Shown one piece after another: positions 1 through 64,000 of a DNA stretch of 64,000 nt (position 1 is its first letter; the number at the start of each line of letters is the position of its first letter). The notes below the pieces were generated by a model. That model was given only the letters and a program-made list of their open reading frames with translations, was not told the origin of the DNA and searched no databases. The translations under genes were made by a program, and so were the position numbers. Origin of the DNA: Nitrospira sp. GTDB lineage: Bacteria; Nitrospirota; Nitrospiria; Nitrospirales; Nitrospiraceae. The DNA lies in contig CP126121.1 in the NCBI GenBank assembly GCA_030123625.1, positions 1,652,179 to 1,716,178 of the forward strand, in the 5' to 3' direction.

Positions 1-1
1 C

Positions 2-1087
2 AAGATTCCAGTCGGAGTGCAATTTGGAAGCCTCCAGATTCATAAACCTCTCCTGCTCTGGATCAACGATGGTCTCATGGTGCTATTTTTCTTTCTGGTG
101 GGAATGGAGCTGAAACGGGAAGTCATAGAAGGCGAACTATCTGATGTGGCCAATCTGGGGCTTCCGGCTCTTGGCGCGCTGGGCGGAATGGCGATTCCCG
201 CTGGGATCTATTGGTGGGTCAACTCTGATCAGACAGGAGGCATGCATGGTTGGGCGATTCCCATGGCAACTGATACGGCCTTTTCCCTGGGTATTCTCTC
301 CCTGCTGGGTCAACGGGTTCCCCTTTCCCTCAAGGTGTTTTTGGTATCGCTTGCCATCTTTGATGATATCGGCGCTATTGTGATCATTGCGCTCTTTTAT
401 AGCTCCAATCTCTCCCCTGTAATGGTGTGGACTGCTGGCGGCTGCTTGGCGGTTCTCCTGCTCATCAACCGTAGTGGCGTCACGGCTATTCCCCTGTATG
501 CCTTGGTGGGCCTCGTAATGTGGGTCGCGGTGCTAAAGTCTGGCGTGCACGCGACGCTTGCGGGTGTTCTGCTGGCACTATTTATACCCCTCACAGATGC
601 TAAGAACCGGACTCATTCTCCGCTCCGCTTCCTGGAGGATGAACTTCACACGGCTGTGGCCTTTGTCACCTTACCCCTCTTTGCCTTCTTCAATGCCGGG
701 GTCGCCCTGGACGAGGTCACCCTACACAGTCTTACTCACCCGGTGTCCCTTGGCATTACGCTGGGGCTATTCCTCGGCAAGCAGACCGGGGTCTTTCTGT
801 TCTGCATGGCTGGGGTGTTATTGGGGATCGCCCGTCTGCCGCGGGGGGTCACCGCGATCCAGCTTTATGGGGTCGCCGTCCTATGCGGTGTCGGCTTCAC
901 CATGAGTCTGTTCATCGGTGCCCTCGCCTTTGAGGAACTGCAGCGGCCAGCGTTGTTCGATGAACGCATTGGGATTCTGCTTGGTTCACTCCTCTCCGCA
1001 ATTGTAGGGTATCTAGTGCTTTGGCTGACACTCCGAAAAGGCCGGGTACGAGAAGCCAATGACAATGAAGTGCGCGGCATGCCTTAA
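2..1087 (+). CDS. nhaA: Na+/H+ antiporter NhaA, 5' truncated by window edge
   Basis: Inner-membrane antiporter that exchanges Na+ for H+ in pH and sodium homeostasis. The reading frame is open from base 2, so the true start (about 60-70 residues earlier) lies outside the window. A GTG at 17 is only an internal codon. Counting from that GTG, the family hallmarks are visible: ATDTAF with the Asp at residue 86, and AIFDDIGAI with the paired Asp at 116-117, which match the transport-site aspartates of NhaA. VLKSGVHATLAG and the late CGVGFTMSLF helix follow. The protein ends at the usual C-terminus. An IS3 transposase scrap begins at the stop codon on the opposite strand. Assignment to NhaA is secure. 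Confidence 0.95.
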   Translation, partial: KIPVGVQFGSLQIHKPLLLWINDGLMVLFFFLVGMELKREVIEGELSDVANLGLPALGALGGMAIPAGIYWWVNSDQTGGMHGWAIPMATDTAFSLGILSLLGQRVPLSLKVFLVSLAIFDDIGAIVIIALFYSSNLSPVMVWTAGGCLAVLLLINRSGVTAIPLYALVGLVMWVAVLKSGVHATLAGVLLALFIPLTDAKNRTHSPLRFLEDELHTAVAFVTLPLFAFFNAGVALDEVTLHSLTHPVSLGITLGLFLGKQTGVFLFCMAGVLLGIARLPRGVTAIQLYGVAVLCGVGFTMSLFIGALAFEELQRPALFDERIGILLGSLLSAIVGYLVLWLTLRKGRVREANDNEVRGMP

Positions 1088-1306
1088 GCGCGCAGTGCGG
1101 CCTGATCTGATTGTAGAAGTTCATATAGCGCCGCCCCTGCTGGATGTAAAAGACGGTCTCATAGGCATGGAGATAGACCTCTTCATATTTGAGATTCCGC
1201 CACAACCGCTCGATGAAGACATTGTCGCCCCACCGCCCAGTCCCATCCACACTGATTTGAATCCCGTGGTCATGTAAAAACCCGGTGACTGCCTGGCTGG
1301 TGAACT
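1087..1306 (-). pseudogene. IS3-family transposase remnant (C-terminal catalytic part)
   Basis: On the minus strand this stretch reads as the last ~70 residues of an IS3-type OrfB integrase. It runs from QFTSQAV through HGIQISVDG, GRWGDNVFIERLWR and LKYEEVY to FYNQIRPHCAL. It keeps the final catalytic Glu (in FIERLW) but has lost the first two catalytic Asp residues. A stop (TGA) precedes QFTS in this frame. At the other end homology stops at the nhaA stop codon, where the frame runs antisense into nhaA. No terminal inverted repeats or orfA were found. It is a dead fragment showing past insertion and deletion. Confidence 0.8.
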
Positions 1307-1309
1307 GAT

Positions 1310-1636
1310 TTCAGGGGGGTGTCATAGCGAGAAATCGCCTCCGGCCTCCAGACACAAGGTTTTCGTCACTGATTGTTGATTCGAATACTGTGCTGTCTGA
1401 GTCGATCCCCTTTCAATTTTTTGGGTCGATTTCCTGCCGGTGCAAGGAGATCCCTCAAACCCGCCGCGTCTCCAGGATCATGAGTTTCCTCTGAGACACC
1501 AGGTGGAACGTGAGTAAGAATAATGTGCCCCTCTTTTGTGGGATGGATACTAATAGTTTTTATACCTTAGAAATCTGATCAGTCGTACATACAGCGGCCA
1601 ATCCCCAGATTACCTTTGTATCCAATGTAAAAAGTT
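1310..1636. other. Intergenic region without recognisable gene
   Basis: No convincing reading frame on either strand, no tRNA and no clear terminator. It sits between the IS3 scrap and the ATP-grasp gene, so it may be leftover mobile-element flank that has decayed. It presumably contains the promoter of the next gene, but no consensus boxes were recognised. Confidence 0.5.
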
Positions 1637-1639
1637 TTG

Positions 1640-2602
1640 ATGGAGCTAATGGTAATGGAACACGGTATACAACCAACAAGGATCACAGCCCTTCGATGCC
1701 TGCTACGGGATACGTGGCTCGTCGATCAATACCGTAACGTCAAGCGCCGGATGATGCGTCGGTCGGAAGGCGAGCTTTTCCTATTGCGAAGATATTCTCG
1801 CATTCATGGCAAACCGCTCAATCTGACGAATCCCCAGGCTTTTACAGAGAAGCTGTTCTGGCGCATGATTATGTGGAATCGAGGCGACATACCTCCTCGA
1901 TTTACGCAGCTGGCGGACAAGTATGCAGTGCGAGCCCATGTGGCGCGCACGGTAGGGGAAAAGCATTTAGTCAAGCTTTTATGGCATGGAGATGACCCGC
2001 GTGCGATCCCTTTCGACCGGCTGCCGACCGAGTACGTGATCAAGCCGAGCCATGCCGCTGGACAAGTGATCATTGTCAAAGGACAGGCGGATCAGGACGA
2101 GATCATCCGGACTGCCTCAGGCTGGTTGGCCAGCAATTATTATTGGCACGGACGGGAGTCTCAATATTATGGGATTCCACCTCGGATTGTTATTGAGGAG
2201 TACTTGACCAATGAAGATGGGAGTCCTCCACTCGATTATAAGTTCTACTGTTTTAACGGCGTGCCCGATCAGATTATCGTACGCAATCATACGCACAATA
2301 TTCATCCGATCTTCGACACGACATGGACTCTACTCGACCTTGTCGTTTCAAACTGCACCGAACGACCGTGGGTCCCCAAGCCAGCCAATCTTGAAGAAAT
2401 GCTTGCTCTCGCCGCGAAACTATCAGCTGGATTTGGGTTCGTCCGCATCGATTTATACAATGTCAATGGGCGAGTCTATTTTGGGGAGTTCACCTTTACT
2501 CCCGCAGCAGGAATCATAAAATACGTTCCTGAAAGTTGGGATTTGGAGCATGGTAAAAAATGGGATCTGTCGTTGGATGTGAAAGTCAGAACTCTGATCT
2601 GA
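1640..2602 (+). CDS. TupA-like ATP-grasp family protein
   Basis: About 320 residues. It resembles the TupA-like ATP-grasp family, which sits in polysaccharide and teichuronopeptide loci and is often labelled glycosyltransferase. Supporting segments are LTNPQAFTEKLFWRM, LADKYAVRAHV, YVIKPSHAAGQV (nucleotide-binding Lys), IVIEEYL, DYKFYCFNG and FVRIDLYNVNG-VYFGEFTFTPAAG, the Mg2+/ATP-binding end of the grasp. These proteins are inferred to ligate an amino acid or carboxylate to a sugar or peptide; the substrate here is unknown. The start is uncertain: ATG at 1640, 1649 or 1655, and the last has a GGAG at a good distance. It stands alone, with no neighbouring polysaccharide operon in the window. 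Confidence 0.75.
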   Translation: MELMVMEHGIQPTRITALRCLLRDTWLVDQYRNVKRRMMRRSEGELFLLRRYSRIHGKPLNLTNPQAFTEKLFWRMIMWNRGDIPPRFTQLADKYAVRAHVARTVGEKHLVKLLWHGDDPRAIPFDRLPTEYVIKPSHAAGQVIIVKGQADQDEIIRTASGWLASNYYWHGRESQYYGIPPRIVIEEYLTNEDGSPPLDYKFYCFNGVPDQIIVRNHTHNIHPIFDTTWTLLDLVVSNCTERPWVPKPANLEEMLALAAKLSAGFGFVRIDLYNVNGRVYFGEFTFTPAAGIIKYVPESWDLEHGKKWDLSLDVKVRTLI

Positions 2603-2828
2603 AAGATAAAGTCCTCTCTCATAAAAATTGAGGGCTGTGATTCAACCGAACAGCTATCGCTTTGGGGTATATCTGGAACTAGCACTCTCTTGATTCCAAT
2701 TTCTTTACCTGGGACACGAGTGTTGATTCTGATGGATAAAGCCACCACTCTGAGGCATGTCAATATTCAGGCCGAACCGCTCCGGCGGGTTGGTCTTGTT
2801 TCTTCCGCTTGCAGAAAAACAGGACAAT

Positions 2829-3422
2829 ATGATCATCCCTCACATGATCCGCATACCACCGCAGAGTGGTCGCTCATTTAAGATCAAGCAAGGCCAAATA
2901 TTGCGGGTTATCGACCCTCTTGGTGAGCAGGTATCTGACCTCTTTGCTTTCGATGAGCATGACCATGATTGCCGGCTTTCTTCAGGTCGTTCGTTGGACT
3001 ATGCGGGCCGAATCTACTTGACAACGGGCGATATTCTGTATGCGAACAACAGCAAGCCCATGTTCACTATTGCTGAGGACACCGTCGGTCTACACGATTT
3101 CCTGCTGACGCCCTGCAGTCAGGAGATGTTTGAAATTCTATACAAACACAAAGGTCATCATCCGAGCTGTTTTGAGAATCTCCTTCTCTGCCTGAAGGAA
3201 CACGGCATCTCAGGAGCCGATATCTCCACCACCTTCAATATATTCATGAACGTTAAAATTGATCCCCAGGGGAAATTGACCGTCGGCGTGCCGATATCAA
3301 AGGCCGGTGACCATATCGATCTACGAGCGGAAATGGATATGGTATGTGGACTAACAGCCTGCTCTGCTGAAGGGTCAAACAACGGTCAATTCAAACCGAT
3401 CGACTTTTTGATTCTGGATTGA
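2829..3422 (+). CDS. DUF1989 (urea carboxylase-associated family) protein
   Basis: About 197 residues beginning MIIPHMIRIP. The ATG at 2829 is chosen because AGGA lies four bases upstream and the family's conserved part starts here. An upstream ATG at 2757 would add 24 non-conserved residues. Visible family signatures are FKIKQGQILRVIDPLGEQVSDLFAF, a Cys-containing LLTPCSQEMF segment, the CFENLL stretch and a C-terminal DLRAEMDMVCGLTACSAE with two Cys. DUF1989 proteins occur with urea carboxylase and nitrogen genes, or alone; their chemistry is not established. No urea carboxylase gene is nearby, so function is left open. Confidence 0.75.
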   Translation: MIIPHMIRIPPQSGRSFKIKQGQILRVIDPLGEQVSDLFAFDEHDHDCRLSSGRSLDYAGRIYLTTGDILYANNSKPMFTIAEDTVGLHDFLLTPCSQEMFEILYKHKGHHPSCFENLLLCLKEHGISGADISTTFNIFMNVKIDPQGKLTVGVPISKAGDHIDLRAEMDMVCGLTACSAEGSNNGQFKPIDFLILD

Positions 3423-3565
3423 TGCACTCTTGACTGTTCACTCTTGAGGTTAACAGACCCAAGAGCTGCGCACATTTTCCGCGACCATAGAAGCGATTGA
3501 AGAAGGAGGCGGGTCTAGGAATTGGCAGAATAATGTCGATATACCGATAGACACAAAGCAGAAAC

Positions 3566-3598
3566 CGGCCCGGAATTCCCGTCAGGAATTCCGGGCCG
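3566..3598 (-). terminator. Strong hairpin closing the amo gene run
   Basis: A perfect 14-bp inverted repeat (3566-3579 with 3585-3598) with a 5-base loop lies 17 bases beyond the stop of the downstream amoC. On the minus strand the stem is followed by a T-rich but interrupted stretch (GTTTCTGCTTTG). It reads as an intrinsic terminator or a 3'-end-stabilising hairpin for the amo transcript. Confidence 0.8.
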
Positions 3599-3614
3599 TG
3601 CTCTCCCCTACGAC

Positions 3615-4430
3615 TTAGTACCCTGCCTTGGCGTTGGGGTTCACCTGGCTGGGGAACGGATCCAGGATGCTCTTCGGCGCGTTGTTCCAGATCACGTCCG
3701 CCAGATTCGACATCCGGCTCACGATCTGCGCCGCCACCCCGCCCGCCGCCCCGAACAACCCGCACCACCCCAGCGTCACGAAGCCCCAGTGCAACGGCGC
3801 CGAAAACAGCTCATCCACAAACCAGAACGCATGCCCCCACTCGTTCAACCCCACGTTCGGCAGAATGAACATCGGCCCCACCACCGCCGCCACGAGCGCA
3901 AACGACGTCGCCTGGTTGTACAGCGGCAACCGCGTCTGCGCATACAGATAGCTCGCCACCCCGCACGTGATGTACAATGGGAACGTCCCGTAGAATGCCA
4001 CAATATGGCTCGCCGTGAAGCTCGTGTCCCGGATGATCACTTGGTGCCACGCCGCATCCTGCTCCAACGTGTAGCTCCCCGCGTAGTACACGCCCCAGAT
4101 GTAGCACACCAACCACCCCATCCAGTAAAAGTACCGCTTCAGTTCGAGTTTGGGATCGAGGGCGGCCAAGTTGCGATCTCGTGTTGTCCAGATCCAGCCG
4201 ATCGTGACCGCAAAGAAGAGGGCATTGGCCACAATGTTAAACCGCCACAGCCCCATCCACACCGAATCAAACTCCGGGGTCATGGAGTCTAACCCGTGCG
4301 AGTACCCGAACGCCCGTTGGTACAACACCCAAAACACCCCCATCCCCAGCATCGCCAACCACCCGATCTTCACCGGCTTCGAGTCGTACCACTGCGAAAT
4401 GTCATACCCTTTATCGCTTGATGCCGCCAT
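3615..4430 (-). CDS. amoC: Ammonia monooxygenase subunit C, second copy
   Basis: 271-residue integral membrane subunit of copper-dependent ammonia monooxygenase. The CuC-site ligand pattern of the AMO/pMMO family, Asp-x3-His-x12-His, is intact at D125, H129 and H142 (in EQDAAWHQ and SFTASH). A strong AGGAGG precedes the ATG at 4430. It is nearly identical to the amoC at 8.1-8.9 kb. Differences are a shorter N-terminus (MAASSDKG against [11 protein letters not shown]) and scattered conservative changes, such as [13 protein letters not shown] against [13 protein letters not shown]. It is the last gene of the minus-strand amo run, 42 bases after the uncharacterised membrane protein gene, and is followed by the hairpin at 3566-3598. 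Extra amoC copies are known in nitrifiers and are often linked to stress or recovery; that role is inferred here. Confidence 0.96.
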
Positions 4431-4472
4431 AATGAAACCTCCTTGTTAGACTAACCTCCGCATCGAGATGCT

Positions 4473-5072
4473 TCATGCGCTGCCGGAGACCCGCCGATTT
4501 CTCAACCGTTTTGACTTCGAAAACTCATAGCCAATCAAAGCGAGGAGGAGGAGGACGGTCAACGGCCCAATGGCTTTTCTTGTAATTGTTGCATAATCGA
4601 TTTGCTGTACTCGCAATAGATAAGACGAAGGACTAAACCCTTCCGGAGTAATGATTAACTTATAAAAGCCCTTAGCCAACTTGGCTTCGCCTCTGATCAC
4701 TCCATCCAAGTGAATCGCCGGTGGCCAGTACGCCACGGTCTCATCTTCTATGGTCTCGCTGACGCCTCTTACGACTCGCACTCCCACCGGCATATTACGC
4801 AGGGCCGGATCTACAAGATCAACGACGAGGAACGTGTCGCCCTCGCCGGGAATGTCCGTGCAGTACTGGGCCTTTGCCTCATTCTGCGGTTGATACGCGT
4901 TGAAATGAACGAGATTCCCTCCGACCCGTTGGACACAGATATCTTCCTCCATGGTCACATTGCCATGTGCATCGACTACACCTGGTAGAAGGATCATAAA
5001 CACCGCCACGCCCCCAATGATTCGAGGGAACGGGACCGGCCGTTTGAGTCCGGTCGGACTGAAACCCAACAT
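4473..5072 (-). CDS. Uncharacterised membrane-anchored periplasmic protein in amo locus
   Basis: I do not recognise a named family. With the start at 5072 (GGAGAG four bases upstream) the protein is about 199 residues; an upstream ATG at 5126 would add 18. A hydrophobic helix (IIGGVAVFMILLPGVV) is followed by a plausible signal-peptidase site, so the mature protein would begin His-Gly-Asn. Next comes a ~125-residue periplasmic domain with two Cys (EEDICV and QYCTDI) and a HFNAYQP motif, then one C-terminal helix (IGPLTVLLLLALIGYEF) and a short basic tail. A mature N-terminal HG resembles the copper-binding start of AmoB/PmoB, but the rest is unlike AmoB. It lies between ftsH and the second amoC, so an AMO accessory or copper role is inferred only from context. 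Confidence 0.75.
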   Translation of the reverse strand: MLGFSPTGLKRPVPFPRIIGGVAVFMILLPGVVDAHGNVTMEEDICVQRVGGNLVHFNAYQPQNEAKAQYCTDIPGEGDTFLVVDLVDPALRNMPVGVRVVRGVSETIEDETVAYWPPAIHLDGVIRGEAKLAKGFYKLIITPEGFSPSSYLLRVQQIDYATITRKAIGPLTVLLLLALIGYEFSKSKRLRNRRVSGSA

Positions 5073-5241
5073 CAATCTCTCCGTGACCTCAACGACGAGG
5101 CTTAGTGCGACCACGATAAGGAACATCGTCTTTAGTCATAAAAAGGCATACTCTCGGAATATGAAGAACACATGATAAATTCATGAAGAATTTTTCATCA
5201 TCCTCTCGATCCAAGCATAGAGCCGCCACGTATCCCGATTG

Positions 5242-7047
5242 CTAGATAGAAATCATCGAAGAAGACCGTAGAATAATTTGGTCGATTTCCATCGCATCCA
5301 GTACCTCTTTTTCAAACAGTGCTTCCGCCAACGTTTTCAAGGTCACCATATGCTCGGTGAGGATTCGTTTGGTCTTCTCATAGTTATCTGTGACGAAGCG
5401 CTTGATTTCTCGGTCGATCTCCCACGCCATTGCATCACTGACATCCCGCTTGCCTCCTAAGGCGCGTCCCAGAAACATCGATTCTTCTTTCTGCCCGAAC
5501 GTCAGCGGCCCCAGCGTGTCACTCATGCCCCATTCGCAGACCATTTTGCGCGCGAGGTCCGTGGCGCGTTCCAAATCGTTGCCTGCCCCGGTCGTGACGT
5601 GCTTGAACACCAGTTCTTCCGCAACCCTTCCACCCAGAAGAATCGCCAACCTGTTGTCCAAAAATTCTCTGGAATAATTGTGGCGGTCGTCAGTCGGCAA
5701 CTGCATGGTCACACCTAATGCCCGGCCTCTCGGAATAATCGATACTTTATGGACCGGATCGGTGCCCGACAGAAGTTTTGCCATCAAGGCATGCCCCGCC
5801 TCGTGATAGGCAGTCACCCGCTTTTCCTCCTCCGTGAGCATCATGCTCCTGCGCTCGGCTCCCATCACGATCTTGTCCTTTGCCGTTTCGAAATCTACGG
5901 ATCCGACTTCGCTTTTGTTCCGACGGGCAGCCCAGAGCGCGGCTTCATTGACCAAGTTTGCCAAGTCGGCCCCTGAGAAACCGGGAGTCCCTCGGGCAAT
6001 TTTCTCCAGTTCTACGTCGGCTGCAATCGGCATGTTCTTCGTGTGGACCTTGAGGACCTCCGACCGACCTCGAAGGTCCGGATGATTCACGACCACTTGC
6101 CGGTCGAATCGGCCTGGTCTGAGCAGGGCCGGATCCAGCACATCCGGTCGATTGGTCGCTGCGACTAGAATAATGCCCTCCGCCGTATCAAACCCGTCCA
6201 TTTCGACCAACAATTGGTTGAGCGTTTGCTCCCGTTCATCATTCCCGCCGCCAAGCCCCGCTCCCCTCGACCGTCCGACGGCGTCGATCTCATCAATGAA
6301 AATGATACAGGGCGCATGCTTTTTCCCTTGTTCGAACAAATCCCGAACTCGAGAGGCACCGACCCCCACGAACATTTCAACAAAATCCGACCCGCTGATG
6401 CTGAAGAAGGGCACACCCGCCTCACCGGCAATGGCCTTGGCCAATAAGGTCTTCCCGGTGCCAGGGGGGCCCACAACCAGCACCCCTTTCGGAATGCGTC
6501 CGCCGAGTTTCTGGAACTTTCGCGGATCCTTCAGAAACTCAACCGTTTCCTGTACTTCCTCTTTCGCTTCATCAATTCCCGCTACATCGGAAAACGTCAC
6601 TTTTTTCCGGTCATCTGTCTGCATACGGGCCTTGCTTTTCACAACGGAGAAGGCTTGGTTTCCGACCTGCATGCGGCGCATGAAGAATACCAACAGGGCG
6701 AGAAAGAGAACGATCGGCCCCCAGGTCACGAGAAATTGTATATACCAGGAGTTTTGATCGGATGGTTTGACTTCGATCTGCACATGCTTCTCTCGCAGCA
6801 GCTGGACAAGATCAGGATAATCCGCTGCGTAGGTTCGAAGATGAGAGTTATCCTTCAGCACACCGCTGATACGATGTCCCTTGATGATGACCTTCTCGAT
6901 GTCGCCTTGATCGAGCTTCGCCATGAAATCACTAAAAATGACCTGTTCCTCTGATGCGCGTGTAGGCATATTCCATAGATTGAGGAGAAATACCATGGAC
7001 AGGCCTAACACCATCCAAAACAGCAGGTTTTGTGCCTTGATTTTCAA
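5242..7047 (-). CDS. ftsH: FtsH-type ATP-dependent zinc metalloprotease
   Basis: 601-residue membrane AAA+ protease that degrades unassembled or damaged membrane proteins. Order of parts: N-terminal helix (~8-25), periplasmic domain with [16 protein letters not shown], second helix (~107-123), and AAA+ module with Walker A GPPGTGKT (193-200), Walker B IIFIDEID (248-255) and arginine fingers in LLRPGRFDR. The zinc protease domain has HEAGH at 415-419 and a downstream Asp ligand (ERATDLAR region). The start appears to be TTG at 7047 with GAGAGG seven bases before it. The gene sits in the same direction between amoA and the unknown membrane protein, spaced 78 bases from amoA. Its place inside an amo run suggests quality control of AMO subunits (inference). 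The genome probably has another housekeeping ftsH elsewhere. Confidence 0.95.
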
Positions 7048-7125
7048 GAGTAGCCTCTCACAATGGGCTCATAGTGCTATATCACCGTGAGACCCTTTTC
7101 CAGACTTTGAAGACGTGTGTGACGT

Positions 7126-7968
7126 TCATGCTTTCCCCCCGATTTTGGCCTTATCGGCATGTGCCAGTGTGGCATAGGCGAACACATCGTGAACTTTGGT
7201 CGTGCGCTGCCGGTCATCCGTGAGGTAGAAGTAGGCGGTGCAGAAGAACTTGCCGAACTGCCACCACAGGATGTACATCAACGACGACGCAAACGCGGCG
7301 AAGAACGACGAAATCATCGTGCTGTGCCCGCCGAAGGTGCGCAGCGAGCCCACTTCGATCATCCGAATGTACTCCGGCGTCCCGGTCCGCACATACAAGA
7401 AGCCCATGTAGTCCGCCCAGGAGAGCAAGGTCCCATCGACGACGAGCGGCGTATGGCTATACGCGAAGATGGCCCAGTTCGTCGGATAGAACAGCGCGGC
7501 AAACATCCAGGCGCCGATCACCGCCGTCAGCGTCCAGTTCCGGGTCAACAACAAGACGATGTCCAGGACGATGGCGCTGGGCAGCAACGTGGCCGGCATG
7601 ACGAAGTTATAGGGATAGTTCGACCACCACCACCACGCGGCGACGATCGTGACCCATTTCCCGGCGAGCAGGGCCAAAATCGTGATCGTGGCGCCAAAGG
7701 GTTGCCGATAGTTCACCCAATTGTAGTACTGGAGCGCGGCACAGAAGGTAATGGCCGTAATCGGCGTGACGATCGGCCACCACTGCCGATCCTTCCAGTC
7801 CAACCAGAAGTCCCAGTCGCCCGCCAGCAGATCGAAGTGCATGTGGAACGTGCCCACGATGGTGACGAACAAAATCGGAATGAAATAAATGTAATCGATG
7901 TGCCGGGACATCGCGACGCCTTCCGGCGGCAGCTTCGAGGCCTTGATAATCTCATCGGTTCTAAACAT
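7126..7968 (-). CDS. amoA: Ammonia monooxygenase subunit A
   Basis: About 280-residue integral membrane subunit of ammonia monooxygenase, which oxidises ammonia to hydroxylamine. Diagnostic segments: [84 protein letters not shown] and [24 protein letters not shown]. The start at 7968 (MFRTDE) is preferred because GGAGG lies nine bases upstream; an ATG at 7977 directly abuts that GGAGG. It follows amoC by 128 bases. Where an amoB normally follows, an ftsH gene starts 78 bases downstream instead. The presence of amoA with Nitrospira-like surroundings points to a comammox organism. Confidence 0.97.
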
Positions 7969-8096
7969 AACTGACATCCTCCGTCATGTGAGATGAGCCG
8001 GCGGGCCAGCATTGCGGACCCGCCGCTTCTTACCGATGTAAACTTAGAGTTCCGGCTTTGTTTGACCTCCAGTCGTATAGTTGGCGATCAATTTAT

Positions 8097-8921
8097 TCAG
8101 TACCCTGCCTTGGCGTTGGGGTTCACCTGGCTGGGGAACGGATCCAGGATGCTCTTGGGCGCATTGTTCCAGATCACGTCCGCCAGATTCGACATCCGGC
8201 TCACGATCTGCGCCGCCACGCCCCCGGCCGCCCCGAACAACCCGCACCACCCGAGCGTCACAAAGCCCCAGTGCAATGGCGCACTGAACAGCTCATCCAC
8301 AAACCAAAACGCATGGCCCCACTCGTTCAACCCCACGTTCGGCAGAATAAACATCGGCCCAACAATAGCCGCGACTAAAGCGAACGAGGTCGCTTGGCTA
8401 TACAGCGGCAACCGCGTCTGCGCATACAGATAGCTCGCCACCCCGCACGTGATGTACAACGGGAACGTCCCGTAGAACGCCACAATGTGGCTCGCCGTGA
8501 AGCTCGTGTCCCGGATGATCACTTGGTGCCACGCCGCATCCTGCTCCAAGGTGTAGCTGCCCGCGTAGTACACGCCCCAGATGTAGCACACCAACCACCC
8601 CATCCAGTAAAAGTACCGCTTCAGCTCCAGCTTGTGGTCCAGGTTCGCCAGGTTCCGATCCCGCGTCACCCAGATCCACCCGATGGTCACCGCAAAGAAC
8701 ACCGCATTGGCCAGGATGTTAAACCGCCACAGCCCCATCCACACCGAGTCGAATTCCGGGGTCATCGAATCCAACCCGTGCGAGTACCCGAACGCCCGCT
8801 GATACAGGACCCAAAACACCCCGATCCCTAACATCGCCAACCAGCCGATCTTCACCGGCTTCGAATCGTACCACTGCGAGATGTCATACCCCTTCTCAAC
8901 AGTCGCCTGTGATGATGCCAT
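8097..8921 (-). CDS. amoC: Ammonia monooxygenase subunit C, first copy
   Basis: 274-residue membrane subunit and first gene of the amo run. The start at 8921 (MASSQATV) is set by AGGAGGT six bases upstream; an ATG at 8945 would add eight residues but lacks such a site. The CuC-site pattern Asp-x3-His-x12-His is intact at D128, H132 and H145. Six membrane helices can be traced. The last ~230 bases are almost the same at DNA level as the other amoC (3615-4430), including many synonymous sites. That is what recent duplication or gene conversion would leave. It partners with amoA downstream; no amoB is found in the window. Confidence 0.97.
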
Positions 8922-9117
8922 GCTTAGACCTCCTTTTTCGGACAATGCTATTTCCCTAACCCCCTAGCGGCCGCGAACGATGCCTCCTTTCATTGAAAGA
9001 ACGGCCGACCCATCTAAGATCTAACAAAGCACCGCTTCCTGTGCCATAAGGCACTTGCCTAAAGGACGTAAGGAAATTCCACTGGATGGAACGGCAAGGA
9101 AAGTGGAAATGGATCGG
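8922..9117 (-). promoter_or_regulatory. Leader/promoter region of the amo run
   Basis: 196 bases separate the response-regulator stop from the first amoC. On the minus strand they hold a small hairpin (9041-9054, five-base stems around ATAA), an AAAGGAGG-like segment near 8990 with no start codon after it, and the true ribosome binding site AGGAGGT just before 8921. No confident -35/-10 pair was identified. The transcription start is therefore inferred to lie here. Confidence 0.4.
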
Positions 9118-9765
9118 TTATTCGGATGAAGAAGTGAGGCCGTGGGCGAGGGCGTATTTGGTCAGTTCAGCCGTCGTATGGAGGCCCAGTTGCTCCATCA
9201 ACTTCGCCTTATGATATTCGACCGTCTTGGGAGATAAACCAAGCGTTGAAGCGATTTCTTTGAGAGTCAGTCCCTCGGCCACCAGCTGTAAGATCTCCCG
9301 CTGGCGCATCGGCAGGCGCCCCTGGCCGCCGGTACCGGGTTCCGTTTCAGAAATTGCGGAGTGAACAAGATCCTTTGCGATCAAAGAAGTGACGTAATAA
9401 TTGCCATTCCTCACGGCCTTAATTGCCTGAGAGAGCTCAGACCCGGCCGACCGCTTTAAAAGGTAGGCTGAGGCGCCGGCCTTGAATGCTTGATTGACAT
9501 AGTCCTGATCGGCATGGACCGTGACAAAAATCAATCGAGTCTCGGGAAGAATCTTCCGTAAACGGCGCGCTGCGTCAAGGCCGTTGAGTTTCGGCATCGA
9601 GATATCCAACACCACGATGTCGGGTCGCAATCGTTTCGCAGCGTCCAGCAACGACCGACCGTCTTCGACGGAACCTACTACCTGGGTATGTTCTTCCAGC
9701 AGCTTTTTAAATCCTTCCAGCACCAATGTATGGTCATCCGCTAAGAGGACGCGCGGCTTGCTCAT
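9118..9765 (-). CDS. NarL/FixJ-type response regulator
   Basis: 215 residues. The receiver domain (1-~120) has the acidic pair D10/D11, phospho-acceptor D54 (VVLDISMP), a Thr switch near 82 and K104 (YLLKRS). A linker leads to a LuxR-type helix-turn-helix (~148-208: LPMRQREILQLVAEG, LKEIASTLGLSPKTVEYHKAKLM). It acts as a DNA-binding transcription factor once phosphorylated. It overlaps the upstream histidine kinase gene by four bases (ATGA), so the two are co-translated partners. The next gene downstream in the same direction is amoC, so control of the amo locus is an attractive but unproven inference. Confidence 0.92.
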   Translation of the reverse strand: MSKPRVLLADDHTLVLEGFKKLLEEHTQVVGSVEDGRSLLDAAKRLRPDIVVLDISMPKLNGLDAARRLRKILPETRLIFVTVHADQDYVNQAFKAGASAYLLKRSAGSELSQAIKAVRNGNYYVTSLIAKDLVHSAISETEPGTGGQGRLPMRQREILQLVAEGLTLKEIASTLGLSPKTVEYHKAKLMEQLGLHTTAELTKYALAHGLTSSSE

Positions 9766-10862
9766 GCGCGCTCCTGTCTAAACGGCACCCAGGCGCAGAT
9801 CTGTGTCCCCTCGCCTGGAGTGGATTGTATACTCAGGGTGCCGGCAACCAGGGAAACACGCTCTCTCATGCTCAACAAGCCGAGGCTTCCTCGCTGACCG
9901 TCGTGACGATTCATGTCAAATCCTACTCCATCATCGCTCAGCATAAGCTGAAGACCGTCCCGCACCCGCTGAAGCTCAACGCGAACATTCTTCGCCCTGG
10001 CATGGCGAGAAATATTCGCCAACCCTTCTTGTGCGACGCGATACAAGGAGGTGACGACATCCTTCGCCACATGTTTGGGTATGTCTTTGCCTATGAACCG
10101 GGCCTCGATGCCGGTACGGGTCTGGAAGTCATCGACCAAGCGGCGGAGCGCAATAGATAAACCAAGGTCGTCAAGGATGGATGGATGAAACTGATAGGCC
10201 AGGCGGCGAACATTGTCGGAAAGCTCGACGACACGGTTCTGAATAGTGCGCACTGTTCTGACCGTACGGTCGGAAGCATCGGGAAGCTGTTGTTCCAACA
10301 TTTCGATGTCGATCGACAAGAGCGCCAAGCGTTGATTGATATCGTCATGCAGGTCGCGCGAGATTCGCCGTCGTTCTTCCTCCTGGAGACGAAGAAGCTG
10401 CGAGGCAAGCAGGCGAAGATCCCGACGGTTGGCTTCCAGCGATTGTTCGGTATCGATTCGTTTCGACACTTCACTGACGAGCGCATTGTTGACGGCCAGA
10501 AGCTCTTCACTACGTGCATGTAAGCGCGCCGCCCAACCTTCATCGAGCCGTTGGAGCTCCTCTTCGCGTTCACGACGTTGTAGAAGATACCAAATGGGCA
10601 GTCCGATCAACGCCATGCTGACGACACGAATGACCAACGGTTTCCACGAAAGTTCGTCGTAAGCCTGAGGGGAAAGGGCGGTGACATCTTCCCTTGTCCC
10701 GGATATCAAGCTTTCCATCTCGAACGGTGTCGATATTTGTTGAGGGAACAGTGAGAGGAAGGATTTCGCCACTTCTGTGGGTAGATGCAGAATCAGCAAT
10801 CCGACCATCAATATGGCGATACTGCCGGCAAAAACTCCTGTTCTCACTCGCCATACAGGCAT
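9762..10862 (-). CDS. Sensor histidine kinase, NarX/DegS (HisKA_3) type
   Basis: 366 residues, membrane-bound. Helix 1 (~9-27), a short periplasmic loop of about 48 residues, helix 2 (~76-95), a coiled-coil signalling segment (97-165), and the HisKA_3 dimerisation and phospho-acceptor motif ISRDLHDDINQRL with H172. The C-terminal ATPase has DDGVGFD and GSLGLLSMRERV, then GEGTQICAWVPF. The sensor loop is too short to suggest a ligand. It is paired with the overlapping response regulator gene. A divergent or unrelated region of 220 bases separates it from ttcA. Confidence 0.92.
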   Translation of the reverse strand: MPVWRVRTGVFAGSIAILMVGLLILHLPTEVAKSFLSLFPQQISTPFEMESLISGTREDVTALSPQAYDELSWKPLVIRVVSMALIGLPIWYLLQRREREEELQRLDEGWAARLHARSEELLAVNNALVSEVSKRIDTEQSLEANRRDLRLLASQLLRLQEEERRRISRDLHDDINQRLALLSIDIEMLEQQLPDASDRTVRTVRTIQNRVVELSDNVRRLAYQFHPSILDDLGLSIALRRLVDDFQTRTGIEARFIGKDIPKHVAKDVVTSLYRVAQEGLANISRHARAKNVRVELQRVRDGLQLMLSDDGVGFDMNRHDGQRGSLGLLSMRERVSLVAGTLSIQSTPGEGTQICAWVPFRQERA

Positions 10863-11082
10863 GGACGGACCCTACCTCTCTCGAATTATCCTCCTTCGGG
10901 ATCGGTCAATCAAGAAGGACGATCATTCTCTCGGTCCGAGAGACCTGCGTGACGTTTTGCCCTGTTGGCCGCTCTCACCGACCCTGTAGCTCCTTGACCT
11001 CCATATTCCCATCTACCTGAAGGCCGCGGTAAGCCGTGGAGGGATGTGAGTGAGAACGGACGTGAATTCTTGAACGTTGAGC

Positions 11083-11955
11083 TTACGCTTGATAGGGAGT
11101 GGTCGGTTCTTCATCTAACCAGACATCCCCCTCAGCCTGATTTTCTGTCGCCGTCATTGACTTGAAATCAAACAATCGGGAGTCCATTAAGAGTGCCGGC
11201 GCGACATTGGCCACCGCGGCCGCAATGCTGTCGGAGCAACCAGGCGACGCCCGCTCCCACTGCTGCAGAAACGTCTTCACTTTTTTCCGCTTCAAATCCT
11301 CTTGAGAGCCGCACAGGTTGCAGGGAATGATCGGAAATCCTCGCAGCTCCGCGTATTGGGCGAGGTCTGTCTCTTTCACGAACGCCAGTGGTCGGATGAC
11401 GACGTGTCGACCGTCCTTTGAACGAAGCTTGGGAGGGATCGCCTTGAGCTTGCCGGTATAGAAAAGATTCAAGAACAAGGTTTCAATGATGTCATCGCGG
11501 TGGTGACCGAGGGCGATTTTCGTGGCGCCCAGCTTCGTCGCAATGCGATAGAGATGCCCTCGTCGTAACCGTGAGCACAATGAACAGGTGGTCTGTCCCT
11601 CTGGAATGAGCCGCTTTACGATGGAATAGGTATCACGGGATTCAATATGGAATGGGATGCCGCGACGAGCCAGATACTGAGGGAGTACATGCTCAGGAAA
11701 GCCTGGTTGCCGCTGATCAAGATTGACCGCGATCAGATCAAAACGAATCGGGGCTCGTCGTTGCAATACAAGCAGGATATCCAGTAGACCATAACTGTCT
11801 TTACCGCCCGACAGGCATACCATCACCTTATCGCCGTCTTCAATGAGCCGGTAGTCGGCGATGGCCTGACCGACCAGCCGGCAAAGGCGCGTCTGTATCT
11901 TCTCCGTGGCTTCGTCTAATTTCGGCATTGATGTTGGAGTAAGCGGGATGATCAT
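11083..11955 (-). CDS. ttcA: tRNA 2-thiocytidine synthetase TtcA
   Basis: 290 residues, cytoplasmic. It installs 2-thiocytidine at position 32 of certain tRNAs using ATP and an iron-sulfur cluster. The PP-loop SGGKDS is at 49-54. The two CxxC pairs that hold the cluster are C124/C127 (TTCSLCSR) and C212/C215 (PCNLCGS). [14 protein letters not shown] is the conserved central block. Length and motifs are normal for the family. An internal ATG (residue 10, MPKLDE) is another possible start. It stands alone on the minus strand, divergent from the phosphatase gene at 12025. Confidence 0.93.
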
Positions 11956-12024
11956 GGCAAGATTGTAGCGACTCCATTATAGTCCTGTCGACAGGACAGG
12001 CAGGAAAAGATACACGAACCGCCT

Positions 12025-12522
12025 ATGGCTCAATCCATCCTCTTCGTATGCACCGGGAACGTCTTCCGCAGTATGGCGGCCGAATATGCGTTACGGGCAC
12101 AGCTCGGTCGGCAATCTTCCTACCGAGTGGAATCGGCGGGGATCGAGGCCAAGACCAACTCGATCCATCCGGTCATTTCCAAGCGGTTGATCCAAAAAGG
12201 AACCGATCCTTCCACACATATCCCACAAAGGCTGACGAAGAAGCTGATCAACCGGAATGACCTCATCATTGCGATGGGGCTTGGCCATCGCGAGTTCATT
12301 CACAAACAATTCGGGTTGAACGTTCCGCTCTTCAACGAGGTGTCGTTCGGCGAGAAAACCCCGATTCTCGACCTGCACGAGGCCCTCCCTGATTGGGAGC
12401 GTGATATCGATGAAGCGCGGGCATATGTGGAGTGGGTCATCGATCATATTTGGGAGTCCGTACCGGCGCTGATAGCACGACTTCCACATTTTCCGGGAAC
12501 TCGACGGCCGGTAAAACCATAG
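12025..12522 (+). CDS. Low-molecular-weight protein-tyrosine-phosphatase-like protein
   Basis: 165 residues. The P-loop of LMW phosphatases and arsenate reductases is at the N-terminus: C9-T-G-N-V-F-R15-S, fitting Cx5R(S/T). A likely general-acid region lies in ALPDWERDIDEAR. Substrates could be phosphotyrosine, or arsenate in related enzymes; nothing nearby decides. It precedes a metallopeptidase/ATP-grasp pair in the same direction with a 157-base gap. Confidence 0.8.
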   Translation: MAQSILFVCTGNVFRSMAAEYALRAQLGRQSSYRVESAGIEAKTNSIHPVISKRLIQKGTDPSTHIPQRLTKKLINRNDLIIAMGLGHREFIHKQFGLNVPLFNEVSFGEKTPILDLHEALPDWERDIDEARAYVEWVIDHIWESVPALIARLPHFPGTRRPVKP

Positions 12523-12679
12523 CGTCGGTCCAATCTGGAACCGTTTGCACAACTTTCTGCTCACTTGCCTTCGACCTTCTCCGATACGCGTCCCCATCAG
12601 ACGATATAAAGACTGCATGCTATATTGTTCATGAGCGGCACAACGGGCACATTGCGGGCATTTTAGAGGTTTGCCTTTC

Positions 12680-13741
12680 ATGGACCGCATGGTTTCCGAT
12701 GTCCTGAAAACACCCGTCATTGGACAGGACGATCCCCAATGGGCTTCCTGGTCGGACGATGCGCTATTGGATCTCCCAATGTGCGACTTGCACGTCGGGC
12801 TCAAGGGCGGATTCCTCGAGCAACCCATCGTCGAGCTGACCCAAGAACTGGAGCAACGCGGATTACTGTTTCGCCCACATCTCTGGCTCTCCAACGAATG
12901 GTTTACTCCAGATGGGGTTCCTGGCATCGCCGTCCCCTTCTACCTGGCCCATCCTCGCCTGGCAAAACTTGAACAAGCTCAAATGTTGGAAGTGGAAGGT
13001 GGGACCATGGAATGGTGCTTACGCATCCTTCGCCACGAAGCAGGCCATGCGATCGAAAATGCCTTCCAAATCCGCCGGCGCAAAACGCGCCAACACATTT
13101 TCGGCAAATCTTCTCAACGGTATCCCATGTACTACTCCCCCCGGCCCTATAGCCGAAGTTTCGTCCGCCATCTGGACTTGTGGTACGCACAGAGCCACCC
13201 GGATGAAGACTTTGCTGAAACCTTCGCGGTCTGGCTGACTCCGGACTCCCTATGGGAGGAACGATACCGGGGGTGGCCCGTGCTCAAGAAGCTGAAGTAT
13301 GTCGATGGACTCATGAAAGAGCTCCGATGGGCCTCACCCTCCGTGACGACCCGTGAAGAGATCGATCCACTCCCTCGTTTAAAGAAAACCCTTCGCGAAC
13401 ACTATGAACGCAAGCGGAGACATTATGGCATCGAACGACAGTCGCAGTACGATCCGGACTTAAAACGATTGTTTTCCAGTCTTCCGAGCCATGCGAGCAA
13501 GCTGAGTGCAGCAACCTTTCTGAACCGGTTTCGCCGAGAGGTGCGTCGAAAAGTAGCGAGTTGGACCGGCGAATACCAATACACCATCGACCAAGTGCTG
13601 GAGGATATGATTCAGCGGTGCCGCGAATTGAATCTTCGGGTTCCCGTCGCGGAAGACCAAGCCAAACTCGATTTCACCATCCTGCTAACCGTTCACACCA
13701 TGAATTTCTTGCGAAGCGGACGGCATCGGGTGGCTCTATGA
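12680..13741 (+). CDS. Putative zinc-binding metallopeptidase
   Basis: About 353 residues from ATG 12680 (MDRMVSDV); a TTG at 12671 is also in frame. HEAGH at 119-123 and HPDEDFAETFAVWL with E180 give the HExxH...E pattern of the putative zinc-binding metallopeptidase family. No signal peptide, so it is likely cytoplasmic. Its stop overlaps the start of the next gene, an ATP-grasp ligase, by four bases (ATGA), which implies translational coupling. The pairing suggests a peptide- or amino-acid-adduct pathway, one enzyme joining and one cleaving; this is inference. Confidence 0.8.
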   Translation: MDRMVSDVLKTPVIGQDDPQWASWSDDALLDLPMCDLHVGLKGGFLEQPIVELTQELEQRGLLFRPHLWLSNEWFTPDGVPGIAVPFYLAHPRLAKLEQAQMLEVEGGTMEWCLRILRHEAGHAIENAFQIRRRKTRQHIFGKSSQRYPMYYSPRPYSRSFVRHLDLWYAQSHPDEDFAETFAVWLTPDSLWEERYRGWPVLKKLKYVDGLMKELRWASPSVTTREEIDPLPRLKKTLREHYERKRRHYGIERQSQYDPDLKRLFSSLPSHASKLSAATFLNRFRREVRRKVASWTGEYQYTIDQVLEDMIQRCRELNLRVPVAEDQAKLDFTILLTVHTMNFLRSGRHRVAL

Positions 13742-14760
13742 AGCGGTTACGAATACTCGTCCTCATGCACGAAGACCTTGTGCCTCCCGATGAAGTGAAC
13801 GACCACGATTTGAAAACCGTGGAGTGGCGGACGGAGTATGATGTCGTCTCTACGCTGAAGAAACTGGGCCACGAGGTGTACCCGCTGGGGGTCAAGAGTG
13901 ATCTCGGCGTGATTCACTCGGCCATCGAAACATGGAAACCGGACATCGCCTTTAACCTATTGGAAGAGTTCGACGGCGTAGCCGTCTATGATCAACATGT
14001 CGTGTCGTACCTCGAACTCTTGCACCTACCCTACACCGGCTGTAATCCGCGCGGACTGATGTTGGCACGCGACAAAGCGTTAACGAAAAAGGTGTTGTCC
14101 TTTCACCGAATGCCCTACCCTGAATTCATCGACGTCCCTCAAGGACGAACGGTGAAGCGGCCAAAATGGCTGACTTTTCCGTTGATCGTCAAATCGATCA
14201 ACGAAGAAGCCTCGTTGGGCATCTCTCAAGCCTCGATCGTCGGAGACGATGACAAGCTGAGTGAACGCGTGGTGTTTATCCATAATAGTATAGGGAGCGG
14301 GGCACTGATCGAGCGGTATATTGAAGGCCGTGAGTTCTATATAGGAGTCATCGGTAACGGACAGTTGCAAACGCTGCCCGTGTGGGAACTCATCATGGAC
14401 AATCTACCGGACGACGTCAAACGCATCGCAACCGAGCGGGTGAAATGGAGCCGAAAGTACCAGCAAAAGTACGGCATCACCTCACGCGAAGCCGAAAACT
14501 TGTCGGAGAGCAAGACCGAAGAAATTCAGAATCTGGCCAAGGGGGTGTATCGCGCACTTGGACTCAGCGGCTATGCCCGGGTCGATATGCGGATGGATGC
14601 GGAAGGACATCTCTATGTTCTTGAAGCCAATCCCAACCCTCAAATCGCGGAAGACGAAGACTTCGCCGATTCGGCCAAGAAGGCCGGCTACCATTACGAA
14701 GAGTTACTCCAAGAACTCTTGAACGTCGGCCTCCGCCGGCGGCCCGCCAAAGCGGCGTGA
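13738..14760 (+). CDS. ATP-grasp ligase, D-Ala-D-Ala ligase-like
   Basis: 340 residues starting MKRLRILVLMHEDLVPP at the ATG overlapping the metallopeptidase stop. ATP-grasp features: FNLLEEFDGVAVYDQH, YTGCNPRGLMLARDKALTKKVL (typical Ddl-like block), FPLIVKSINEEASLGIS (ATP-binding Lys), ALIERYIEGREFYIGVIG and ARVDMRMDAEGHLYVLEANPNPQI (Mg2+ ligands). It resembles D-alanine-D-alanine ligases, but the N-terminus is unlike a true Ddl and it is not in a cell-wall operon. The true substrate is not known. It probably acts with the metallopeptidase upstream. Confidence 0.82.
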   Translation: MKRLRILVLMHEDLVPPDEVNDHDLKTVEWRTEYDVVSTLKKLGHEVYPLGVKSDLGVIHSAIETWKPDIAFNLLEEFDGVAVYDQHVVSYLELLHLPYTGCNPRGLMLARDKALTKKVLSFHRMPYPEFIDVPQGRTVKRPKWLTFPLIVKSINEEASLGISQASIVGDDDKLSERVVFIHNSIGSGALIERYIEGREFYIGVIGNGQLQTLPVWELIMDNLPDDVKRIATERVKWSRKYQQKYGITSREAENLSESKTEEIQNLAKGVYRALGLSGYARVDMRMDAEGHLYVLEANPNPQIAEDEDFADSAKKAGYHYEELLQELLNVGLRRRPAKAA

Positions 14761-15036
14761 GCTGAAACTGACTTCCACACACTGTCGAGAGTCCTAAGCC
14801 TTCATCACCATCTCGATGTGGCTCCATCGCTTATTCCATTTGGACGATCGTATGCCTGAAGGTCCTGCACTTCGAACGCGCCTACTCAAATCTAGGGAGA
14901 ACCCTAGTGGAAGGAATGGGCTGCACATAGGTAATGTGCGCAGCCTTAGAGCCCCATTGATCGTCGCAATTCAAGCCCACATCGGGGATGGCATAAGGAA
15001 AGACAAGAGAGTTCAATAAGGAAGCCCCATCGAGAA

Positions 15037-16338
15037 ATGCCCCGGTTCAAGCGAATATGTGCGAATGTGGCTCTCGTGATTGCGAGCTTGATTGTCGGAA
15101 TAGTGTTTTGCGAGGTTGGGCTACGAATGCTCGGCTTCCAGAGCCCGAGCGAGTTCAAAACCCTTCGTAAAGGTTATGCCCCGCGATTCTATTATGCAAG
15201 CGATCCGGTCAATGGTCATGACATCAGCAAAAACGTGTCCACGGGCATCTTTTTCCTTCCCGATTACGTCCGGGCTTACGGTGCTCCATTTACAGTCTCC
15301 TCCAACAGCTTGGGGTGTCGCGATCGACCCTTTGATTCACAAGACAACTATGTCTTGCTGCTCGGGGACAGTGTCACCGAAGGATATGTTGCGTTTGAGC
15401 AAACTTGGGGAACATTGCTGGAAAATCTCATTGGCATGAGAGTACTGAAATGCGGTGTCTCAGGGTATGGATCACGTCACGAGCGACACAAGTTGGAAGC
15501 CGTCACTGCACTTGCCGGACGCCCGCGTTTCGTGATTATCGGGCACGTCTGGAACGACATCCGCGATGATTATCTTTATCCTGGTCGAACGGTAATCGAT
15601 GGGTATATGCTGGACAAGGTACTGCCTGCCGATCCGCTGCAGGGTGGTCGTCTCGTCCGCTCAGATGAAGCCTTACGAACACGGTTGAAAAATCGTCTGG
15701 AGCCTCAGTTTGGTCCCATTGGCCGCGCCAAACTTCTGCTTTCCAACTATTCGATCTTGTATGACCGAGTAGAGAATTCCGAAGCCCTACAGCGTGTGGC
15801 ATCTTGGCTCGGTTTCGCAGTATTGTCAAATCGGCGAAGCGAGTTGGAGGCCTTTCAAGTGGTGACTGACTTTCCTTGGTTGGAACAGGCCTGGGAGGAG
15901 CATCTTGAGAATCTCCGACAGCTGCGGTCGGCAGTAGAAGCATTGGACGCCACCATGCTTGTCGTGATATTTCCAGATCGTCGTCAGCTTTATGATTCCT
16001 TACGACCTCTGAACGGCAATTTTCAATGGGAGTATCCCAATCAAAGATTGACTGAGTTCTTACAGCGAGAACGGATCGCATATGTGGATCTATTGCCGGC
16101 ATTCAGACGATATGTGGACTGCAGCGGCAGATCGATGCCTAGGACTCCGGATGACTTGTTTTGGGTTTTCGATGATCATCCGAATGTGAAGGGAAATCGT
16201 TTGGCAGGGCTTCTCATTGGCCGCGAAGTGCTGGAACAGTCATTACTTCGATTCGAGGGCAAGAGCACACGATTGACACATATCAATCAGCTCTTGAGCA
16301 TGGAAGATCGGTGTCGCTCTATGCCATCTTCACAATGA
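15037..16338 (+). CDS. SGNH/GDSL-family hydrolase, membrane-anchored
   Basis: 433 residues. One N-terminal helix (~9-27) anchors it to the membrane. The catalytic domain has block I GDSVTEG with S112, block II glycine in GVSGYG (~140), block III Asn in HVWNDIRDD (~168), and a C-terminal Asp-x-x-His in VFDDHPNVKG. These match the SGNH Ser-Asn-Asp-His set. Members remove acyl groups from sugars or lipids; the substrate is unknown. The gene stands alone between 275- and 360-base gaps. Confidence 0.82.
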   Translation: MPRFKRICANVALVIASLIVGIVFCEVGLRMLGFQSPSEFKTLRKGYAPRFYYASDPVNGHDISKNVSTGIFFLPDYVRAYGAPFTVSSNSLGCRDRPFDSQDNYVLLLGDSVTEGYVAFEQTWGTLLENLIGMRVLKCGVSGYGSRHERHKLEAVTALAGRPRFVIIGHVWNDIRDDYLYPGRTVIDGYMLDKVLPADPLQGGRLVRSDEALRTRLKNRLEPQFGPIGRAKLLLSNYSILYDRVENSEALQRVASWLGFAVLSNRRSELEAFQVVTDFPWLEQAWEEHLENLRQLRSAVEALDATMLVVIFPDRRQLYDSLRPLNGNFQWEYPNQRLTEFLQRERIAYVDLLPAFRRYVDCSGRSMPRTPDDLFWVFDDHPNVKGNRLAGLLIGREVLEQSLLRFEGKSTRLTHINQLLSMEDRCRSMPSSQ

Positions 16339-16699
16339 TGATCCTGAGAGAGCTTGACGTTCCACCTCTACTGCCAAGCTCCGAGACAGTACTGGTTGCG
16401 ACATCGTCTTGAACAGCGTGACTGCGGCTTGCAAGCTCGGCAACTCCGACTCCATGCGGTGAACTGTAGCGCACAAATTTGCGTCATTGAATTTGTACGG
16501 AATACTGGCTTCGATTAATACCCCATATTTCCCTTAAATAACCATTGCCATCACCAGCCCATTGTAGGCTCACGGCGTCATCCCGTCCTTGACCTGTCGT
16601 CTTGTTCTTATCTCACAAACCTACTAGGATCAATGTGTATGCTCGGCATCTACGTATTGATCCTGCTTGACCTACCTCTCCGGCCATTCCCTCGCACCG
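16339..16699. other. Intergenic region without recognisable gene
   Basis: No supported reading frame, no RNA gene and no clear terminator hairpin. It must contain the kup promoter, but I could not pick boxes with confidence. An in-frame TTG at 16667 could extend Kup by 11 residues but has no ribosome binding site. Confidence 0.5.
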
Positions 16700-18583
16700 A
16701 TGACTAGCCCACCCGAGCGTGCTACGTCTCCGGGACTGGCGCTGGCCGCGCTTGGTATCGTGTACGGCGATATCGGAACCAGTCCTCTCTATGCGCTGCG
16801 GGAATGTTTTCACGCCTCGCACGGTTTGTCCGTCACCCTTCCAACGATCACCGGTCTCCTTTCGCTCATCATCTGGGCGTTGCTGCTGATCGTCACAGTC
16901 AAGTACTTGCTGTTCGTCATGCGCGCGGACAATCAAGGGGAAGGAGGCATCCTGGCACTCATGGCCTTGGGACAACGTCATCGGGAAGAGTCCGCGTTCC
17001 CTTTGCCCATCGGCCCGGTGATCGCGCTGGGTTTGGTCGGAGCCTCATTGGTCTACGGTGACGGCATCATCACACCCGCCATCTCGGTCTTGAGCGCCGT
17101 GGAAGGGATTGAAGTCGAAACGACTGCCTATCAACCCTATACGTTGCCAATCGCCATCGCCGTGCTGCTGGTACTCTTTGCAGTCCAATCGCGCGGGACT
17201 GGACGCCTCGGCGAATGGTTCGGTCCTATCATGCTGCTCTGGTTCGTTACGCTTGCCGCCTTAGGAATCAAGAGTGCCATACAGACTCCGGAGGTGTTTG
17301 CTGCCGTCAGCCCCCATCACGCCATCCAGTTTTTGATTGATCATCCCACGCAAGGCTTTGCGGTATTGGGAAGCGTATTTCTCGTCTTAACGGGAGCCGA
17401 AGCCTTGTATGCCGACATGGGACACTTCGGGAAGGCACCCATTCGATTAGGCTGGTACAGTGTGGTGTTGCCGTCGCTCCTGCTGCAATACTTAGGACAA
17501 GGCGCCTTGCTGGTCCGGCAGCCGGAGGCCGTGACCAATCCGTTTTATCTGCTGGCGCCCGGATGGTTTCTCCTCCCGTTGGTCGTGCTCGCGACATCGG
17601 CCACCATCATCGCATCGCAAGCGATGCTGACCGGCGCTTTTTCGCTCACACATCAGGCGATTCAGCTCGACTATCTGCCGCGCATGCAGATTCGCTACAC
17701 CTCCGCCTCTCAGATCGGACAAATCTACGTACCGGCCATGAACGTGATGATGCTGATCGGCACGGTGGGCCTGGTGCTGCTCTTCGGCACCTCCAGCAAC
17801 CTAGCCGCAGCATACGGGATCGCCGTGGCAGGTACCATGGTCATGACTACGCTGTTGATTTCCGTCGTGGCACGACGCCAATGGAAATGGAGCCGGCCGG
17901 CTGTGATCCTCGTCACCGGTTGTTTCCTGGTCATGGACCTTTCGTTTTTCGGATCCAATGTGCTGAAGATTCCGCACGGCGGCTGGTTACCCTTGATAAT
18001 CGGCACCGGTATTTTTCTCTTGATGACCACCTGGAATGGAGGTCGTCGGCTCATCGCAAAGCATCTCTGGAGCAAAATGCCGCAACTGGCGGCCTACCTC
18101 AAAGAGGTGCTGACACAGCCATTCACCCGCGTCCCGGGTACGGCTATTTACTTGACCCAGTTTCCCGACTTGACGCCGCCATCCTTCGTGCAGAACGTGC
18201 GGCATAATAAGGTGCTCCATACACAACTGATCTTCCTGACCACCACGACTGCCCGCATTCCGACGGTCACCGACAGCCATCACGTCCGTATCGAGCCTCT
18301 CGCCGAAGATGTCCGGCGGGTTGTGATCCAGTACGGATTCATGGAGACACCGAACATTCCGCGCCTCCTCGCGGCATGCCGGACACAAGGATTGGATCTG
18401 GATCTCGATCAGGCGACGTTCTTCCTCAGCCGCGTAAATTCGCTTGCGACACCGAAACCGGGCATGGCGTTGTGGCGGGAACGGCTCTTCATCTTCCTCA
18501 GCCGCAACTCCCAGCGCGCGAGTTCATTCTTCCATATTCCCGCCGAGCAGGTCGTCGAGATCGGGGTGGTGGTGGAAATTTAG
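16700..18583 (+). CDS. kup: Low-affinity potassium transport protein Kup
   Basis: 627 residues from ATG 16700. Twelve-helix K+/H+ symporter of the Kup/HAK/KT family. The N-terminal signature GIVYGDIGTSPLYALRECF is present, followed by DNQGEGGILALMAL, SLVYGDGIITPAISVLSAVEGIE, and GAEALYADMGHFG. The C-terminal cytoplasmic domain starts around residue 460, with typical TAIYLTQFPDLTPP and the VVIQYGFMETPNIP block. No sign of disruption. It is monocistronic. Confidence 0.95.
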   Translation: MTSPPERATSPGLALAALGIVYGDIGTSPLYALRECFHASHGLSVTLPTITGLLSLIIWALLLIVTVKYLLFVMRADNQGEGGILALMALGQRHREESAFPLPIGPVIALGLVGASLVYGDGIITPAISVLSAVEGIEVETTAYQPYTLPIAIAVLLVLFAVQSRGTGRLGEWFGPIMLLWFVTLAALGIKSAIQTPEVFAAVSPHHAIQFLIDHPTQGFAVLGSVFLVLTGAEALYADMGHFGKAPIRLGWYSVVLPSLLLQYLGQGALLVRQPEAVTNPFYLLAPGWFLLPLVVLATSATIIASQAMLTGAFSLTHQAIQLDYLPRMQIRYTSASQIGQIYVPAMNVMMLIGTVGLVLLFGTSSNLAAAYGIAVAGTMVMTTLLISVVARRQWKWSRPAVILVTGCFLVMDLSFFGSNVLKIPHGGWLPLIIGTGIFLLMTTWNGGRRLIAKHLWSKMPQLAAYLKEVLTQPFTRVPGTAIYLTQFPDLTPPSFVQNVRHNKVLHTQLIFLTTTTARIPTVTDSHHVRIEPLAEDVRRVVIQYGFMETPNIPRLLAACRTQGLDLDLDQATFFLSRVNSLATPKPGMALWRERLFIFLSRNSQRASSFFHIPAEQVVEIGVVVEI

Positions 18584-18931
18584 TGGTGCAGGCGGGCGAA
18601 AACGCGCAATTGATTGCCATCCGACTACGGGCTGTGCCCATTCCATCGTGCAGGGACATTCGTCGCAGGAATATCTGGGGTAACATTGGCGAACAACAAC
18701 GTGTTGCTCTGTGCGTCGGGGAGCCATCCTCTACGCCGGTGATGGCCAAGCACAGGCCCTGGAAGGCGGCGCCTACCTCATCCAAATCGCCAGGGCCGCG
18801 CCGTCCTAATCCGCAGCCTAGATGGGAATGGTCGATAGCCCTTGCTCAAGCTCTCATCCGTTGGCACTTCGTCAAAAATCGGATCGCTTCGATCCCACAA
18901 TACCCGGTCGTCTTCAATAACCCATGCTGGT
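18584..18931. other. Intergenic stretch with copy 1 of a degenerate repeat
   Basis: No gene is supported. The only structure noted is a ~36-base segment at 18648-18683 that recurs imperfectly at 20042-20077, on the other side of the VapBC pair. Confidence 0.45.
18648..18683 (+). repeat. Imperfect direct repeat flanking vapBC, left copy
   Basis: Shares the core GGACATTCGTC-CAG-AATATC with 20042-20077, about 30 of 36 positions by eye. Direct orientation, 1.36 kb apart, bracketing the toxin-antitoxin genes. Confidence 0.5.
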
Positions 18932-18971
18932 TTGATCCTCTCGCATGGCTGATGTACACTAGTCGTGTACA
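18932..18971 (+). promoter_or_regulatory. vapBC promoter with overlapping operator palindrome
   Basis: A -35-like TTGATC (18932-18937) and -10-like TACACT (18955-18960) are 17 bases apart. A perfect 7-bp inverted repeat TGTACAC-5-GTGTACA (18953-18971) covers the -10 box. That arrangement fits autorepression by the antitoxin or the toxin-antitoxin complex. GGAG lies just downstream, before ATG 18984. Confidence 0.7.
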
Positions 18972-18983
18972 CAGGAGACACTC

Positions 18984-19220
18984 ATGGGATCTGTCAACGT
19001 CAAAGAGACTCGTCGCTTCTTAAAATCTCTCCTCGATCGTGCCGAGGGCGGTGAAACCATTACGATCGCGAGACGGGGTGAGGTTGTTGCGAGGCTCGTT
19101 CCTCCCTCCCGGCACCCACGCCGACTCCCATCGCTGAGCCGGTTGCGCCAGTCGATTAGGAGAAAAGGGCGCTCCTTAAGTCGTGTCGTGATTGATTCAC
19201 GGTTGGATGAGCGAGCGTGA
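18984..19220 (+). CDS. vapB: Antitoxin, Phd/YefM-VapB type
   Basis: 78 residues. The N-terminal half has the Phd/YefM fold signature NVKETRRFLKSLLDRAEGGETITIARRGEVVARLVPP, used for dimerisation and DNA binding. The C-terminal half is basic and would wrap the toxin. Its stop overlaps the toxin's GTG start by four bases. The operator palindrome immediately upstream supports autoregulation. Confidence 0.88.
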   Translation: MGSVNVKETRRFLKSLLDRAEGGETITIARRGEVVARLVPPSRHPRRLPSLSRLRQSIRRKGRSLSRVVIDSRLDERA

Positions 19221-19657
19221 GAGTTTATGTCGATACCAGCGTCCTTGCAGCGTACTACTGTCCGGAGCCGTTAAGTCTCGCAGCGGAGCGTGCCCTCAGA
19301 AACCTCAGTTCTCCAATGATCAGTGATCTCACCCTGGTTGAGTTCGCGTCAGCTATTTCTCGAAAGGTCCGGGAAAAGACGTTGCCTCGCGAAAGTGCCG
19401 CAAGAGTCATGGCTCAATTCGAGACACATGTCGAGGATGGATACTATGAGGTCCTCTCCCTGAAGACGCGAGATTATCGTCTGGCCAAGTCGTGGTTGGG
19501 GCAACTCAATGGAACACTCCAAACGCTTGATGCCCTGCATCTAGCCGTGGCTGAAACCACTGGCGCTTCAATTGTAAGCGCCGACCGCCGGCTTGCATCG
19601 GAGGCTCGGAAGTTGGGAGTGTCGGTCAAACTGCTCACCATAGGGCGGGCGTTATAG
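19217..19657 (+). CDS. vapC: PIN-domain toxin, VapC type
   Basis: 146 residues starting at GTG. PIN-domain RNase acidic residues are all present: D6 (YVDTSVLAAYY), E42 (LVEFASA), D105 (TLDALHLA) and D123 (SADRRL). A VapC toxin cleaves RNA, often tRNA, when its antitoxin is lost. The complete active site suggests a working toxin. It is coupled to the antitoxin by a four-base overlap. Confidence 0.9.
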   Translation: MRVYVDTSVLAAYYCPEPLSLAAERALRNLSSPMISDLTLVEFASAISRKVREKTLPRESAARVMAQFETHVEDGYYEVLSLKTRDYRLAKSWLGQLNGTLQTLDALHLAVAETTGASIVSADRRLASEARKLGVSVKLLTIGRAL

Positions 19658-20238
19658 ACTTACCCGTTCTTTCTTGAAGCCTGGCGAGCGAGCGCCACGC
19701 TAAACCTATGGCCCAGGTTCCCAATGACATAGGAACTTCCACACCTGAGCAGCCCATACCAGCGGCTGGCCTCATAATCTGACTCGTTCTTCTCGACACT
19801 GTTCATTCGGCTTGTGAATGCACGAAACAAGACTTGACCCTAAATTTACGCACTCACTTTCTTGAGCATACCGCTTCTCCATGAAATAGTGATGACCTGA
19901 CGCGTGTCACACATGCCTCACGCCGGCTCTCGTCTTTCATATGTGGAGGTCTTACCCCATGATACCTGTGTTCACAATTTGGCGACGTGCCGTGTTGCTG
20001 CCTGCCAGGCTAATCGTGGCGACCGGCTTCGCCTAGCCTGTCGTACAAGGACATTCGTCACAGTAATATCTTGGGATAGGGATTAGCTCATCCCACCTTC
20101 TATGAGCCCGGAGTCAGATGCGGGTCTTATTCCGGGCACATGTTCGATGGCGCCTAACATTTCGATAATCCATCAGACCTGCTCCAACAGTTCAAGGGGT
20201 CCATCTCGTGCTGGTTCAGGTCGAGATGATGTGCGCAG
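19658..20238. other. Gene-poor stretch after vapBC
   Basis: About 580 bases with no supported gene. It carries the right copy of the degenerate repeat (20042-20077). The rest shows nothing beyond short chance frames. It looks like eroded accessory DNA. Confidence 0.45.
20042..20077 (+). repeat. Imperfect direct repeat flanking vapBC, right copy
   Basis: Partner of 18648-18683, sharing GGACATTCGTC-CAG-AATATC in the same orientation. Confidence 0.5.
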
Positions 20239-22884
20239 TCACTCACCGGATTTGGTAAACTGCCATGCCAAATGATAACCAATGCCACCATTACTAATAT
20301 CGCGCGAACCTTGGATGGTATTGCCATCGTCCGAGACAACATCCTCAAGAACTCCGTTTTGTCCGGGGAGTACCAGGCCCCAGGTGAACTCGGGGGCGTA
20401 TAACCTGCTTTCTTTCCCCACACAGGGTGTCTGGGTGCCGTCCACCACCGTTTTCCCTATTAAGAAGAACTTATACGGCCTCGTCGTGGTATAGATCGTC
20501 AGCGCCGCACCAGTAGAGCCACCAATGTTCGGATCCCAGCCAGGCCGCATCGGCCCTCCCGCGCGCGCCCTATCAATACACCCTCCAGTGTCCGATGCGG
20601 GTGACGTGTAGCTGTAATTACCGCTACGCAGGCGATACGGGATAGTTCCTGGTACCTGCGGCGCCGTGTCGTCGAACTCGAAGGTCGCCTCGGCGGTGAA
20701 CGTGTAATCAAGAACTGTGGCACGCTGCACAAATCGCCCTGTCCATACAGGCGTACAGGGTTTGGATTGCGGCCGGACCACCAGCGCGCCGCTCACTTTT
20801 TCGCGTTTCGCGTGATTCGCGACTACCAGCCGTATATCATCGAAACTCCCTCGCACCTCCGTCGTTGTGGGGCCCGTATCGAAGCAAAACGTTGTCTTGC
20901 CGCTTCCCAAATCCAGCGGTTTCGAAACCCATCCAGTCGTGGTCGACACCAGCGCTTGCACATCCGTGAAGCCGGCCGGCTGGAGCTGAGAAAAATCGAA
21001 CTCTACCTTCTGAATTTTCTGATCCAGAGCCAGGAGGCGCACATAGCGGGCGCTAAGGGTATCAAGCTCGAGCGGGTATGAATTTTCAAGATCAGCCTTG
21101 AGGCTTCCGAGGCCATTTTCCGGGAGAAATTTCGGCCCCACCCCATCTGGAAACTGGTCTGGATCGAGGCTCACGTAACGCTCGGTCTTCGGCAGCGGAT
21201 CGCCCGGCACATATTCCTGATTTAAGTTCCGCAGCGCGAATGTCTTGAAGTTGTCGGCGAACGAGTACACCGAGTCGATCACATCGTCGGCTTGCTCGAA
21301 TGTGGTTACGGCTTCAAGCCCTACCCAGATTTGGCCCATGAAAGTGGCTTCTTTGTCTTTTTTTTCTTGCTCCACGAAATGGGGCCAAATATAAGCGCTA
21401 TAAGGGTGCAGATCAGCGCTGATGCCCGAGGCGTTGGTCCCTACGATGCCCACGGCGTTGAGTCCCTTGCTGCTTATCTGAAAAGGATCCTCAAAGAGCG
21501 TGTGAACAGCAAAGTAGGCCGCACGACCATCTACCCATGGTTTCAACGTAAGATCGAAATGCGCTTCGGCCCACGTTGCGGATGCCTCGACGAACCAATG
21601 CTTCTCGAAGACGTCCACACCGCTTGCGATCCGGTGCGACTGATATTTATCATTGTGCCTCGTCTGCAGCACGTGGAAGAACTCGTGAATGATGGTGGAG
21701 TGAAAGCTTGGAGTATTGGCCAGGTCGCGCTGCAATATGACGAAGCCACTTGAGCTATTGTCCTCTTCCGGGGAGTCACTGTAGGTAACTCCCATTGCTA
21801 CCGCCAAAAATTCTTTGTTTCTGCGGAACACGTAATCAGAGGAGCCTAAGATGTAGAAGTCTATCGCGTCGTCGCCGCCGTCTTGATCCAGGAGCGGCGG
21901 CCCCATCCACTTCGTCATCGGTTCATAGATTTTGTCTAGCACGGCAAGCGCCTGATCGATGAGCTCTTGGCTCTTGGCATCATACTCGAGCACACCATGA
22001 CATTTGGCCCATACGCGCACAGGGTGGGCGGCGCTTCGTTTCGAAGCCCAACCTCCAGCTTGGTTGAGCGGACATTGTGCAGGCGGAGCAATGGCCAGAA
22101 CGTTGCCGAATTGAGGTGCCTCCCGCAGCATTGCCGCGCCGGGTGCCGTGGGTGTTGTCACATTCCACACGCTGGCGGGATCCGCTGGGCGCACGATAAA
22201 CGGCTGCAAACGGGCCTGCATGTTGGACGAAAACGTCCCCAACGCTTGGCGAATCTCGTCGAACAAAAGATTGTCTTCTTCCAGCGAAGGACCTTGGTAC
22301 TCGCTCGGCAGTCGCCTGTCACCGAACAGAGCGTACGCCCTATAGAGGAGCGAGGTGCCATAGTCCAACTTACCGGCCTGCAGGGCCTCCACAATTTTCT
22401 GTTGGGCCATTGGTTGCGCCGCGCCGACTGAAAGCGTGACCGGAACCATGTGGCTTGCCGATCCAGATTTCCCAATCACGTTGAGCGAGTGGTTCCTCAG
22501 CGCCGCCTGGTGAGTCACCGTGATGGGTAGCAAGGCGCTCGCTGTCTCACCAGAGAACACGATGGTGTCAGCCACCATACCTGCGGGCGGATTGTCCAGC
22601 GTGACTGTTACGGTGTCGGTAAATCCGGGATGACGCGTCAGATCGACCGGCAAAAGGAGTCCCGAGCCTTGCGTCCCGCTGACCGAGGATTCCGCAGCAA
22701 CGGTGAACGGTGCTTGGCTTCCACCTGCACCGCCTCCTTCACCACCACCGCCGCAACCGCTGAGGATCGTCGCAGGGACGACAACCACAGCAAGGACAAA
22801 GGTGACAACCCGCAGCAACACACGCCCTATTTGCCGATTGCGTTGTCCAGCACGATATTTCTCCTTCGCAGCGCAGACTCTCAT
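20239..22884 (-). CDS. Large secreted lipoprotein with HExxH metallopeptidase motif
   Basis: 881 residues. The start at 22884 (MRVCAAKEK) is fixed by TCCTCCT on the plus strand, i.e. AGGAGGA eight bases upstream. A lipoprotein signal ends in LSGC with the lipid-attachment Cys at 44, followed by a Gly-rich linker. An Ig-like segment (~60-155) resembles bacterial repeat domains. The peptidase core carries H400-E-F-F-H404 and, about 29 residues on, WFVEAS with E433 as the likely third zinc ligand. A C-terminal beta-rich region (~570-880) looks like a binding domain. I do not recognise a named family. It is predicted to be an outer-surface zinc protease. A tandem palindrome (23019-23053) lies upstream. 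Confidence 0.75.
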   Translation of the reverse strand: MRVCAAKEKYRAGQRNRQIGRVLLRVVTFVLAVVVVPATILSGCGGGGEGGGAGGSQAPFTVAAESSVSGTQGSGLLLPVDLTRHPGFTDTVTVTLDNPPAGMVADTIVFSGETASALLPITVTHQAALRNHSLNVIGKSGSASHMVPVTLSVGAAQPMAQQKIVEALQAGKLDYGTSLLYRAYALFGDRRLPSEYQGPSLEEDNLLFDEIRQALGTFSSNMQARLQPFIVRPADPASVWNVTTPTAPGAAMLREAPQFGNVLAIAPPAQCPLNQAGGWASKRSAAHPVRVWAKCHGVLEYDAKSQELIDQALAVLDKIYEPMTKWMGPPLLDQDGGDDAIDFYILGSSDYVFRRNKEFLAVAMGVTYSDSPEEDNSSSGFVILQRDLANTPSFHSTIIHEFFHVLQTRHNDKYQSHRIASGVDVFEKHWFVEASATWAEAHFDLTLKPWVDGRAAYFAVHTLFEDPFQISSKGLNAVGIVGTNASGISADLHPYSAYIWPHFVEQEKKDKEATFMGQIWVGLEAVTTFEQADDVIDSVYSFADNFKTFALRNLNQEYVPGDPLPKTERYVSLDPDQFPDGVGPKFLPENGLGSLKADLENSYPLELDTLSARYVRLLALDQKIQKVEFDFSQLQPAGFTDVQALVSTTTGWVSKPLDLGSGKTTFCFDTGPTTTEVRGSFDDIRLVVANHAKREKVSGALVVRPQSKPCTPVWTGRFVQRATVLDYTFTAEATFEFDDTAPQVPGTIPYRLRSGNYSYTSPASDTGGCIDRARAGGPMRPGWDPNIGGSTGAALTIYTTTRPYKFFLIGKTVVDGTQTPCVGKESRLYAPEFTWGLVLPGQNGVLEDVVSDDGNTIQGSRDISNGGIGYHLAWQFTKSGE

Positions 22885-23018
22885 GGTTCTGTCTCCTCCT
22901 AAAGAACAGTTCAACGCTGCATGTCCTTTCGCAAACAACGGGCCGCACGGAATCTTCGAGAAAGTCATAATTTTCTAGGAATTATCCTGTTCATTCCTGA
23001 AGAGGAGCTTCACGAGTT

Positions 23019-23053
23019 GAATCTTTTCCGATTCAGTGAATCTGAACAGATTC
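23019..23053. promoter_or_regulatory. Tandem GAATC-N6-GATTC palindromes upstream of lipoprotein gene
   Basis: Two perfect copies of GAATC-N6-GATTC lie at 23019-23034 and 23038-23053, 19 bases apart centre to centre. They are ~135-170 bases before the minus-strand lipoprotein start. The same 16-base pattern occurs at 23911-23926 upstream of the small membrane protein gene. Spacing of about two helical turns suggests cooperative binding of a dimeric regulator. Confidence 0.55.
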
Positions 23054-23188
23054 ATGAAGGTGTATTCAGGGAGGAAGAGGTACAATTACAAAGTCTGATG
23101 TCAGGAACAAGGCTATGAGGAAGACCGGTTCGGGGACATCGTTGGAAATTCAGGGCGAACGTCGCTTGGAAACCAGTAAGAACTAGGC

Positions 23189-23470
23189 CTAGGCTCGAGG
23201 GGTTTCGAGGCGATCCATACGAGTCTTCAATGCTGAAATATCGGTTTCGAGCGTGCGAATCCGTTCATCAAGTTGTGAAAATACAAAGCCGCATCAGGGC
23301 GCGCATTTCCCTGAATTCATCTCGGAATTCATCTCGGAATTCACCGCATATCTCCTGCAACTCACGCCCAATACCTGAATGATCTTCGGCAACTTGACGG
23401 ATGTCGCTATGGAGCGCTTCCCCCCCTATTCCAACGTGCGTTTGATCTCTTCGACCTGTGCGTCAGTCAT
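23189..23470 (-). pseudogene. Frameshifted small coiled-coil gene
   Basis: Three pieces in different frames on the minus strand join into one sensible protein. MTDAQVEEIKRTLE begins at 23470. Then come GGEALHSDIRQVAEDH and GRELQEICGEFRDEFRDEFREMRALM. Last come FSQLDERIRTLETD and ISALKTRMDRLETPRA, ending at the stop 23189-23191. The first break falls in a run of seven G (plus-strand C7), the second near 23275. The middle piece includes a 12-base tandem repeat (23313-23343) coding FRDEFRDEF. The whole resembles short heptad-rich proteins. It may be a true pseudogene, or the G-run may vary in length between cells. Confidence 0.65.
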
Positions 23471-23546
23471 GATCGGCTTGTAGAGCCTTATAGAGCAAGA
23501 AATGCAACGCGATGCTCTCGGCTGACGAACGCGCCGCTCAAGCTCG

Positions 23547-23789
23547 TCACAAGAAAATCGACGGAAGATCAGGGCGCCGGAGAGAAGCGAAGATGATCGA
23601 CACATAATCGATCTCGGTCCCGGACAGTACCGCAATCTCCTGGTCGGCATGGCAAGATTGGAGCAGCAGGAGGAAACCGAGAAATAGGGCGATGATGCCG
23701 GGCCAGATCAGCGATAGCGCACCAAGCACGAAGATGAATGTGATCGCCGACAACGTCAGCTGGAGGAACTGGCTCTTGACTGTGATCAT
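23547..23789 (-). CDS. Small hypothetical membrane protein
   Basis: 80 residues from ATG 23789, which has GGAGG six bases upstream. The first half is strongly hydrophobic (LTLSAITFIFVLGALSLIWPGIIALFLGFLLLLQ), forming two helices or a hairpin. The second half is polar (CHADQEIAVLSGTEIDYVSI). No family recognised. Its upstream DNA carries the GAATC-N6-GATTC palindrome shared with the large lipoprotein gene, so the two may be co-regulated. Confidence 0.6.
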   Translation of the reverse strand: MITVKSQFLQLTLSAITFIFVLGALSLIWPGIIALFLGFLLLLQSCHADQEIAVLSGTEIDYVSIIFASLRRPDLPSIFL

Positions 23790-24549
23790 AAGGTCCTCCC
23801 TCGTTTGAATGTTGGAAATGCTGAGCAAGGAACGGGCCGCAATGGAGCAGCAGCATGACGTGAATTCTCAAGCATTGTGTCGTGCCTGAGAAACGGAGGC
23901 CTCCTGAAGTGAATCTATTTCGATTCGTTAAGTCTCCAAATAGATTCAGGGAGCGTGATGGAAGGTGAAACAACAGCGTAACTGTGCCCAAGTTCTTTTC
24001 AAGAATAGCGACAGTCTTTTTAACGATGTTATTCCTGACTCAGGCTGCGGATAGTCCACGTCCCTGCCCGCAGAAGACGAAGACGGCTGGATGGCATAGG
24101 AGCACTCGTACGAGACCTTTCGCGTGTTACAACAGAAAATACCTTTTCCCACTATTCGCCATGCCCCATCCCCCCTAGATGTGGTATGCCCGATCTTCAT
24201 ACGTACCATTACTTTATGTACGATCCCTTTCCCACTCCCTTAACCAAATCACTGTTCCCGCATGCTGTGCATGCCTGGCGGAAAGCGTAGTGCACTAAAA
24301 AGTCCCCAGTTGCAAAGTGCTGTCAGACGGCGTATAGGACACAGTAGACTTTCTAGGTCCACCCATAATTCAAGAGAACGTACCAGCATCAGTTCCGGTG
24401 TGGTGGTCGATCGCTTTCTTCTGGTTCGTTACGGACGTTGCACCGTGTGAATAGGAAGAGGTGTTTCCCAGGCATTGGACTTCCAAAATTTTGAATCTTC
24501 TATTGTAAGGTTGATGCCACTTATCATCTTATTAGTAGTGAGGTGAGAC
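23790..24549. other. Long intergenic region with palindromic site
   Basis: About 760 bases with no supported gene. It contains the GAATC-N6-GATTC palindrome at 23911-23926 and, downstream of it, a further GATTC half-site (23943-23947). The remainder up to the OmpA-like gene shows short chance frames only. Confidence 0.45.
23911..23926. promoter_or_regulatory. GAATC-N6-GATTC palindrome upstream of small membrane protein gene
   Basis: Same 5-6-5 inverted repeat as at 23019-23053, placed ~120 bases upstream of the minus-strand start at 23789. A second, decayed unit follows with GATTC at 23943. Flanking bases are also partly alike between the two loci. Confidence 0.5.
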
Positions 24550-25989
24550 ATGATTATGAAGCTAATCGCCTTTGCCTTTCTCTTCACCGTCGCGGCGAAT
24601 GGACACGAATCGAGCCTGGCTGCCTCGCAAGCTAAGGTCGATACCCAGTTGACCGAGGGGCGCTCGGACAATGGTCAACCTTCTCTCATAGCTATGCTCG
24701 TCGGGTTCCTGAGGCCGGCCGATGTTCGGAACTCTCAACCGGACAATGAGGTAGGCTCGTATCTCCATAAAGTCGACACCGATGATCCGTCGCCCGCTGC
24801 GTCTGCTGCATCCATTACGCCTATGACATCCATCACGATCGATCCTCCCCAGAGCCAACCTGTGGACGCAGATCAAGAAAAGCTGGAGGTAGACAGAGAG
24901 AAGGCGAGGCTGGAACAGCTTCAACAACAGCTGACTGCCAAAGAGAAGGAACTGGCTCTTCTGCTGGAGAAAACGGCAGCGACCACGAATCAGTTGACGG
25001 TCGAAAAGACCCGAGCGGAAGCATTGGAAGCGCAACTGAGCCAAAAGGAACAGGAACTCGCGGGGCTCTGCACCCAACGAGACACACACCAGCTGATGTC
25101 GCAAGAGCTGAACCGGACAAGAAGCAGCCTGGAGCTGACCAGACAGCAAGTCTTCGACATTGAGCGACAATTTGCCATCAGCAATGATCAGCTTGATACG
25201 GCGATGCAACGCATCGCGGACCTTGACCTGCAGCTGGTGGCGAAAGAGCAGGAGTTCCAACTGGCCAAGTCCAACATGGATATGGAACTCGCCGCTCGCG
25301 ACTCGCAGCTCGTGCAGGCCAAACGCCTGCTCGCGAGCCTAGGCAAGAGCTTGCCGAAGCCGGCCAAACTGGTTGCCTCGAACAAGAATCCGCTTCCTCA
25401 GCAAGCCATCACGACGGCGCGAGCCACGGCTGATCTCACCAGGGTCAGCGAGAAACTCACGAGCGCGCTCCAAGAAGAGCTGAAGCGAGGCAGTGTCGTC
25501 TTAGAGCAACGTGGCGACAAACTCACGCTCGCATTGTCGTCGGGCGAACTGTTCGCCAAAGGGCGAGCCACCATGACACCCGCCGGGAACTCCTTGGTCA
25601 AGCGCATCGGCGTGGCCTTGCGTAAATTCCGTCCCCAGAGCGTTGAAGTCGCTGGACATACCGACAGCACACCGGTCAAGTACGATAGTCGGCGACCATT
25701 TAAGGATAACAGTGATCTCTCTCGGGCGCGCGCCGAACATGCCGGCAAGGCTCTGATCAAGGGTGGAGTAGGTGTCGACCGAGTCAGGACGGTTGGATAT
25801 GCGGACTCACGACCGATCGCGACCAACGACACAGAAGAAGGCCGGAGCAAGAACCGGCGGGTCGAGATCGTCGTGACCCAGGGATCCGAGCCGATCGCAT
25901 CATCAAGCGAAAAGGACGGACAAACTGTAAGCAACAACCGAAGCACGTCCTCATACGGAGGAATGGTTCAAAAAGTCGTCAACCGCTGA
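24550..25989 (+). CDS. OmpA-family protein with long coiled coil
   Basis: 479 residues. The N-terminal hydrophobic signal (KLIAFAFLFTVAANG) directs it to the periplasm. A low-complexity linker is followed by a long coiled coil (~110-260: LEVDREKARLEQLQQQL, KEKELALLLEK, and so on). The C-terminal OmpA/MotB peptidoglycan-binding domain (~320-455) has VEVAGHTDSTPV, DLSRARAEHAGKAL, GYADSRPIATN and GRSKNRRVEIVV. It would tie a periplasmic or outer-membrane structure to peptidoglycan. GAGGTGA lies before the ATG. A perfect 16-bp hairpin follows the stop. Confidence 0.88.
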   Translation: MIMKLIAFAFLFTVAANGHESSLAASQAKVDTQLTEGRSDNGQPSLIAMLVGFLRPADVRNSQPDNEVGSYLHKVDTDDPSPAASAASITPMTSITIDPPQSQPVDADQEKLEVDREKARLEQLQQQLTAKEKELALLLEKTAATTNQLTVEKTRAEALEAQLSQKEQELAGLCTQRDTHQLMSQELNRTRSSLELTRQQVFDIERQFAISNDQLDTAMQRIADLDLQLVAKEQEFQLAKSNMDMELAARDSQLVQAKRLLASLGKSLPKPAKLVASNKNPLPQQAITTARATADLTRVSEKLTSALQEELKRGSVVLEQRGDKLTLALSSGELFAKGRATMTPAGNSLVKRIGVALRKFRPQSVEVAGHTDSTPVKYDSRRPFKDNSDLSRARAEHAGKALIKGGVGVDRVRTVGYADSRPIATNDTEEGRSKNRRVEIVVTQGSEPIASSSEKDGQTVSNNRSTSSYGGMVQKVVNR

Positions 25990-26000
25990 ACGAGCACGTA

Positions 26001-26035
26001 CGACCATGTCGGCCCATGATGGGCCGACATGGTCG
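26001..26035 (+). terminator. Perfect 16-bp hairpin after the OmpA-like gene
   Basis: Stem 26001-26016 pairs exactly with 26020-26035 around a TGA loop, 12 bases after the stop. A modest T-rich tract (GATTTCTT) follows shortly after. Probably a terminator, shared by or close to the converging gpmA transcript. Confidence 0.75.
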
Positions 26036-26139
26036 TGCCGATTTCTTGGGAAGGCAGCCCCGGCTCATGGTATTTATCAACTATGCGGGAGCTTCTGGGA
26101 TATGGCAGGCTGCGTGACGAGGCAGGATACGCGACATGC

Positions 26140-26745
26140 TTACAGATAGCGATGTGACAACACCTTGCCGCTGCCGTCAAACTCGTAGAGCAATGGCACG
26201 CCGGTTGGAATGTTGAGTTCCAAAACCTCTTCTTTCGACAATTGGTCCAACTCCATCACCAGCGCCCGAAGACTGTTGCCATGCGCAGCAATGATGATGG
26301 TTTCTCCCTTCAATAAATGGGGTTTGACCATTTTCTCGTAATAGGGCACCGCGCGCTCGGCCGTATCTTTGAGGCTCTCTCCACCGGGCGGTTTCACATC
26401 ATAACTTCGACGCCAAATTTTCACTTGCGCATCACCGTACTTCTTGGCGGTTTCGGCTTTATTCAGCCCTTGGAGGTCTCCATACATCCGTTCATTCAGA
26501 GCTTTGTCTTTTTCAATGGGAATATTCGTCTGCCCGAGCACTTCCAGCACGATTCTCAAGGTTTCGTTGGCGCGGGCGAGGACAGAAGAAAAGGCTCGGT
26601 CAAAGGTAAACCCGCGCAGCTTCTCACCGGCCTGCTTGGCTTCCTCGACTCCTTTTGCGGAAAGCGGGACATCCACCCAGCCGGTAAACCGGTTCTCCAA
26701 GTTCCATTGCGATTCCCCATGACGAAGCAAGACTAATCGAGCCAT
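26140..26745 (-). CDS. gpmA: 2,3-bisphosphoglycerate-dependent phosphoglycerate mutase
   Basis: 201 residues from ATG 26745 ([10 protein letters not shown]), with AAAGGA upstream. Cytoplasmic enzyme that interconverts 3- and 2-phosphoglycerate. Phosphohistidine H9 in [47 protein letters not shown] and the second His in [11 protein letters not shown] are intact. It is shorter than the E. coli enzyme (~250) but in range for the short bacterial form. An upstream in-frame ATG at 26817 would overlap the neighbouring gene and is not favoured. Confidence 0.93.
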
Positions 26746-26813
26746 CGCGCATCCTTTGCCATCAATGTGAACATCCCAACAGGGACCACAGCATACTGAA
26801 TTGCCGTACCAAG

Positions 26814-27485
26814 TCAAGGCTGTGACAGCCGAACCGCTTGCCTTGCCGGTCGACCGGGCGATTTATCCAGATCGGGCGGGCCTTCTTGAATCATCTTCAC
26901 CAGTGTCGCCAGGAAGATGATGTAGAAAAACACGCCGACCCAGATAACATAAGGCTGTACCCCGCCGGATTCTTTCAGTGCGGTTTCTTGTGCGACGCGA
27001 TCCATCCGTTCGGCTTTCTTTATTTCACCGATGTGCTCACGGCAGTGCCAATAATACAGATAGTTCGCGGTGGCTCCCGCCATGATGCTCCAAACAATAC
27101 CCGCGGAAAAATCTCCGGTGAGATACGTCGAAATCATCGGACCGACCGCATAGACGAACGCGTGCAGATACATCTTGCGGTACAAAAACCACAAGAAGGA
27201 GATGTAGAGAAACGCCGGCCAGTTCCACGAGAGAGCGAATTTTGGCCGGCCGTTCGACGAAAATTTCTTAAACACAGTCAGATAGTGGTCGGCGTTGGAG
27301 CCGATGAATTGGCGCCACAGCGTCTCATCGTCAAGAACCGGCCGAGCGGTGGGTATCTCAGAGACGGTCTCGGCGGCAGCCGTGGCTTCAGCCAGCTTGG
27401 CTCCACACTGATGACAGAAATGGGCCTCGTCGGGGTTCTGTTGATTGCACTGACTGCACAACAGCATGGCGACGCAGCTTACCAT
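26814..27485 (-). CDS. Zinc-ribbon, DUF2628 membrane protein
   Basis: 223 residues. The N-terminal zinc ribbon has CSQCNQQNP and CHQCGAKL, four Cys. A DUF2628-like membrane region follows ([32 protein letters not shown]), with further helices around 128-150 and 180-200. Function of this family is unknown. Start could be ATG 27485 or 27467; neither has a good ribosome binding site. It lies just upstream of gpmA on the same strand. Confidence 0.75.
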
Positions 27486-27616
27486 ACTCGGATACGGTCA
27501 ATCGCTATGGCGATTTGGAACTATGAGCACGCGACTCGTAGCGGCGATGCTCCACTTATTGCTCTTCCTGCCACCCATGTGCTAGCTTTTCTTTTTTTCT
27601 AACGGGATACGCGGTT

Positions 27617-28831
27617 ATGCCGAGCCAAAACCTGAGAGACGATGCCGACACATATCTCATGCGGACCTATAGCCGCCAGCCGATCACGATCGTACGGGGG
27701 CGAGGGTCGAAGGTCTACGATCTGGAAGGCAGGGAATACATCGACTTCGTTGGTGGGATCGCCGTCAACATTCTAGGCCACGGTCATCCTGATCTCGTGC
27801 AAACCATCCAACGCCAAGCCGTGCAACTGATCCACACCTCGAATCTCTACTACACTGAGCCTCAAGTGAACCTGGCGAAAATGTTGGTGGACCATTCGTT
27901 CGCTGACCGCGTGTTTTTCTGCAACAGCGGGGCCGAGGCCAATGAAGCAGCGATGAAGCTTGCGCGGCGGTACGGACATGAGCAGCATGGGCCGGACCGC
28001 TTTGAAATCATCACGATGAAGAATTCGTTCCATGGCCGAACGCTGGCCACGCTCACCGCCACGGGACAGGAGAAGGTTCAGAAGGGGTTCGAGCCGCTGA
28101 TGCCCGGGTTTGCCTACGCGCCGTTCAATGATTTCGCTGCGATAGAATCCATGGTCAATGAGAGGACTGCGGCGATCCTGCTGGAACCGATCCAGGCGGA
28201 AGGCGGCGTGCATGTGGCCGACCGGGATTATCTGAGGAATCTACGTGACCTGTGTACTCAGAAAGATATCTTGCTCATTTTCGATGAAATTCAAACGGGC
28301 ATGGGCCGAACCGGTACCTTCTTTGCCCACGAGCAACTCGGCGTGAAACCCGATATCATGACGCTTGCCAAAGGTCTCGCCGGAGGAGTGCCGATCGGAG
28401 CCTGTCTGGCCAAAGAATCGGTGGCCGCGGCGTTTACGCCCGGCTCTCATGCGTCGACGTTCGGTGGTAACCCCCTGGCCTGTGCTGCGGCCCTGACCGT
28501 CTGTCAGGTGCTGCTCGAAGGAAAGGTACTGGATCAAGCACGGCGCCTGGGCGAGTACTTGGCAAAAGGATTGGCCGACTGCAAAGGCCGCCATCGAATC
28601 GTGAAGGAGGTTCGAGGCCTAGGCCTCCTGCAAGGCATGGAGTTGGAGACCGACGCCAGAGCGGTGGTGGCCGATGCGCTCGTCCGCGGCGTGTTGATCA
28701 ATGCCGCGACCGAGCGGGTGCTGCGTTTTGTGCCGCCCTTGGTCACCACGCAGGAGGACATCGACAAACTGCTGGATGTGCTCAGCGCCATTTTAAGCCA
28801 ACGCGGCACAGACAAAAGCTCATACCACTGA
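27617..28831 (+). CDS. argD: Acetylornithine aminotransferase
   Basis: 404 residues, PLP-dependent class III aminotransferase of arginine synthesis (N-acetylglutamate semialdehyde to N-acetylornithine). It may also serve succinyl-DAP in some organisms. Shown by NSGAEANEAAMKLAR, FHGRTLATLTATGQEK, ILLEPIQAEGGV, LIFDEIQTGMGRTG, and the PLP Lys K252 in TLAKGLAGG. First gene of the arg run; its stop overlaps the argF start by one base. Confidence 0.95.
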   Translation: MPSQNLRDDADTYLMRTYSRQPITIVRGRGSKVYDLEGREYIDFVGGIAVNILGHGHPDLVQTIQRQAVQLIHTSNLYYTEPQVNLAKMLVDHSFADRVFFCNSGAEANEAAMKLARRYGHEQHGPDRFEIITMKNSFHGRTLATLTATGQEKVQKGFEPLMPGFAYAPFNDFAAIESMVNERTAAILLEPIQAEGGVHVADRDYLRNLRDLCTQKDILLIFDEIQTGMGRTGTFFAHEQLGVKPDIMTLAKGLAGGVPIGACLAKESVAAAFTPGSHASTFGGNPLACAAALTVCQVLLEGKVLDQARRLGEYLAKGLADCKGRHRIVKEVRGLGLLQGMELETDARAVVADALVRGVLINAATERVLRFVPPLVTTQEDIDKLLDVLSAILSQRGTDKSSYH

Positions 28832-29808
28832 TGGCCGTACCAACACGACAGAAAAACAGCAGCGGGTACTATGCCAAGGACTTGCTCGATATCACAATGA
28901 TGCCGCAACAGCAGGTCCTCGACTTGCTCCGTTTGGCGACATCCCTGAAGAAGAAGCAGCGCCAGGGCATTCCGCATCGGTTGCTGAAAGGAAAGACATT
29001 AGGGCTGCTGTTTCAAAAGCCGTCGACAAGAACCCGGGTGTCGTTCGAAGCAGGAATGAACCAACTCGGCGGCCATGCGTTGGTCCTTCCCATGAGCGAC
29101 ATTCAACTCTCGCGCGGGGAGACGATCTCGGATACGGCTCGTGTCTTGTCTCGTTACCTGGACGGGATCGTGATCCGAACCTACGACCATGTGATCGTCG
29201 AGGAATGGGCGGTAGAAGCCACGATGCCGGTTATCAACGGGCTGACTGACCATAGCCATCCTTGTCAGGCATTGTCCGATTTGATGACGATTCAGGAAAT
29301 CAAAGGCCGGCTCAAGGGACTTAGCCTTGCCTACATCGGTGATGGAAACAACGTGGCCAACTCGCTCATCGAAGCCGGAACGAAGATGGGCATGCGCGTT
29401 GTACTGGGGTGCCCATCCGGCTATCAGCCGGATCAGCAGGTGATCGATCGTGCGAGAATGGAAGGGCAAACCACCGGTGCCTCCATCGAAATGTTGGAGA
29501 ATCCCCTCGTCGCCGTGAAAGAAGCGGATGTAGTCTATACCGATGTGTGGATCAGCATGGGACGCGAACGGGAGCAGGCACGACGATTACGGACGCTCGC
29601 TCCCTACCAGCTGAACAAGCGGCTGCTTCAACGGGCTAAACCCGATGCCATCGTCATGCATTGTTTGCCGGCCCATCGTGGAGAAGAGATTACGGCGGAC
29701 GTCCTGGACGGCACACAGTCCGTCGTCATTGATCAAGCGGAAAATCGCCTGCATATGCAGAAGGCAATTTTGGCCCAACTACTGAGCCGTAAGAAAAACA
29801 CCGGGTAG
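28831..29808 (+). CDS. argF: Ornithine carbamoyltransferase
   Basis: 325 residues. Makes citrulline from ornithine and carbamoyl phosphate. Carbamoyl-phosphate loop [22 protein letters not shown], ornithine-binding WISMG and the catalytic [11 protein letters not shown] are all present. Tightly packed between argD (one-base overlap) and argG (8-base gap). Confidence 0.96.
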
Positions 29809-29816
29809 GGTCCACC

Positions 29817-31031
29817 ATGAAACCAAAGCCGATCAAGAAAGTCGTCCTGGCCTATTCCGGTGGACTGGACACCTCCGTCATCCTCAAATGGCTTCAGGAA
29901 ACCTATCAGGCCGAGATCATCGCATTTTGCGCCGACCTTGGACAGGGGGAGGATCTGAAGGCCGTCAAGGCCAAGGCTCAATCGCTCGGCGTCAAGAAGG
30001 TCTATGTCGAAGATCTGCGGGAGACCTTTGTGAAGGACTATGTGTTCCCGATGTTGCGCGGGAACGCGATGTATGAGGGCTGCTATCTCCTTGGGACGTC
30101 GATCGCCCGCCCCTTGATCGCTCGTCGTCAGGCTGAAATCGCCCTTGAAGAAGGCGCCGAAGCGGTGTCGCACGGCGCCACAGGGAAGGGCAATGATCAA
30201 GTGCGTTTCGAGCTGACCTATATGGCGCTCGCACCCCACTTGAAGATCATTGCGCCTTGGCGGGAATGGGCCATGCGCTCCCGGCGTGAGCTGATCGAGT
30301 ATGCCGATCAGCACGGCATTCCGGTGACCGCCACCAAAGCCAAGCCCTACAGCACAGACCCGAATCTATTTCACATCAGTTATGAAGGCGGCATTCTTGA
30401 AGACCCATGGGAATCGCCGCCGGATGAAATATTCCAGATGACCGTCTCTCCGGAAAAAGCACCGGATAAGCCGCAAGAAGTCGAGATCGAATATCAAGCG
30501 GGCAATCCCGTCAGGGTCGATGGCAAAAAGATGACTCCTGCGGCCTTATTGACTCATCTCAATAAGGTGGGCGGCGCACATGGGATCGGTCGGGTCGATC
30601 TGGTGGAAAACCGTTACGTCGGGATGAAGTCGCGTGGAGTGTATGAAACGCCGGGGGGAACGATCCTGCATGTGGCCCATCACGGACTCGAATCCTTGAC
30701 GATGGACCGTGAAGTCCTCCACTTCCGCGACAGCTTGATCCCGCGATTCGCGGATTTGATCTACAACGGATATTGGTTCAGCCCCGAGCGCGAGATGATG
30801 CAGGCGGCAATCGATGAGGCCCAGAAAGACGTCAGCGGTGTCGCACGAGTCAAACTCTACAAGGGAAGCTGTACGCTGGCGGGACGCAAATCGAAACAGT
30901 CACTCTATCGCCTCGACATCGCCACGTTTGAGGAAGATGACGTGTATAACCAGAAGGATGCGGAAGGCTTCATACGTTTGAACGCATTGCGACTGAAGAT
31001 TCGCGCGCAGAGAAAGAACACCTCGTCCTGA
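29817..31031 (+). CDS. argG: Argininosuccinate synthase
   Basis: 404 residues. Joins citrulline and aspartate with ATP. N-type ATP pyrophosphatase motif [10 protein letters not shown] near the start, then [29 protein letters not shown], and [11 protein letters not shown]. Last base overlaps the argH start by one base. Normal length. Confidence 0.97.
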
Positions 31032-32440
31032 TGGCCAAGCGCAGAAACCATCCGAAGTCAGCCGGCGGAGGGAAGGCCTGGGCCGGCCGGTTTCGAGAGC
31101 AGACCCATCCATTCGTTGAAGCGTTTACCAAGTCGGTGACGGTCGACAGTCGGCTCTATAATGAGGACATCGCCGGAAGCATCGCCCACTGCAAGACACT
31201 CGAAAAGGCTCGGATCCTCACGCGGACGGAAACGCGCGCGATCGTCCGCGGGTTAGAGTTGGTCAAACGAGAGTTGGATCATGGACAATTCCTCTTCTCA
31301 CCTCAAGACGAAGATATCCACATGGCAATCGAGCGACGATTGACCGAAGTGATCGGCCCGTTGGGTGGCAAATTGCACACGGGCCGAAGTCGGAATGACC
31401 AAGTGGCCTTGGATATTCGCCTGTATTTGCGCACTCAATTGGATGAGTTACACGCGCAATTAACTGAATTGCAACGCGTGCTGATCGAAAAAGCCGGTGA
31501 GAACCGCGCGCTCATGATGCCCGGGTATACACACTTGCAACGTGCCCAGCCGGTCCTGTTTGCGCATCACTTGCTGGCGTATGTGGAGATGTTCGAACGG
31601 GATAAAGGTCGACTACGTGACGCCAGGGGCCGACTCAATGTCATGCCGCTTGGATCCGGTGCCTTGGCCGGTACGAACTATCCGGTGAACCGGCGATACA
31701 CGGCTGAACTGCTTGGCTTCCCGGCTGTCACCTCGAACAGCATGGATGCGGTTTCTGACCGCGATTTCATGATTGAAGTGGCATCGGCCCTCTCGATTGT
31801 GATGATGCATTTGTCACGGCTAAGTGAGGAATTGATTGTGTGGGCATCGCAGGAATTTCAGTTCGTCGATCTGCCGGATGCATTCTGCACAGGAAGCAGC
31901 ATGATGCCGCAGAAGAAGAACCCGGACGTCCCCGAACTGGTCCGAGGAAAAACCGGACGCGTCTACGGCCATCTTATCAATTTACTGACCCTGCTCAAGG
32001 CTCTGCCGTTAAGTTATAATCGGGATTTGCAAGAGGACAAACCGGCGCTTTTTGATGCCCTGGATACGGTGACGGCCTCTCTCCAGGTGATGACGGAATT
32101 AATGCGCCGGCTGAAAGTCAACGGAGAGAGCCTGAAGCGAGCGTTGCAAGGAGGAGGACTTCTCGCCACGGAACTGGCCGACTACTTGGTCATGAGAGGC
32201 GTACCCTTTCGTGAAGCTCACGGGATCACCGGTCGAATCGTGCGGGCTGCGCTCGATCAAGGACGTGACGTCACGGATTTTTCCCTGGAAGAGCTTCGCG
32301 TGTTTTGTGAGCGGATCGAGAAGGGTGTGTTTTCTTGGCTGACTATCGCGGCGGCAATCGATCACAAAGGACAAATCGGCGGGACCGCAAGGGGACAAGT
32401 TGAGCAGCGAATCAAGGAGCTTGAACAGTTACTGTCATGA
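31031..32440 (+). CDS. argH: Argininosuccinate lyase
   Basis: 469 residues. Splits argininosuccinate to arginine and fumarate. Family signatures: WAGRF, EDIHMAIE, LHTGRSRNDQVALD, MPGYTHLQRAQPV and the mobile loop GSSMMPQKKNPD with its catalytic Ser. It overlaps the next small lipoprotein gene by four bases. Confidence 0.97.
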   Translation: MAKRRNHPKSAGGGKAWAGRFREQTHPFVEAFTKSVTVDSRLYNEDIAGSIAHCKTLEKARILTRTETRAIVRGLELVKRELDHGQFLFSPQDEDIHMAIERRLTEVIGPLGGKLHTGRSRNDQVALDIRLYLRTQLDELHAQLTELQRVLIEKAGENRALMMPGYTHLQRAQPVLFAHHLLAYVEMFERDKGRLRDARGRLNVMPLGSGALAGTNYPVNRRYTAELLGFPAVTSNSMDAVSDRDFMIEVASALSIVMMHLSRLSEELIVWASQEFQFVDLPDAFCTGSSMMPQKKNPDVPELVRGKTGRVYGHLINLLTLLKALPLSYNRDLQEDKPALFDALDTVTASLQVMTELMRRLKVNGESLKRALQGGGLLATELADYLVMRGVPFREAHGITGRIVRAALDQGRDVTDFSLEELRVFCERIEKGVFSWLTIAAAIDHKGQIGGTARGQVEQRIKELEQLLS

Positions 32441-32664
32441 AAGCTGTCGTCATAATCGTGTCGGCAGGACTGCTGATTTCTTGTGGGGTGGTGGGGTCCC
32501 CGATCCCACCGGAATACGTCGGGGTAGCTCCCACGATCGAGAAGCAGAAAAGGCAACATGCCCTCGAGACAGAGCGGCAAGCAGCAGAATCGGTTGAGCT
32601 GGCTCCCGCTCTTGGTGTCCATGACATCGACCTACCCCCGTCGGAGCCGGTTGGAATACGGTAA
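32437..32664 (+). CDS. Small lipoprotein, LptM (YifL)-like
   Basis: 75 residues. Lipoprotein signal peptide ending LLISC, lipid-attachment C16, followed by GVVGSPIPPEYVG, similar to the CGxxGPLxxP start of LptM/YifL. In E. coli LptM helps mature the LPS translocon. In many genomes this gene sits beside lysA or dapF, and here it is between argH and lysA, which supports the call. It is translationally coupled to argH (ATGA overlap). Confidence 0.65.
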   Translation: MKAVVIIVSAGLLISCGVVGSPIPPEYVGVAPTIEKQKRQHALETERQAAESVELAPALGVHDIDLPPSEPVGIR

Positions 32665-32711
32665 AACGACCTAGGCCTGATGCAATAGATTTAATACAAG
32701 GGACCTACGCG

Positions 32712-33983
32712 ATGCATAGTTTCGAGTATCACCACGGTGAATTGTACTGCGAACAGGTACCGGTCAGCCGCGTAGCGAAGGAACTCGGCACTCCTTGTTA
32801 TATCTACAGTCATGCAACACTCGTCCGGCATTTCCACGCCTACGACAACGCGTTCAAAAATATCCCGCATGTTATCGCGTTTGCGATGAAAGCGAATTCC
32901 AGTCTGGCCATCCTTCGCATGATGGCAAAGGAAGGCAGCGGCGCGGACATCGTGTCGGGCGGCGAGCTGTTCCGAGCCCTAAAAGCCGGCGTACCGGCTT
33001 CCAAAATCGTTTTCGCCGGAGTCGGTAAATCGCCGGATGAAATCCGAGATGCGCTGAAGGCCGACATCCTCATGTTTAACGTCGAGTCGTCGGCTGAGAT
33101 CCATGCGATCAACGAAGTGGCGGCCTCGGTGGGGAAAAAGGCGCGGATCGCGTTGCGGATTAATCCGGATGTGGACCCGAAAACGCATCCCTACATTTCA
33201 ACGGGGATGAAGAAAAGCAAGTTCGGCATCGCCTCGGATCGCGCGCTGGATGAATACAAAATGGCGTCGGCGCTGAGCCATACCGACGTAGTGGGCGTCC
33301 ATGCCCACATCGGCTCGCAGTTGACGGACGTGACGCCGTTCGTCGATTCACTGAAGAAAGTCGTGGCGCTTATCCATACGTTGAAGGACCATGGCATCAA
33401 TATCCGCTACCTGAACATCGGAGGCGGGCTCGGTATTACCTATTCCGAAGAGAAGCCGCCTTTGCCACAGGACCTGGCTGACGCGATTTCGCCGTTCATT
33501 AAGGATTTGGGCCTGACGCTGGTCATGGAACCGGGCCGCGTCATCGTCGGTAATGCAGGCATCTTGATTACCAAGGCGCTGTACGAGAAGGCTGGAGAGA
33601 CGAAGCACTTCGTCATCGTCGATGCCGCCATGAATGATTTGATCCGACCGAGCTTGTACGGCGCCTACCACGAAATTCGTCCTGTGAAGGAGGAAGCAGT
33701 CCGTCGGGCTAGACAGACGGTGGATATCGTGGGGCCCGTCTGTGAATCAGGGGATTTTCTAGCCAAGGATCGCTTGTTGCCTGGCATAAAACCCGGCGAA
33801 TTGTTGGCAGTCATGAGCGCGGGCGCCTATGGCTTTGTGATGGCATCGAATTACAACTCCCGGCCTCGCGTACCGGAAGTACTCGTCAAGGGCACGGAAT
33901 TTCATGTCATTCGTGAACGAGAGACATACGACGACCTCGTACGAGGCGAGAAAATTCCTTCGTTCCTCAACGAAACGGAGTAA
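32712..33983 (+). CDS. lysA: Diaminopimelate decarboxylase
   Basis: 423 residues, PLP enzyme, last step of lysine synthesis (meso-DAP to lysine). PLP Lys K60 in AFAMKANSS; HIGSQLTDVTPF; LNIGGGLGITY; MEPGRVIVGNAG; and the GPVCESGDFLAKDR substrate Cys motif. Followed after two bases by dapA. Confidence 0.96.
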   Translation: MHSFEYHHGELYCEQVPVSRVAKELGTPCYIYSHATLVRHFHAYDNAFKNIPHVIAFAMKANSSLAILRMMAKEGSGADIVSGGELFRALKAGVPASKIVFAGVGKSPDEIRDALKADILMFNVESSAEIHAINEVAASVGKKARIALRINPDVDPKTHPYISTGMKKSKFGIASDRALDEYKMASALSHTDVVGVHAHIGSQLTDVTPFVDSLKKVVALIHTLKDHGINIRYLNIGGGLGITYSEEKPPLPQDLADAISPFIKDLGLTLVMEPGRVIVGNAGILITKALYEKAGETKHFVIVDAAMNDLIRPSLYGAYHEIRPVKEEAVRRARQTVDIVGPVCESGDFLAKDRLLPGIKPGELLAVMSAGAYGFVMASNYNSRPRVPEVLVKGTEFHVIRERETYDDLVRGEKIPSFLNETE

Positions 33984-33985
33984 GC

Positions 33986-34858
33986 ATGTTTACCGGATCG
34001 CTTGTCGCTATTGTCACACCGTTTCGGCAGGGCAAAGTCGACGAGCGTGCGTTGGCCGAGTTGATCGAATGGCAGATTGCCAATGGTACCGACGGTATTG
34101 TCCCTTGCGGAACCACCGGTGAATCAGCCACGCTTTCTCATAGCGAGCATAATCGGGTAATTGAATTGACGACCGAGGTGGTCCACCGGCGGGTACCGGT
34201 TATTGCCGGGACCGGTTCTAACAGCACGGAAGAAGCCATCACGCTCACGAAACATGCGAAGCAGGCTGGAGCCGACGGCGCGTTGCTCATTACTCCTTAC
34301 TATAATAAACCGACTCAGGAAGGACTCTATCGACACTATAAAGCGATTGCGGAGGCCGTCGACCTGCCCTTAGTTCTATACAACATTCCAGGTCGCACCG
34401 GAGTCAACATGTTACCGTCAACGATCTCCCGCCTTTCAGCCGTTAACACGATAGTCGCGGTCAAGGAAGGGAGTGGCTCCGTTCAACAGGCCTCAGATAT
34501 TGTACAAGCGTGCGGTGACCGCCTGACTGTGCTGGCCGGTGACGACTCTCTCACGCTACCGATGATGGCGGTCGGCGGGAAGGGTGTGATTACCGTAACG
34601 GCTAACATCATGCCGTTGGAAATGGCAGGCCTTGTGAAAGCCTTTGCCGATGGGAGAATCGACGAAGCGCGGCGGATTCATTTTAAGCTCTCTCCTCTCT
34701 TTGCGGCGTTGTTCTATGAAACAAACCCCATTCCGGTCAAAGAAGCGTTGGGACTCATGGGAAAGATTGATCCGGAATTGCGCTTGCCGCTCTGTCCAAT
34801 GGCTCAGGACGCACGCGAAAAATTGATTCGCGTCCTGAAAGATGCCGCGTTGATCTAA
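33986..34858 (+). CDS. dapA: 4-hydroxy-tetrahydrodipicolinate synthase
   Basis: 290 residues, TIM barrel. Condenses pyruvate with aspartate semialdehyde. CGTTGESATL phosphate-type loop, Y132 in LYNIPGRTG, Schiff-base K160 in VAVKEGSG. Two bases after lysA and upstream of dapB in the same direction. Confidence 0.96.
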   Translation: MFTGSLVAIVTPFRQGKVDERALAELIEWQIANGTDGIVPCGTTGESATLSHSEHNRVIELTTEVVHRRVPVIAGTGSNSTEEAITLTKHAKQAGADGALLITPYYNKPTQEGLYRHYKAIAEAVDLPLVLYNIPGRTGVNMLPSTISRLSAVNTIVAVKEGSGSVQQASDIVQACGDRLTVLAGDDSLTLPMMAVGGKGVITVTANIMPLEMAGLVKAFADGRIDEARRIHFKLSPLFAALFYETNPIPVKEALGLMGKIDPELRLPLCPMAQDAREKLIRVLKDAALI

Positions 34859-34886
34859 CTCTAGCAATACCTAGGTGCACGACAAG

Positions 34887-35690
34887 ATGATCAAGGTCAT
34901 TGTAGCGGGTGCAGCCGGCCGAATGGGCTGTCGACTGGTATCACTGATCAGAGATTCTACGGCTTTGACCCTGGTAGGGGCCTTAGAGGGAAAAGGTCAT
35001 CCGGCGTTGGGAGAGGATGCAGGCGAAATTGCGAGTTCTAGACATGCCGGAGTTCCCATCACCGACAATTTATCCTCTCTGCTGGAACACGGAGAGGTGG
35101 TGATTGATTTCTCGGCTCCTGAGGCAACTCTTGAGCACATGCGGACGGTGGCTCACCATCGGCGAGCCATGGTAATCGGGACGACCGGGTTTTCTACTGT
35201 TCAACTCGACGAGCTGAGGTCATTGGCCCAGCAGATTCCCTGCGTCTTTTCTCCGAACATGAGTGTTGGAATCAACCTGATCTGCAAAGTCATCGGCGAG
35301 ATGGCCAGAACACTGGGGGACGATTACGATATCGAGGTCATTGAGGCTCACCACAGACTGAAGAAGGACGCGCCAAGCGGCACGGCTCTCAAGATCGCAG
35401 AAATCCTCGCACGTTCAGTGGACCGAGACTTGAACCATGTTGGAGTCTATGCTCGCAAGGGGATAATCGGAGAACGAACCAAAGGAGAGATTGGGATACA
35501 AACCATTCGCGCTGGCGATATCATCGGCGATCATACAATTCTGTTCGGCGGCATGGGAGAACGAATCGAAGTCACCCACCGAGCCAGCAGCCGCGATACG
35601 TTCGCCCGTGGAGCCCTGCGAGCTGCGAGATGGGTTGTTCGCCAGCCGGCTGGCTTATACGACATGATGGATGTCTTAAGCCTTCATTGA
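34887..35690 (+). CDS. dapB: 4-hydroxy-tetrahydrodipicolinate reductase
   Basis: About 267 residues from ATG 34887 (MIKVIVAGAAGRMG); a GTG at 34875 is also in frame. NAD(P)H-binding GAAGRMG, then IGTTGFS, SPNMSVGINL, IEVIEAHHRLKKDAPSGTA (catalytic His and Lys) and FGGMGERIEVTHRA. It ends the arg-lys-dap run. Its product feeds the dapL enzyme at 47.9 kb. Confidence 0.96.
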   Translation: MIKVIVAGAAGRMGCRLVSLIRDSTALTLVGALEGKGHPALGEDAGEIASSRHAGVPITDNLSSLLEHGEVVIDFSAPEATLEHMRTVAHHRRAMVIGTTGFSTVQLDELRSLAQQIPCVFSPNMSVGINLICKVIGEMARTLGDDYDIEVIEAHHRLKKDAPSGTALKIAEILARSVDRDLNHVGVYARKGIIGERTKGEIGIQTIRAGDIIGDHTILFGGMGERIEVTHRASSRDTFARGALRAARWVVRQPAGLYDMMDVLSLH

Positions 35691-36079
35691 TTCCTCATTC
35701 ATCGCTTCACATCATCTCAATAAGCAACCGTTGAGTTTTCAGCGAACACTCGACAAGGTACTGCAGTGCATTTCATCACTGGCTCTTGGCAAAAGTGCAG
35801 CTGACTGAAAGGACGACTTGGCGATTCTATGAACTCAAGGCTGGGATGGTTATGCGAAAAAAGGAAGCGTTGTCCATCATATATCCCAAGACTCCCGGCT
35901 GATTTCTGTCAGATACGTCGTAATCGTATAATGGGCCAATGTTCGTCTACAGAGTAGTAGTGTATCTGATAAGACAAGAGCCAGCATCTGCATTGGCCTG
36001 AAAGCTGCTCTTATTAAGCAACCTTACAGCCCTTTGCTCATCAGAAGTGCGACTTGGGGTTCGACGGTAGGATTGAGGA
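35691..36079. other. Intergenic region after dapB
   Basis: About 390 bases with no supported gene or RNA; no strong terminator hairpin was recognised. Confidence 0.45.
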
Positions 36080-36232
36080 TTAATGCCGAGCCGTGATCGG
36101 CCGAGGCTCCTGATCCGCCGCTTTCCGACGACCACAATTCAAACAGGCAAACACGGTGATCGCCAGTCCGGCATCCAAATCCACCGCTCGTTCTGGTAGC
36201 ATCGCCCCATGGCATTTATCACAGGTTTTCAT
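36080..36232 (-). CDS. Small zinc-ribbon hypothetical protein
   Basis: 50 residues starting MKTCDKCHGAM. Two CxxC pairs (CDKC and CLNC) separated by ~25 residues make a zinc ribbon. The frame continues upstream, but the conserved-looking part begins here. No ribosome binding site is obvious, so confidence is moderate. Confidence 0.5.
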   Translation of the reverse strand: MKTCDKCHGAMLPERAVDLDAGLAITVFACLNCGRRKAADQEPRPITARH

Positions 36233-36383
36233 GGGAGGGCACTTTAGCACCATAGGACAGGGTAAGCCAATCCTCCTGAAGTACTGGATGGCACTAGCAA
36301 GAGTCCCAATGGGCTCTATAAACATAGGCCGTTTGTGCATGCCTCTATCAGTAGCATTTTAAGAAAAACCGGTAGTTGTTATC

Positions 36384-36412
36384 TTGACAGGCTTCTATCG
36401 CTTCCATAGGAT
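36384..36412 (+). promoter_or_regulatory. Sigma-70-type promoter for the YHS-like gene
   Basis: Consensus TTGACA (36384-36389), a 17-base spacer and TAGGAT (36407-36412). Transcription would begin near 36419, about 20 bases before ATG 36438. Confidence 0.65.
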
Positions 36413-36437
36413 TATGGTCCCCCTTCGATAAACCTCG

Positions 36438-36710
36438 ATGTATAGGTTAATTTTAGTCGTTTTACTTCTCACAGTTCTCTACTTCTTGCTCCGTCAAATG
36501 TTTCGTGGATTCAAAACCCCAATTCAGGCTGCTCGGGAGAAATCGGCCGCGCAGGCTCAAGATAAAGAGCAAGATCAAATGATTGAGGATCCAGTGTGTC
36601 ACATATTCGTCCCCAAGCAAATCGCCGTGGTCGAAACAATTGGAGGACGGGAGTACTGTTTCTGCAGCCAGGAGTGTTCGATGAAGTTTCGAAGTGAACA
36701 CCCCATCTAG
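36438..36710 (+). CDS. Small membrane-anchored YHS/TRASH-like protein
   Basis: 90 residues. One N-terminal helix (LILVVLLLTVLYFLL), a basic and Gln-rich linker, then DPVCHIFVPKQIAVVETIGGREYCFCSQEC. That is the DPVC...FCS..C pattern of metal-binding YHS/TRASH-type domains. Likely a metal-sensing or handling protein facing the cytoplasm; exact role unknown. Confidence 0.7.
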   Translation: MYRLILVVLLLTVLYFLLRQMFRGFKTPIQAAREKSAAQAQDKEQDQMIEDPVCHIFVPKQIAVVETIGGREYCFCSQECSMKFRSEHPI

Positions 36711-36779
36711 CGGGGTATTCAGGAATTACATGAAATCATTGCCGTAGAAGGAACCCAGCAGGTTCTTACAACGAGTCGT

Positions 36780-37091
36780 TTAACAGTCTGAGTAGGTATA
36801 GTCTGAAAGTTTCTCGTCTTTGTCAAACTTGAGAGTGATTTGACATTGATTGGGAGAGAAATTGAAAAGAGGTTTCCCTGACGTTCCTCCGGCAATACGA
36901 TAGTAGATCCAGGTCTCTCCACCAAAAAAACGGGAGGTTTTTCCGTCCGGCGTACCCCAGTTTCTTTCAAACCACCCCTTATCCTTTCCCTGAAGCTCGG
37001 CCGGTTTCAGTGAAGCTTCTAGGTATGGGTTCTTCCCTGAGCAGGATGAGACTATAAGGGAGAAGAGCAGCAACCAGACAAACCGTTGCAT
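36780..37091 (-). CDS. Small lipoprotein, hypothetical
   Basis: 103 residues from ATG 37091, with GAGGAG eight bases upstream. Signal peptide ends in VSSC, a lipobox. The mature domain (GWFERNWGTPDGKTSRFFGGETWIYYRIAGG, two Cys later) resembles small outer-membrane lipoproteins of the SmpA/BamE-like size class, but I cannot assign a family. Confidence 0.65.
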   Translation of the reverse strand: MQRFVWLLLFSLIVSSCSGKNPYLEASLKPAELQGKDKGWFERNWGTPDGKTSRFFGGETWIYYRIAGGTSGKPLFNFSPNQCQITLKFDKDEKLSDYTYSDC

Positions 37092-37267
37092 CGTAATATC
37101 TCCTCTACGATCAATGGTCACCGTCAACCGCAAAATTTTATTCCCTGCTCGAAAATCTGTCAAACTTCGTGCCGGCTTGTTGCACTGAAGTTGAGTTCTC
37201 CATAAAATGACCGATAGTAACGGTATCGCCTCACGATCTCATCGCTAAGACTAAGAAAGGGGCAATT

Positions 37268-37915
37268 ATGAAAATCTATCTCGATACTGCCAATGTCAAA
37301 GAAATCCATGAAGCGGCAAACCTTGGCTTGCTCGACGGCGTGACCACGAATCCCTCCCTGGTCGTCAAGGAGGGCCGAAGTTTTAGGGAAATGTTGCAAG
37401 AGGTGTGTAAGGTCGTGGATGGCCCGGTCAGCGCCGAAGTCGTGAGCACAGAAGCAGACGCCATGGTAAAGGAAGGCAAAGAGTTAGCCAAAATTCACAA
37501 GAATATTGTCGTTAAATGTCCACTGATTCCGGAAGGACTGAAAGCCACGAAGCAGATGGCCGCTGAGGGCATCAGAGTGAATGTGACTCTCTGTTTCTCA
37601 CCCACACAGGCGCTGCTGGCGGCTAAAGCCGGTGCCTGGTGCGTGTCTCCATTTATAGGACGACTCGACGACATCAGCTCAAATGGCATGGAACTCATTC
37701 GACAAATTTTGACGATCTATAAAAACTATGACTACAAGACTCTTGTGTTAGTAGCGAGCGTCCGCCATCCGCAGCACGTTGTCGAGGCGGCATTGGCAGG
37801 CGGTCACATCTGCACGATGCCCTACAGTGTGTTTCAAGCGCTCTTCAAACACCCGCTGACAGAGGCCGGACTGAAGAAGTTCTTGGACGACTGGAAAGCG
37901 AAAGGGCAACAATAG
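37268..37915 (+). CDS. Transaldolase / fructose-6-phosphate aldolase (TalC type)
   Basis: 215 residues, short transaldolase type. Catalytic Schiff-base K83 in [76 protein letters not shown]. Acts in the non-oxidative pentose phosphate pathway. GGGG lies before the ATG, and a likely terminator hairpin follows. Confidence 0.93.
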
Positions 37916-37925
37916 TGGAGGACAA

Positions 37926-37965
37926 CGGGGAGTGATCTCCGTGCTCGGTGGATATTCACTCCCCG
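37926..37965 (+). terminator. Hairpin after transaldolase gene
   Basis: Perfect 10-bp inverted repeat CGGGGAGTGA (37926-37935) with TCACTCCCCG (37956-37965), 11 bases after the stop; no long T-run. Confidence 0.55.
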
Positions 37966-38043
37966 CTCCCAACACCACTCTCAAAGAAATGAGTGGAAAG
38001 AAACCAGACAACAAGACGAGTACCTGTTGATATTCTCTATAAG

Positions 38044-38730
38044 CTACCCACGATCAATTTCTTTTCTAGCTCTCCGAAACACCGCGTGAAACATCGAGCG
38101 AGTCAATTTCCCGGTAAATGTGTTCTGTTGGCTGGGGTGATAGGAACCTAGGAGTGTCACCCCCCAGGATAAGCGATAGACGACACCATGTCCGAATTTT
38201 GGGATCGGCGCCGGCATAACACGCCCCTGAGTCCGACAGGTCTTGAGGTAATGCTCGAAGGCAATTTTCCCCAGAGCAACTACCACGCGGTGGTTTTTTA
38301 AAAGACGAACTTCTTCCAACAAGAATCGGGCGCAGCGTTCAAACTCATCCGGCGCGGGTCTGTTCCCCGGCGGGGCACACCGCACGGTTGCTCCGATGTA
38401 ACAGTCCATCAACGATAAGCCATCATTTCTGTGTTGCGAAGTAGCCTGGTTGGCGAATCCATACCGATACAACGCGTCATACAGCCAATCCCCGCTCCGA
38501 TCACCGGTGAAAATACGTCCAGTCCGATTTCCACCATGGGCCGCAGGGGCCAGCCCAAGAACATAGAGCCGAGCGTAGCAATCTCCAAAGCCGGGAACCG
38601 GCCGACCCCAGTAAACCCAATCACGATATTGTTTCCGTTTCTCCCGCGCGATCGCCTGTCGATAGGCGACCAACCGGGGACAAGACGTGCAGTCGGTGAT
38701 AGTCTTGTTTAGAAGTGTCAGCACTCGCAT
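38044..38730 (-). CDS. Uracil-DNA glycosylase, family 5 (UdgB-like)
   Basis: 228 residues from ATG 38730 (MRVLTLLNKTITDC). Removes uracil or deaminated bases from DNA. Fe-S cysteines: CTSC near the N-terminus, then two more in VRCAPPGNRP...FERC. Motif GLAPAAHGGNRTGRIFTGDRSG lacks the usual catalytic Asp, as in family 5; SYHPSQQNTFTG is motif 3. A longer frame upstream overlaps the lytic transglycosylase gene's leader and is not preferred. Divergent from that gene. Confidence 0.88.
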   Translation of the reverse strand: MRVLTLLNKTITDCTSCPRLVAYRQAIAREKRKQYRDWVYWGRPVPGFGDCYARLYVLGLAPAAHGGNRTGRIFTGDRSGDWLYDALYRYGFANQATSQHRNDGLSLMDCYIGATVRCAPPGNRPAPDEFERCARFLLEEVRLLKNHRVVVALGKIAFEHYLKTCRTQGRVMPAPIPKFGHGVVYRLSWGVTLLGSYHPSQQNTFTGKLTRSMFHAVFRRARKEIDRG

Positions 38731-38851
38731 GTGGCGCAGTGTAACACGAACGGGAACCCTATTCTGCTTGCTGGTAAATAAGCGAGCTGTTAGCATAACT
38801 TCGCGTTTTTGTGGAAAGCTCGTATCTGGATGGAAATGGAGGAGTTTGAGA

Positions 38852-39901
38852 ATGATCATCCGAGGTATGCAGACTTTGTTTTCTATGGTTGGAATCGGTT
38901 TTTTTATCCTGTCAATGTGTCCTTCAGCCCTAGCCATGTCGGAAACAGCGGATAATGGCGTTCAAAAATCAGAGACGGAGAAGGATTTGCTCATACCTGA
39001 CCTATTGGATTCGCAGCCCGAGCCGGAAGACCATCTGGTCATTTTGCCGGAAATCAAACGCGAGGGAGAACGGTTTTTTCTGAGCTCATTCAAGCTTCCC
39101 GACAAGCTCACGTTTGCGGGAGTGTCGGTTCCTCTGGATAACTGGCAAGTGAGAGAACGGATCGAATACGAGTTCTATCAATTTTTGGAAGATCAAGGTG
39201 AAAGCATCATCCTCGCCAAACGTACTGGGCGTTGTTTCCCTCCTGCCGAAAAGCAATTGGCTGAAGCCGGTTTGCCGGATGATCTCAAGTACATGTTACT
39301 CGTCGAGAGCAAATGCATTTCAGCCGCCTATTCAAGAGCGAAGGCGTCCGGCCCATGGCAGTTCATCCCCTCCACCGGTCGTCGGTACCGACTGAAAAGC
39401 GACGCCGTCCGAGATGAGCGTCGAAATCTCGAAATATCGACTGAAGCGGCAGTGAAGTACCTCAAGTACCTCAAAGATTTTCAGGACAATGACTGGTTCT
39501 TGGCCATGGCATCGTACAACGCCGGTGAGGAACGAATCCGCAAGCTGCTCAAGGAGCAAAAAATTACCGACTATTGGAAAATGCACGGCCCCCGCGAGAC
39601 CATGCGGTATGTCCCTCGTATCATCGCCGCCAAGGAAATCTACTCCCAGCCTGAGAAGTATCTTGGGCTGACCAAGAAGGATCTCTATATACCGCTTGAG
39701 ACCGAAACCATCACCGTAAATGTCAAGGAATCCCAGCGGGCGCTGACTTCGATCGCCGAAGAATTCGGCACCTATTTGCTCGAACTCAAAATGCTGAATC
39801 CTGAGTTTAAGAAGGATGTGGTTCCTCATGGCAGCTATCAAATCCGCGTGCCTCGGCAGACTTGTCCTAGCCGCTGTTTCAAGCAGGAAAAGATGCCGTA
39901 G
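38852..39901 (+). CDS. Lytic transglycosylase, MltD-like
   Basis: 349 residues from ATG 38852, with GGAGGAG seven bases upstream. Signal peptide (LFSMVGIGFFILSMCPSALA). The SLT domain (~160-290) has catalytic Glu in MLLVESKCIS, SGPWQFIPSTGRRYRL and MASYNAGEERIRK. A C-terminal LysM-like stretch (~298-345) ends QIRVPRQ. It cleaves peptidoglycan glycan strands in the periplasm. Divergent from the uracil-DNA glycosylase and 11 bases ahead of the glycerate kinase gene. Confidence 0.88.
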   Translation: MIIRGMQTLFSMVGIGFFILSMCPSALAMSETADNGVQKSETEKDLLIPDLLDSQPEPEDHLVILPEIKREGERFFLSSFKLPDKLTFAGVSVPLDNWQVRERIEYEFYQFLEDQGESIILAKRTGRCFPPAEKQLAEAGLPDDLKYMLLVESKCISAAYSRAKASGPWQFIPSTGRRYRLKSDAVRDERRNLEISTEAAVKYLKYLKDFQDNDWFLAMASYNAGEERIRKLLKEQKITDYWKMHGPRETMRYVPRIIAAKEIYSQPEKYLGLTKKDLYIPLETETITVNVKESQRALTSIAEEFGTYLLELKMLNPEFKKDVVPHGSYQIRVPRQTCPSRCFKQEKMP

Positions 39902-39912
39902 GATTCGCGCCA

Positions 39913-41250
39913 ATGACGCTTCATTTGCCTCGTTCCCCCGCACAATCACTTCTTCGGAAGTTGATTACCTCAGGGCTGGATGCTGCCGACCCCTATCAGG
40001 CCGTACTCACTAGCATCTCACTCAATAGACATTCTCTGCGAGTGGGGCGAAGGGCCCACGACCTTTCATGTGTCGACCGTGTAGTGGCGGTTGGAGCCGG
40101 CAAGGCGTCGGCAAGGATGGCACAGGCGTTAGAGGCAGTACTTGGGACAAGGTTGGACGATGGGCTTGTTATTGTCAAAACAGGTCACACACTCGTTACC
40201 AAACGGATCGCCATGGTCGAAGCGGGTCATCCGGTTCCTGATCATGCAGGTCTTCACGCAGCCCAACAGCTTTTGCGTCTGATACAACGTCTGACGTCTC
40301 AAGATCTGTTGATCGTTCTCTTGTCCGGTGGTGCGTCGAGTCTTCTACCGGCTCCAGTCGCCGGTGTGACGTTGACCGATAAGCAACGCACGACACGTTT
40401 ACTGCTCCGCAGCGGGGCGACAATCAATGAAATTAACGTCGTGAGGAAACATTTATCATTGGTCAAAGGAGGCGGGCTCGCTGCTTCGACCCGGGCGAGG
40501 ATTATCACGCTCTTACTTTCGGACGTTATCGGCGATGATCTCGGTTCCATCGGCTCGGGCCCGACAGCAGGCGATCTCTCGACGTTTGCGGATGCAGTGG
40601 GAGTGCTGCGGCGGTATAGAAGCTGGCATGCCGTGCCTGCGGCCGTACGACGTTATTTGTACCGTGGTCAAAAAGGGGACGCCCCAGAGACCCTGAAGCC
40701 CGGTTCACGACGGTTGCGCTCCGTGCAGCATTACATCATCGGCAACAACCGGATCATGCTGGAAGCCGTCGCACGCGGCGCACAACAGGCGGGCCTCCAC
40801 ACCATGCTCGTCTCTCGCCCTCTCATGGGAGAAGCGCGTGTGGCAGCGAAGCAATTAACGGACCTTGCCATGGCGATTGCGAAGGGGCATGGTATCTTGA
40901 AACGCCCCTGTTGCGTGGTGGCGGGAGGCGAAACCACGGTGACGGTCACAGGCCGTGGAAAGGGTGGCCGTGCCCAGGAATTCGCTGCTTCCGCCGCATT
41001 CGAGATAGCCGGCCTCCCCAACACATGGGTCATGGCACTGGGCACCGACGGAACGGACGGTCCCACCGATGCAGCCGGGGCGATTGTCAGTGGAGGCACC
41101 GTCGCTCGGGCGAAGAAACTCGGCATTGATCTCCGGTCATCCTTAAATCGACATAATACCTATCCGGCTTTGAAAACGCTTGGATGTCATGTCTATACCG
41201 GTCCTACCGGAACGAACGTTAACGACCTTTACCTCGCCTTGCTGCTCTAG
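39913..41250 (+). CDS. Glycerate 2-kinase (MOFRL family)
   Basis: 445 residues. Converts D-glycerate to 2-phosphoglycerate. N-terminal domain with VVAVGAGKASARMAQALE, GHPVPDHAG, LLSGGASSLLPAP and NVVRKHLSLVKGGGLA. C-terminal MOFRL domain with CCVVAGGETTVTVTGRGKGGRAQEFAASAA and ALGTDGTDGPTDAAGA. TAGGA lies before the ATG. Only 15 bases separate it from the PEP-synthase-like gene, so the two are probably co-transcribed. Confidence 0.93.
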   Translation: MTLHLPRSPAQSLLRKLITSGLDAADPYQAVLTSISLNRHSLRVGRRAHDLSCVDRVVAVGAGKASARMAQALEAVLGTRLDDGLVIVKTGHTLVTKRIAMVEAGHPVPDHAGLHAAQQLLRLIQRLTSQDLLIVLLSGGASSLLPAPVAGVTLTDKQRTTRLLLRSGATINEINVVRKHLSLVKGGGLAASTRARIITLLLSDVIGDDLGSIGSGPTAGDLSTFADAVGVLRRYRSWHAVPAAVRRYLYRGQKGDAPETLKPGSRRLRSVQHYIIGNNRIMLEAVARGAQQAGLHTMLVSRPLMGEARVAAKQLTDLAMAIAKGHGILKRPCCVVAGGETTVTVTGRGKGGRAQEFAASAAFEIAGLPNTWVMALGTDGTDGPTDAAGAIVSGGTVARAKKLGIDLRSSLNRHNTYPALKTLGCHVYTGPTGTNVNDLYLALLL

Positions 41251-41265
41251 CTACTATGCCGACTT

Positions 41266-43893
41266 ATGACCCATCCCTTTATCCTTCCGCTGTCTCAGTG
41301 TAGCAATGTCGATCTCACGGGAGGAAAGGCTGTGGGGCTCGCTCGGCTCATCGCGGCCGGCTTCCCTGTCCCCGCGGGGTTCTGCATCACAACGGAGGTA
41401 TATGCGCAATCTCTGCATGCGTCAGGATTTATTGACAATGAGGAGTGGCAAAAGGTCTGCGCATTATCAGGAAACGAGCGAGCGTCTGCGTTGGCCGACT
41501 GCCGGGATCGCATCAGACAGGTAGACACTTCCCGACTTGCCGTTCAATGGGTAATATTGCTCCAAACCCTCAGCTGGCCACCGAACGAACGCTGGGCCGT
41601 CCGATCATCAGCCACGAATGAGGATACGGCTCAAACCAGTTTCGCCGGGCTCTATCGAACTCACCTGGGCGTAGTTCTGTCGGAAATTGATGCCGCGGTG
41701 AGGGACCTGTGGGCCTCACTATGGGAAGACCGCGTGGTGAACTACACAGCTCGTCAGCGCTACAAGACAACTCCGAGAATGGCTGTAGTGATCCAACCGA
41801 TGGTCGATGCTCAATCGGCCGGAGTAGCCTATTCTATACATCCAGTGACCGGACGAACAAATCAGGTGACGATCAACGCCGTACCTGGTCTCGCAGCGTC
41901 GCTGGTCGATGGCACAGTCAAGCCAGACCAGTATGTCGTGGAGATCACTCATGAAAAGCAACCGATTCGGGTTCGTAAACGCATCCTCGCGCGTCATTCC
42001 CAACGACTGGTGGTTTCCAAGGATGGACTGCAAGTCGAACGGTTTGGCGACACGACTCCAATCCAATCATCGCTTACCGATGCGCAGCTGTTTTCCCTCG
42101 CACGGATGACAAAATACGTTGAACAAGTTTTCGGGCACCCAATCGATCTCGAATGGGCATTCGATGCGGGACAACTATGGCTCGTACAGGCACGGCCGAT
42201 TACGACGGTCCGCCCTTCCTCCATCCTCACCAACGACGACTGCGAGTGGTCGCGAACAAATTTCAAAGAGACGCTGCCCGAACTGCCGAGCCTGTTGAGC
42301 CTCTCATTTCTTGAACGGTTCATGGACCGCCACATCCTCTCTCATTATCGAAGATTGGGATGTCGGATTCCCGAGGGGCTCACATCGGTCCGTGTTCTGA
42401 AAGGGCGACCTTATCTCAACGTAACCCTGTTCCATATGTTGGTGGCCCAACTAGGCGGAGATCCGTCGCTGAACGCCGAACAGATGGGCGGCGAACCACT
42501 GCACACCATCCCGCAGGTACAGCCGCTCAATGGAGCGACGCTTGCTCGGGCCGGGTGGAGGATGTGGGCGGAGATGAGACGGGTTGAGCGATGCGGTCCA
42601 CGAGTATTTCAAGAAATGAAGGATCTGGCCACGACTTATCGCCGTGAGCGCATTCTGCACTTGTCGGTGGAAGAACTCGTGCCCGAGCTCGACAGGCTCG
42701 GCCCCTGGTTAGAGGGCCGAGACGTCACCTTCGGCATTGTCGGCGGCGTGGGGCAATGCCTACAGATCTTCACTCAATTCCTGCCTCGGTGGCTCGGACC
42801 AGACTGGAGGGGTTTGTTGAATGCCGCTCTCCAAGGACAAGGGAGTGTCATCAGCGCACAACAGATTCTCCGTCTCGCCGAGCTGACGGACATCGCCCGA
42901 GACGAACCGGCGGCCGGCACATTTCTCACATCGGAACCATGGAACCCTTCACTGTTCCGTGAGGCTCTCGCTGGCACGAACCTCCTACGGGCTTTCGACA
43001 GATATTTGAATGACTATGGGCATCGCGCCATCGGTGAATCGGACGTCATGTCCCCGCGTCTCGCCGATAACCCTGAAGCGATTCTGACGATCGTGCGGAT
43101 CCAATTCATCTCCGGCTCACCTCTACAGAAGAGCATTCTCTTGCGCCAAAGCGAGACGAGAACCGCTGCGCTGTCTCAGATCAGACGTCGCATCAGCTGG
43201 CGATACCATAGATGGATCATCTTTATGTGGTGTTACCGAAGGCTCAGTCGGTTCTTCGCGCTGCGTGAAGCCAATCGGCACCACTTGATGTATTACTCGA
43301 CGGCCATCCGCACTCTCTTGATACGTCTCGGAGAACTTCTGGTCGAACGGGGTCTGCTCCAGCAGGTAGACGATATCTTTTTTCTGACGATCAACGATCG
43401 AGCCGACCTGTTGGCTGGAAGCACACGAGACTGGAAAGCCGTGATCAAGGCTCGGAGAACCGAGAGAGAGCACAACGCAGCGGTTGCAGTACCCGACACG
43501 ATTCGCGACTGGGAAACCGAGAGCGAGCAATCCATGACTTCCGACCGACGTGAAAGGAACGGCGTCTTGTCGGGTACGCCGATCAGCGTTGGAAGCGTGG
43601 CAGGTTCGGTTCGAGTGGTTCGCTCGGTGGCGGATTGGGGCAAGGTGATGCCAGGTGAGATTCTGGTGGTCCCGGTTATTGATCCTGGCTTGGCTCCTCT
43701 TTTCGGTCTTGTCGGAGGCTTGATCGCCGAAATGGGCGGCACACTGTCTCATGGAGCCATCATCGCCCGCGAACATGGCTTGCCGACCATTGCCAACGTT
43801 GAAGGCGCCATGGCCCGGCTGGCTGACGGGCAACGTATCACGGTTGACGCCGAATCAGGGACCATTTGTATCCACCCCTCTCCACAACCCTAG
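41266..43893 (+). CDS. PEP-utilising phosphotransferase (rifampin phosphotransferase / PEP synthase-like)
   Basis: 875 residues. Pyruvate-phosphate-dikinase-type ATP-binding domain at the N-terminus (GGKAVGLARLIAAGFPVPAG, RSSATNEDT from R112, IDLEWAFDAGQLWLVQARPI). A middle domain (~330-770) is unlike PEP synthase. A swivelling phosphohistidine domain at the end has GTLSHGAIIAREHGLPT with H829. The PEP/pyruvate-binding TIM barrel of true PEP synthase is absent. This order and length match rifampin phosphotransferase-like enzymes. The acceptor in the middle domain is unknown. It probably shares an operon with glycerate 2-kinase. Confidence 0.85.
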   Translation: MTHPFILPLSQCSNVDLTGGKAVGLARLIAAGFPVPAGFCITTEVYAQSLHASGFIDNEEWQKVCALSGNERASALADCRDRIRQVDTSRLAVQWVILLQTLSWPPNERWAVRSSATNEDTAQTSFAGLYRTHLGVVLSEIDAAVRDLWASLWEDRVVNYTARQRYKTTPRMAVVIQPMVDAQSAGVAYSIHPVTGRTNQVTINAVPGLAASLVDGTVKPDQYVVEITHEKQPIRVRKRILARHSQRLVVSKDGLQVERFGDTTPIQSSLTDAQLFSLARMTKYVEQVFGHPIDLEWAFDAGQLWLVQARPITTVRPSSILTNDDCEWSRTNFKETLPELPSLLSLSFLERFMDRHILSHYRRLGCRIPEGLTSVRVLKGRPYLNVTLFHMLVAQLGGDPSLNAEQMGGEPLHTIPQVQPLNGATLARAGWRMWAEMRRVERCGPRVFQEMKDLATTYRRERILHLSVEELVPELDRLGPWLEGRDVTFGIVGGVGQCLQIFTQFLPRWLGPDWRGLLNAALQGQGSVISAQQILRLAELTDIARDEPAAGTFLTSEPWNPSLFREALAGTNLLRAFDRYLNDYGHRAIGESDVMSPRLADNPEAILTIVRIQFISGSPLQKSILLRQSETRTAALSQIRRRISWRYHRWIIFMWCYRRLSRFFALREANRHHLMYYSTAIRTLLIRLGELLVERGLLQQVDDIFFLTINDRADLLAGSTRDWKAVIKARRTEREHNAAVAVPDTIRDWETESEQSMTSDRRERNGVLSGTPISVGSVAGSVRVVRSVADWGKVMPGEILVVPVIDPGLAPLFGLVGGLIAEMGGTLSHGAIIAREHGLPTIANVEGAMARLADGQRITVDAESGTICIHPSPQP

Positions 43894-44027
43894 GACAAAT
43901 AGAGCTGATCGATTGGGGCCTTCTGCTTCTTGACCTTTTTCAATTCGTTGCGTACTCTGCCTCAAATTTTCTGTTTTTACACTATATGCAGGTGTGCGTT
44001 GTACCGGAACTTTAAGCGGATGAAGCG

Positions 44028-45386
44028 ATGACAGACATACTCCCTATTCTCTTAGCCTTTGGTGCAGGACTGTTCTTGGGTGGTTTGCTGACGGGTCTGT
44101 GGATTACAAGTCGCTTGCGGTCTCAGGCTCAGCGAGCCGAAGCGACCGTGGATGAACTGCGAAAGCAACTAGAAAGAGAACGAGACGCCCTTGTGTCCGT
44201 TCGCCAAGCCTTGAACGAGACCCAACAGGCTCGGGTGTCGGCGGAAACTCGGATGGAAGATATGGCTCGACAAGTTCTCGAACAGAAAGCTCTGATCGAC
44301 CACACGCATCAGGAACTCATCGGATCATTCCAGGCCCTTTCCGGTGAAGCATTGAAACAAAACAACGAAGCGTTCTTGAAACTCGCTGCCGTATCGTTTG
44401 AAACCTTGCATGTCAAAGCGGAAGGTGACCTGGTACAGAGACAGCAGGCAATCGATGCCTTGGTACGCCCACTCCAGGAATCACTGCACCGCTATGCAGA
44501 GCAAGTACGTTTGCTGGAACAATCTCGCCAGTCGGCCTATGGCGGATTGGATCAGCATCTACGATCATTGGCAGAATCGCAACAACGGCTGCAGCAGGAG
44601 ACAGGGAATCTGGTGAAAGCTTTGCGGGCTCCGACCGTACGAGGCCAATGGGGCGAGTTAACGTTGAAGCGGGTGGCTGAGCTCGCTGGTATGGTGGACC
44701 ATTGCGATTTCACCGAGCAACCCTCTGTGACCGGTGATGAAGGACGCCACCGACCGGATATGATTGTGCAACTGCCTGGAGGACGCCAAATTATCGTGGA
44801 TGCGAAGACGGTGCTCTCCGCCTATCTGGAAGCCCATGAAGCTCAGAGCGAGTCCCAGCAGGCTGAGGCCTTGCGTCGCCACGCTGCTCAAGTCAAATGC
44901 CGCATGGAAGAGCTGTCTTTGAAAGCGTACTGGACTCAGTTCGACCGTGCGCCGGAGTTTGTCGTGTTGTTTCTCCCCGGGGAGCAATTCCTCGGGGCGG
45001 CGCTGGACCAGAATCCCCGTCTTATTGAAGAGGGATTTGCAAACGGGATCGTGTTGGCGACCCCTGCGACGCTTATTGCGTTGCTCCGAGCTGTCGCGTA
45101 CGGCTGGCGCCAAGAACGGATGACCGCCCATGCGGAAGAAGCCGGTCGGTTGGGCAAAGAACTGTATGAGCGCATGGCGGTACTGGCTGAACATATGAAC
45201 GATGTCGGCCAGGCTCTCGGCAAAAGCGTGTCTGCTTACAACCGGGCCGTCGGTTCTCTTGAGACACGTATTCTCCCGGCAGCACGGCGCTTCAAAGAAT
45301 TGGGGGTATCGTCGGATCGCGACATTCCGGTGTTGGCACCGACGGAAGTTGTTCCCCGCAAGACCTTGCCGTTTGATATCGAATGA
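44028..45386 (+). CDS. rmuC: DNA recombination protein RmuC
   Basis: 452 residues. N-terminal membrane helix (ILPILLAFGAGLFLGGLLTGLWI), long coiled coil (~30-190), then RmuC nuclease-like domain: VRGQWGELTLKRVAELAGM, RPDMIVQLPGGRQIIVDAKTVLSAYLEA, PEFVVLFLPGEQFLGAALDQNP and LATPATLIALLRAVAYGWRQE. It limits inversions and acts in DNA repair. A MazG-like gene follows nine bases downstream. Confidence 0.93.
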   Translation: MTDILPILLAFGAGLFLGGLLTGLWITSRLRSQAQRAEATVDELRKQLERERDALVSVRQALNETQQARVSAETRMEDMARQVLEQKALIDHTHQELIGSFQALSGEALKQNNEAFLKLAAVSFETLHVKAEGDLVQRQQAIDALVRPLQESLHRYAEQVRLLEQSRQSAYGGLDQHLRSLAESQQRLQQETGNLVKALRAPTVRGQWGELTLKRVAELAGMVDHCDFTEQPSVTGDEGRHRPDMIVQLPGGRQIIVDAKTVLSAYLEAHEAQSESQQAEALRRHAAQVKCRMEELSLKAYWTQFDRAPEFVVLFLPGEQFLGAALDQNPRLIEEGFANGIVLATPATLIALLRAVAYGWRQERMTAHAEEAGRLGKELYERMAVLAEHMNDVGQALGKSVSAYNRAVGSLETRILPAARRFKELGVSSDRDIPVLAPTEVVPRKTLPFDIE

Positions 45387-45395
45387 AGGAGCAGC

Positions 45396-45830
45396 ATGAC
45401 CGACGAACAAGCCATGGTCGAAGCATTTCACAGTAAATTCGGTATTTTGGTACAGGCAGCCCCGATGGATGTGAATGAGGAAACGAAACAACTTCGCGTG
45501 CGGCTCATTCAGGAAGAGTTCGATGAATTACAAGAAGCCATGGCCACTGGAAACCTAGCCGCGGTGGCCAAGGAAATGGCGGACCTTCTGTATGTCACCT
45601 ATGGAACTGCGGTTTCCTACGGGATCGATATGGAACCCGTGTTTCAGGAAGTGCACCGATCGAATCTGAGCAAAGTCGGCGGCTACAAGCGGGCGGACGG
45701 GAAATGGGTGAAGCCGCCCACGTATTCGCCGGCCGACATTGAATCGATTGTGGAGGTACAGCGGGAGCGACCGTCGGCGGAGCGGCTGTCTATGCACACG
45801 GCCACTGCCGGTATGCCCCGGAATTCATGA
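45396..45830 (+). CDS. MazG-like / phosphoribosyl-ATP pyrophosphatase-like protein
   Basis: 144 residues, all-alpha NTP pyrophosphatase fold. Acidic metal-binding residues in IQEEFDELQEAM and KEMADLLYVTYG; HRSNLSKVGGYKRADGKWVKPPTYSPADIE is the common C-terminus of this group. Likely hydrolyses a nucleotide triphosphate. Overlaps the following PilZ gene by four bases. Confidence 0.82.
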   Translation: MTDEQAMVEAFHSKFGILVQAAPMDVNEETKQLRVRLIQEEFDELQEAMATGNLAAVAKEMADLLYVTYGTAVSYGIDMEPVFQEVHRSNLSKVGGYKRADGKWVKPPTYSPADIESIVEVQRERPSAERLSMHTATAGMPRNS

Positions 45831-46339
45831 GAGACCCACACTGCCCAAGTTGCGGAACACCCTTCGTCCGAGTCGTTTATGACGAGGGAACCATGGGGCG
45901 ACTCTTGAATCGCTTCAGGATATTTTCATTCCGGTGTCAGCTCTGCACCACTCGCTTCCGTACCTATCGGAATCAGCCTCCAGCCCAAACATCAGTCGCG
46001 GATCGCCGGCAATACAAGCGGTTGCCGGTGTCTTTCAGGGCCAATTTCGTCGCAGAAAACGCCGTGCGGATGGACAACCGTGTGACGGATATTTCCATGG
46101 GAGGGTGCACGCTCGAGACGACGACAACCTTGCCTCAGGGGACGTTTATCGAGTTGGTCATCAAACCGGCTTCCGACGAGGAGCCCATTAAGATCGAGAC
46201 GGCCATGGTATGTTCTTCGCGTCCTGAATCGATGGGCATCCGGTTCCTCGAAATGGTGACAGACGATAAGAACCGCCTCAGCCAAGTCATTCTCAGCCTG
46301 CTGGTGGGACAAAGCGCCAATCTACAACTTTTCTCGTGA
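45827..46339 (+). CDS. PilZ-domain protein with zinc ribbon
   Basis: 170 residues. N-terminal zinc ribbon (CPSCGTPF ... CQLCTTRF), then a PilZ domain with RRQYKRLPV (RxxxR) and DISMGGC, the c-di-GMP-binding pair of motifs. Probably a c-di-GMP effector. Its 3' end overlaps the converging panC by 18 bases. Confidence 0.85.
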   Translation: MRDPHCPSCGTPFVRVVYDEGTMGRLLNRFRIFSFRCQLCTTRFRTYRNQPPAQTSVADRRQYKRLPVSFRANFVAENAVRMDNRVTDISMGGCTLETTTTLPQGTFIELVIKPASDEEPIKIETAMVCSSRPESMGIRFLEMVTDDKNRLSQVILSLLVGQSANLQLFS

Positions 46340-47215
46340 GAATCCCTCGATACGCGAGGAAGACCTCCGTGGCGAGGCTACCAGAAGATTATCAATAAGA
46401 CGAAGAGGGCCGAGCCGCACCGCTCCAAGAAGGACCACACGAGGGTTCACAGAGGAAAGCGGTTCCAAGGTGCGCGGGTCGCAGACTGCCAGATAGTCGA
46501 TCGTGAGGGCCGGTTCTTTCTTGATGACTTGGACCATCGCCTCCTGTATTGCTTTTCCATCAGTCACGCCTCTTCGAATCGCCTCAGCTCCTGCTTGCAG
46601 GCTTTTGTACAACGTGGCCGCACGAATTCGGTCATCAGGCGACAAGTAAATATTACGTGAGCTCATCGCGAGTCCGTCCACTTCACGCACAGTGGGACAT
46701 ACAACAATCGCCACACCAAGGTTCAGATCCTTCACCAACTGCCGGACAAGTGCCGATTGCTGAAAATCTTTCTGCCCAAAGATCGAAATTTTAGGACGGA
46801 CGATTCCGAAAAGCTTGGTCACGACGGTCGCCACACCGGAGAAATGATGAGGACGCGCCTCTCCTTCCCACCGGCGTGCAATTGCAGGTAATGTCACCAT
46901 GGTTTGAAAGTCGCTCGGATACATGGCCTTCACGGTCGGCTCAAAACAGACGTCAACGCCTTCTTTTCGACATAGTGCTCGATCTTGCGGGATCGGGCGT
47001 GGGTATTTGGCCAAATCTTCCTGAGGACCGAACTGCGTGGGGTTCACAAAAATACTGACGATGAGCGCATCGCATCGCAACCGTGCCGCCCGTATCAGCG
47101 TCCGATGGCCCTCATGGAGGGCTCCCATTGTCGGAACCAATCCAATTTTCACACCTTCGCGGATAACTCTCTCGCTCCACGCTGCCATGGCGATGGGAGA
47201 GCGAATGATCTTCAT
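46322..47215 (-). CDS. panC: Pantothenate synthetase
   Basis: 297 residues. Joins pantoate and beta-alanine with ATP. VPTMGALHEGH (HIGH-like), FVNPTQFGPQEDLAKYPR, FGQKDFQQSALVRQL and VDGLAMSSRNIYLS. Overlaps folK by four bases (ATGA) and converges on the PilZ gene. Confidence 0.95.
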   Translation of the reverse strand: MKIIRSPIAMAAWSERVIREGVKIGLVPTMGALHEGHRTLIRAARLRCDALIVSIFVNPTQFGPQEDLAKYPRPIPQDRALCRKEGVDVCFEPTVKAMYPSDFQTMVTLPAIARRWEGEARPHHFSGVATVVTKLFGIVRPKISIFGQKDFQQSALVRQLVKDLNLGVAIVVCPTVREVDGLAMSSRNIYLSPDDRIRAATLYKSLQAGAEAIRRGVTDGKAIQEAMVQVIKKEPALTIDYLAVCDPRTLEPLSSVNPRVVLLGAVRLGPLRLIDNLLVASPRRSSSRIEGFSREKL

Positions 47216-47769
47216 GAGCCGGATGGTGAACTGCAGGCTGGCCGTGAACCATATCGTGTTGAAGGCTGGGGAAAAAGGAGACGTACTTGAGACTGGTCTT
47301 TAACTTCTGTCAATAACCGGGCCACCGATTGTTTGAGCGTCGGATGGACCCACAGCGGATCGAGTTCATTCATAGGCATGAGGACAAATCGTCGCTGATG
47401 GAGGCGAGGATGTGGAATGGTCAATCCTGGTTCCTTGGTCACATGCTCGCCATAAAAGAGGATGTCCAAGTCGATCGTGCGAGGACCGGACCGGTTGTCA
47501 TCATCCCGGCCGAGAGAGCGTTCGATTTCCTGGAGGGTCGTCAGGAGACTGCGTGGCGTAATATCCGTTTCAAGCTGCACGACTCCATTGAGGAACCACC
47601 CTTCTCCTGGATCTGTCCGAGTCCGAACCGGTTCCGCCTCATACAACAGCGAGATACCTTTGAGTCGAGAATGTGGGAGGAGACCGAGCAATGTCACCGC
47701 CCGATCGCAAAAATCCACCCGATCGCCGACGTTCGACCCGAATCCGATGAAGACAGTCTCCATAACCAT
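47212..47769 (-). CDS. folK: HPPK, folate biosynthesis pyrophosphokinase
   Basis: 185 residues. Transfers pyrophosphate to 6-hydroxymethyl-dihydropterin. IGFGSNVGDR near the start, YEAEPV, and SGPRTIDLDILFYG, the family signature. Start ATG 47769 or 47763. Co-oriented with and overlapping panC, so both cofactor genes share a transcript, possibly with dapL upstream. Confidence 0.94.
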   Translation of the reverse strand: MVMETVFIGFGSNVGDRVDFCDRAVTLLGLLPHSRLKGISLLYEAEPVRTRTDPGEGWFLNGVVQLETDITPRSLLTTLQEIERSLGRDDDNRSGPRTIDLDILFYGEHVTKEPGLTIPHPRLHQRRFVLMPMNELDPLWVHPTLKQSVARLLTEVKDQSQVRLLFPQPSTRYGSRPACSSPSGS

Positions 47770-47773
47770 ACCG

Positions 47774-47862
47774 TTAGGGGTGAGGGGTTAGGCGTAAGGC
47801 GTTAATACATGGGGAAAATGGACTCTGTTGTTCCCCCTCACACCTTACTCCTTACGCCTGAC
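47774..47862. repeat. Inverted arrays of degenerate heptamers
   Basis: Left arm 47774-47804 is a run of TTAGGGG, TGAGGGG, TTAGGCG and TAAGGCG units. Right arm ~47833-47862 holds complementary CCCCTCA, CACCTTA, CTCCTTA and CGCCTGA units. Together they form a long imperfect hairpin between dapL and folK. It could act as the dapL terminator. Confidence 0.6.
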
Positions 47863-47868
47863 GAGTGT

Positions 47869-49044
47869 TTAGAATCCCGCCTTCTTAATCCGTTCAACCG
47901 CTTCCGCCAGCCGTTCTTTGGATGTGCACAGCGTCATACGGATATACCCTTCTCCCGGCGCACCGAATCCATTTCCGGGTGTCGTCACAATACCGGCCTT
48001 CTCCAAAAGATGGGCGGTAAACGATGTCGAGGTATAGCCCTTCGGCACCGTCACCCACACGTAAAATGCGGCCGGAGGGGGATCCACTTCTAACCCCAGA
48101 TTCTTGAGACCCGGGATCAGGGTATCTCTCCGGTCTTGATATGTTTTTCTCAACCCGTCAGTCACGCTGTCATCTAGGCTCAGAGCCGTAATACCCGCCT
48201 CTTGAACCGCCTCAAAACAGCCGGAGTCCAAGTTGCTTTTCACCTTGCCGAGCCCGGCCAAGACATCTTTGTTGCCGACGGCAAAGCCGATGCGCCAGCC
48301 GGTCATGTTGTAGGTCTTGGAGAGTGAATGGAACTCAACCCCGACGTCCTTTGCGCCCTCGACTTCCATGAAACTCGCCGGACGACGCCCATCATAATAC
48401 ACCTCCGAATAGGCTGCATCGTGACACACGATCACCTGATTCTCCTGCGCAAATTCCACCACGCGTCTGAAATAGTCCTTTGTCATGATGACAGAGGTGG
48501 GATTGTTCGGAGAGTTGAGCCACATCAACTTGGCCTTCTTGGCCACCTCTTTCGGAATCGCGCTGAGATCAGGCAAGAACCCGTTGGATTTCATCAACGG
48601 CATGATGTGAGACGTGCCGCCGGAAAAGCTGGTCCCGACGGGATACACTGGATAGCCGGGGCTCGGAACCAAGACGACATCCCCAGGATCGACAAAGGCA
48701 AGGTGAATATGTCCGATGCCCTCCTTCGAACCAATCAGCGTGAGGACCTCCTTCGCCGGGTCAAGCGCCACTGTGAATCGTCGTTGGTACCAATCGGCGA
48801 CGGCTTTCCTGAAGGACAACATGCCTTCATAGGAGGGATATTGGTGATGCTTGGGGTCCTTGGCCGCCTTCGCCAAGCTCTCGATGATCGGTATCGGCGT
48901 CGGTAAATCGGGGTCGCCGATGCCAAGATTGATAATGTCTACTCCACGCGCGATAGCCTCTTGTTTCATTTTGTCGATCGCGGCAAACAAATACGGAGGC
49001 AGGGTCTTAATGCGTGTGGCAACTTCGATTGGGAAACCACCCAT
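47869..49044 (-). CDS. dapL: LL-diaminopimelate aminotransferase
   Basis: About 391 residues, PLP class I/II aminotransferase. It converts tetrahydrodipicolinate straight to LL-DAP, bypassing acylated intermediates. Features: IINLGIGDPDLPTP, IGSKEGIGHIHLAFVDPGDVVL, LNSPNNPTS and PLP Lys in SLSKTYNMTGWRIGF. ATG 49044 chosen; a TTG at 49050 nearer to AAGGAG is also possible. It complements dapA, dapB and lysA at 32.7-35.7 kb. Confidence 0.93.
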   Translation of the reverse strand: MGGFPIEVATRIKTLPPYLFAAIDKMKQEAIARGVDIINLGIGDPDLPTPIPIIESLAKAAKDPKHHQYPSYEGMLSFRKAVADWYQRRFTVALDPAKEVLTLIGSKEGIGHIHLAFVDPGDVVLVPSPGYPVYPVGTSFSGGTSHIMPLMKSNGFLPDLSAIPKEVAKKAKLMWLNSPNNPTSVIMTKDYFRRVVEFAQENQVIVCHDAAYSEVYYDGRRPASFMEVEGAKDVGVEFHSLSKTYNMTGWRIGFAVGNKDVLAGLGKVKSNLDSGCFEAVQEAGITALSLDDSVTDGLRKTYQDRRDTLIPGLKNLGLEVDPPPAAFYVWVTVPKGYTSTSFTAHLLEKAGIVTTPGNGFGAPGEGYIRMTLCTSKERLAEAVERIKKAGF

Positions 49045-49149
49045 GGTCAATCAAACTCCTTTCATGATTCGGTCGCTTGACTCGATGGTGTGCAGCCTTG
49101 TCCGACAGGCCGGCAGATGGAGAAGACTACTTCAGGAATGAGCCGGTAA

Positions 49150-49833
49150 TCAACGACTGGATTGAAGTAGATGGCCGATCAGCCGATCAGCCATTTGATG
49201 GAGCTGCGGGAGCTGTGGCAAAGCGGCTGATTTTACTTGATGTCCAGTAAGGCGAGCTTTGATCAGATCCGGCGCACATTCTTGACAGAGCGCGTCGATC
49301 CCGCCTTCCTCCATTTCCAAATGAAAGAGAAGGCCATAGGCACGATCGCCATACCGAAATGCCTGCAACGGCGCGATGTCGGAACCAGCCAACGGCACGG
49401 AGTCCTTCGGCAGGTCAAAGACTTCCCCATGCCATTCAAAGACGGCGAAGGACTCAGGACCGGCCCCAAATACAGGATCTTGTTTTCCCGCATCAGTGAG
49501 ACGAACAGGCGTCATACCGATCTCCACTGCCTTGCCTGATCGCACAACGGCGCCAAGCGCCTTTGCCATGAATTGACTTCCTAAACAGACCCCGATCATC
49601 GGTTTACCGGCGAGCAGTGTGGATCTGATGAAGGCGGTCTCTTCGGCAATCCACTTGGCGGAATCGTTCACTGACATTGGTCCGCCCATTACTATCAACA
49701 GGTCGCCTGCGTTTCGAGGTAAGCCGTCTTTCGGAACAAGAGAATACTCAAGGCTCACGCCACGTTTGGCGAGGGCCTCGGCAAAAGCACCGGGGCCTTC
49801 GAAAGGAACATGTTGGAGGCAAATGGCGCGCAT
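49150..49833 (-). CDS. Class I glutamine amidotransferase-like protein
   Basis: 227 residues. Catalytic Cys in GVCLGSQFMAKALGA and His/Glu in FHLEMEEGG complete the amidotransferase triad. AAGGTGGA precedes the ATG. It resembles the stand-alone GMP-synthase-type amidotransferases. The ammonia-accepting partner is unknown; no synthetase gene is adjacent. Confidence 0.85.
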   Translation of the reverse strand: MRAICLQHVPFEGPGAFAEALAKRGVSLEYSLVPKDGLPRNAGDLLIVMGGPMSVNDSAKWIAEETAFIRSTLLAGKPMIGVCLGSQFMAKALGAVVRSGKAVEIGMTPVRLTDAGKQDPVFGAGPESFAVFEWHGEVFDLPKDSVPLAGSDIAPLQAFRYGDRAYGLLFHLEMEEGGIDALCQECAPDLIKARLTGHQVKSAALPQLPQLHQMADRLIGHLLQSSR

Positions 49834-50170
49834 TGATCCACCTTAAAGAGAAGCTCAGCTCTTATATACTGAATGGCGCGATGAATAAAGAGCGGAGTCC
49901 ACTATTCAGAATTAGCCGTTTCTGCCGTGGATTTATGCAAACTCATGCTGCAATAAAGCAGGTGGGTAGCTTACGTCGCACCGACCAATGATGATTGGTA
50001 AGATGCCCCTGCACATTGGTCAAAATATAGCTTGTTAGACATCTTTGCCGCTAAAGTTTATTCATTGGAAGCTTTCTTAGGGATCCGTCATTCTTACCCC
50101 TTCAGAACAACTATGCAACGAGTCGTGGCTTCCCTTTTCCGTTCCCTCTCCCTTAAAGTAGTCGGCCCGT
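49834..50170. other. Intergenic region
   Basis: About 340 bases without a supported gene or RNA. It separates the divergent amidotransferase and VOC genes and should hold both promoters, but no clear boxes were picked. Confidence 0.45.
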
Positions 50171-51094
50171 ATGTTACCCGATATAACACAGTCGGTGATT
50201 CGTGGGATCGATCGCGTCCTGATTTACACACAGGATGTGGAGCGTGTTTTCGCTCGATTTCGTTATGAGTTCGGCCTGCCGGTTGCGTGGCCCATCACCG
50301 ACTGTGGTCTACTGGTGTCGGGTGGTCTGCACGCGGGCAACATGAATATCGAAATAGGTCGGTTCGCTGGATGTGGGCTTCCTGGAACCTGGTTCTATGG
50401 GCTCGGCCTTGCCCCGTCGCACCCGACATGGGAGACGGTAAACGGGTTAGTGTCTCGAAAAGTATTGCACACACCTCCTGTGACACTGCACTTCGAAGAG
50501 CCGGTTGCAACCAGGTCCACGCTGACCTTCTTGCGCAATCTCCTCGACGGCCAGCCGAACACACTGCTTTGGCTCGGTCGACCTTGGGGTGGAGATACTC
50601 GAGTCTGTCGAACCCTGGCGGCCATCAGTACCTGGATGGTCGGCACGGAGGCCGGCTCAATAGCATTTTCAAAACTATTAGGCAGCTCCGCTGTCTTCAT
50701 ATGCGATGCCCACATCGATCATCATCAAGAACGACTCGCGGAATTGAAGGCCAACTGGCGGAAGGCGCGACAGAGCGGACCGTATGGAATCACCGGAGTT
50801 GCAGCAGTCGATATTGAGATTGCCGCCAATACCACCGGTTGGGGAAGACTTTTGGATCGGCCGGACTTGAACACAAATGCGATCCATTCTTTCAGCATGG
50901 GGCCATCGCTTCGATTTCATCCCGGTGTAAGAAACCGATTGCTCGGCATCGAGTTTTCATGCGCCGACCTCGAATCGACCGCTCAAAAGCTCATTGAAAA
51001 GCGATGGCTGGTTCCCAAGGATGACCGAAGAATCACTCTTGCTCCTGAACGAATGGACGGTTTGACGATTGGATTCAGCCAGTCTCCCACTTGA
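50171..51094 (+). CDS. VOC (glyoxalase/dioxygenase)-superfamily-like protein
   Basis: 307 residues. The start IDRVLIYTQDVERVFARFRYEFGLPVAWP is typical of a VOC beta-alpha-beta repeat. A second, weaker repeat appears around 195-300 (GITGVAAVDIEIA ... LLGIEFSCADLESTAQKL). A full metal-ligand set cannot be mapped. Function unknown. No ribosome binding site is obvious for ATG 50171. Confidence 0.6.
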   Translation: MLPDITQSVIRGIDRVLIYTQDVERVFARFRYEFGLPVAWPITDCGLLVSGGLHAGNMNIEIGRFAGCGLPGTWFYGLGLAPSHPTWETVNGLVSRKVLHTPPVTLHFEEPVATRSTLTFLRNLLDGQPNTLLWLGRPWGGDTRVCRTLAAISTWMVGTEAGSIAFSKLLGSSAVFICDAHIDHHQERLAELKANWRKARQSGPYGITGVAAVDIEIAANTTGWGRLLDRPDLNTNAIHSFSMGPSLRFHPGVRNRLLGIEFSCADLESTAQKLIEKRWLVPKDDRRITLAPERMDGLTIGFSQSPT

Positions 51095-51195
51095 CGATCA
51101 GAAAAGCGTTAAACGAAGCATGAAACCGCCGGCCTGCATGGTGGATGCTCTCGCAAACCTAGCCGTGAGTCTCTCCATGCGCTAGAATTGGTGTC

Positions 51196-52014
51196 GTGAA
51201 ACACTTTCTCAAGAATGCTGAAGATCTTCGGTGGCTGACCGGGTATACGGGCGGCTTCCGTTCAGGATATGTGACCGACGTACAGATGTCCAAGCGCCGC
51301 CTCTTCGACGAAGGTTCCGGACGGGAGGTGCCGGTCGGTACAACCGTCTCGGTGACCATTCGGTACGAGATTCGCGGGATGGTGCGAGTCGCCAAACTCA
51401 CCATGGCCGGCGTAACCGATTTTTCCATCTTCGAGCAGGATGGCGCCGATTGTTCCGCTCTTGGCGTCATTCAGACAGAGTTCAGCGCCGGAAAACTTCG
51501 CTTTTGGTTCGATCCTCAGGGAGAGCTCTACGTAGTATGCGATGAAGCCTGTCTGGAAGAAGTCGCCACTCCGTTCGTGACGGCCGACCAGGCGGCTGAA
51601 TTGGCTCGATGGACGTTTCAAGGTCGAACGGCCCAAAGCCCCACAGTGCAATGGATGTTGCATGAATTGGATCGAGCCGGCCTGCCCTGTGCGTGGCGTG
51701 AAGCGAAGCGGGCTGTCCCGATTCACCCGGCGGTGCAGTGGGAGGGCGATCTGATTCCGGCCGGCGACTCTAAGGCCGGCAGGGACAACATGGTCCATGT
51801 CATGGCCTATTGCCTATTGGAGCGGCAAGGTTTCGGTTTGATGCTCAGAGTGTTCGGGGTGCAAGATCGACGGATGAGTCGAATCTTCGAAGTCCTGGCC
51901 GATCAGATCACCCGACATTTTGCGGGAGACTGCCTCGTCGGCACGACGATCATTTCAGGCCGCGAATGGGAAGGCTGGTTGATTCGGGAGCGCCATGTAC
52001 GACAGGACCGGTGA
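51196..52014 (+). CDS. Hypothetical protein
   Basis: 272 residues from a GTG start. No signal peptide or helix. Mixed alpha/beta sequence without motifs I recognise; it has three Cys around 90-120 (GADCSALG, VVCDEACLEE). It stands between the VOC gene and the converging methyltransferase gene. Codon use looks like its neighbours. Confidence 0.6.
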   Translation: MKHFLKNAEDLRWLTGYTGGFRSGYVTDVQMSKRRLFDEGSGREVPVGTTVSVTIRYEIRGMVRVAKLTMAGVTDFSIFEQDGADCSALGVIQTEFSAGKLRFWFDPQGELYVVCDEACLEEVATPFVTADQAAELARWTFQGRTAQSPTVQWMLHELDRAGLPCAWREAKRAVPIHPAVQWEGDLIPAGDSKAGRDNMVHVMAYCLLERQGFGLMLRVFGVQDRRMSRIFEVLADQITRHFAGDCLVGTTIISGREWEGWLIRERHVRQDR

Positions 52015-52036
52015 GAGGGGGGAAGAGTGAAGTTGA

Positions 52037-52774
52037 TCAGTGCGCGTGCTCGGCGGAATAGTGCGCGTTGCCGCTGCTGTTTGCAAATCCGGCTGCACCG
52101 TTGCCGTTCATATACCCCGCGACAGAATGCGCCCCGGCATTTCCGTTCGTCTGTTTGCCCTTTCCGTTGACACATTCCACCAATGCCCAAAACCGTAATG
52201 GATTGACCCGCTGTTTTCGAGCAATCTCCAGAGATGTTCCCTCCAACACGCTATGCAGCGATAAGTCCGTTCGCCAGCCGAGGTGTTTGGTCAACGGAGA
52301 AATTACTTTTTCCACGGCGGCAATGACCTTGTTGCCGTTGCTGAAGTGGTTCAGCATGATGATGCGGCCACCTGGGCGGCAGACTCGGATCATCTCATTG
52401 ACGACTTTGCGATGGTCGGGGACCGCCGTCACAACATAGGCCGCAACCACCGTGTCAAAGCTGTCGTCCGTGAATTCCATAGCGCCTGCATCCATGCGAT
52501 GAAGCTGGACGTGATCAAGGCTGTGGGTTTCGGCCTTTTCCTTCGCTTTTGCCAGCATTCCTTCGGACAGATCGATGCCGACAATGCGGCAATGCCGAGG
52601 GTACATTGGAAGGGCAAGGCCCGTCCCCACTCCCACCTCGAGAATCCGTTCGTTAGGCTGCACATTCAGATTCCGGATAGCCGATTCACGCCCTTCATGG
52701 AAGACTTTCCCAAAAACTTTATCGTAGAACCCCGCGTAAGAGGTGTACACCCGCTCAATCTTGTTGGGATCCAT
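52037..52774 (-). CDS. Class I SAM-dependent methyltransferase
   Basis: About 245 residues from ATG 52774 (MDPNKIERVY), with GGAGGA upstream. SAM-binding motif I ILEVGVGTGLALP, motif II VGIDLSEGMLAKAK, DAGAMEFTDDSFDTVVAAYVVT and CRPGGRIIMLNH. It resembles the phosphatidylethanolamine N-methyltransferase (PmtA)-like group; the substrate is unproven. The last ~45 residues are an odd Asn/Gly/Ala/His-rich tail. Confidence 0.82.
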   Translation of the reverse strand: MDPNKIERVYTSYAGFYDKVFGKVFHEGRESAIRNLNVQPNERILEVGVGTGLALPMYPRHCRIVGIDLSEGMLAKAKEKAETHSLDHVQLHRMDAGAMEFTDDSFDTVVAAYVVTAVPDHRKVVNEMIRVCRPGGRIIMLNHFSNGNKVIAAVEKVISPLTKHLGWRTDLSLHSVLEGTSLEIARKQRVNPLRFWALVECVNGKGKQTNGNAGAHSVAGYMNGNGAAGFANSSGNAHYSAEHAH

Positions 52775-53026
52775 GTTTCCTCCAAACCTCAAACGACTCG
52801 CGTCCTGCGTGCCCCGAAGGTGCAGGGGCGGGAGATCATCATCTCGGACACGGGGGAAAAATTAAGGCGGGAAACTTAAGTGGTGAAGATGCCCCGCCAG
52901 AACGTAGCTCCGCGTACTCTAGCCAATCTCATCTTCGTGAGTCAACAGGTTCTTGGGGGTACGAGATGACATACGGCTTACAGCCACACGGTAGAACGGT
53001 AATTTCACGCCTTGTCTCCTTGATTC

Positions 53027-53674
53027 ATGCCTTGTTCCTATGTGATAGCTACGTTTATGATGCTGGCCGGCTTCTTTGCAGGGATCTTGTTTATCGGGCT
53101 GATCATCGGTGATTGGCTGTATTTTATTCGGCTGACCCCGGATGCAATTCGGTACGGTTGCCGTGTCGCGAGCAATCCGGATCAGTGGCCTGGAACGGCA
53201 CTCACGACCCTAAGCGATCGGTTCACTCCTGCAGGTGTGCTGATGCTTCCACATGGAGTGGCCTGGTTCTATCCACAGTTGTCGCAGATCGCAATCCGCC
53301 CTCAGTATCGATTGTTCGATATGCGGTTTCGGACAGCCTGGCCGATTAAAGGGTTGATTCATCTTTCGCCGGATGGCCCATCGCTGAACACGCAGTGTGA
53401 AAAGCGTATGCCATGGTCCTCGGCCCTCCTGACGCTCCTGTGGTTTGCACTCGTCTTGATCGGGTCCCTGACCTTCGTCGTGCAGTATGCCATGGATGGA
53501 GGATTCGCTTCACTGGGGGGAACCCTTACGGGCGTGGCGGTCATCGCCCTCGCCGCTCTTGTGCTGGCCTTTGGACTCGTCACCGCGGCCCTCGCGTATC
53601 GGCTCGAAGACAGCCGCCTCATGAAAGTGTACGGCGAGTTGAGAGACGCTGTTGCGCTTCCCCTCTCCTCCTAA
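53027..53674 (+). CDS. Hypothetical membrane protein
   Basis: 215 residues. One helix near the N-terminus (FMMLAGFFAGILFIGLIIGDWLYFI) and two near the C-terminus (~130-150 and ~165-190), with a ~100-residue soluble segment between. No family recognised. The start could be ATG 53027 or 53057. A repeat element follows the stop by 25 bases. Confidence 0.65.
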   Translation: MPCSYVIATFMMLAGFFAGILFIGLIIGDWLYFIRLTPDAIRYGCRVASNPDQWPGTALTTLSDRFTPAGVLMLPHGVAWFYPQLSQIAIRPQYRLFDMRFRTAWPIKGLIHLSPDGPSLNTQCEKRMPWSSALLTLLWFALVLIGSLTFVVQYAMDGGFASLGGTLTGVAVIALAALVLAFGLVTAALAYRLEDSRLMKVYGELRDAVALPLSS

Positions 53675-53699
53675 CCTGACCCGGCGTGTTCTTTCTTAG

Positions 53700-53823
53700 C
53701 AGGATGTTCAAAAAGGCCGTCCAGCAAGGCCGCAGGGAGCGAAGCGGCGAGGCGTACTTTGGTCTGTACGTTGAGCCTCTGAGCGAGACGAGAACGCCGC
53801 TGGCGGACTTTTTCAACATCCTG
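53700..53823. repeat. REP-like palindromic intergenic element
   Basis: ~124 bases bounded by near-perfect inverted ends, CAGGATGTTCAAAAAGGCCG at 53700-53719 and its near complement at ~53804-53823. The inside is GC-rich and partly self-complementary (GCGAAGCGGCGAGGCGTAC). It lies between two converging genes. I recall similar AGGATGTTCAAAAAGGCC elements scattered in Nitrospira genomes; that recall was not checked. Confidence 0.65.
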
Positions 53824-54168
53824 TCACATAAGGAACAAGTCCAAGAAATGATCGTATTCAGCCGGCAAGTTCACGGCCGATCGGTGACGAGCGAGACCGG
53901 CGATGATGCCGCGATGCTTTTTTGCGAGGCCTGATGCGTCAAAGGCCAGTCGGAATTGTTGCCATCGCAAGGCAGGATCGGAGACGATTCGAGCTTGTTC
54001 TTCTTTCGGCAGGGCGTGCACGATGGTCGTCAATGTTCGAATGGCCTTCTCCACACTTTCGTACGGCGGGGCCAGTTTGAGCCGGGTATAGAACGTTTCA
54101 AGGTGCAGGCGGAATTCGTCTTTGATTGCTTGGAGTCGATCTGGCTGAGTCGATGCAGAGTCAGGCAT
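53824..54168 (-). CDS. Hypothetical protein
   Basis: 114 residues, helical, no membrane segment. LRWQQFRLAFDASGLAKKHRGIIAGLARHRSAV is its most structured part. No family recognised. Its stop touches the end of the REP-like element. Confidence 0.5.
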   Translation of the reverse strand: MPDSASTQPDRLQAIKDEFRLHLETFYTRLKLAPPYESVEKAIRTLTTIVHALPKEEQARIVSDPALRWQQFRLAFDASGLAKKHRGIIAGLARHRSAVNLPAEYDHFLDLFLM

Positions 54169-54231
54169 GGTATTGCTGACGATGATACGGTATGAACAAG
54201 GGATGGAACAACTCTTTCAGGGGAGGAATGC

Positions 54232-54717
54232 ATGAAACGAATCGTTAGTGGGTTGCTTGGCGCATTCGCGGTGACCGTTTTAGTCGGGTGCTCCTCATAT
54301 CATTACCATCACGACATGATGAGCGGCGGCAAGAGCGAGGCGTATTGGCAGAAGGGCCAGCAAGACATGGAAGGGCTGATCAATCGAACCGTGAAAGATC
54401 CCGATAAAGCGAAACAGGTCAATGTGCTCATTGGCGAAATCATCAAGGAGCTCAAGGCAAGCCGTGAACAGGAACGGGCCTATCACCGGGACATCTACAC
54501 CTTGAACGCCAGCTATACGGCGGCACCCGAGGAATTTTCAAAAATTCTCAATGAGGCCAACATTCAGCGGATGCAGAGTTCGGCCAAGGTCCTGAGCCTC
54601 CGGTTCAAAATGAAGGATCTGATGACCGCCGATGAGTGGAAAGCCCTCACCGATAAAATGCGGTCCTACAGCAGTCGGTATCAGCATGGCGAGAGCGGCA
54701 CAAAGACAGGTTATTAA
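54232..54717 (+). CDS. Lipoprotein, hypothetical (Spy/CpxP-like size)
   Basis: 161 residues. GGGGAGG before the ATG. Lipoprotein signal ending LVGC, then SSYHYHHDMM, a His-rich segment that could bind metal. The rest is helical (EGLINRTVKD, EIIKELKASREQERAYHRD, MKDLMTADEWKALTDKM), reminiscent of the Spy/CpxP group of periplasmic chaperones. That resemblance is weak. Confidence 0.65.
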   Translation: MKRIVSGLLGAFAVTVLVGCSSYHYHHDMMSGGKSEAYWQKGQQDMEGLINRTVKDPDKAKQVNVLIGEIIKELKASREQERAYHRDIYTLNASYTAAPEEFSKILNEANIQRMQSSAKVLSLRFKMKDLMTADEWKALTDKMRSYSSRYQHGESGTKTGY

Positions 54718-54759
54718 ACAAGGTTGAGTTCGTGGGAAATTGTAGTTCTTTGCTCAGCC

Positions 54760-55806
54760 TTAACCTTGACCTGAACCTACGGCTGCCGGCACGGCTTTGA
54801 GCGGAACACCGGTCCAAGTCGCCCCGGCATCGCTGGAACGATAGAGACCGCTCCCATTCGTGCCGGCGTAGAGCAACTGCGGATTCTTGAGATTCATGGC
54901 CAGGGCGCGAATGTTGAGCGTCACGATGCCCCGGTTCACCGCCTGCCACGTCTTACCGCTGTCGGAACTTTTCCAGACTCCTTTCGGGCCACCGACATAG
55001 AGCTGCGACGGTTCAGTGGGGTGAAGAAGAATACTGCTGATAAAGGGGTCGGAGAGGGATTGCCCGATCCGTTCCCACTGTTCACCTTTGTTCGTCGTGC
55101 GAAACAGTCCTTTCGTCGTTCCCGCATAGATGATGTCGGGGTTCATCCGATCGATTTCGATCGCATTGACGCCCAACGCCATCGAGGCCATGAGTTCGCT
55201 CTCCGGAATCAAGCCGTTGTTGATCCGTTTCCACGACGTTGCCCCATCATCCGAACGATACATCCCGCCCGTTGTTCCTCCATACAAGATCGTAGGGTCT
55301 TTGGGATTGATGGCAATGGACGTCACGATATGGACTTCCTTCATTCCGTTCATCCGCTCTTCCCATTCACGGCCCGCATTCCTCGTATGGAACGCGCCCA
55401 CAGTCGTTGCGATATAGATCTCCTCGCTCAACGCGGGATGGAACACGAACTGATTCACGAACGAGACATGTTCTTTTAGTCCAATATTATGCGGAAGCCA
55501 ATGTTGTCCGCCGTCCGGACTCTTGTAGACTGCGTCCCCCATCGTACCTGCATAGATCGTCGCCGGCAGGAGAGGATCAATCGCCAGCGTCGTCACCCGG
55601 CGTGCGCTGAAACTCGGGAACCGCTCCCAGGTCCCACCGCCGTCACGTGACTTGTAGACGGCGTCATTCGTGGCCACATAGAGGATATTCGCGTTGGTTG
55701 GATGGAGCGCGATCGAGACGATCGACTCGCTTTCCCTTTGGCAGCCGAGAGAGAAGATCGAAAGGCCGAGCAAGGCCAATGTAACAACGGTACGAAGCTT
55801 CATCAT
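54760..55806 (-). CDS. Lipoprotein beta-propeller with BNR/YCF48-like repeats
   Basis: About 348 residues from ATG 55806 (or 55803). Signal peptide ending FSLGC marks a lipoprotein. Seven or so repeats of the type ...ILYVATNDAVYKSRDGGGTWER..., with YAGT and S.D.G..W motifs, form a BNR or sortilin-like propeller. Function of such envelope propellers is generally binding or assembly; unknown here. The frame extends upstream to 55923, but that part lacks signal features. Confidence 0.82.
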   Translation of the reverse strand: MMKLRTVVTLALLGLSIFSLGCQRESESIVSIALHPTNANILYVATNDAVYKSRDGGGTWERFPSFSARRVTTLAIDPLLPATIYAGTMGDAVYKSPDGGQHWLPHNIGLKEHVSFVNQFVFHPALSEEIYIATTVGAFHTRNAGREWEERMNGMKEVHIVTSIAINPKDPTILYGGTTGGMYRSDDGATSWKRINNGLIPESELMASMALGVNAIEIDRMNPDIIYAGTTKGLFRTTNKGEQWERIGQSLSDPFISSILLHPTEPSQLYVGGPKGVWKSSDSGKTWQAVNRGIVTLNIRALAMNLKNPQLLYAGTNGSGLYRSSDAGATWTGVPLKAVPAAVGSGQG

Positions 55807-55931
55807 TGTGGTGGCGGACCTAATCACAGCGGTTGGACGGGAGTCAAGACGAGAACCAGGCAAGGCCGTTCGACCCTCCGCGGGCTGAAAGGCCGCCCGA
55901 GTTGTGGCCATGTTGGATGTCACGGATAACC

Positions 55932-55974
55932 GGTGTTGTCATTGTTGACAACACCTGATGACCGCTGGTATCGT
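55932..55974 (+). promoter_or_regulatory. Operator-promoter of the TumE-like toxin-antitoxin pair
   Basis: A perfect 10-bp inverted repeat (55932-55941 with 55946-55955, four-base loop) overlaps a consensus -35 TTGACA at 55945-55950. A -10-like TATCGT lies at 55969-55974 after 18 bases. The toxin ATG is at 55980, so the transcript may have little or no leader. Autorepression is likely. Confidence 0.65.
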
Positions 55975-55979
55975 CCTGC

Positions 55980-56276
55980 ATGAAAGCCGCCTTGCTCTTA
56001 CGGACACGCATTTCATTCTCAGAAACAGCATTCGCTGAGTTGGTCATATGGAAAGCTCCAAAGCCTGTAGCGGGTTCGGCCCATCCATTCAAGTATAGGC
56101 TGGCATACGTGGTAGATGGGGTATGCGTCGTACGCTACGACAATGAGGCAGGAAAAGGCGACCACCGACATTTTGGCACGGAGGAGAACGCCTATACATT
56201 TCAAACGCCGGAGAAGCTTCTCGCCGACTTTGACCGCGACATAACGAGGTGGAACCGTGAAAACCGTAATACTTGA
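55980..56276 (+). CDS. TumE-like (DUF6516) toxin
   Basis: 98 residues. Matches the DUF6516/TumE toxin pattern: RISFSETAFAELVIWKAP, HPFKYRLAYVVDGVCVVRYDNEAGKGDHRHFG, and a C-terminal DFDRDITRW. The biochemical target is not established. Overlaps the downstream HTH gene by 20 bases, as in other members of this pair. Confidence 0.8.
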   Translation: MKAALLLRTRISFSETAFAELVIWKAPKPVAGSAHPFKYRLAYVVDGVCVVRYDNEAGKGDHRHFGTEENAYTFQTPEKLLADFDRDITRWNRENRNT

Positions 56277-56604
56277 TGTCCGTTCTTCGGACGAAGCGAT
56301 GGCGGATTTTATCCATGTCTGGAAAACCGGAAAGGGGGAAAAGGCCGCGCGCATTACGTTCACTACGCCTGAACTTCTCTGGAAAGTGTTGACGGCGAAG
56401 CGCTGGCAATTGCTGAAGGCCATGTGTGGAGCCGGCCCTCTGTCGATTCGCGAAGCGGCGCGCCGCGTGGGCCGGGATGTAAAAGCCGTGCATACGGACG
56501 TGACGGCGTTGTTGAACGCAGGAGTGCTCGATCGTGTCGAGGATGGTCGGGTGATTTTCCCGTACGACTCGGTGAAAGTCGAGTTCCTTCTCCACGCTGC
56601 ATAA
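56257..56604 (+). CDS. HTH DNA-binding antitoxin of the TumE-like pair
   Basis: 115 residues from GTG 56257, with GAGGTGGA upstream. Winged helix-turn-helix (~48-105: WQLLKAMCGAGPLSIREAARRVGRDVKAVHTDVTALLNAGVL) of the HVO_A0114/MarR-like type commonly partnered with DUF6516. It likely binds the palindrome at 55932-55955. Confidence 0.8.
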   Translation: MKTVILDVRSSDEAMADFIHVWKTGKGEKAARITFTTPELLWKVLTAKRWQLLKAMCGAGPLSIREAARRVGRDVKAVHTDVTALLNAGVLDRVEDGRVIFPYDSVKVEFLLHAA

Positions 56605-56638
56605 ATAAATTACTGCGAAAGTGTTAGACCCAACACGC

Positions 56639-57154
56639 ATGGCTCCGACTCGTACTCATTACGACAATCTCAAGGTGGCACGCGATGCGCCGCCCGAGGT
56701 CATCCGTGCGGCATACAGAACTCTTTCCCAAAAGTTCCATCCGGACAGAAACCTGGGCAACTCTGAGGCGGTCCGAATCATGGCGATTATCAATGCCTCA
56801 TACGAAGTCTTATCGGACCCAGATAAACGACGTGAGCATGATCAATGGATCAAAGAAGTAGAAGCTGCAAGCCATGTTAAGATGGAGGCAGGTCAGGCTA
56901 TTCATAGTACTACTCAACCTCAGGATTCCATTGCTCCACCCGTTTTACTGAGACTTGTTCTACCCGTATTTAATTTGGTCAAAGGGCTCGTTATGTGGGC
57001 GTTCTCCTACATGATCGGCATCGCCATCTTAGTGGGCGTTGTCTGGATTACGTTGTCTGGATTATTGGAAGCGCTATTGACCTCTTCGGTGGAAAAAGCT
57101 CGCCACCTCCTGCTAAAATTCGCTCGTTCTGAGCTTGTGCGTCAGACGCTCTAG
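56639..57154 (+). CDS. DnaJ-domain membrane protein
   Basis: About 171 residues from ATG 56639. J-domain (~6-70) with HYDNLKVARDAPPEVIRAAYR, HPD (in FHPDRN) and SDPDKRREHD. A middle linker and two helices (~115-150) follow (LPVFNLVKGLVMWAFSYMIGIAILVGVVWITL). It may recruit a DnaK to the membrane. Confidence 0.82.
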   Translation: MAPTRTHYDNLKVARDAPPEVIRAAYRTLSQKFHPDRNLGNSEAVRIMAIINASYEVLSDPDKRREHDQWIKEVEAASHVKMEAGQAIHSTTQPQDSIAPPVLLRLVLPVFNLVKGLVMWAFSYMIGIAILVGVVWITLSGLLEALLTSSVEKARHLLLKFARSELVRQTL

Positions 57155-57298
57155 CCTGCGAGTCCGCAGGAATATTCCCGCTTCCTACGCTTGACGGGAA
57201 GCAGTACGCGAACATAGTTGTGACGTTGCACCACGCTCTCAGATTCAGATCCATCTCCTGGTCTGCTAGGATGCTCCTTCCACCCTCGGAGAATCGCC

Positions 57299-57375
57299 GT
57301 GGGATTGTTCGCTGTGTGCATTGCAGCATTGCTGGCGTCGGGCCTCACGCTGTTTTTGGATTCGGGCTTGGTAAA
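57299..57375 (+). pseudogene. Truncated copy of the TauE/SafE permease N-terminus
   Basis: GTG start with CGGAGA upstream. It reads MGLFAVCIAALLASGLTLFLDSGLV, matching MKLLIVCIAAFLASTLTLFSGFGLG at the start of the intact permease gene at 57964, then similarity stops. Spacing of start and ribosome binding site is also alike. It is a dead fragment from an old tandem duplication. Confidence 0.6.
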
Positions 57376-57555
57376 CCAGAATTGGGGTCGGATCTTGCTT
57401 TATGAATCACGGCATGATCGCTCAAATCTCACCGCGCAGCCATGCCATATCGAATGTGCCGAGGTGCCATGTGAAACCCAGTGGTCTGTAGGTTTTGATC
57501 CGGAGACACGAATAGAGAGGCAAAGCCCACACGGTTCAAGAATATCGACGCCCTG

Positions 57556-57753
57556 GTGAAAGCCGGTGGCGAGGTCACAATCGGGAGGATCGGGCCGGTA
57601 CGCTGCGCTGCAACCGCCGCCGATGAAAACCAATCGCTCGCGATGCTTGTACGCCAACCTGAGGAGTCCTTGGAGGAACTACTTGACCGCCTCGACAGGG
57701 CAATTGTCAACGCATGGGACGAGGAGGAGTATATCGACGAGATCAATGGATAG
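57556..57753 (+). CDS. Small hypothetical protein, start uncertain
   Basis: 65 residues from GTG 57556, acidic: DENQSLAMLVRQPEESLEELLDRLDRAI, ending EYIDEING. The same frame continues upstream to ~57523 (AKPTRFKNIDALVKAGGE) with sensible sequence but no ATG, and GAG stands where a start is expected. It may therefore have lost its start codon. It lies between the two permease copies. No family recognised. Confidence 0.5.
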   Translation: MKAGGEVTIGRIGPVRCAATAADENQSLAMLVRQPEESLEELLDRLDRAIVNAWDEEEYIDEING

Positions 57754-57963
57754 CCGCTCTGAAGCGGTTCGAGTTTGTAGTGTCAGGCTGACCTTCGACA
57801 AGGATAGAGCTTCGGCATCTCCTTCTCCTCTAGGCATCGCCTTCCCAATAGCCCACTTCCCGACAGATAATCGAGACGGCGTCTGCGGCTACCGCGACTA
57901 TCGCAAAAGATAGCGACACGGGAATCTATTAGCTGCTGAAGCGCGTTGGTTCTAGGAGATATC

Positions 57964-58737
57964 GTGAAACTCCTCATCGTGTGCATCGCCGCATTTCTTG
58001 CTTCGACACTCACATTGTTCTCCGGATTCGGGCTTGGCACGCTGCTGATGCCGGTAGTCACCCTCTTCTTTCCGCTGGAACTAGCGATCGCGATGACGGC
58101 CATGGTCCATCTGGCGAACAATCTTTTCAAGATCGGGTTGCTTGGACGAAAGGCGGATCGCTCTGTGTTGCTGAAGTTTGGGTTGCCTGCGATTGCGGCG
58201 GCCTTTGCAGGCGCTGCGTTGCTGACGTATCTGGGTGAAGCGGAACCCATTTATGAATATGAGGCATTTGGGAGCGATCAACAGGTATCGATCCTCAAAT
58301 TAGTCATCGGCACACTCATTGTGTTGTTCGTCGTCTTGGAACTCTCCCCGACATTCGCGAAGACCGCTCTCGATCGCAAATGGCTTCCGCTTGGCGGTGT
58401 CATCAGTGGATTTTTTGGGGGGCTGTCGGGACATCAAGGCGCCTTTCGCAGCATGTTCCTGATCAAGGCGGGTCTGGAGAAAGAGACGTTTGTCGCAACA
58501 GGGGTTGTGCTTGCCGTTATGGTGGATATCGCCCGAATGGTTATCTACGGTGCAGATATGTCGACGCACGACAGGGCCATTGACTGGCCGTTGGTCATCG
58601 GCGCCTGTATCTCTGCCTTTACCGGCGCCTACGTCGGCACGGAAGCGCTCAAGAAGGTCACGCTCCGGTCGGCCCAGCTGGTGGTTTCGGCTTTATTGAT
58701 TGTGGTTGGAGTTGGACTTATCACGGGTATGTTGTAA
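57964..58737 (+). CDS. TauE/SafE-family permease
   Basis: 257 residues from GTG 57964, with TAGGAGA five bases upstream. Eight-helix permease of the TauE/SafE (DUF81) family, generally for sulfite, sulfoacetate or related anions. Visible: GFGLGTLLMPVVTLFFPLELAIAMTAMVHLANN, PLGGVISGFFGGLSGHQGAFRSMFL and SGHQG. Substrate unknown. Confidence 0.85.
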   Translation: MKLLIVCIAAFLASTLTLFSGFGLGTLLMPVVTLFFPLELAIAMTAMVHLANNLFKIGLLGRKADRSVLLKFGLPAIAAAFAGAALLTYLGEAEPIYEYEAFGSDQQVSILKLVIGTLIVLFVVLELSPTFAKTALDRKWLPLGGVISGFFGGLSGHQGAFRSMFLIKAGLEKETFVATGVVLAVMVDIARMVIYGADMSTHDRAIDWPLVIGACISAFTGAYVGTEALKKVTLRSAQLVVSALLIVVGVGLITGML

Positions 58738-58842
58738 CTCGTAATTGATCGTAGTCGGGCGCATATTGAGACTTGTCACTGGTCTGTTCCTTTCCGCTGT
58801 GCTAGAGTCGCGCTACTGGCGTATCCCTAAGGAGGCATTGCG

Positions 58843-59298
58843 ATGAAAAATCATTGTGCGGTCGGTCTTCTGATTGTCCTAACGCTCATGGCAGGAACGG
58901 CTCAGGCCGAGGGTTTCTTTGATAAGATGCTTGACCGCACGGTAGACAGTGCTGAACGCAAGGCCCGCGATCGGGTGAACCAGCGCATCGACCAATCCAT
59001 CGACAAGGCGATCAACAAAACGGAAGAGACCGTGCAGTGCGTCGCGACCGACCAGGAGTGTCTGAAGCGAGCCAAGGACGCAGGCAAGCAGGTCTCGATT
59101 GTCAATCAACCCACCCTGTCTGATTCAGCGAAGTGCGTCGTGACGGATACGGCTTGCCTCAAACAGGCCAAGGCGCAAGGGAAGAAGGTTGAGATCGTCG
59201 AAGAAGCTGAACTCGACACGCTACATTGCTCGGTGGCCGATGCCGAATGCCTCAAGCGCGCAAAGGCCATGGGAAAGAAAGTCGAAATCACCGATTGA
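58843..59298 (+). CDS. Periplasmic protein with three Cys-pair repeats
   Basis: 151 residues; AAGGAGG upstream. Signal peptide ending AQA. After a charged helical segment come three ~26-40-residue repeats: QCVATDQECLKRAKDAGKQVSIV, KCVVTDTACLKQAKAQGKKVEIV and HCSVADAECLKRAKAMGKKVEIT. Each has two Cys eight positions apart and a Lys-rich tail. Six Cys suggest disulfides or metal or cofactor binding. No family recognised. Confidence 0.75.
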   Translation: MKNHCAVGLLIVLTLMAGTAQAEGFFDKMLDRTVDSAERKARDRVNQRIDQSIDKAINKTEETVQCVATDQECLKRAKDAGKQVSIVNQPTLSDSAKCVVTDTACLKQAKAQGKKVEIVEEAELDTLHCSVADAECLKRAKAMGKKVEITD

Positions 59299-59401
59299 CG
59301 GGTCGATAATCCTCGTCCTCACTCCCTTTCCTCTTGCTTACACTGAGCCAGTTGACAGCATAGACAAAGCGCGAGTACGGTTTGCCATCAACGGAAAAGA
59401 G

Positions 59402-59606
59402 ATGGGGCGGAACAGGAAGCTGCGAATTCGGATTGAGAGTTTGCGGCAGCGGATCACTGATCATCAGATCAAAATCGCCCCTCGAGCGTCAACGTACAAC
59501 TCCCGACGTAAGCCTCATTCGGCATTGAAAGGCCGAGATCAAGGCGTGGGAGCAGACGGTCGGGCAACTAATGCGGCGGTTGAGGAAAGGAACACTTCAT
59601 GATTAA
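59402..59606 (+). pseudogene. Frameshifted small hypothetical gene
   Basis: ATG 59402 has GGAAAAGAG upstream. MGRNRKLRIRIESLRQRITDHQIKIA is followed, in the next frame, by KAEIKAWEQTVGQLMRRLRKGTLHD ending at 59606, which reads like its natural C-terminus. The frame break is around 59500-59535. The following gene starts inside its last codons. Confidence 0.5.
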
Positions 59607-59871
59607 GAAGCGAGGGCGGACAAAACTTCCTGAGTCTGGAACGCTGCTTGCTCCTTCCAGCACGCTGCTGGACAATCACTTCTCTGAACTGCTTGAGGCA
59701 ATCGAAGAAATTCGCGGGTTGACCACATTATTGAAAGCTCTTCCCTCATCCAGCGATAAACGAGACGAATATGAGGGACGGCTGTACGCAGCCCTGACCC
59801 ATCTCGATCACCACGTCAAACCGGCCATCAAGGAATGGGATCGGGTGGTGGATCGGATGGCCGACGACTAA
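59599..59871 (+). CDS. Hypothetical protein, helical
   Basis: 90 residues. Helical, with LLDNHFSELLEAIEEIRGLTTLLKAL and LYAALTHLDHHVKPAIKEWDRV; a His-rich patch (LDHHV) recalls hemerythrin-like helices, but the ligand set is incomplete. Overlaps the end of the frameshifted gene by eight bases. Confidence 0.6.
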   Translation: MIKKRGRTKLPESGTLLAPSSTLLDNHFSELLEAIEEIRGLTTLLKALPSSSDKRDEYEGRLYAALTHLDHHVKPAIKEWDRVVDRMADD

Positions 59872-59880
59872 TCCTCTTCC

Positions 59881-61005
59881 CTACATCTTGAGCCGTTCGG
59901 CATAGCCGGTCAGCTCGACGTAACCTTGGCCTTTCACAGGCTGGCCCTGTTTGGTCCCTGTCACAGCCACCGCCCCTTCCCAATAGGAAACCTTGGTACT
60001 GCGCGAGGTCCGCAGTTCCTGATCTGCCAACAATGGGGTGAGATCCAAGACGAGGTCCAATGACGGGATGGTCAGCCGCCATTTGCTGGGATACGTCGCC
60101 TTGCTTTCGGCGCTGGTCCAGGTTTCGCTCGATCCGATCTGAAAATCGGTCACCTCCAGGTGTCGAGCGCCTCCATCCGCCGACACGGCAGTCCCGCTCG
60201 ATGCAAGATCGGACGAGCCGTCTTTCCGGCGCATCCGGTACAGCATGAGTTCGGTGTCGTCCTCCAACTGGATACTGAACCAGTCCCATCCGGCTTGATC
60301 CGACCCGAGTTCAGCCGATCCGAATTCATGGTCCATCCAACTGGTTCCCATCACATCGAATGACTCACCATTGATCGTGAGCTTTCCGCTCGTCGCAAGT
60401 CTCGTGAACGAATAGTAGTGGGAGGCTTGTCCTATATCTTTTCCCTTTCGGCTGATGCCGGCCGCGCCGTGCGTGACGAGAGGCTTGGCCGGCTGAAGTG
60501 TAAGGGCAAGGGAATGGGTCTCGTCGTGAGCGACCAAGGTGTGAGAGCCAATCTGGTCGATCGATGCCTCCGCCCGCCAATCATCGATCCAGACACGGAG
60601 TCGCGACTCGTCCGCCCCGGCCTTCCCTAACCCCTCGCGGCTGAGCTTTTCTGAGAAATGAAATCGTTTCCCGGTGATGTCGGTCACAGCGAAATGGGCC
60701 AGATACAGATCCCTCACCGACCATTTTGACGGGAGTGTCTTAATTTCGTCAGGCGGAACCCCACGGCGAAAGAACGTCAATTCAAACCCGAAAGACCGAC
60801 CGTTCGTTGCATGCAGATGGCCGGTATAATACCACCACTCGGTTCGATAGGTCGGATGAGATCCATGGTCTCGGGGGAAATGGTACCGATACCCAGCCGC
60901 TGCCGGTTGAAACGGTGCTTGGGAGGGGTTCGCGCCAAGCGTCATTGAGAGATCAGCGCTCAGCAAGACAGTGACTAAGATCCCGATTCGTACGCTATCT
61001 ATCAC
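59881..61005 (-). CDS. CrtC/AttH-like lipocalin-fold protein
   Basis: 374 residues. Signal peptide (IGILVTVLLSADLSMTLGA). FPRDHGSHPTYRTEWWYYTGHL, FGFELTFFRR, LYLAHFAVTDI, MGTSWMDHEFGS and WDWFSIQLEDDTELMLYRMR are hallmarks of the AttH/carotenoid 1,2-hydratase-like double lipocalin family. In carotenoid producers CrtC hydrates lycopene; AttH is unknown. The product is likely periplasmic. No other carotenoid gene is seen in the window. Confidence 0.85.
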   Translation of the reverse strand: MIDSVRIGILVTVLLSADLSMTLGANPSQAPFQPAAAGYRYHFPRDHGSHPTYRTEWWYYTGHLHATNGRSFGFELTFFRRGVPPDEIKTLPSKWSVRDLYLAHFAVTDITGKRFHFSEKLSREGLGKAGADESRLRVWIDDWRAEASIDQIGSHTLVAHDETHSLALTLQPAKPLVTHGAAGISRKGKDIGQASHYYSFTRLATSGKLTINGESFDVMGTSWMDHEFGSAELGSDQAGWDWFSIQLEDDTELMLYRMRRKDGSSDLASSGTAVSADGGARHLEVTDFQIGSSETWTSAESKATYPSKWRLTIPSLDLVLDLTPLLADQELRTSRSTKVSYWEGAVAVTGTKQGQPVKGQGYVELTGYAERLKM

Positions 61006-61194
61006 ACTTGACCTCGTATCAGCGGTAAATCCTCAGAGGATCACGTAAGTAGGACACTCCTCTCGAGTTGTTTATAACACGCGCCGTGCCAACGAACCAA
61101 TCGACACTCTCAGAGCGATGTTTCGCATTTACCCACGACTCGGTGCGCAGCGCACGCCGTTGACAATTTTCACAAGTCTCAGCTATCGTGAGCC

Positions 61195-61884
61195 ATGCAG
61201 ACTGATCGCGAGTGGGGGCCGTCCGACCGGAGTCCGTCCAAGCATGCCGCACCTTTTCCAATTCCCGATCGCCTTCCGGTGTTCCCATTACCCAACGTCG
61301 TCTTTTTTCCCAAGACGTACCTGCCGCTCCATATTTTTGAACCACGCTATCGCCGGATGGTCGCCGATGCGACCATGGGCGGTCAATGTATTGCCATGGC
61401 GCTCCTTAAGGAAGGATGGGAGCCGGACTACTATGGGAATCCGGCGATCTATCCCGCGCTCTGTATCGGGCGGATCGTGAGTGTGCAACCCTTGTCGGAC
61501 GGTCGATCCAACATCTTGCTGCAAGGGCTCGAACGGTGCGAGATTTCCGAGGAGCACTTCGACAAGCCATATCGCGAAGCGACGATTCACGTCACGCCCA
61601 TGCGCTCCGACGAGGGTTTGGCGAAAGGCGTTCGACGCGCACTGGTCGACGTGCTCGGTCGATATCTCCACGCAAGGGAGGATAGCGCGGCGTGGCAAGG
61701 ATTCTTCCGCGAAGAAGTCAGCGACGAAGTCTTGGTCAATACCCTCTCAACCTACTTGGATTGCACACCCCTGGAAAAACAATTTTTGCTGGAAGCGGAC
61801 GGACTTCACCAGCGGGCTCGTCGATTGAACGATCTGGTTCAATTCATGCTGCTTGAACATCGCGGCACGAAGGGTTGGGAGTAA
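61195..61884 (+). CDS. LON peptidase substrate-binding-domain protein
   Basis: 229 residues. LON N-terminal domain without ATPase or protease: LPVFPLPNVVFFPKTYLPLHIFEPRYRRMVADA, CIGRIVSVQPLSDGRSNILLQGLERCEI. Such stand-alone proteins bind substrates of unknown kind. A TTGACA (61160-61165) and CTATCG lie 17 bases apart just upstream, so the transcript may start at or near the ATG. It overlaps the ABC gene by one base. Confidence 0.85.
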   Translation: MQTDREWGPSDRSPSKHAAPFPIPDRLPVFPLPNVVFFPKTYLPLHIFEPRYRRMVADATMGGQCIAMALLKEGWEPDYYGNPAIYPALCIGRIVSVQPLSDGRSNILLQGLERCEISEEHFDKPYREATIHVTPMRSDEGLAKGVRRALVDVLGRYLHAREDSAAWQGFFREEVSDEVLVNTLSTYLDCTPLEKQFLLEADGLHQRARRLNDLVQFMLLEHRGTKGWE

Positions 61885-62855
61885 TGGATCGAACCATCGC
61901 AATCAATGTCAGCCGTTTGTGCAAAACGTACGGCAACCATAAAGCCGTCGATGACCTTTCGTTTCAGATCTATGCAGGAGAAATCTTTGGCCTGCTGGGA
62001 CCGAACGGCGCAGGGAAAAGCACCACACTGCGCACGCTCATCACGTTGCTCCACCCGACATCGGGCACGGCGACCGTCATGGGTTACGACACGGTGCGCG
62101 AGGCGGACCAGGTCCGAACCGTCATCGGGTACGTGCCGCAAGAACGGGCGATCGACCGGTTCCTCACGGGGCGGGAGCACCTTCAATTGCTGGGCGCACT
62201 CTATCATTTGACGAAGGAGGAAGCGGCCAAACGGATCGGCGAGCTGCTTAAACTGGTTGACTTGGAGGCCCATGCGGACCGGCCTGCCAAGACCTATTCA
62301 GGAGGCATGAAGCGCAAGCTCGACATTGCCTGCGGACTGCTGCCGGACCCCAAAATCTTGTTTCTCGACGAGCCGACGCTCGGCCTTGATGTACAAAGCC
62401 GTCTCCGAATTTGGGAATACATCCGAATGCTCAAGGCCCGTGGGATGACGGTCGTGATGACGACGAACTATCTGGATGAGGCCGATCAACTCTGCGATCG
62501 ACTCGCCATTATCGACGGCGGCAAGATCAAGACGCAGGGCGCTCCGGCTGAACTCAAGATCGCTCTTGGCGGAGATATCGTATCCTTGACTCTGAAAGAG
62601 ACCGATCGAATTCCTTCCTTGGAATCCGATCTGAAGGGCAAGCCTGCGATCAAAGCCGTGCGTGGGACTGCAAAAGGCTTGGATATCAGAGTGGAATCCC
62701 CGGAAAAGGCCTTACCCACCATTCTCCAATCGGCCAATCGATTAGGTTGCGGTATCGAGTTTATTCAATACAACCGCCCGCGTTTGGACGACGTGTTTAT
62801 CGCGCATACGGGGCGGGCCATCACCGAAACAATCACTGAAGGCGAGTCGGAATAG
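61884..62855 (+). CDS. ABC transporter ATP-binding protein (DrrA-like)
   Basis: 323 residues. Walker A GPNGAGKST, signature YSGGMKRKLDIA, Walker B ILFLDEPTLGLD, and a DrrA-type C-terminal extension (PRLDDVFIAHTGRAI). It powers the permease encoded 14 bases downstream. The exported substrate is unknown; related systems export drugs or lipids. Confidence 0.92.
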   Translation: MDRTIAINVSRLCKTYGNHKAVDDLSFQIYAGEIFGLLGPNGAGKSTTLRTLITLLHPTSGTATVMGYDTVREADQVRTVIGYVPQERAIDRFLTGREHLQLLGALYHLTKEEAAKRIGELLKLVDLEAHADRPAKTYSGGMKRKLDIACGLLPDPKILFLDEPTLGLDVQSRLRIWEYIRMLKARGMTVVMTTNYLDEADQLCDRLAIIDGGKIKTQGAPAELKIALGGDIVSLTLKETDRIPSLESDLKGKPAIKAVRGTAKGLDIRVESPEKALPTILQSANRLGCGIEFIQYNRPRLDDVFIAHTGRAITETITEGESE

Positions 62856-62869
62856 GGCAAAGGAATCAC

Positions 62870-63649
62870 GTGGCGCGTTATTGGCAAGAAATCAGCGCAT
62901 TGACGATGCGGTGGGTTCGGCGGTTGAGCCGGGAAAGATTCAGCATGCTGTTCACGTTGGTGCAACCGATGCTGTTCTGGCTCATCTTCTTCGGCAACCT
63001 GTTTCAACGTGCCGCGGATACACAGGTCATGCAGGCTCCCAACTACATCAGCTTCCTCGCGGCCGGTGTCGTCGTCATGACGGTCCTGAACAACGGCCTC
63101 GCCGGGGGCGTCGACCTGCTCTTCGATAAGGAAAACGGGTTCCTCGAACGGTTGATGTCCACGCCGATTCATCGGACCTCGGTCATTCTGAGCCGCTTTA
63201 TCTTCGTCATGGCGATTACGTCGATGCAGGTCCTGGTGATTCTTGGTGTGTCGTATCTCTTCGGTGTTCATCCCGCGACGGGGATCCTCGGCGTGGCGAC
63301 AATCTTGCTGATCGGGATGATGTTCGGAGTCGGCCTGACGTCCATCTCCATGGCAATGGCCTTCTCCGTGAAAAGCCACGGGGATTTCTTCTCCGTATTG
63401 GGATTTCTTTCGCTGCCGATGATTTTCCTCAGCTCCGCGTTGGTTCCGTTGACGGCGATGCCGGGTTGGATGAGTTTTCTTGCGCAATTCAACCCAATGA
63501 CCTGGGCCATCGATGCGGTGCGGCCTCTCATTTTGTCAGGCTGGACCGAAGCCTTGCCGCACGTAGGAATGGTGGTCTTGGTCATGCTCGTGTTCGATGC
63601 CCTCTGTCTGTACGGCGGGGCCAAGGCATTCCGCCGTGCCATGGGGTAA
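62870..63649 (+). CDS. ABC-2 type transporter permease
   Basis: 259 residues from GTG 62870. Six membrane helices; LVQPMLFWLIFFGNLF, ENGFLERLMSTPIHRTSVILSRF, FLSLPMIFLSSALVPLTAMPGW and FNPMTWAIDAVRPL are typical of the DrrB/NodJ-like permeases. Partner of the ATPase above. Confidence 0.92.
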   Translation: MARYWQEISALTMRWVRRLSRERFSMLFTLVQPMLFWLIFFGNLFQRAADTQVMQAPNYISFLAAGVVVMTVLNNGLAGGVDLLFDKENGFLERLMSTPIHRTSVILSRFIFVMAITSMQVLVILGVSYLFGVHPATGILGVATILLIGMMFGVGLTSISMAMAFSVKSHGDFFSVLGFLSLPMIFLSSALVPLTAMPGWMSFLAQFNPMTWAIDAVRPLILSGWTEALPHVGMVVLVMLVFDALCLYGGAKAFRRAMG

Positions 63650-63751
63650 CCTCACATGAACCGTGGATCGCTTGACTGACGCCGAAATCCGTCAGATCAT
63701 TATCTTCATGCCGCCACACGTCAGCCTGTGAACGACGGAGAGTCGTAGGAT

Positions 63752-64000
63752 ATGATCCCCGAAAATCAAATTCGCGCGCTTATTCGCCTCCTTTCCGATG
63801 AGGACGACCGAATCGTCCGCACCATCAGCGGGAGACTCATCGATATCGGCCCATCGGCTGTTCCGCTTCTCCAAGAAGCGGAAATCGAGCAGCCGGAGAT
63901 GGCCGATCGCATCGCTTCCGTGCTCGAGGAAATCCGAGGAAGCAAGCTGGAGGATGAACTGGCCGGCCTGGCGGCCCTCTCGGACGATGCCATGAGCCTG
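63752..64000 (+). CDS. SirB1-like/transglutaminase-like protein, 3' cut by window
   Basis: 83 residues visible; TAGGA before the ATG. MIPENQIRALIRLLSDEDDRIV, IGPSAVPLLQEAE and ERGS-type repeats match the N-terminus of SirB1/transglutaminase-like family proteins. The frame is open to the window end. Confidence 0.65.
   Translation, partial: MIPENQIRALIRLLSDEDDRIVRTISGRLIDIGPSAVPLLQEAEIEQPEMADRIASVLEEIRGSKLEDELAGLAALSDDAMSL

Follow-up and report, generated by a model that had tools for sequence, protein, structure and literature searches.

The question raised by this locus of a comammox Nitrospira genome (4.69 Mb, a single contig) is what a membrane-anchored periplasmic protein does in a cluster of AMO genes from which amoB is missing. 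In the 64,000-nucleotide stretch of DNA that was analysed (hereafter, the window), the minus strand carries amoC, amoA, ftsH, the gene under study and another amoC, in this order (Table 1). The genome contains six amoC genes and one amoB; the latter is located 0.83 Mb away, in a complete operon, amoE-amoD1-amoD2-copC-copD-amoCAB (amoCAB at C1:819-822 kb; AmoE, orf4, at L067:6317-6904), and the cluster in the window (3615-8945) lacks it. Of the accessory proteins that pMMO and AMO have, two enzymes that lose activity on isolation, PmoD and AmoE are the foremost still awaiting an explanation.

A second AmoE beside a non-operonal amoC

The protein, which an earlier note on this DNA had described as unknown, missing its paralog in the operon, is a member of the PmoD/AmoD/AmoE family. 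Neither Pfam (E <= 1) nor NCBIfam named a family for it, and its sole match among solved structures was PmoD (6CPD; phmmer E 8e-9, and E 1e-23 with a profile from the alignment of its relatives). The AF2 model is a confident beta sandwich (domain pLDDT about 78-97) whose best Foldseek match was 6CPD (6.6e-10), and comparison of the model with 6CPD yielded a Z of 14.5 and an rmsd of 2.4 over 114 aligned residues, the next row having a Z of 8.9. The earlier note had proposed such a structure comparison, in which PmoD came out as the best match; the matches shown included no chain of AmoB or PmoB, an absence that by itself proves nothing. The Monooxygenase_B model (PF04744; Pfam, E <= 1) and the CopC family model (Pfam, NCBIfam) had no match in the protein, the CopC gene of this genome being located separately, in the amo operon, and no relative was found in viral contigs by tblastn. 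The features that accompany membership in the family (two Cys, a cupredoxin fold, a predicted signal and anchor, and a copper monooxygenase in the genome) were all found. Identity was 67% to the operon AmoE of the same genome versus 25-26% to AmoD1 and AmoD2, and the tree also places the protein with AmoE; therefore, it is a second AmoE, named AmoE2 here, which belongs to the AmoE branch rather than to AmoD.

PmoD of Methylocystis sp. Rockwell (6CPD; PMC6189053) resembles AmoE2 in its signal peptide, single cupredoxin domain, two invariant Cys and C-terminal helix, in the residues Cys41 and His51, which have equivalents in AmoE2, and in its link to CuMMO genes. However, both proteins are 22-23% identical, the equivalent of Met49 is Leu in AmoE2, and AmoE2 differs further in adjoining a lone amoC and in having an invariant predicted N-terminal His and a His139 that is invariant in Nitrospira AmoE. 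The operon AmoE shares with AmoE2 the HGNV start, the HFxAYQPQ motif and the anchor, but its motif is the intact Cx7MxHxnC and its gene precedes amoD1, amoD2, copC, copD and amoCAB, whereas AmoE2 has Leu and only amoC comes after its gene.

Several features read earlier from the sequence were borne out. The periplasmic location agrees with the predicted Sec signal and the C-terminal helix, which forms the membrane anchor in the AF2 model; C64 and C89 are the two Cys that had been noted, both invariant (84 aligned homologs), and the HFNAYQP motif occupies residues 74-80. In this motif region, the absence of the ligand Met had been overlooked. The start proposed at 5072 is a usable in-frame ATG, but it corresponds to Met19 of the longest ORF and not to its first Met. 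Long-form orthologs start mostly at about -56 from the predicted N-terminal His, and a 4-base insertion relative to them (ATGACT[AAAG]ACGATG; window 5110-5150) puts this usual start out of frame, so that 5126 and 5072 are left as candidates. Of these, 5072 has the better Shine-Dalgarno sequence (GGAGAG), and the start at 5126 adds a hydrophobic segment (5073-5126); with either of them, a Sec signal stands before His54. The dN/dS of the mature part against orthologs is approximately 0.05-0.12, and this low value, together with the invariant residues, rules out that amoE2 is a pseudogene or relic.

No promoter-like site was found in a sigma-70 scan of the coding strand of the cluster. The spare AmoC is approximately 96% identical to the operon AmoC and keeps the Dx3Hx12H motif, so it could enter AMO. 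Upstream of the cluster, at window 9118-10862, come genes for a histidine kinase and a LuxR-type response regulator, and such genes appear to recur by ftsH/amoE2 in related genomes. A DUF1989 gene (urea-amidolyase-associated-like; window 2757-3422) is a recurrent neighbour downstream of amoE2-amoC, and, at window 912-1250 of the minus strand, what looks by eye like a piece of a transposase overlaps the end of an NhaA-like gene for a Na+/H+ antiporter.

Table 1. Features of the amoE2 locus, in window coordinates.
Feature	Position	Strand	Remarks
amoE2, PmoD/AmoD/AmoE-family membrane-anchored periplasmic cupredoxin, 217 aa	4473-5126	minus	Stop codon ends at 4473; longest ORF opens at ATG 5126; alternative ATG 5072
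Predicted Sec signal region of amoE2, ends V-D-A before His54	4968-5072	minus	-3 A/V, -1 A, Pro -6 in 84/85
His54 codon, predicted mature N-terminus	4965-4967	minus	Invariant 85/85
Cys64 codon, equivalent of PmoD CuA ligand Cys41	4935-4937	minus	Invariant; PMC6189053
Leu72 codon CTC, at the position of PmoD CuA ligand Met49	4911-4913	minus	Alignment; PMC6189053
His74 codon, equivalent of PmoD CuA ligand His51	4905-4907	minus	Invariant; PMC6189053
Cys89 codon, equivalent of PmoD Cys65	4860-4862	minus	Invariant
C-terminal hydrophobic helix of amoE2, residues 178-215, membrane anchor	4482-4595	minus	AF2 model
Non-operonal amoC, Dx3Hx12H metal motif	3615-4430	minus	42 bases downstream of amoE2
Terminator-like hairpin, 15 pairs, after amoC	3566-3598	minus	Only long hairpin on that strand in the region
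ftsH, AAA protease with HEAGH	5242-7047	minus	115 bases upstream of amoE2
Second amoA, no amoB after it	7126-7977	minus	99.6% aa identity to the operon copy
Further amoC, upstream of amoA	8097-8945	minus	

Copper ligands and the predicted N-terminus

In PmoD, the CuA centre forms between two molecules with Cys41, Met49 and His51 as ligands, the mutations M49A, H51A and C41S each abolish it, and its formation is limited to family members with the motif Cx7MxHxnC (Fisher et al., 2018; PMC6189053). AmoE2 reads Cx7LxHxnC instead, Leu standing for the ligand Met, and by its motif falls outside this CuA-forming subgroup; the codon CTC is two bases away from ATG, so no single sequencing error accounts for the difference.

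Homologs were taken from 61 fetched loci, and the genus was searched across 79 genomes; many listed loci represent the same species found by two routes, the totals of 84-85 refer to distinct protein sequences, and the labels clade A and clade B derive from the tree and from record names, not from formal taxonomy. Out of 42 copies adjacent to a lone amoC, 40 have Leu in the ligand column, one Arg and one Met, and the 19 operon copies comprise 15 with Met, 3 with Leu and 1 with Ala. A strict rule assigning Met to operon copies and Leu to lone ones fails on the three operon copies with Leu, which belong to clade A, and on the single Met and Arg of the lone set. The lone-set sequence keeping Met (L044) comes from a cut contig and was placed here with the lone-amoC set, its position in the tree not being firm. 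The clade B AmoE examined have Val, Ala, Ile, Leu or Thr at this position, operon copies included, and Met in none; indeed, ten genomes of this clade contain several AmoE each, operon copies among them, and no copy read has Met. AmoD1 of clade B comammox (L164-L174) keeps Cx8MH, although the AmoE copies were read without the CuA Met. Judged from these alignments, AmoE2 consistently lacks the Met on which CuA formation in PmoD depends. Leu72 could retain a metal site with a changed potential, and the mutant published for PmoD carries Ala, not Leu.

His54, Asp62, Cys64, His74, Cys89 and His139 are invariant in 84/84 aligned Nitrospira AmoE homologs. His139 (window 4710-4712), which is also found in the Nitrosomonas plasmid AmoE, is a possible further metal or structural residue.

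The predicted mature chain of AmoE2 begins HGNVTMEEDICVQR. The start His-Gly-Asn, which had been anticipated, is consistent with the -3/-1 rule and with conservation in the complete homologs: His is present at +1 in 85/85, -1 is occupied by A in 84 and by G in one, -3 by A in 73 and by V in 10 (83/85 together), and the first Cys always lies ten residues after the N-terminal His (85/85), the signal peptide otherwise varying freely. The claim that AmoB also begins His-Gly holds in this genome, where AmoB reads AFA followed by HGERS, and the operon AmoE, AmoD1 and CopC likewise have His at or near +1. AmoD2 (L067:7614-8198) has a predicted start Gln-His-Gly-His, and Cx8MY instead of Cx8MH. Similar predicted starts occur in homologs from Nitrosomonas (AHGK), Methylosinus (AHGA) and Methylomonas (AHRG), the proteobacterial AmoD/AmoE comparison covering plasmid copies only. 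Two lone-pmoC PmoDs of Methylocystis have no such His start, and their Met and His ligands are missing too. The 6CPD chain begins at residue 37, four before Cys41, and every published construct bears a vector Ser-Met at its N-terminus; therefore, the solved structure lacks the native N-terminus, and in the published spectra this end was not free. The hint of the earlier note at a copper-binding N-terminal His thereby gains standing as an idea open to test, with His54 as a candidate ligand.

Association with lone amoC genes and with ftsH

Among 79 Nitrospira genomes, amoB and the PmoD/AmoE family were both found in 53, amoB only in 2, the family only in 9 and neither in 15 (Fisher p 2.5e-8). 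The lone-amoC copies form one group apart from the copies preceding amoD1 (SH-aLRT 99, ligand column masked), and in clade A of comammox Nitrospira AmoE2 is an orthologous group in its own right, the gene having a constant place immediately upstream of a non-operonal amoC. The gap between both genes is 30-77 bases in more than 50 of the loci listed, many of which are the same species twice. The recurrent neighbourhood in this clade is ttcA-amoE2-amoC-DUF1989, and the amoA, ftsH and two-component genes at the amoE2 locus are insertions common to a few related genomes. A lone amoC or pmoC adjoining a family member is also found on Nitrosomonas and Methylocystis plasmids. The conjugative Nitrosomonas plasmid NZ_CP133084 (L098:5053-6519) carries amoC together with an AmoE homolog in which the CuA motif is intact. 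Another extra, non-operonal AmoC is the singleton AmoC3 of Nitrosomonas europaea, linked to stress (Berube and Stahl, 2012) and, in the relevant passage of the paper citing that work (PMC6311188), thought to support AMO under stress.

In three lineages, an ftsH with an intact active site is found upstream of a gene for AmoE/PmoD. In six of ten clade B genomes, it is located 270-500 bases upstream of an AmoE gene; a plasmid of Methylocystis iwaonis has pmoC-ftsH-pmoD in a row, and M. rosea has pmoC-pmoD plus ftsH remnants. The M. iwaonis plasmid ftsH (L099:3930-5978), between pmoC and pmoD, is missing from the PLSDB gene table. The three FtsH types, which keep HEXXH in all intact cases, are only 48-55% identical to one another, so the association with AmoE/PmoD seems to have arisen more than once. 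The occurrence of ftsH beside monocistronic pmoC was known in Methylocystis SC2 and Rockwell, and the passage describing it includes a speculation on folding control of pMMO (PMC3794950). Common to both arrangements is a lone subunit C of a CuMMO next to a protease of the FtsH type, but that passage mentions no PmoD gene, whereas here a trio with AmoE/PmoD is found in Nitrospira and on a Methylocystis plasmid. A universal presence of ftsH at the locus was rejected, as the majority of the clade A loci for which a long stretch of upstream sequence is at hand have none, many sharing ttcA instead.

Candidate roles of AmoE2

The reading we favour, to which we assign a probability of about one half, is that AmoE2 handles copper as a factor in assembling or maintaining AMO/AmoC, binding the metal but not as a standard PmoD CuA centre. 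The consistent loss of the ligand Met and the joint travel with a spare AmoC suggest that AmoE2 probably helps to build or repair AMO rather than pass electrons. The protein would be exported by Sec and cut so that the chain starts His-Gly, would fold as a periplasmic cupredoxin held by the C-terminal helix, and would be made together with AmoC. Copper may then be bound by Cys64, His74 and perhaps His54, in a site other than the standard PmoD CuA, which would load or stabilise new or replacement AmoC in the membrane, within AMO assembly or repair, and FtsH would clear damaged subunits where ftsH stands alongside amoE2. Against this reading stand the clade A amoE2 loci, mostly without a nearby ftsH, and the imperfect agreement between motif and gene context. 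Out of the roles suggested in the earlier note, copper chaperone and AMO assembly factor fit the copper-family fold and the tie to AMO, and the AmoB-like substitute does not survive.

A broader proposal, tentative and rather doubtful, is that a lone amoC/pmoC, an AmoE/PmoD with altered or lost CuA and an active FtsH make up a module for the repair of copper membrane monooxygenases, taken up on several independent occasions, in which FtsH would remove damaged subunit C and the AmoE variant would load copper into the new subunit through a site including the N-terminal His, a logic comparable to the FtsH repair of photosystem II.

An electron-transfer cupredoxin for AMO is unlikely, although it fares best among the rivals. 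AmoE2 would form a CuA-like dimer with Leu in place of the weak axial Met and a raised potential, an effect that an axial Leu has in certain blue copper proteins; the exchange of Met for Leu is conservative, and the Cys and His ligands of CuA and the second Cys are invariant. Electron delivery is, in addition, one of the possible roles of PmoD listed by its authors (PMC6189053). Nevertheless, the loss of CuA in M49A argues against it, the variety of residues at the ligand position in clade B, also in operon copies, looks like a relaxed need and not like tuning, and pairing with amoC only, in the absence of amoB, hardly points to a complete partner for electron transfer.

A mainly structural role, in which the anchor would hold AmoC in the membrane until AmoA and AmoB join and copper would be incidental, is distinctly unlikely. 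It agrees with adjacency to amoC as the constant feature and with the lone-pmoC PmoDs of Methylocystis plasmids, which lack Met, His and the N-terminal His and are still paired with amoC/pmoC, but the invariance of His54, Cys64, His74 and Cys89 in Nitrospira AmoE2 exceeds the needs of a scaffold. It is highly improbable that AmoE2 is a redundant spare AmoE kept through duplication of the amo locus: the amoA and amoC present there are near-identical to the operon ones, but AmoE2 is only 67% identical to the operon AmoE and represents an old separate group, under strong purifying selection and with a different fixed ligand residue. Finally, an AmoB-like catalytic substitute can be practically dismissed, since, despite the His-Gly start common to both proteins and the presence of amoC and amoA without amoB in the window, AmoE2 has no AmoB model match and a single short cupredoxin domain and is closest to PmoD among solved structures, the amo operon supplies one complete AmoB, and the orthologs lie mostly beside amoC alone, without amoA.

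Comammox Nitrospira thus offers a natural experiment, with one AmoE that has the CuA ligands and another, in the same genome, that is minus a ligand and yet still with AmoC. A Met-less AmoE2 beside AmoC, together with the absence of the motif from every clade B AmoE examined, speaks against a general requirement of bacterial ammonia oxidation for an AmoE CuA of the published type. The AmoE1/AmoE2 contrast separates a CuA role from a role in copper loading or assembly, and the conserved N-terminal His, absent from the published constructs, is a concrete and cheap target to test.
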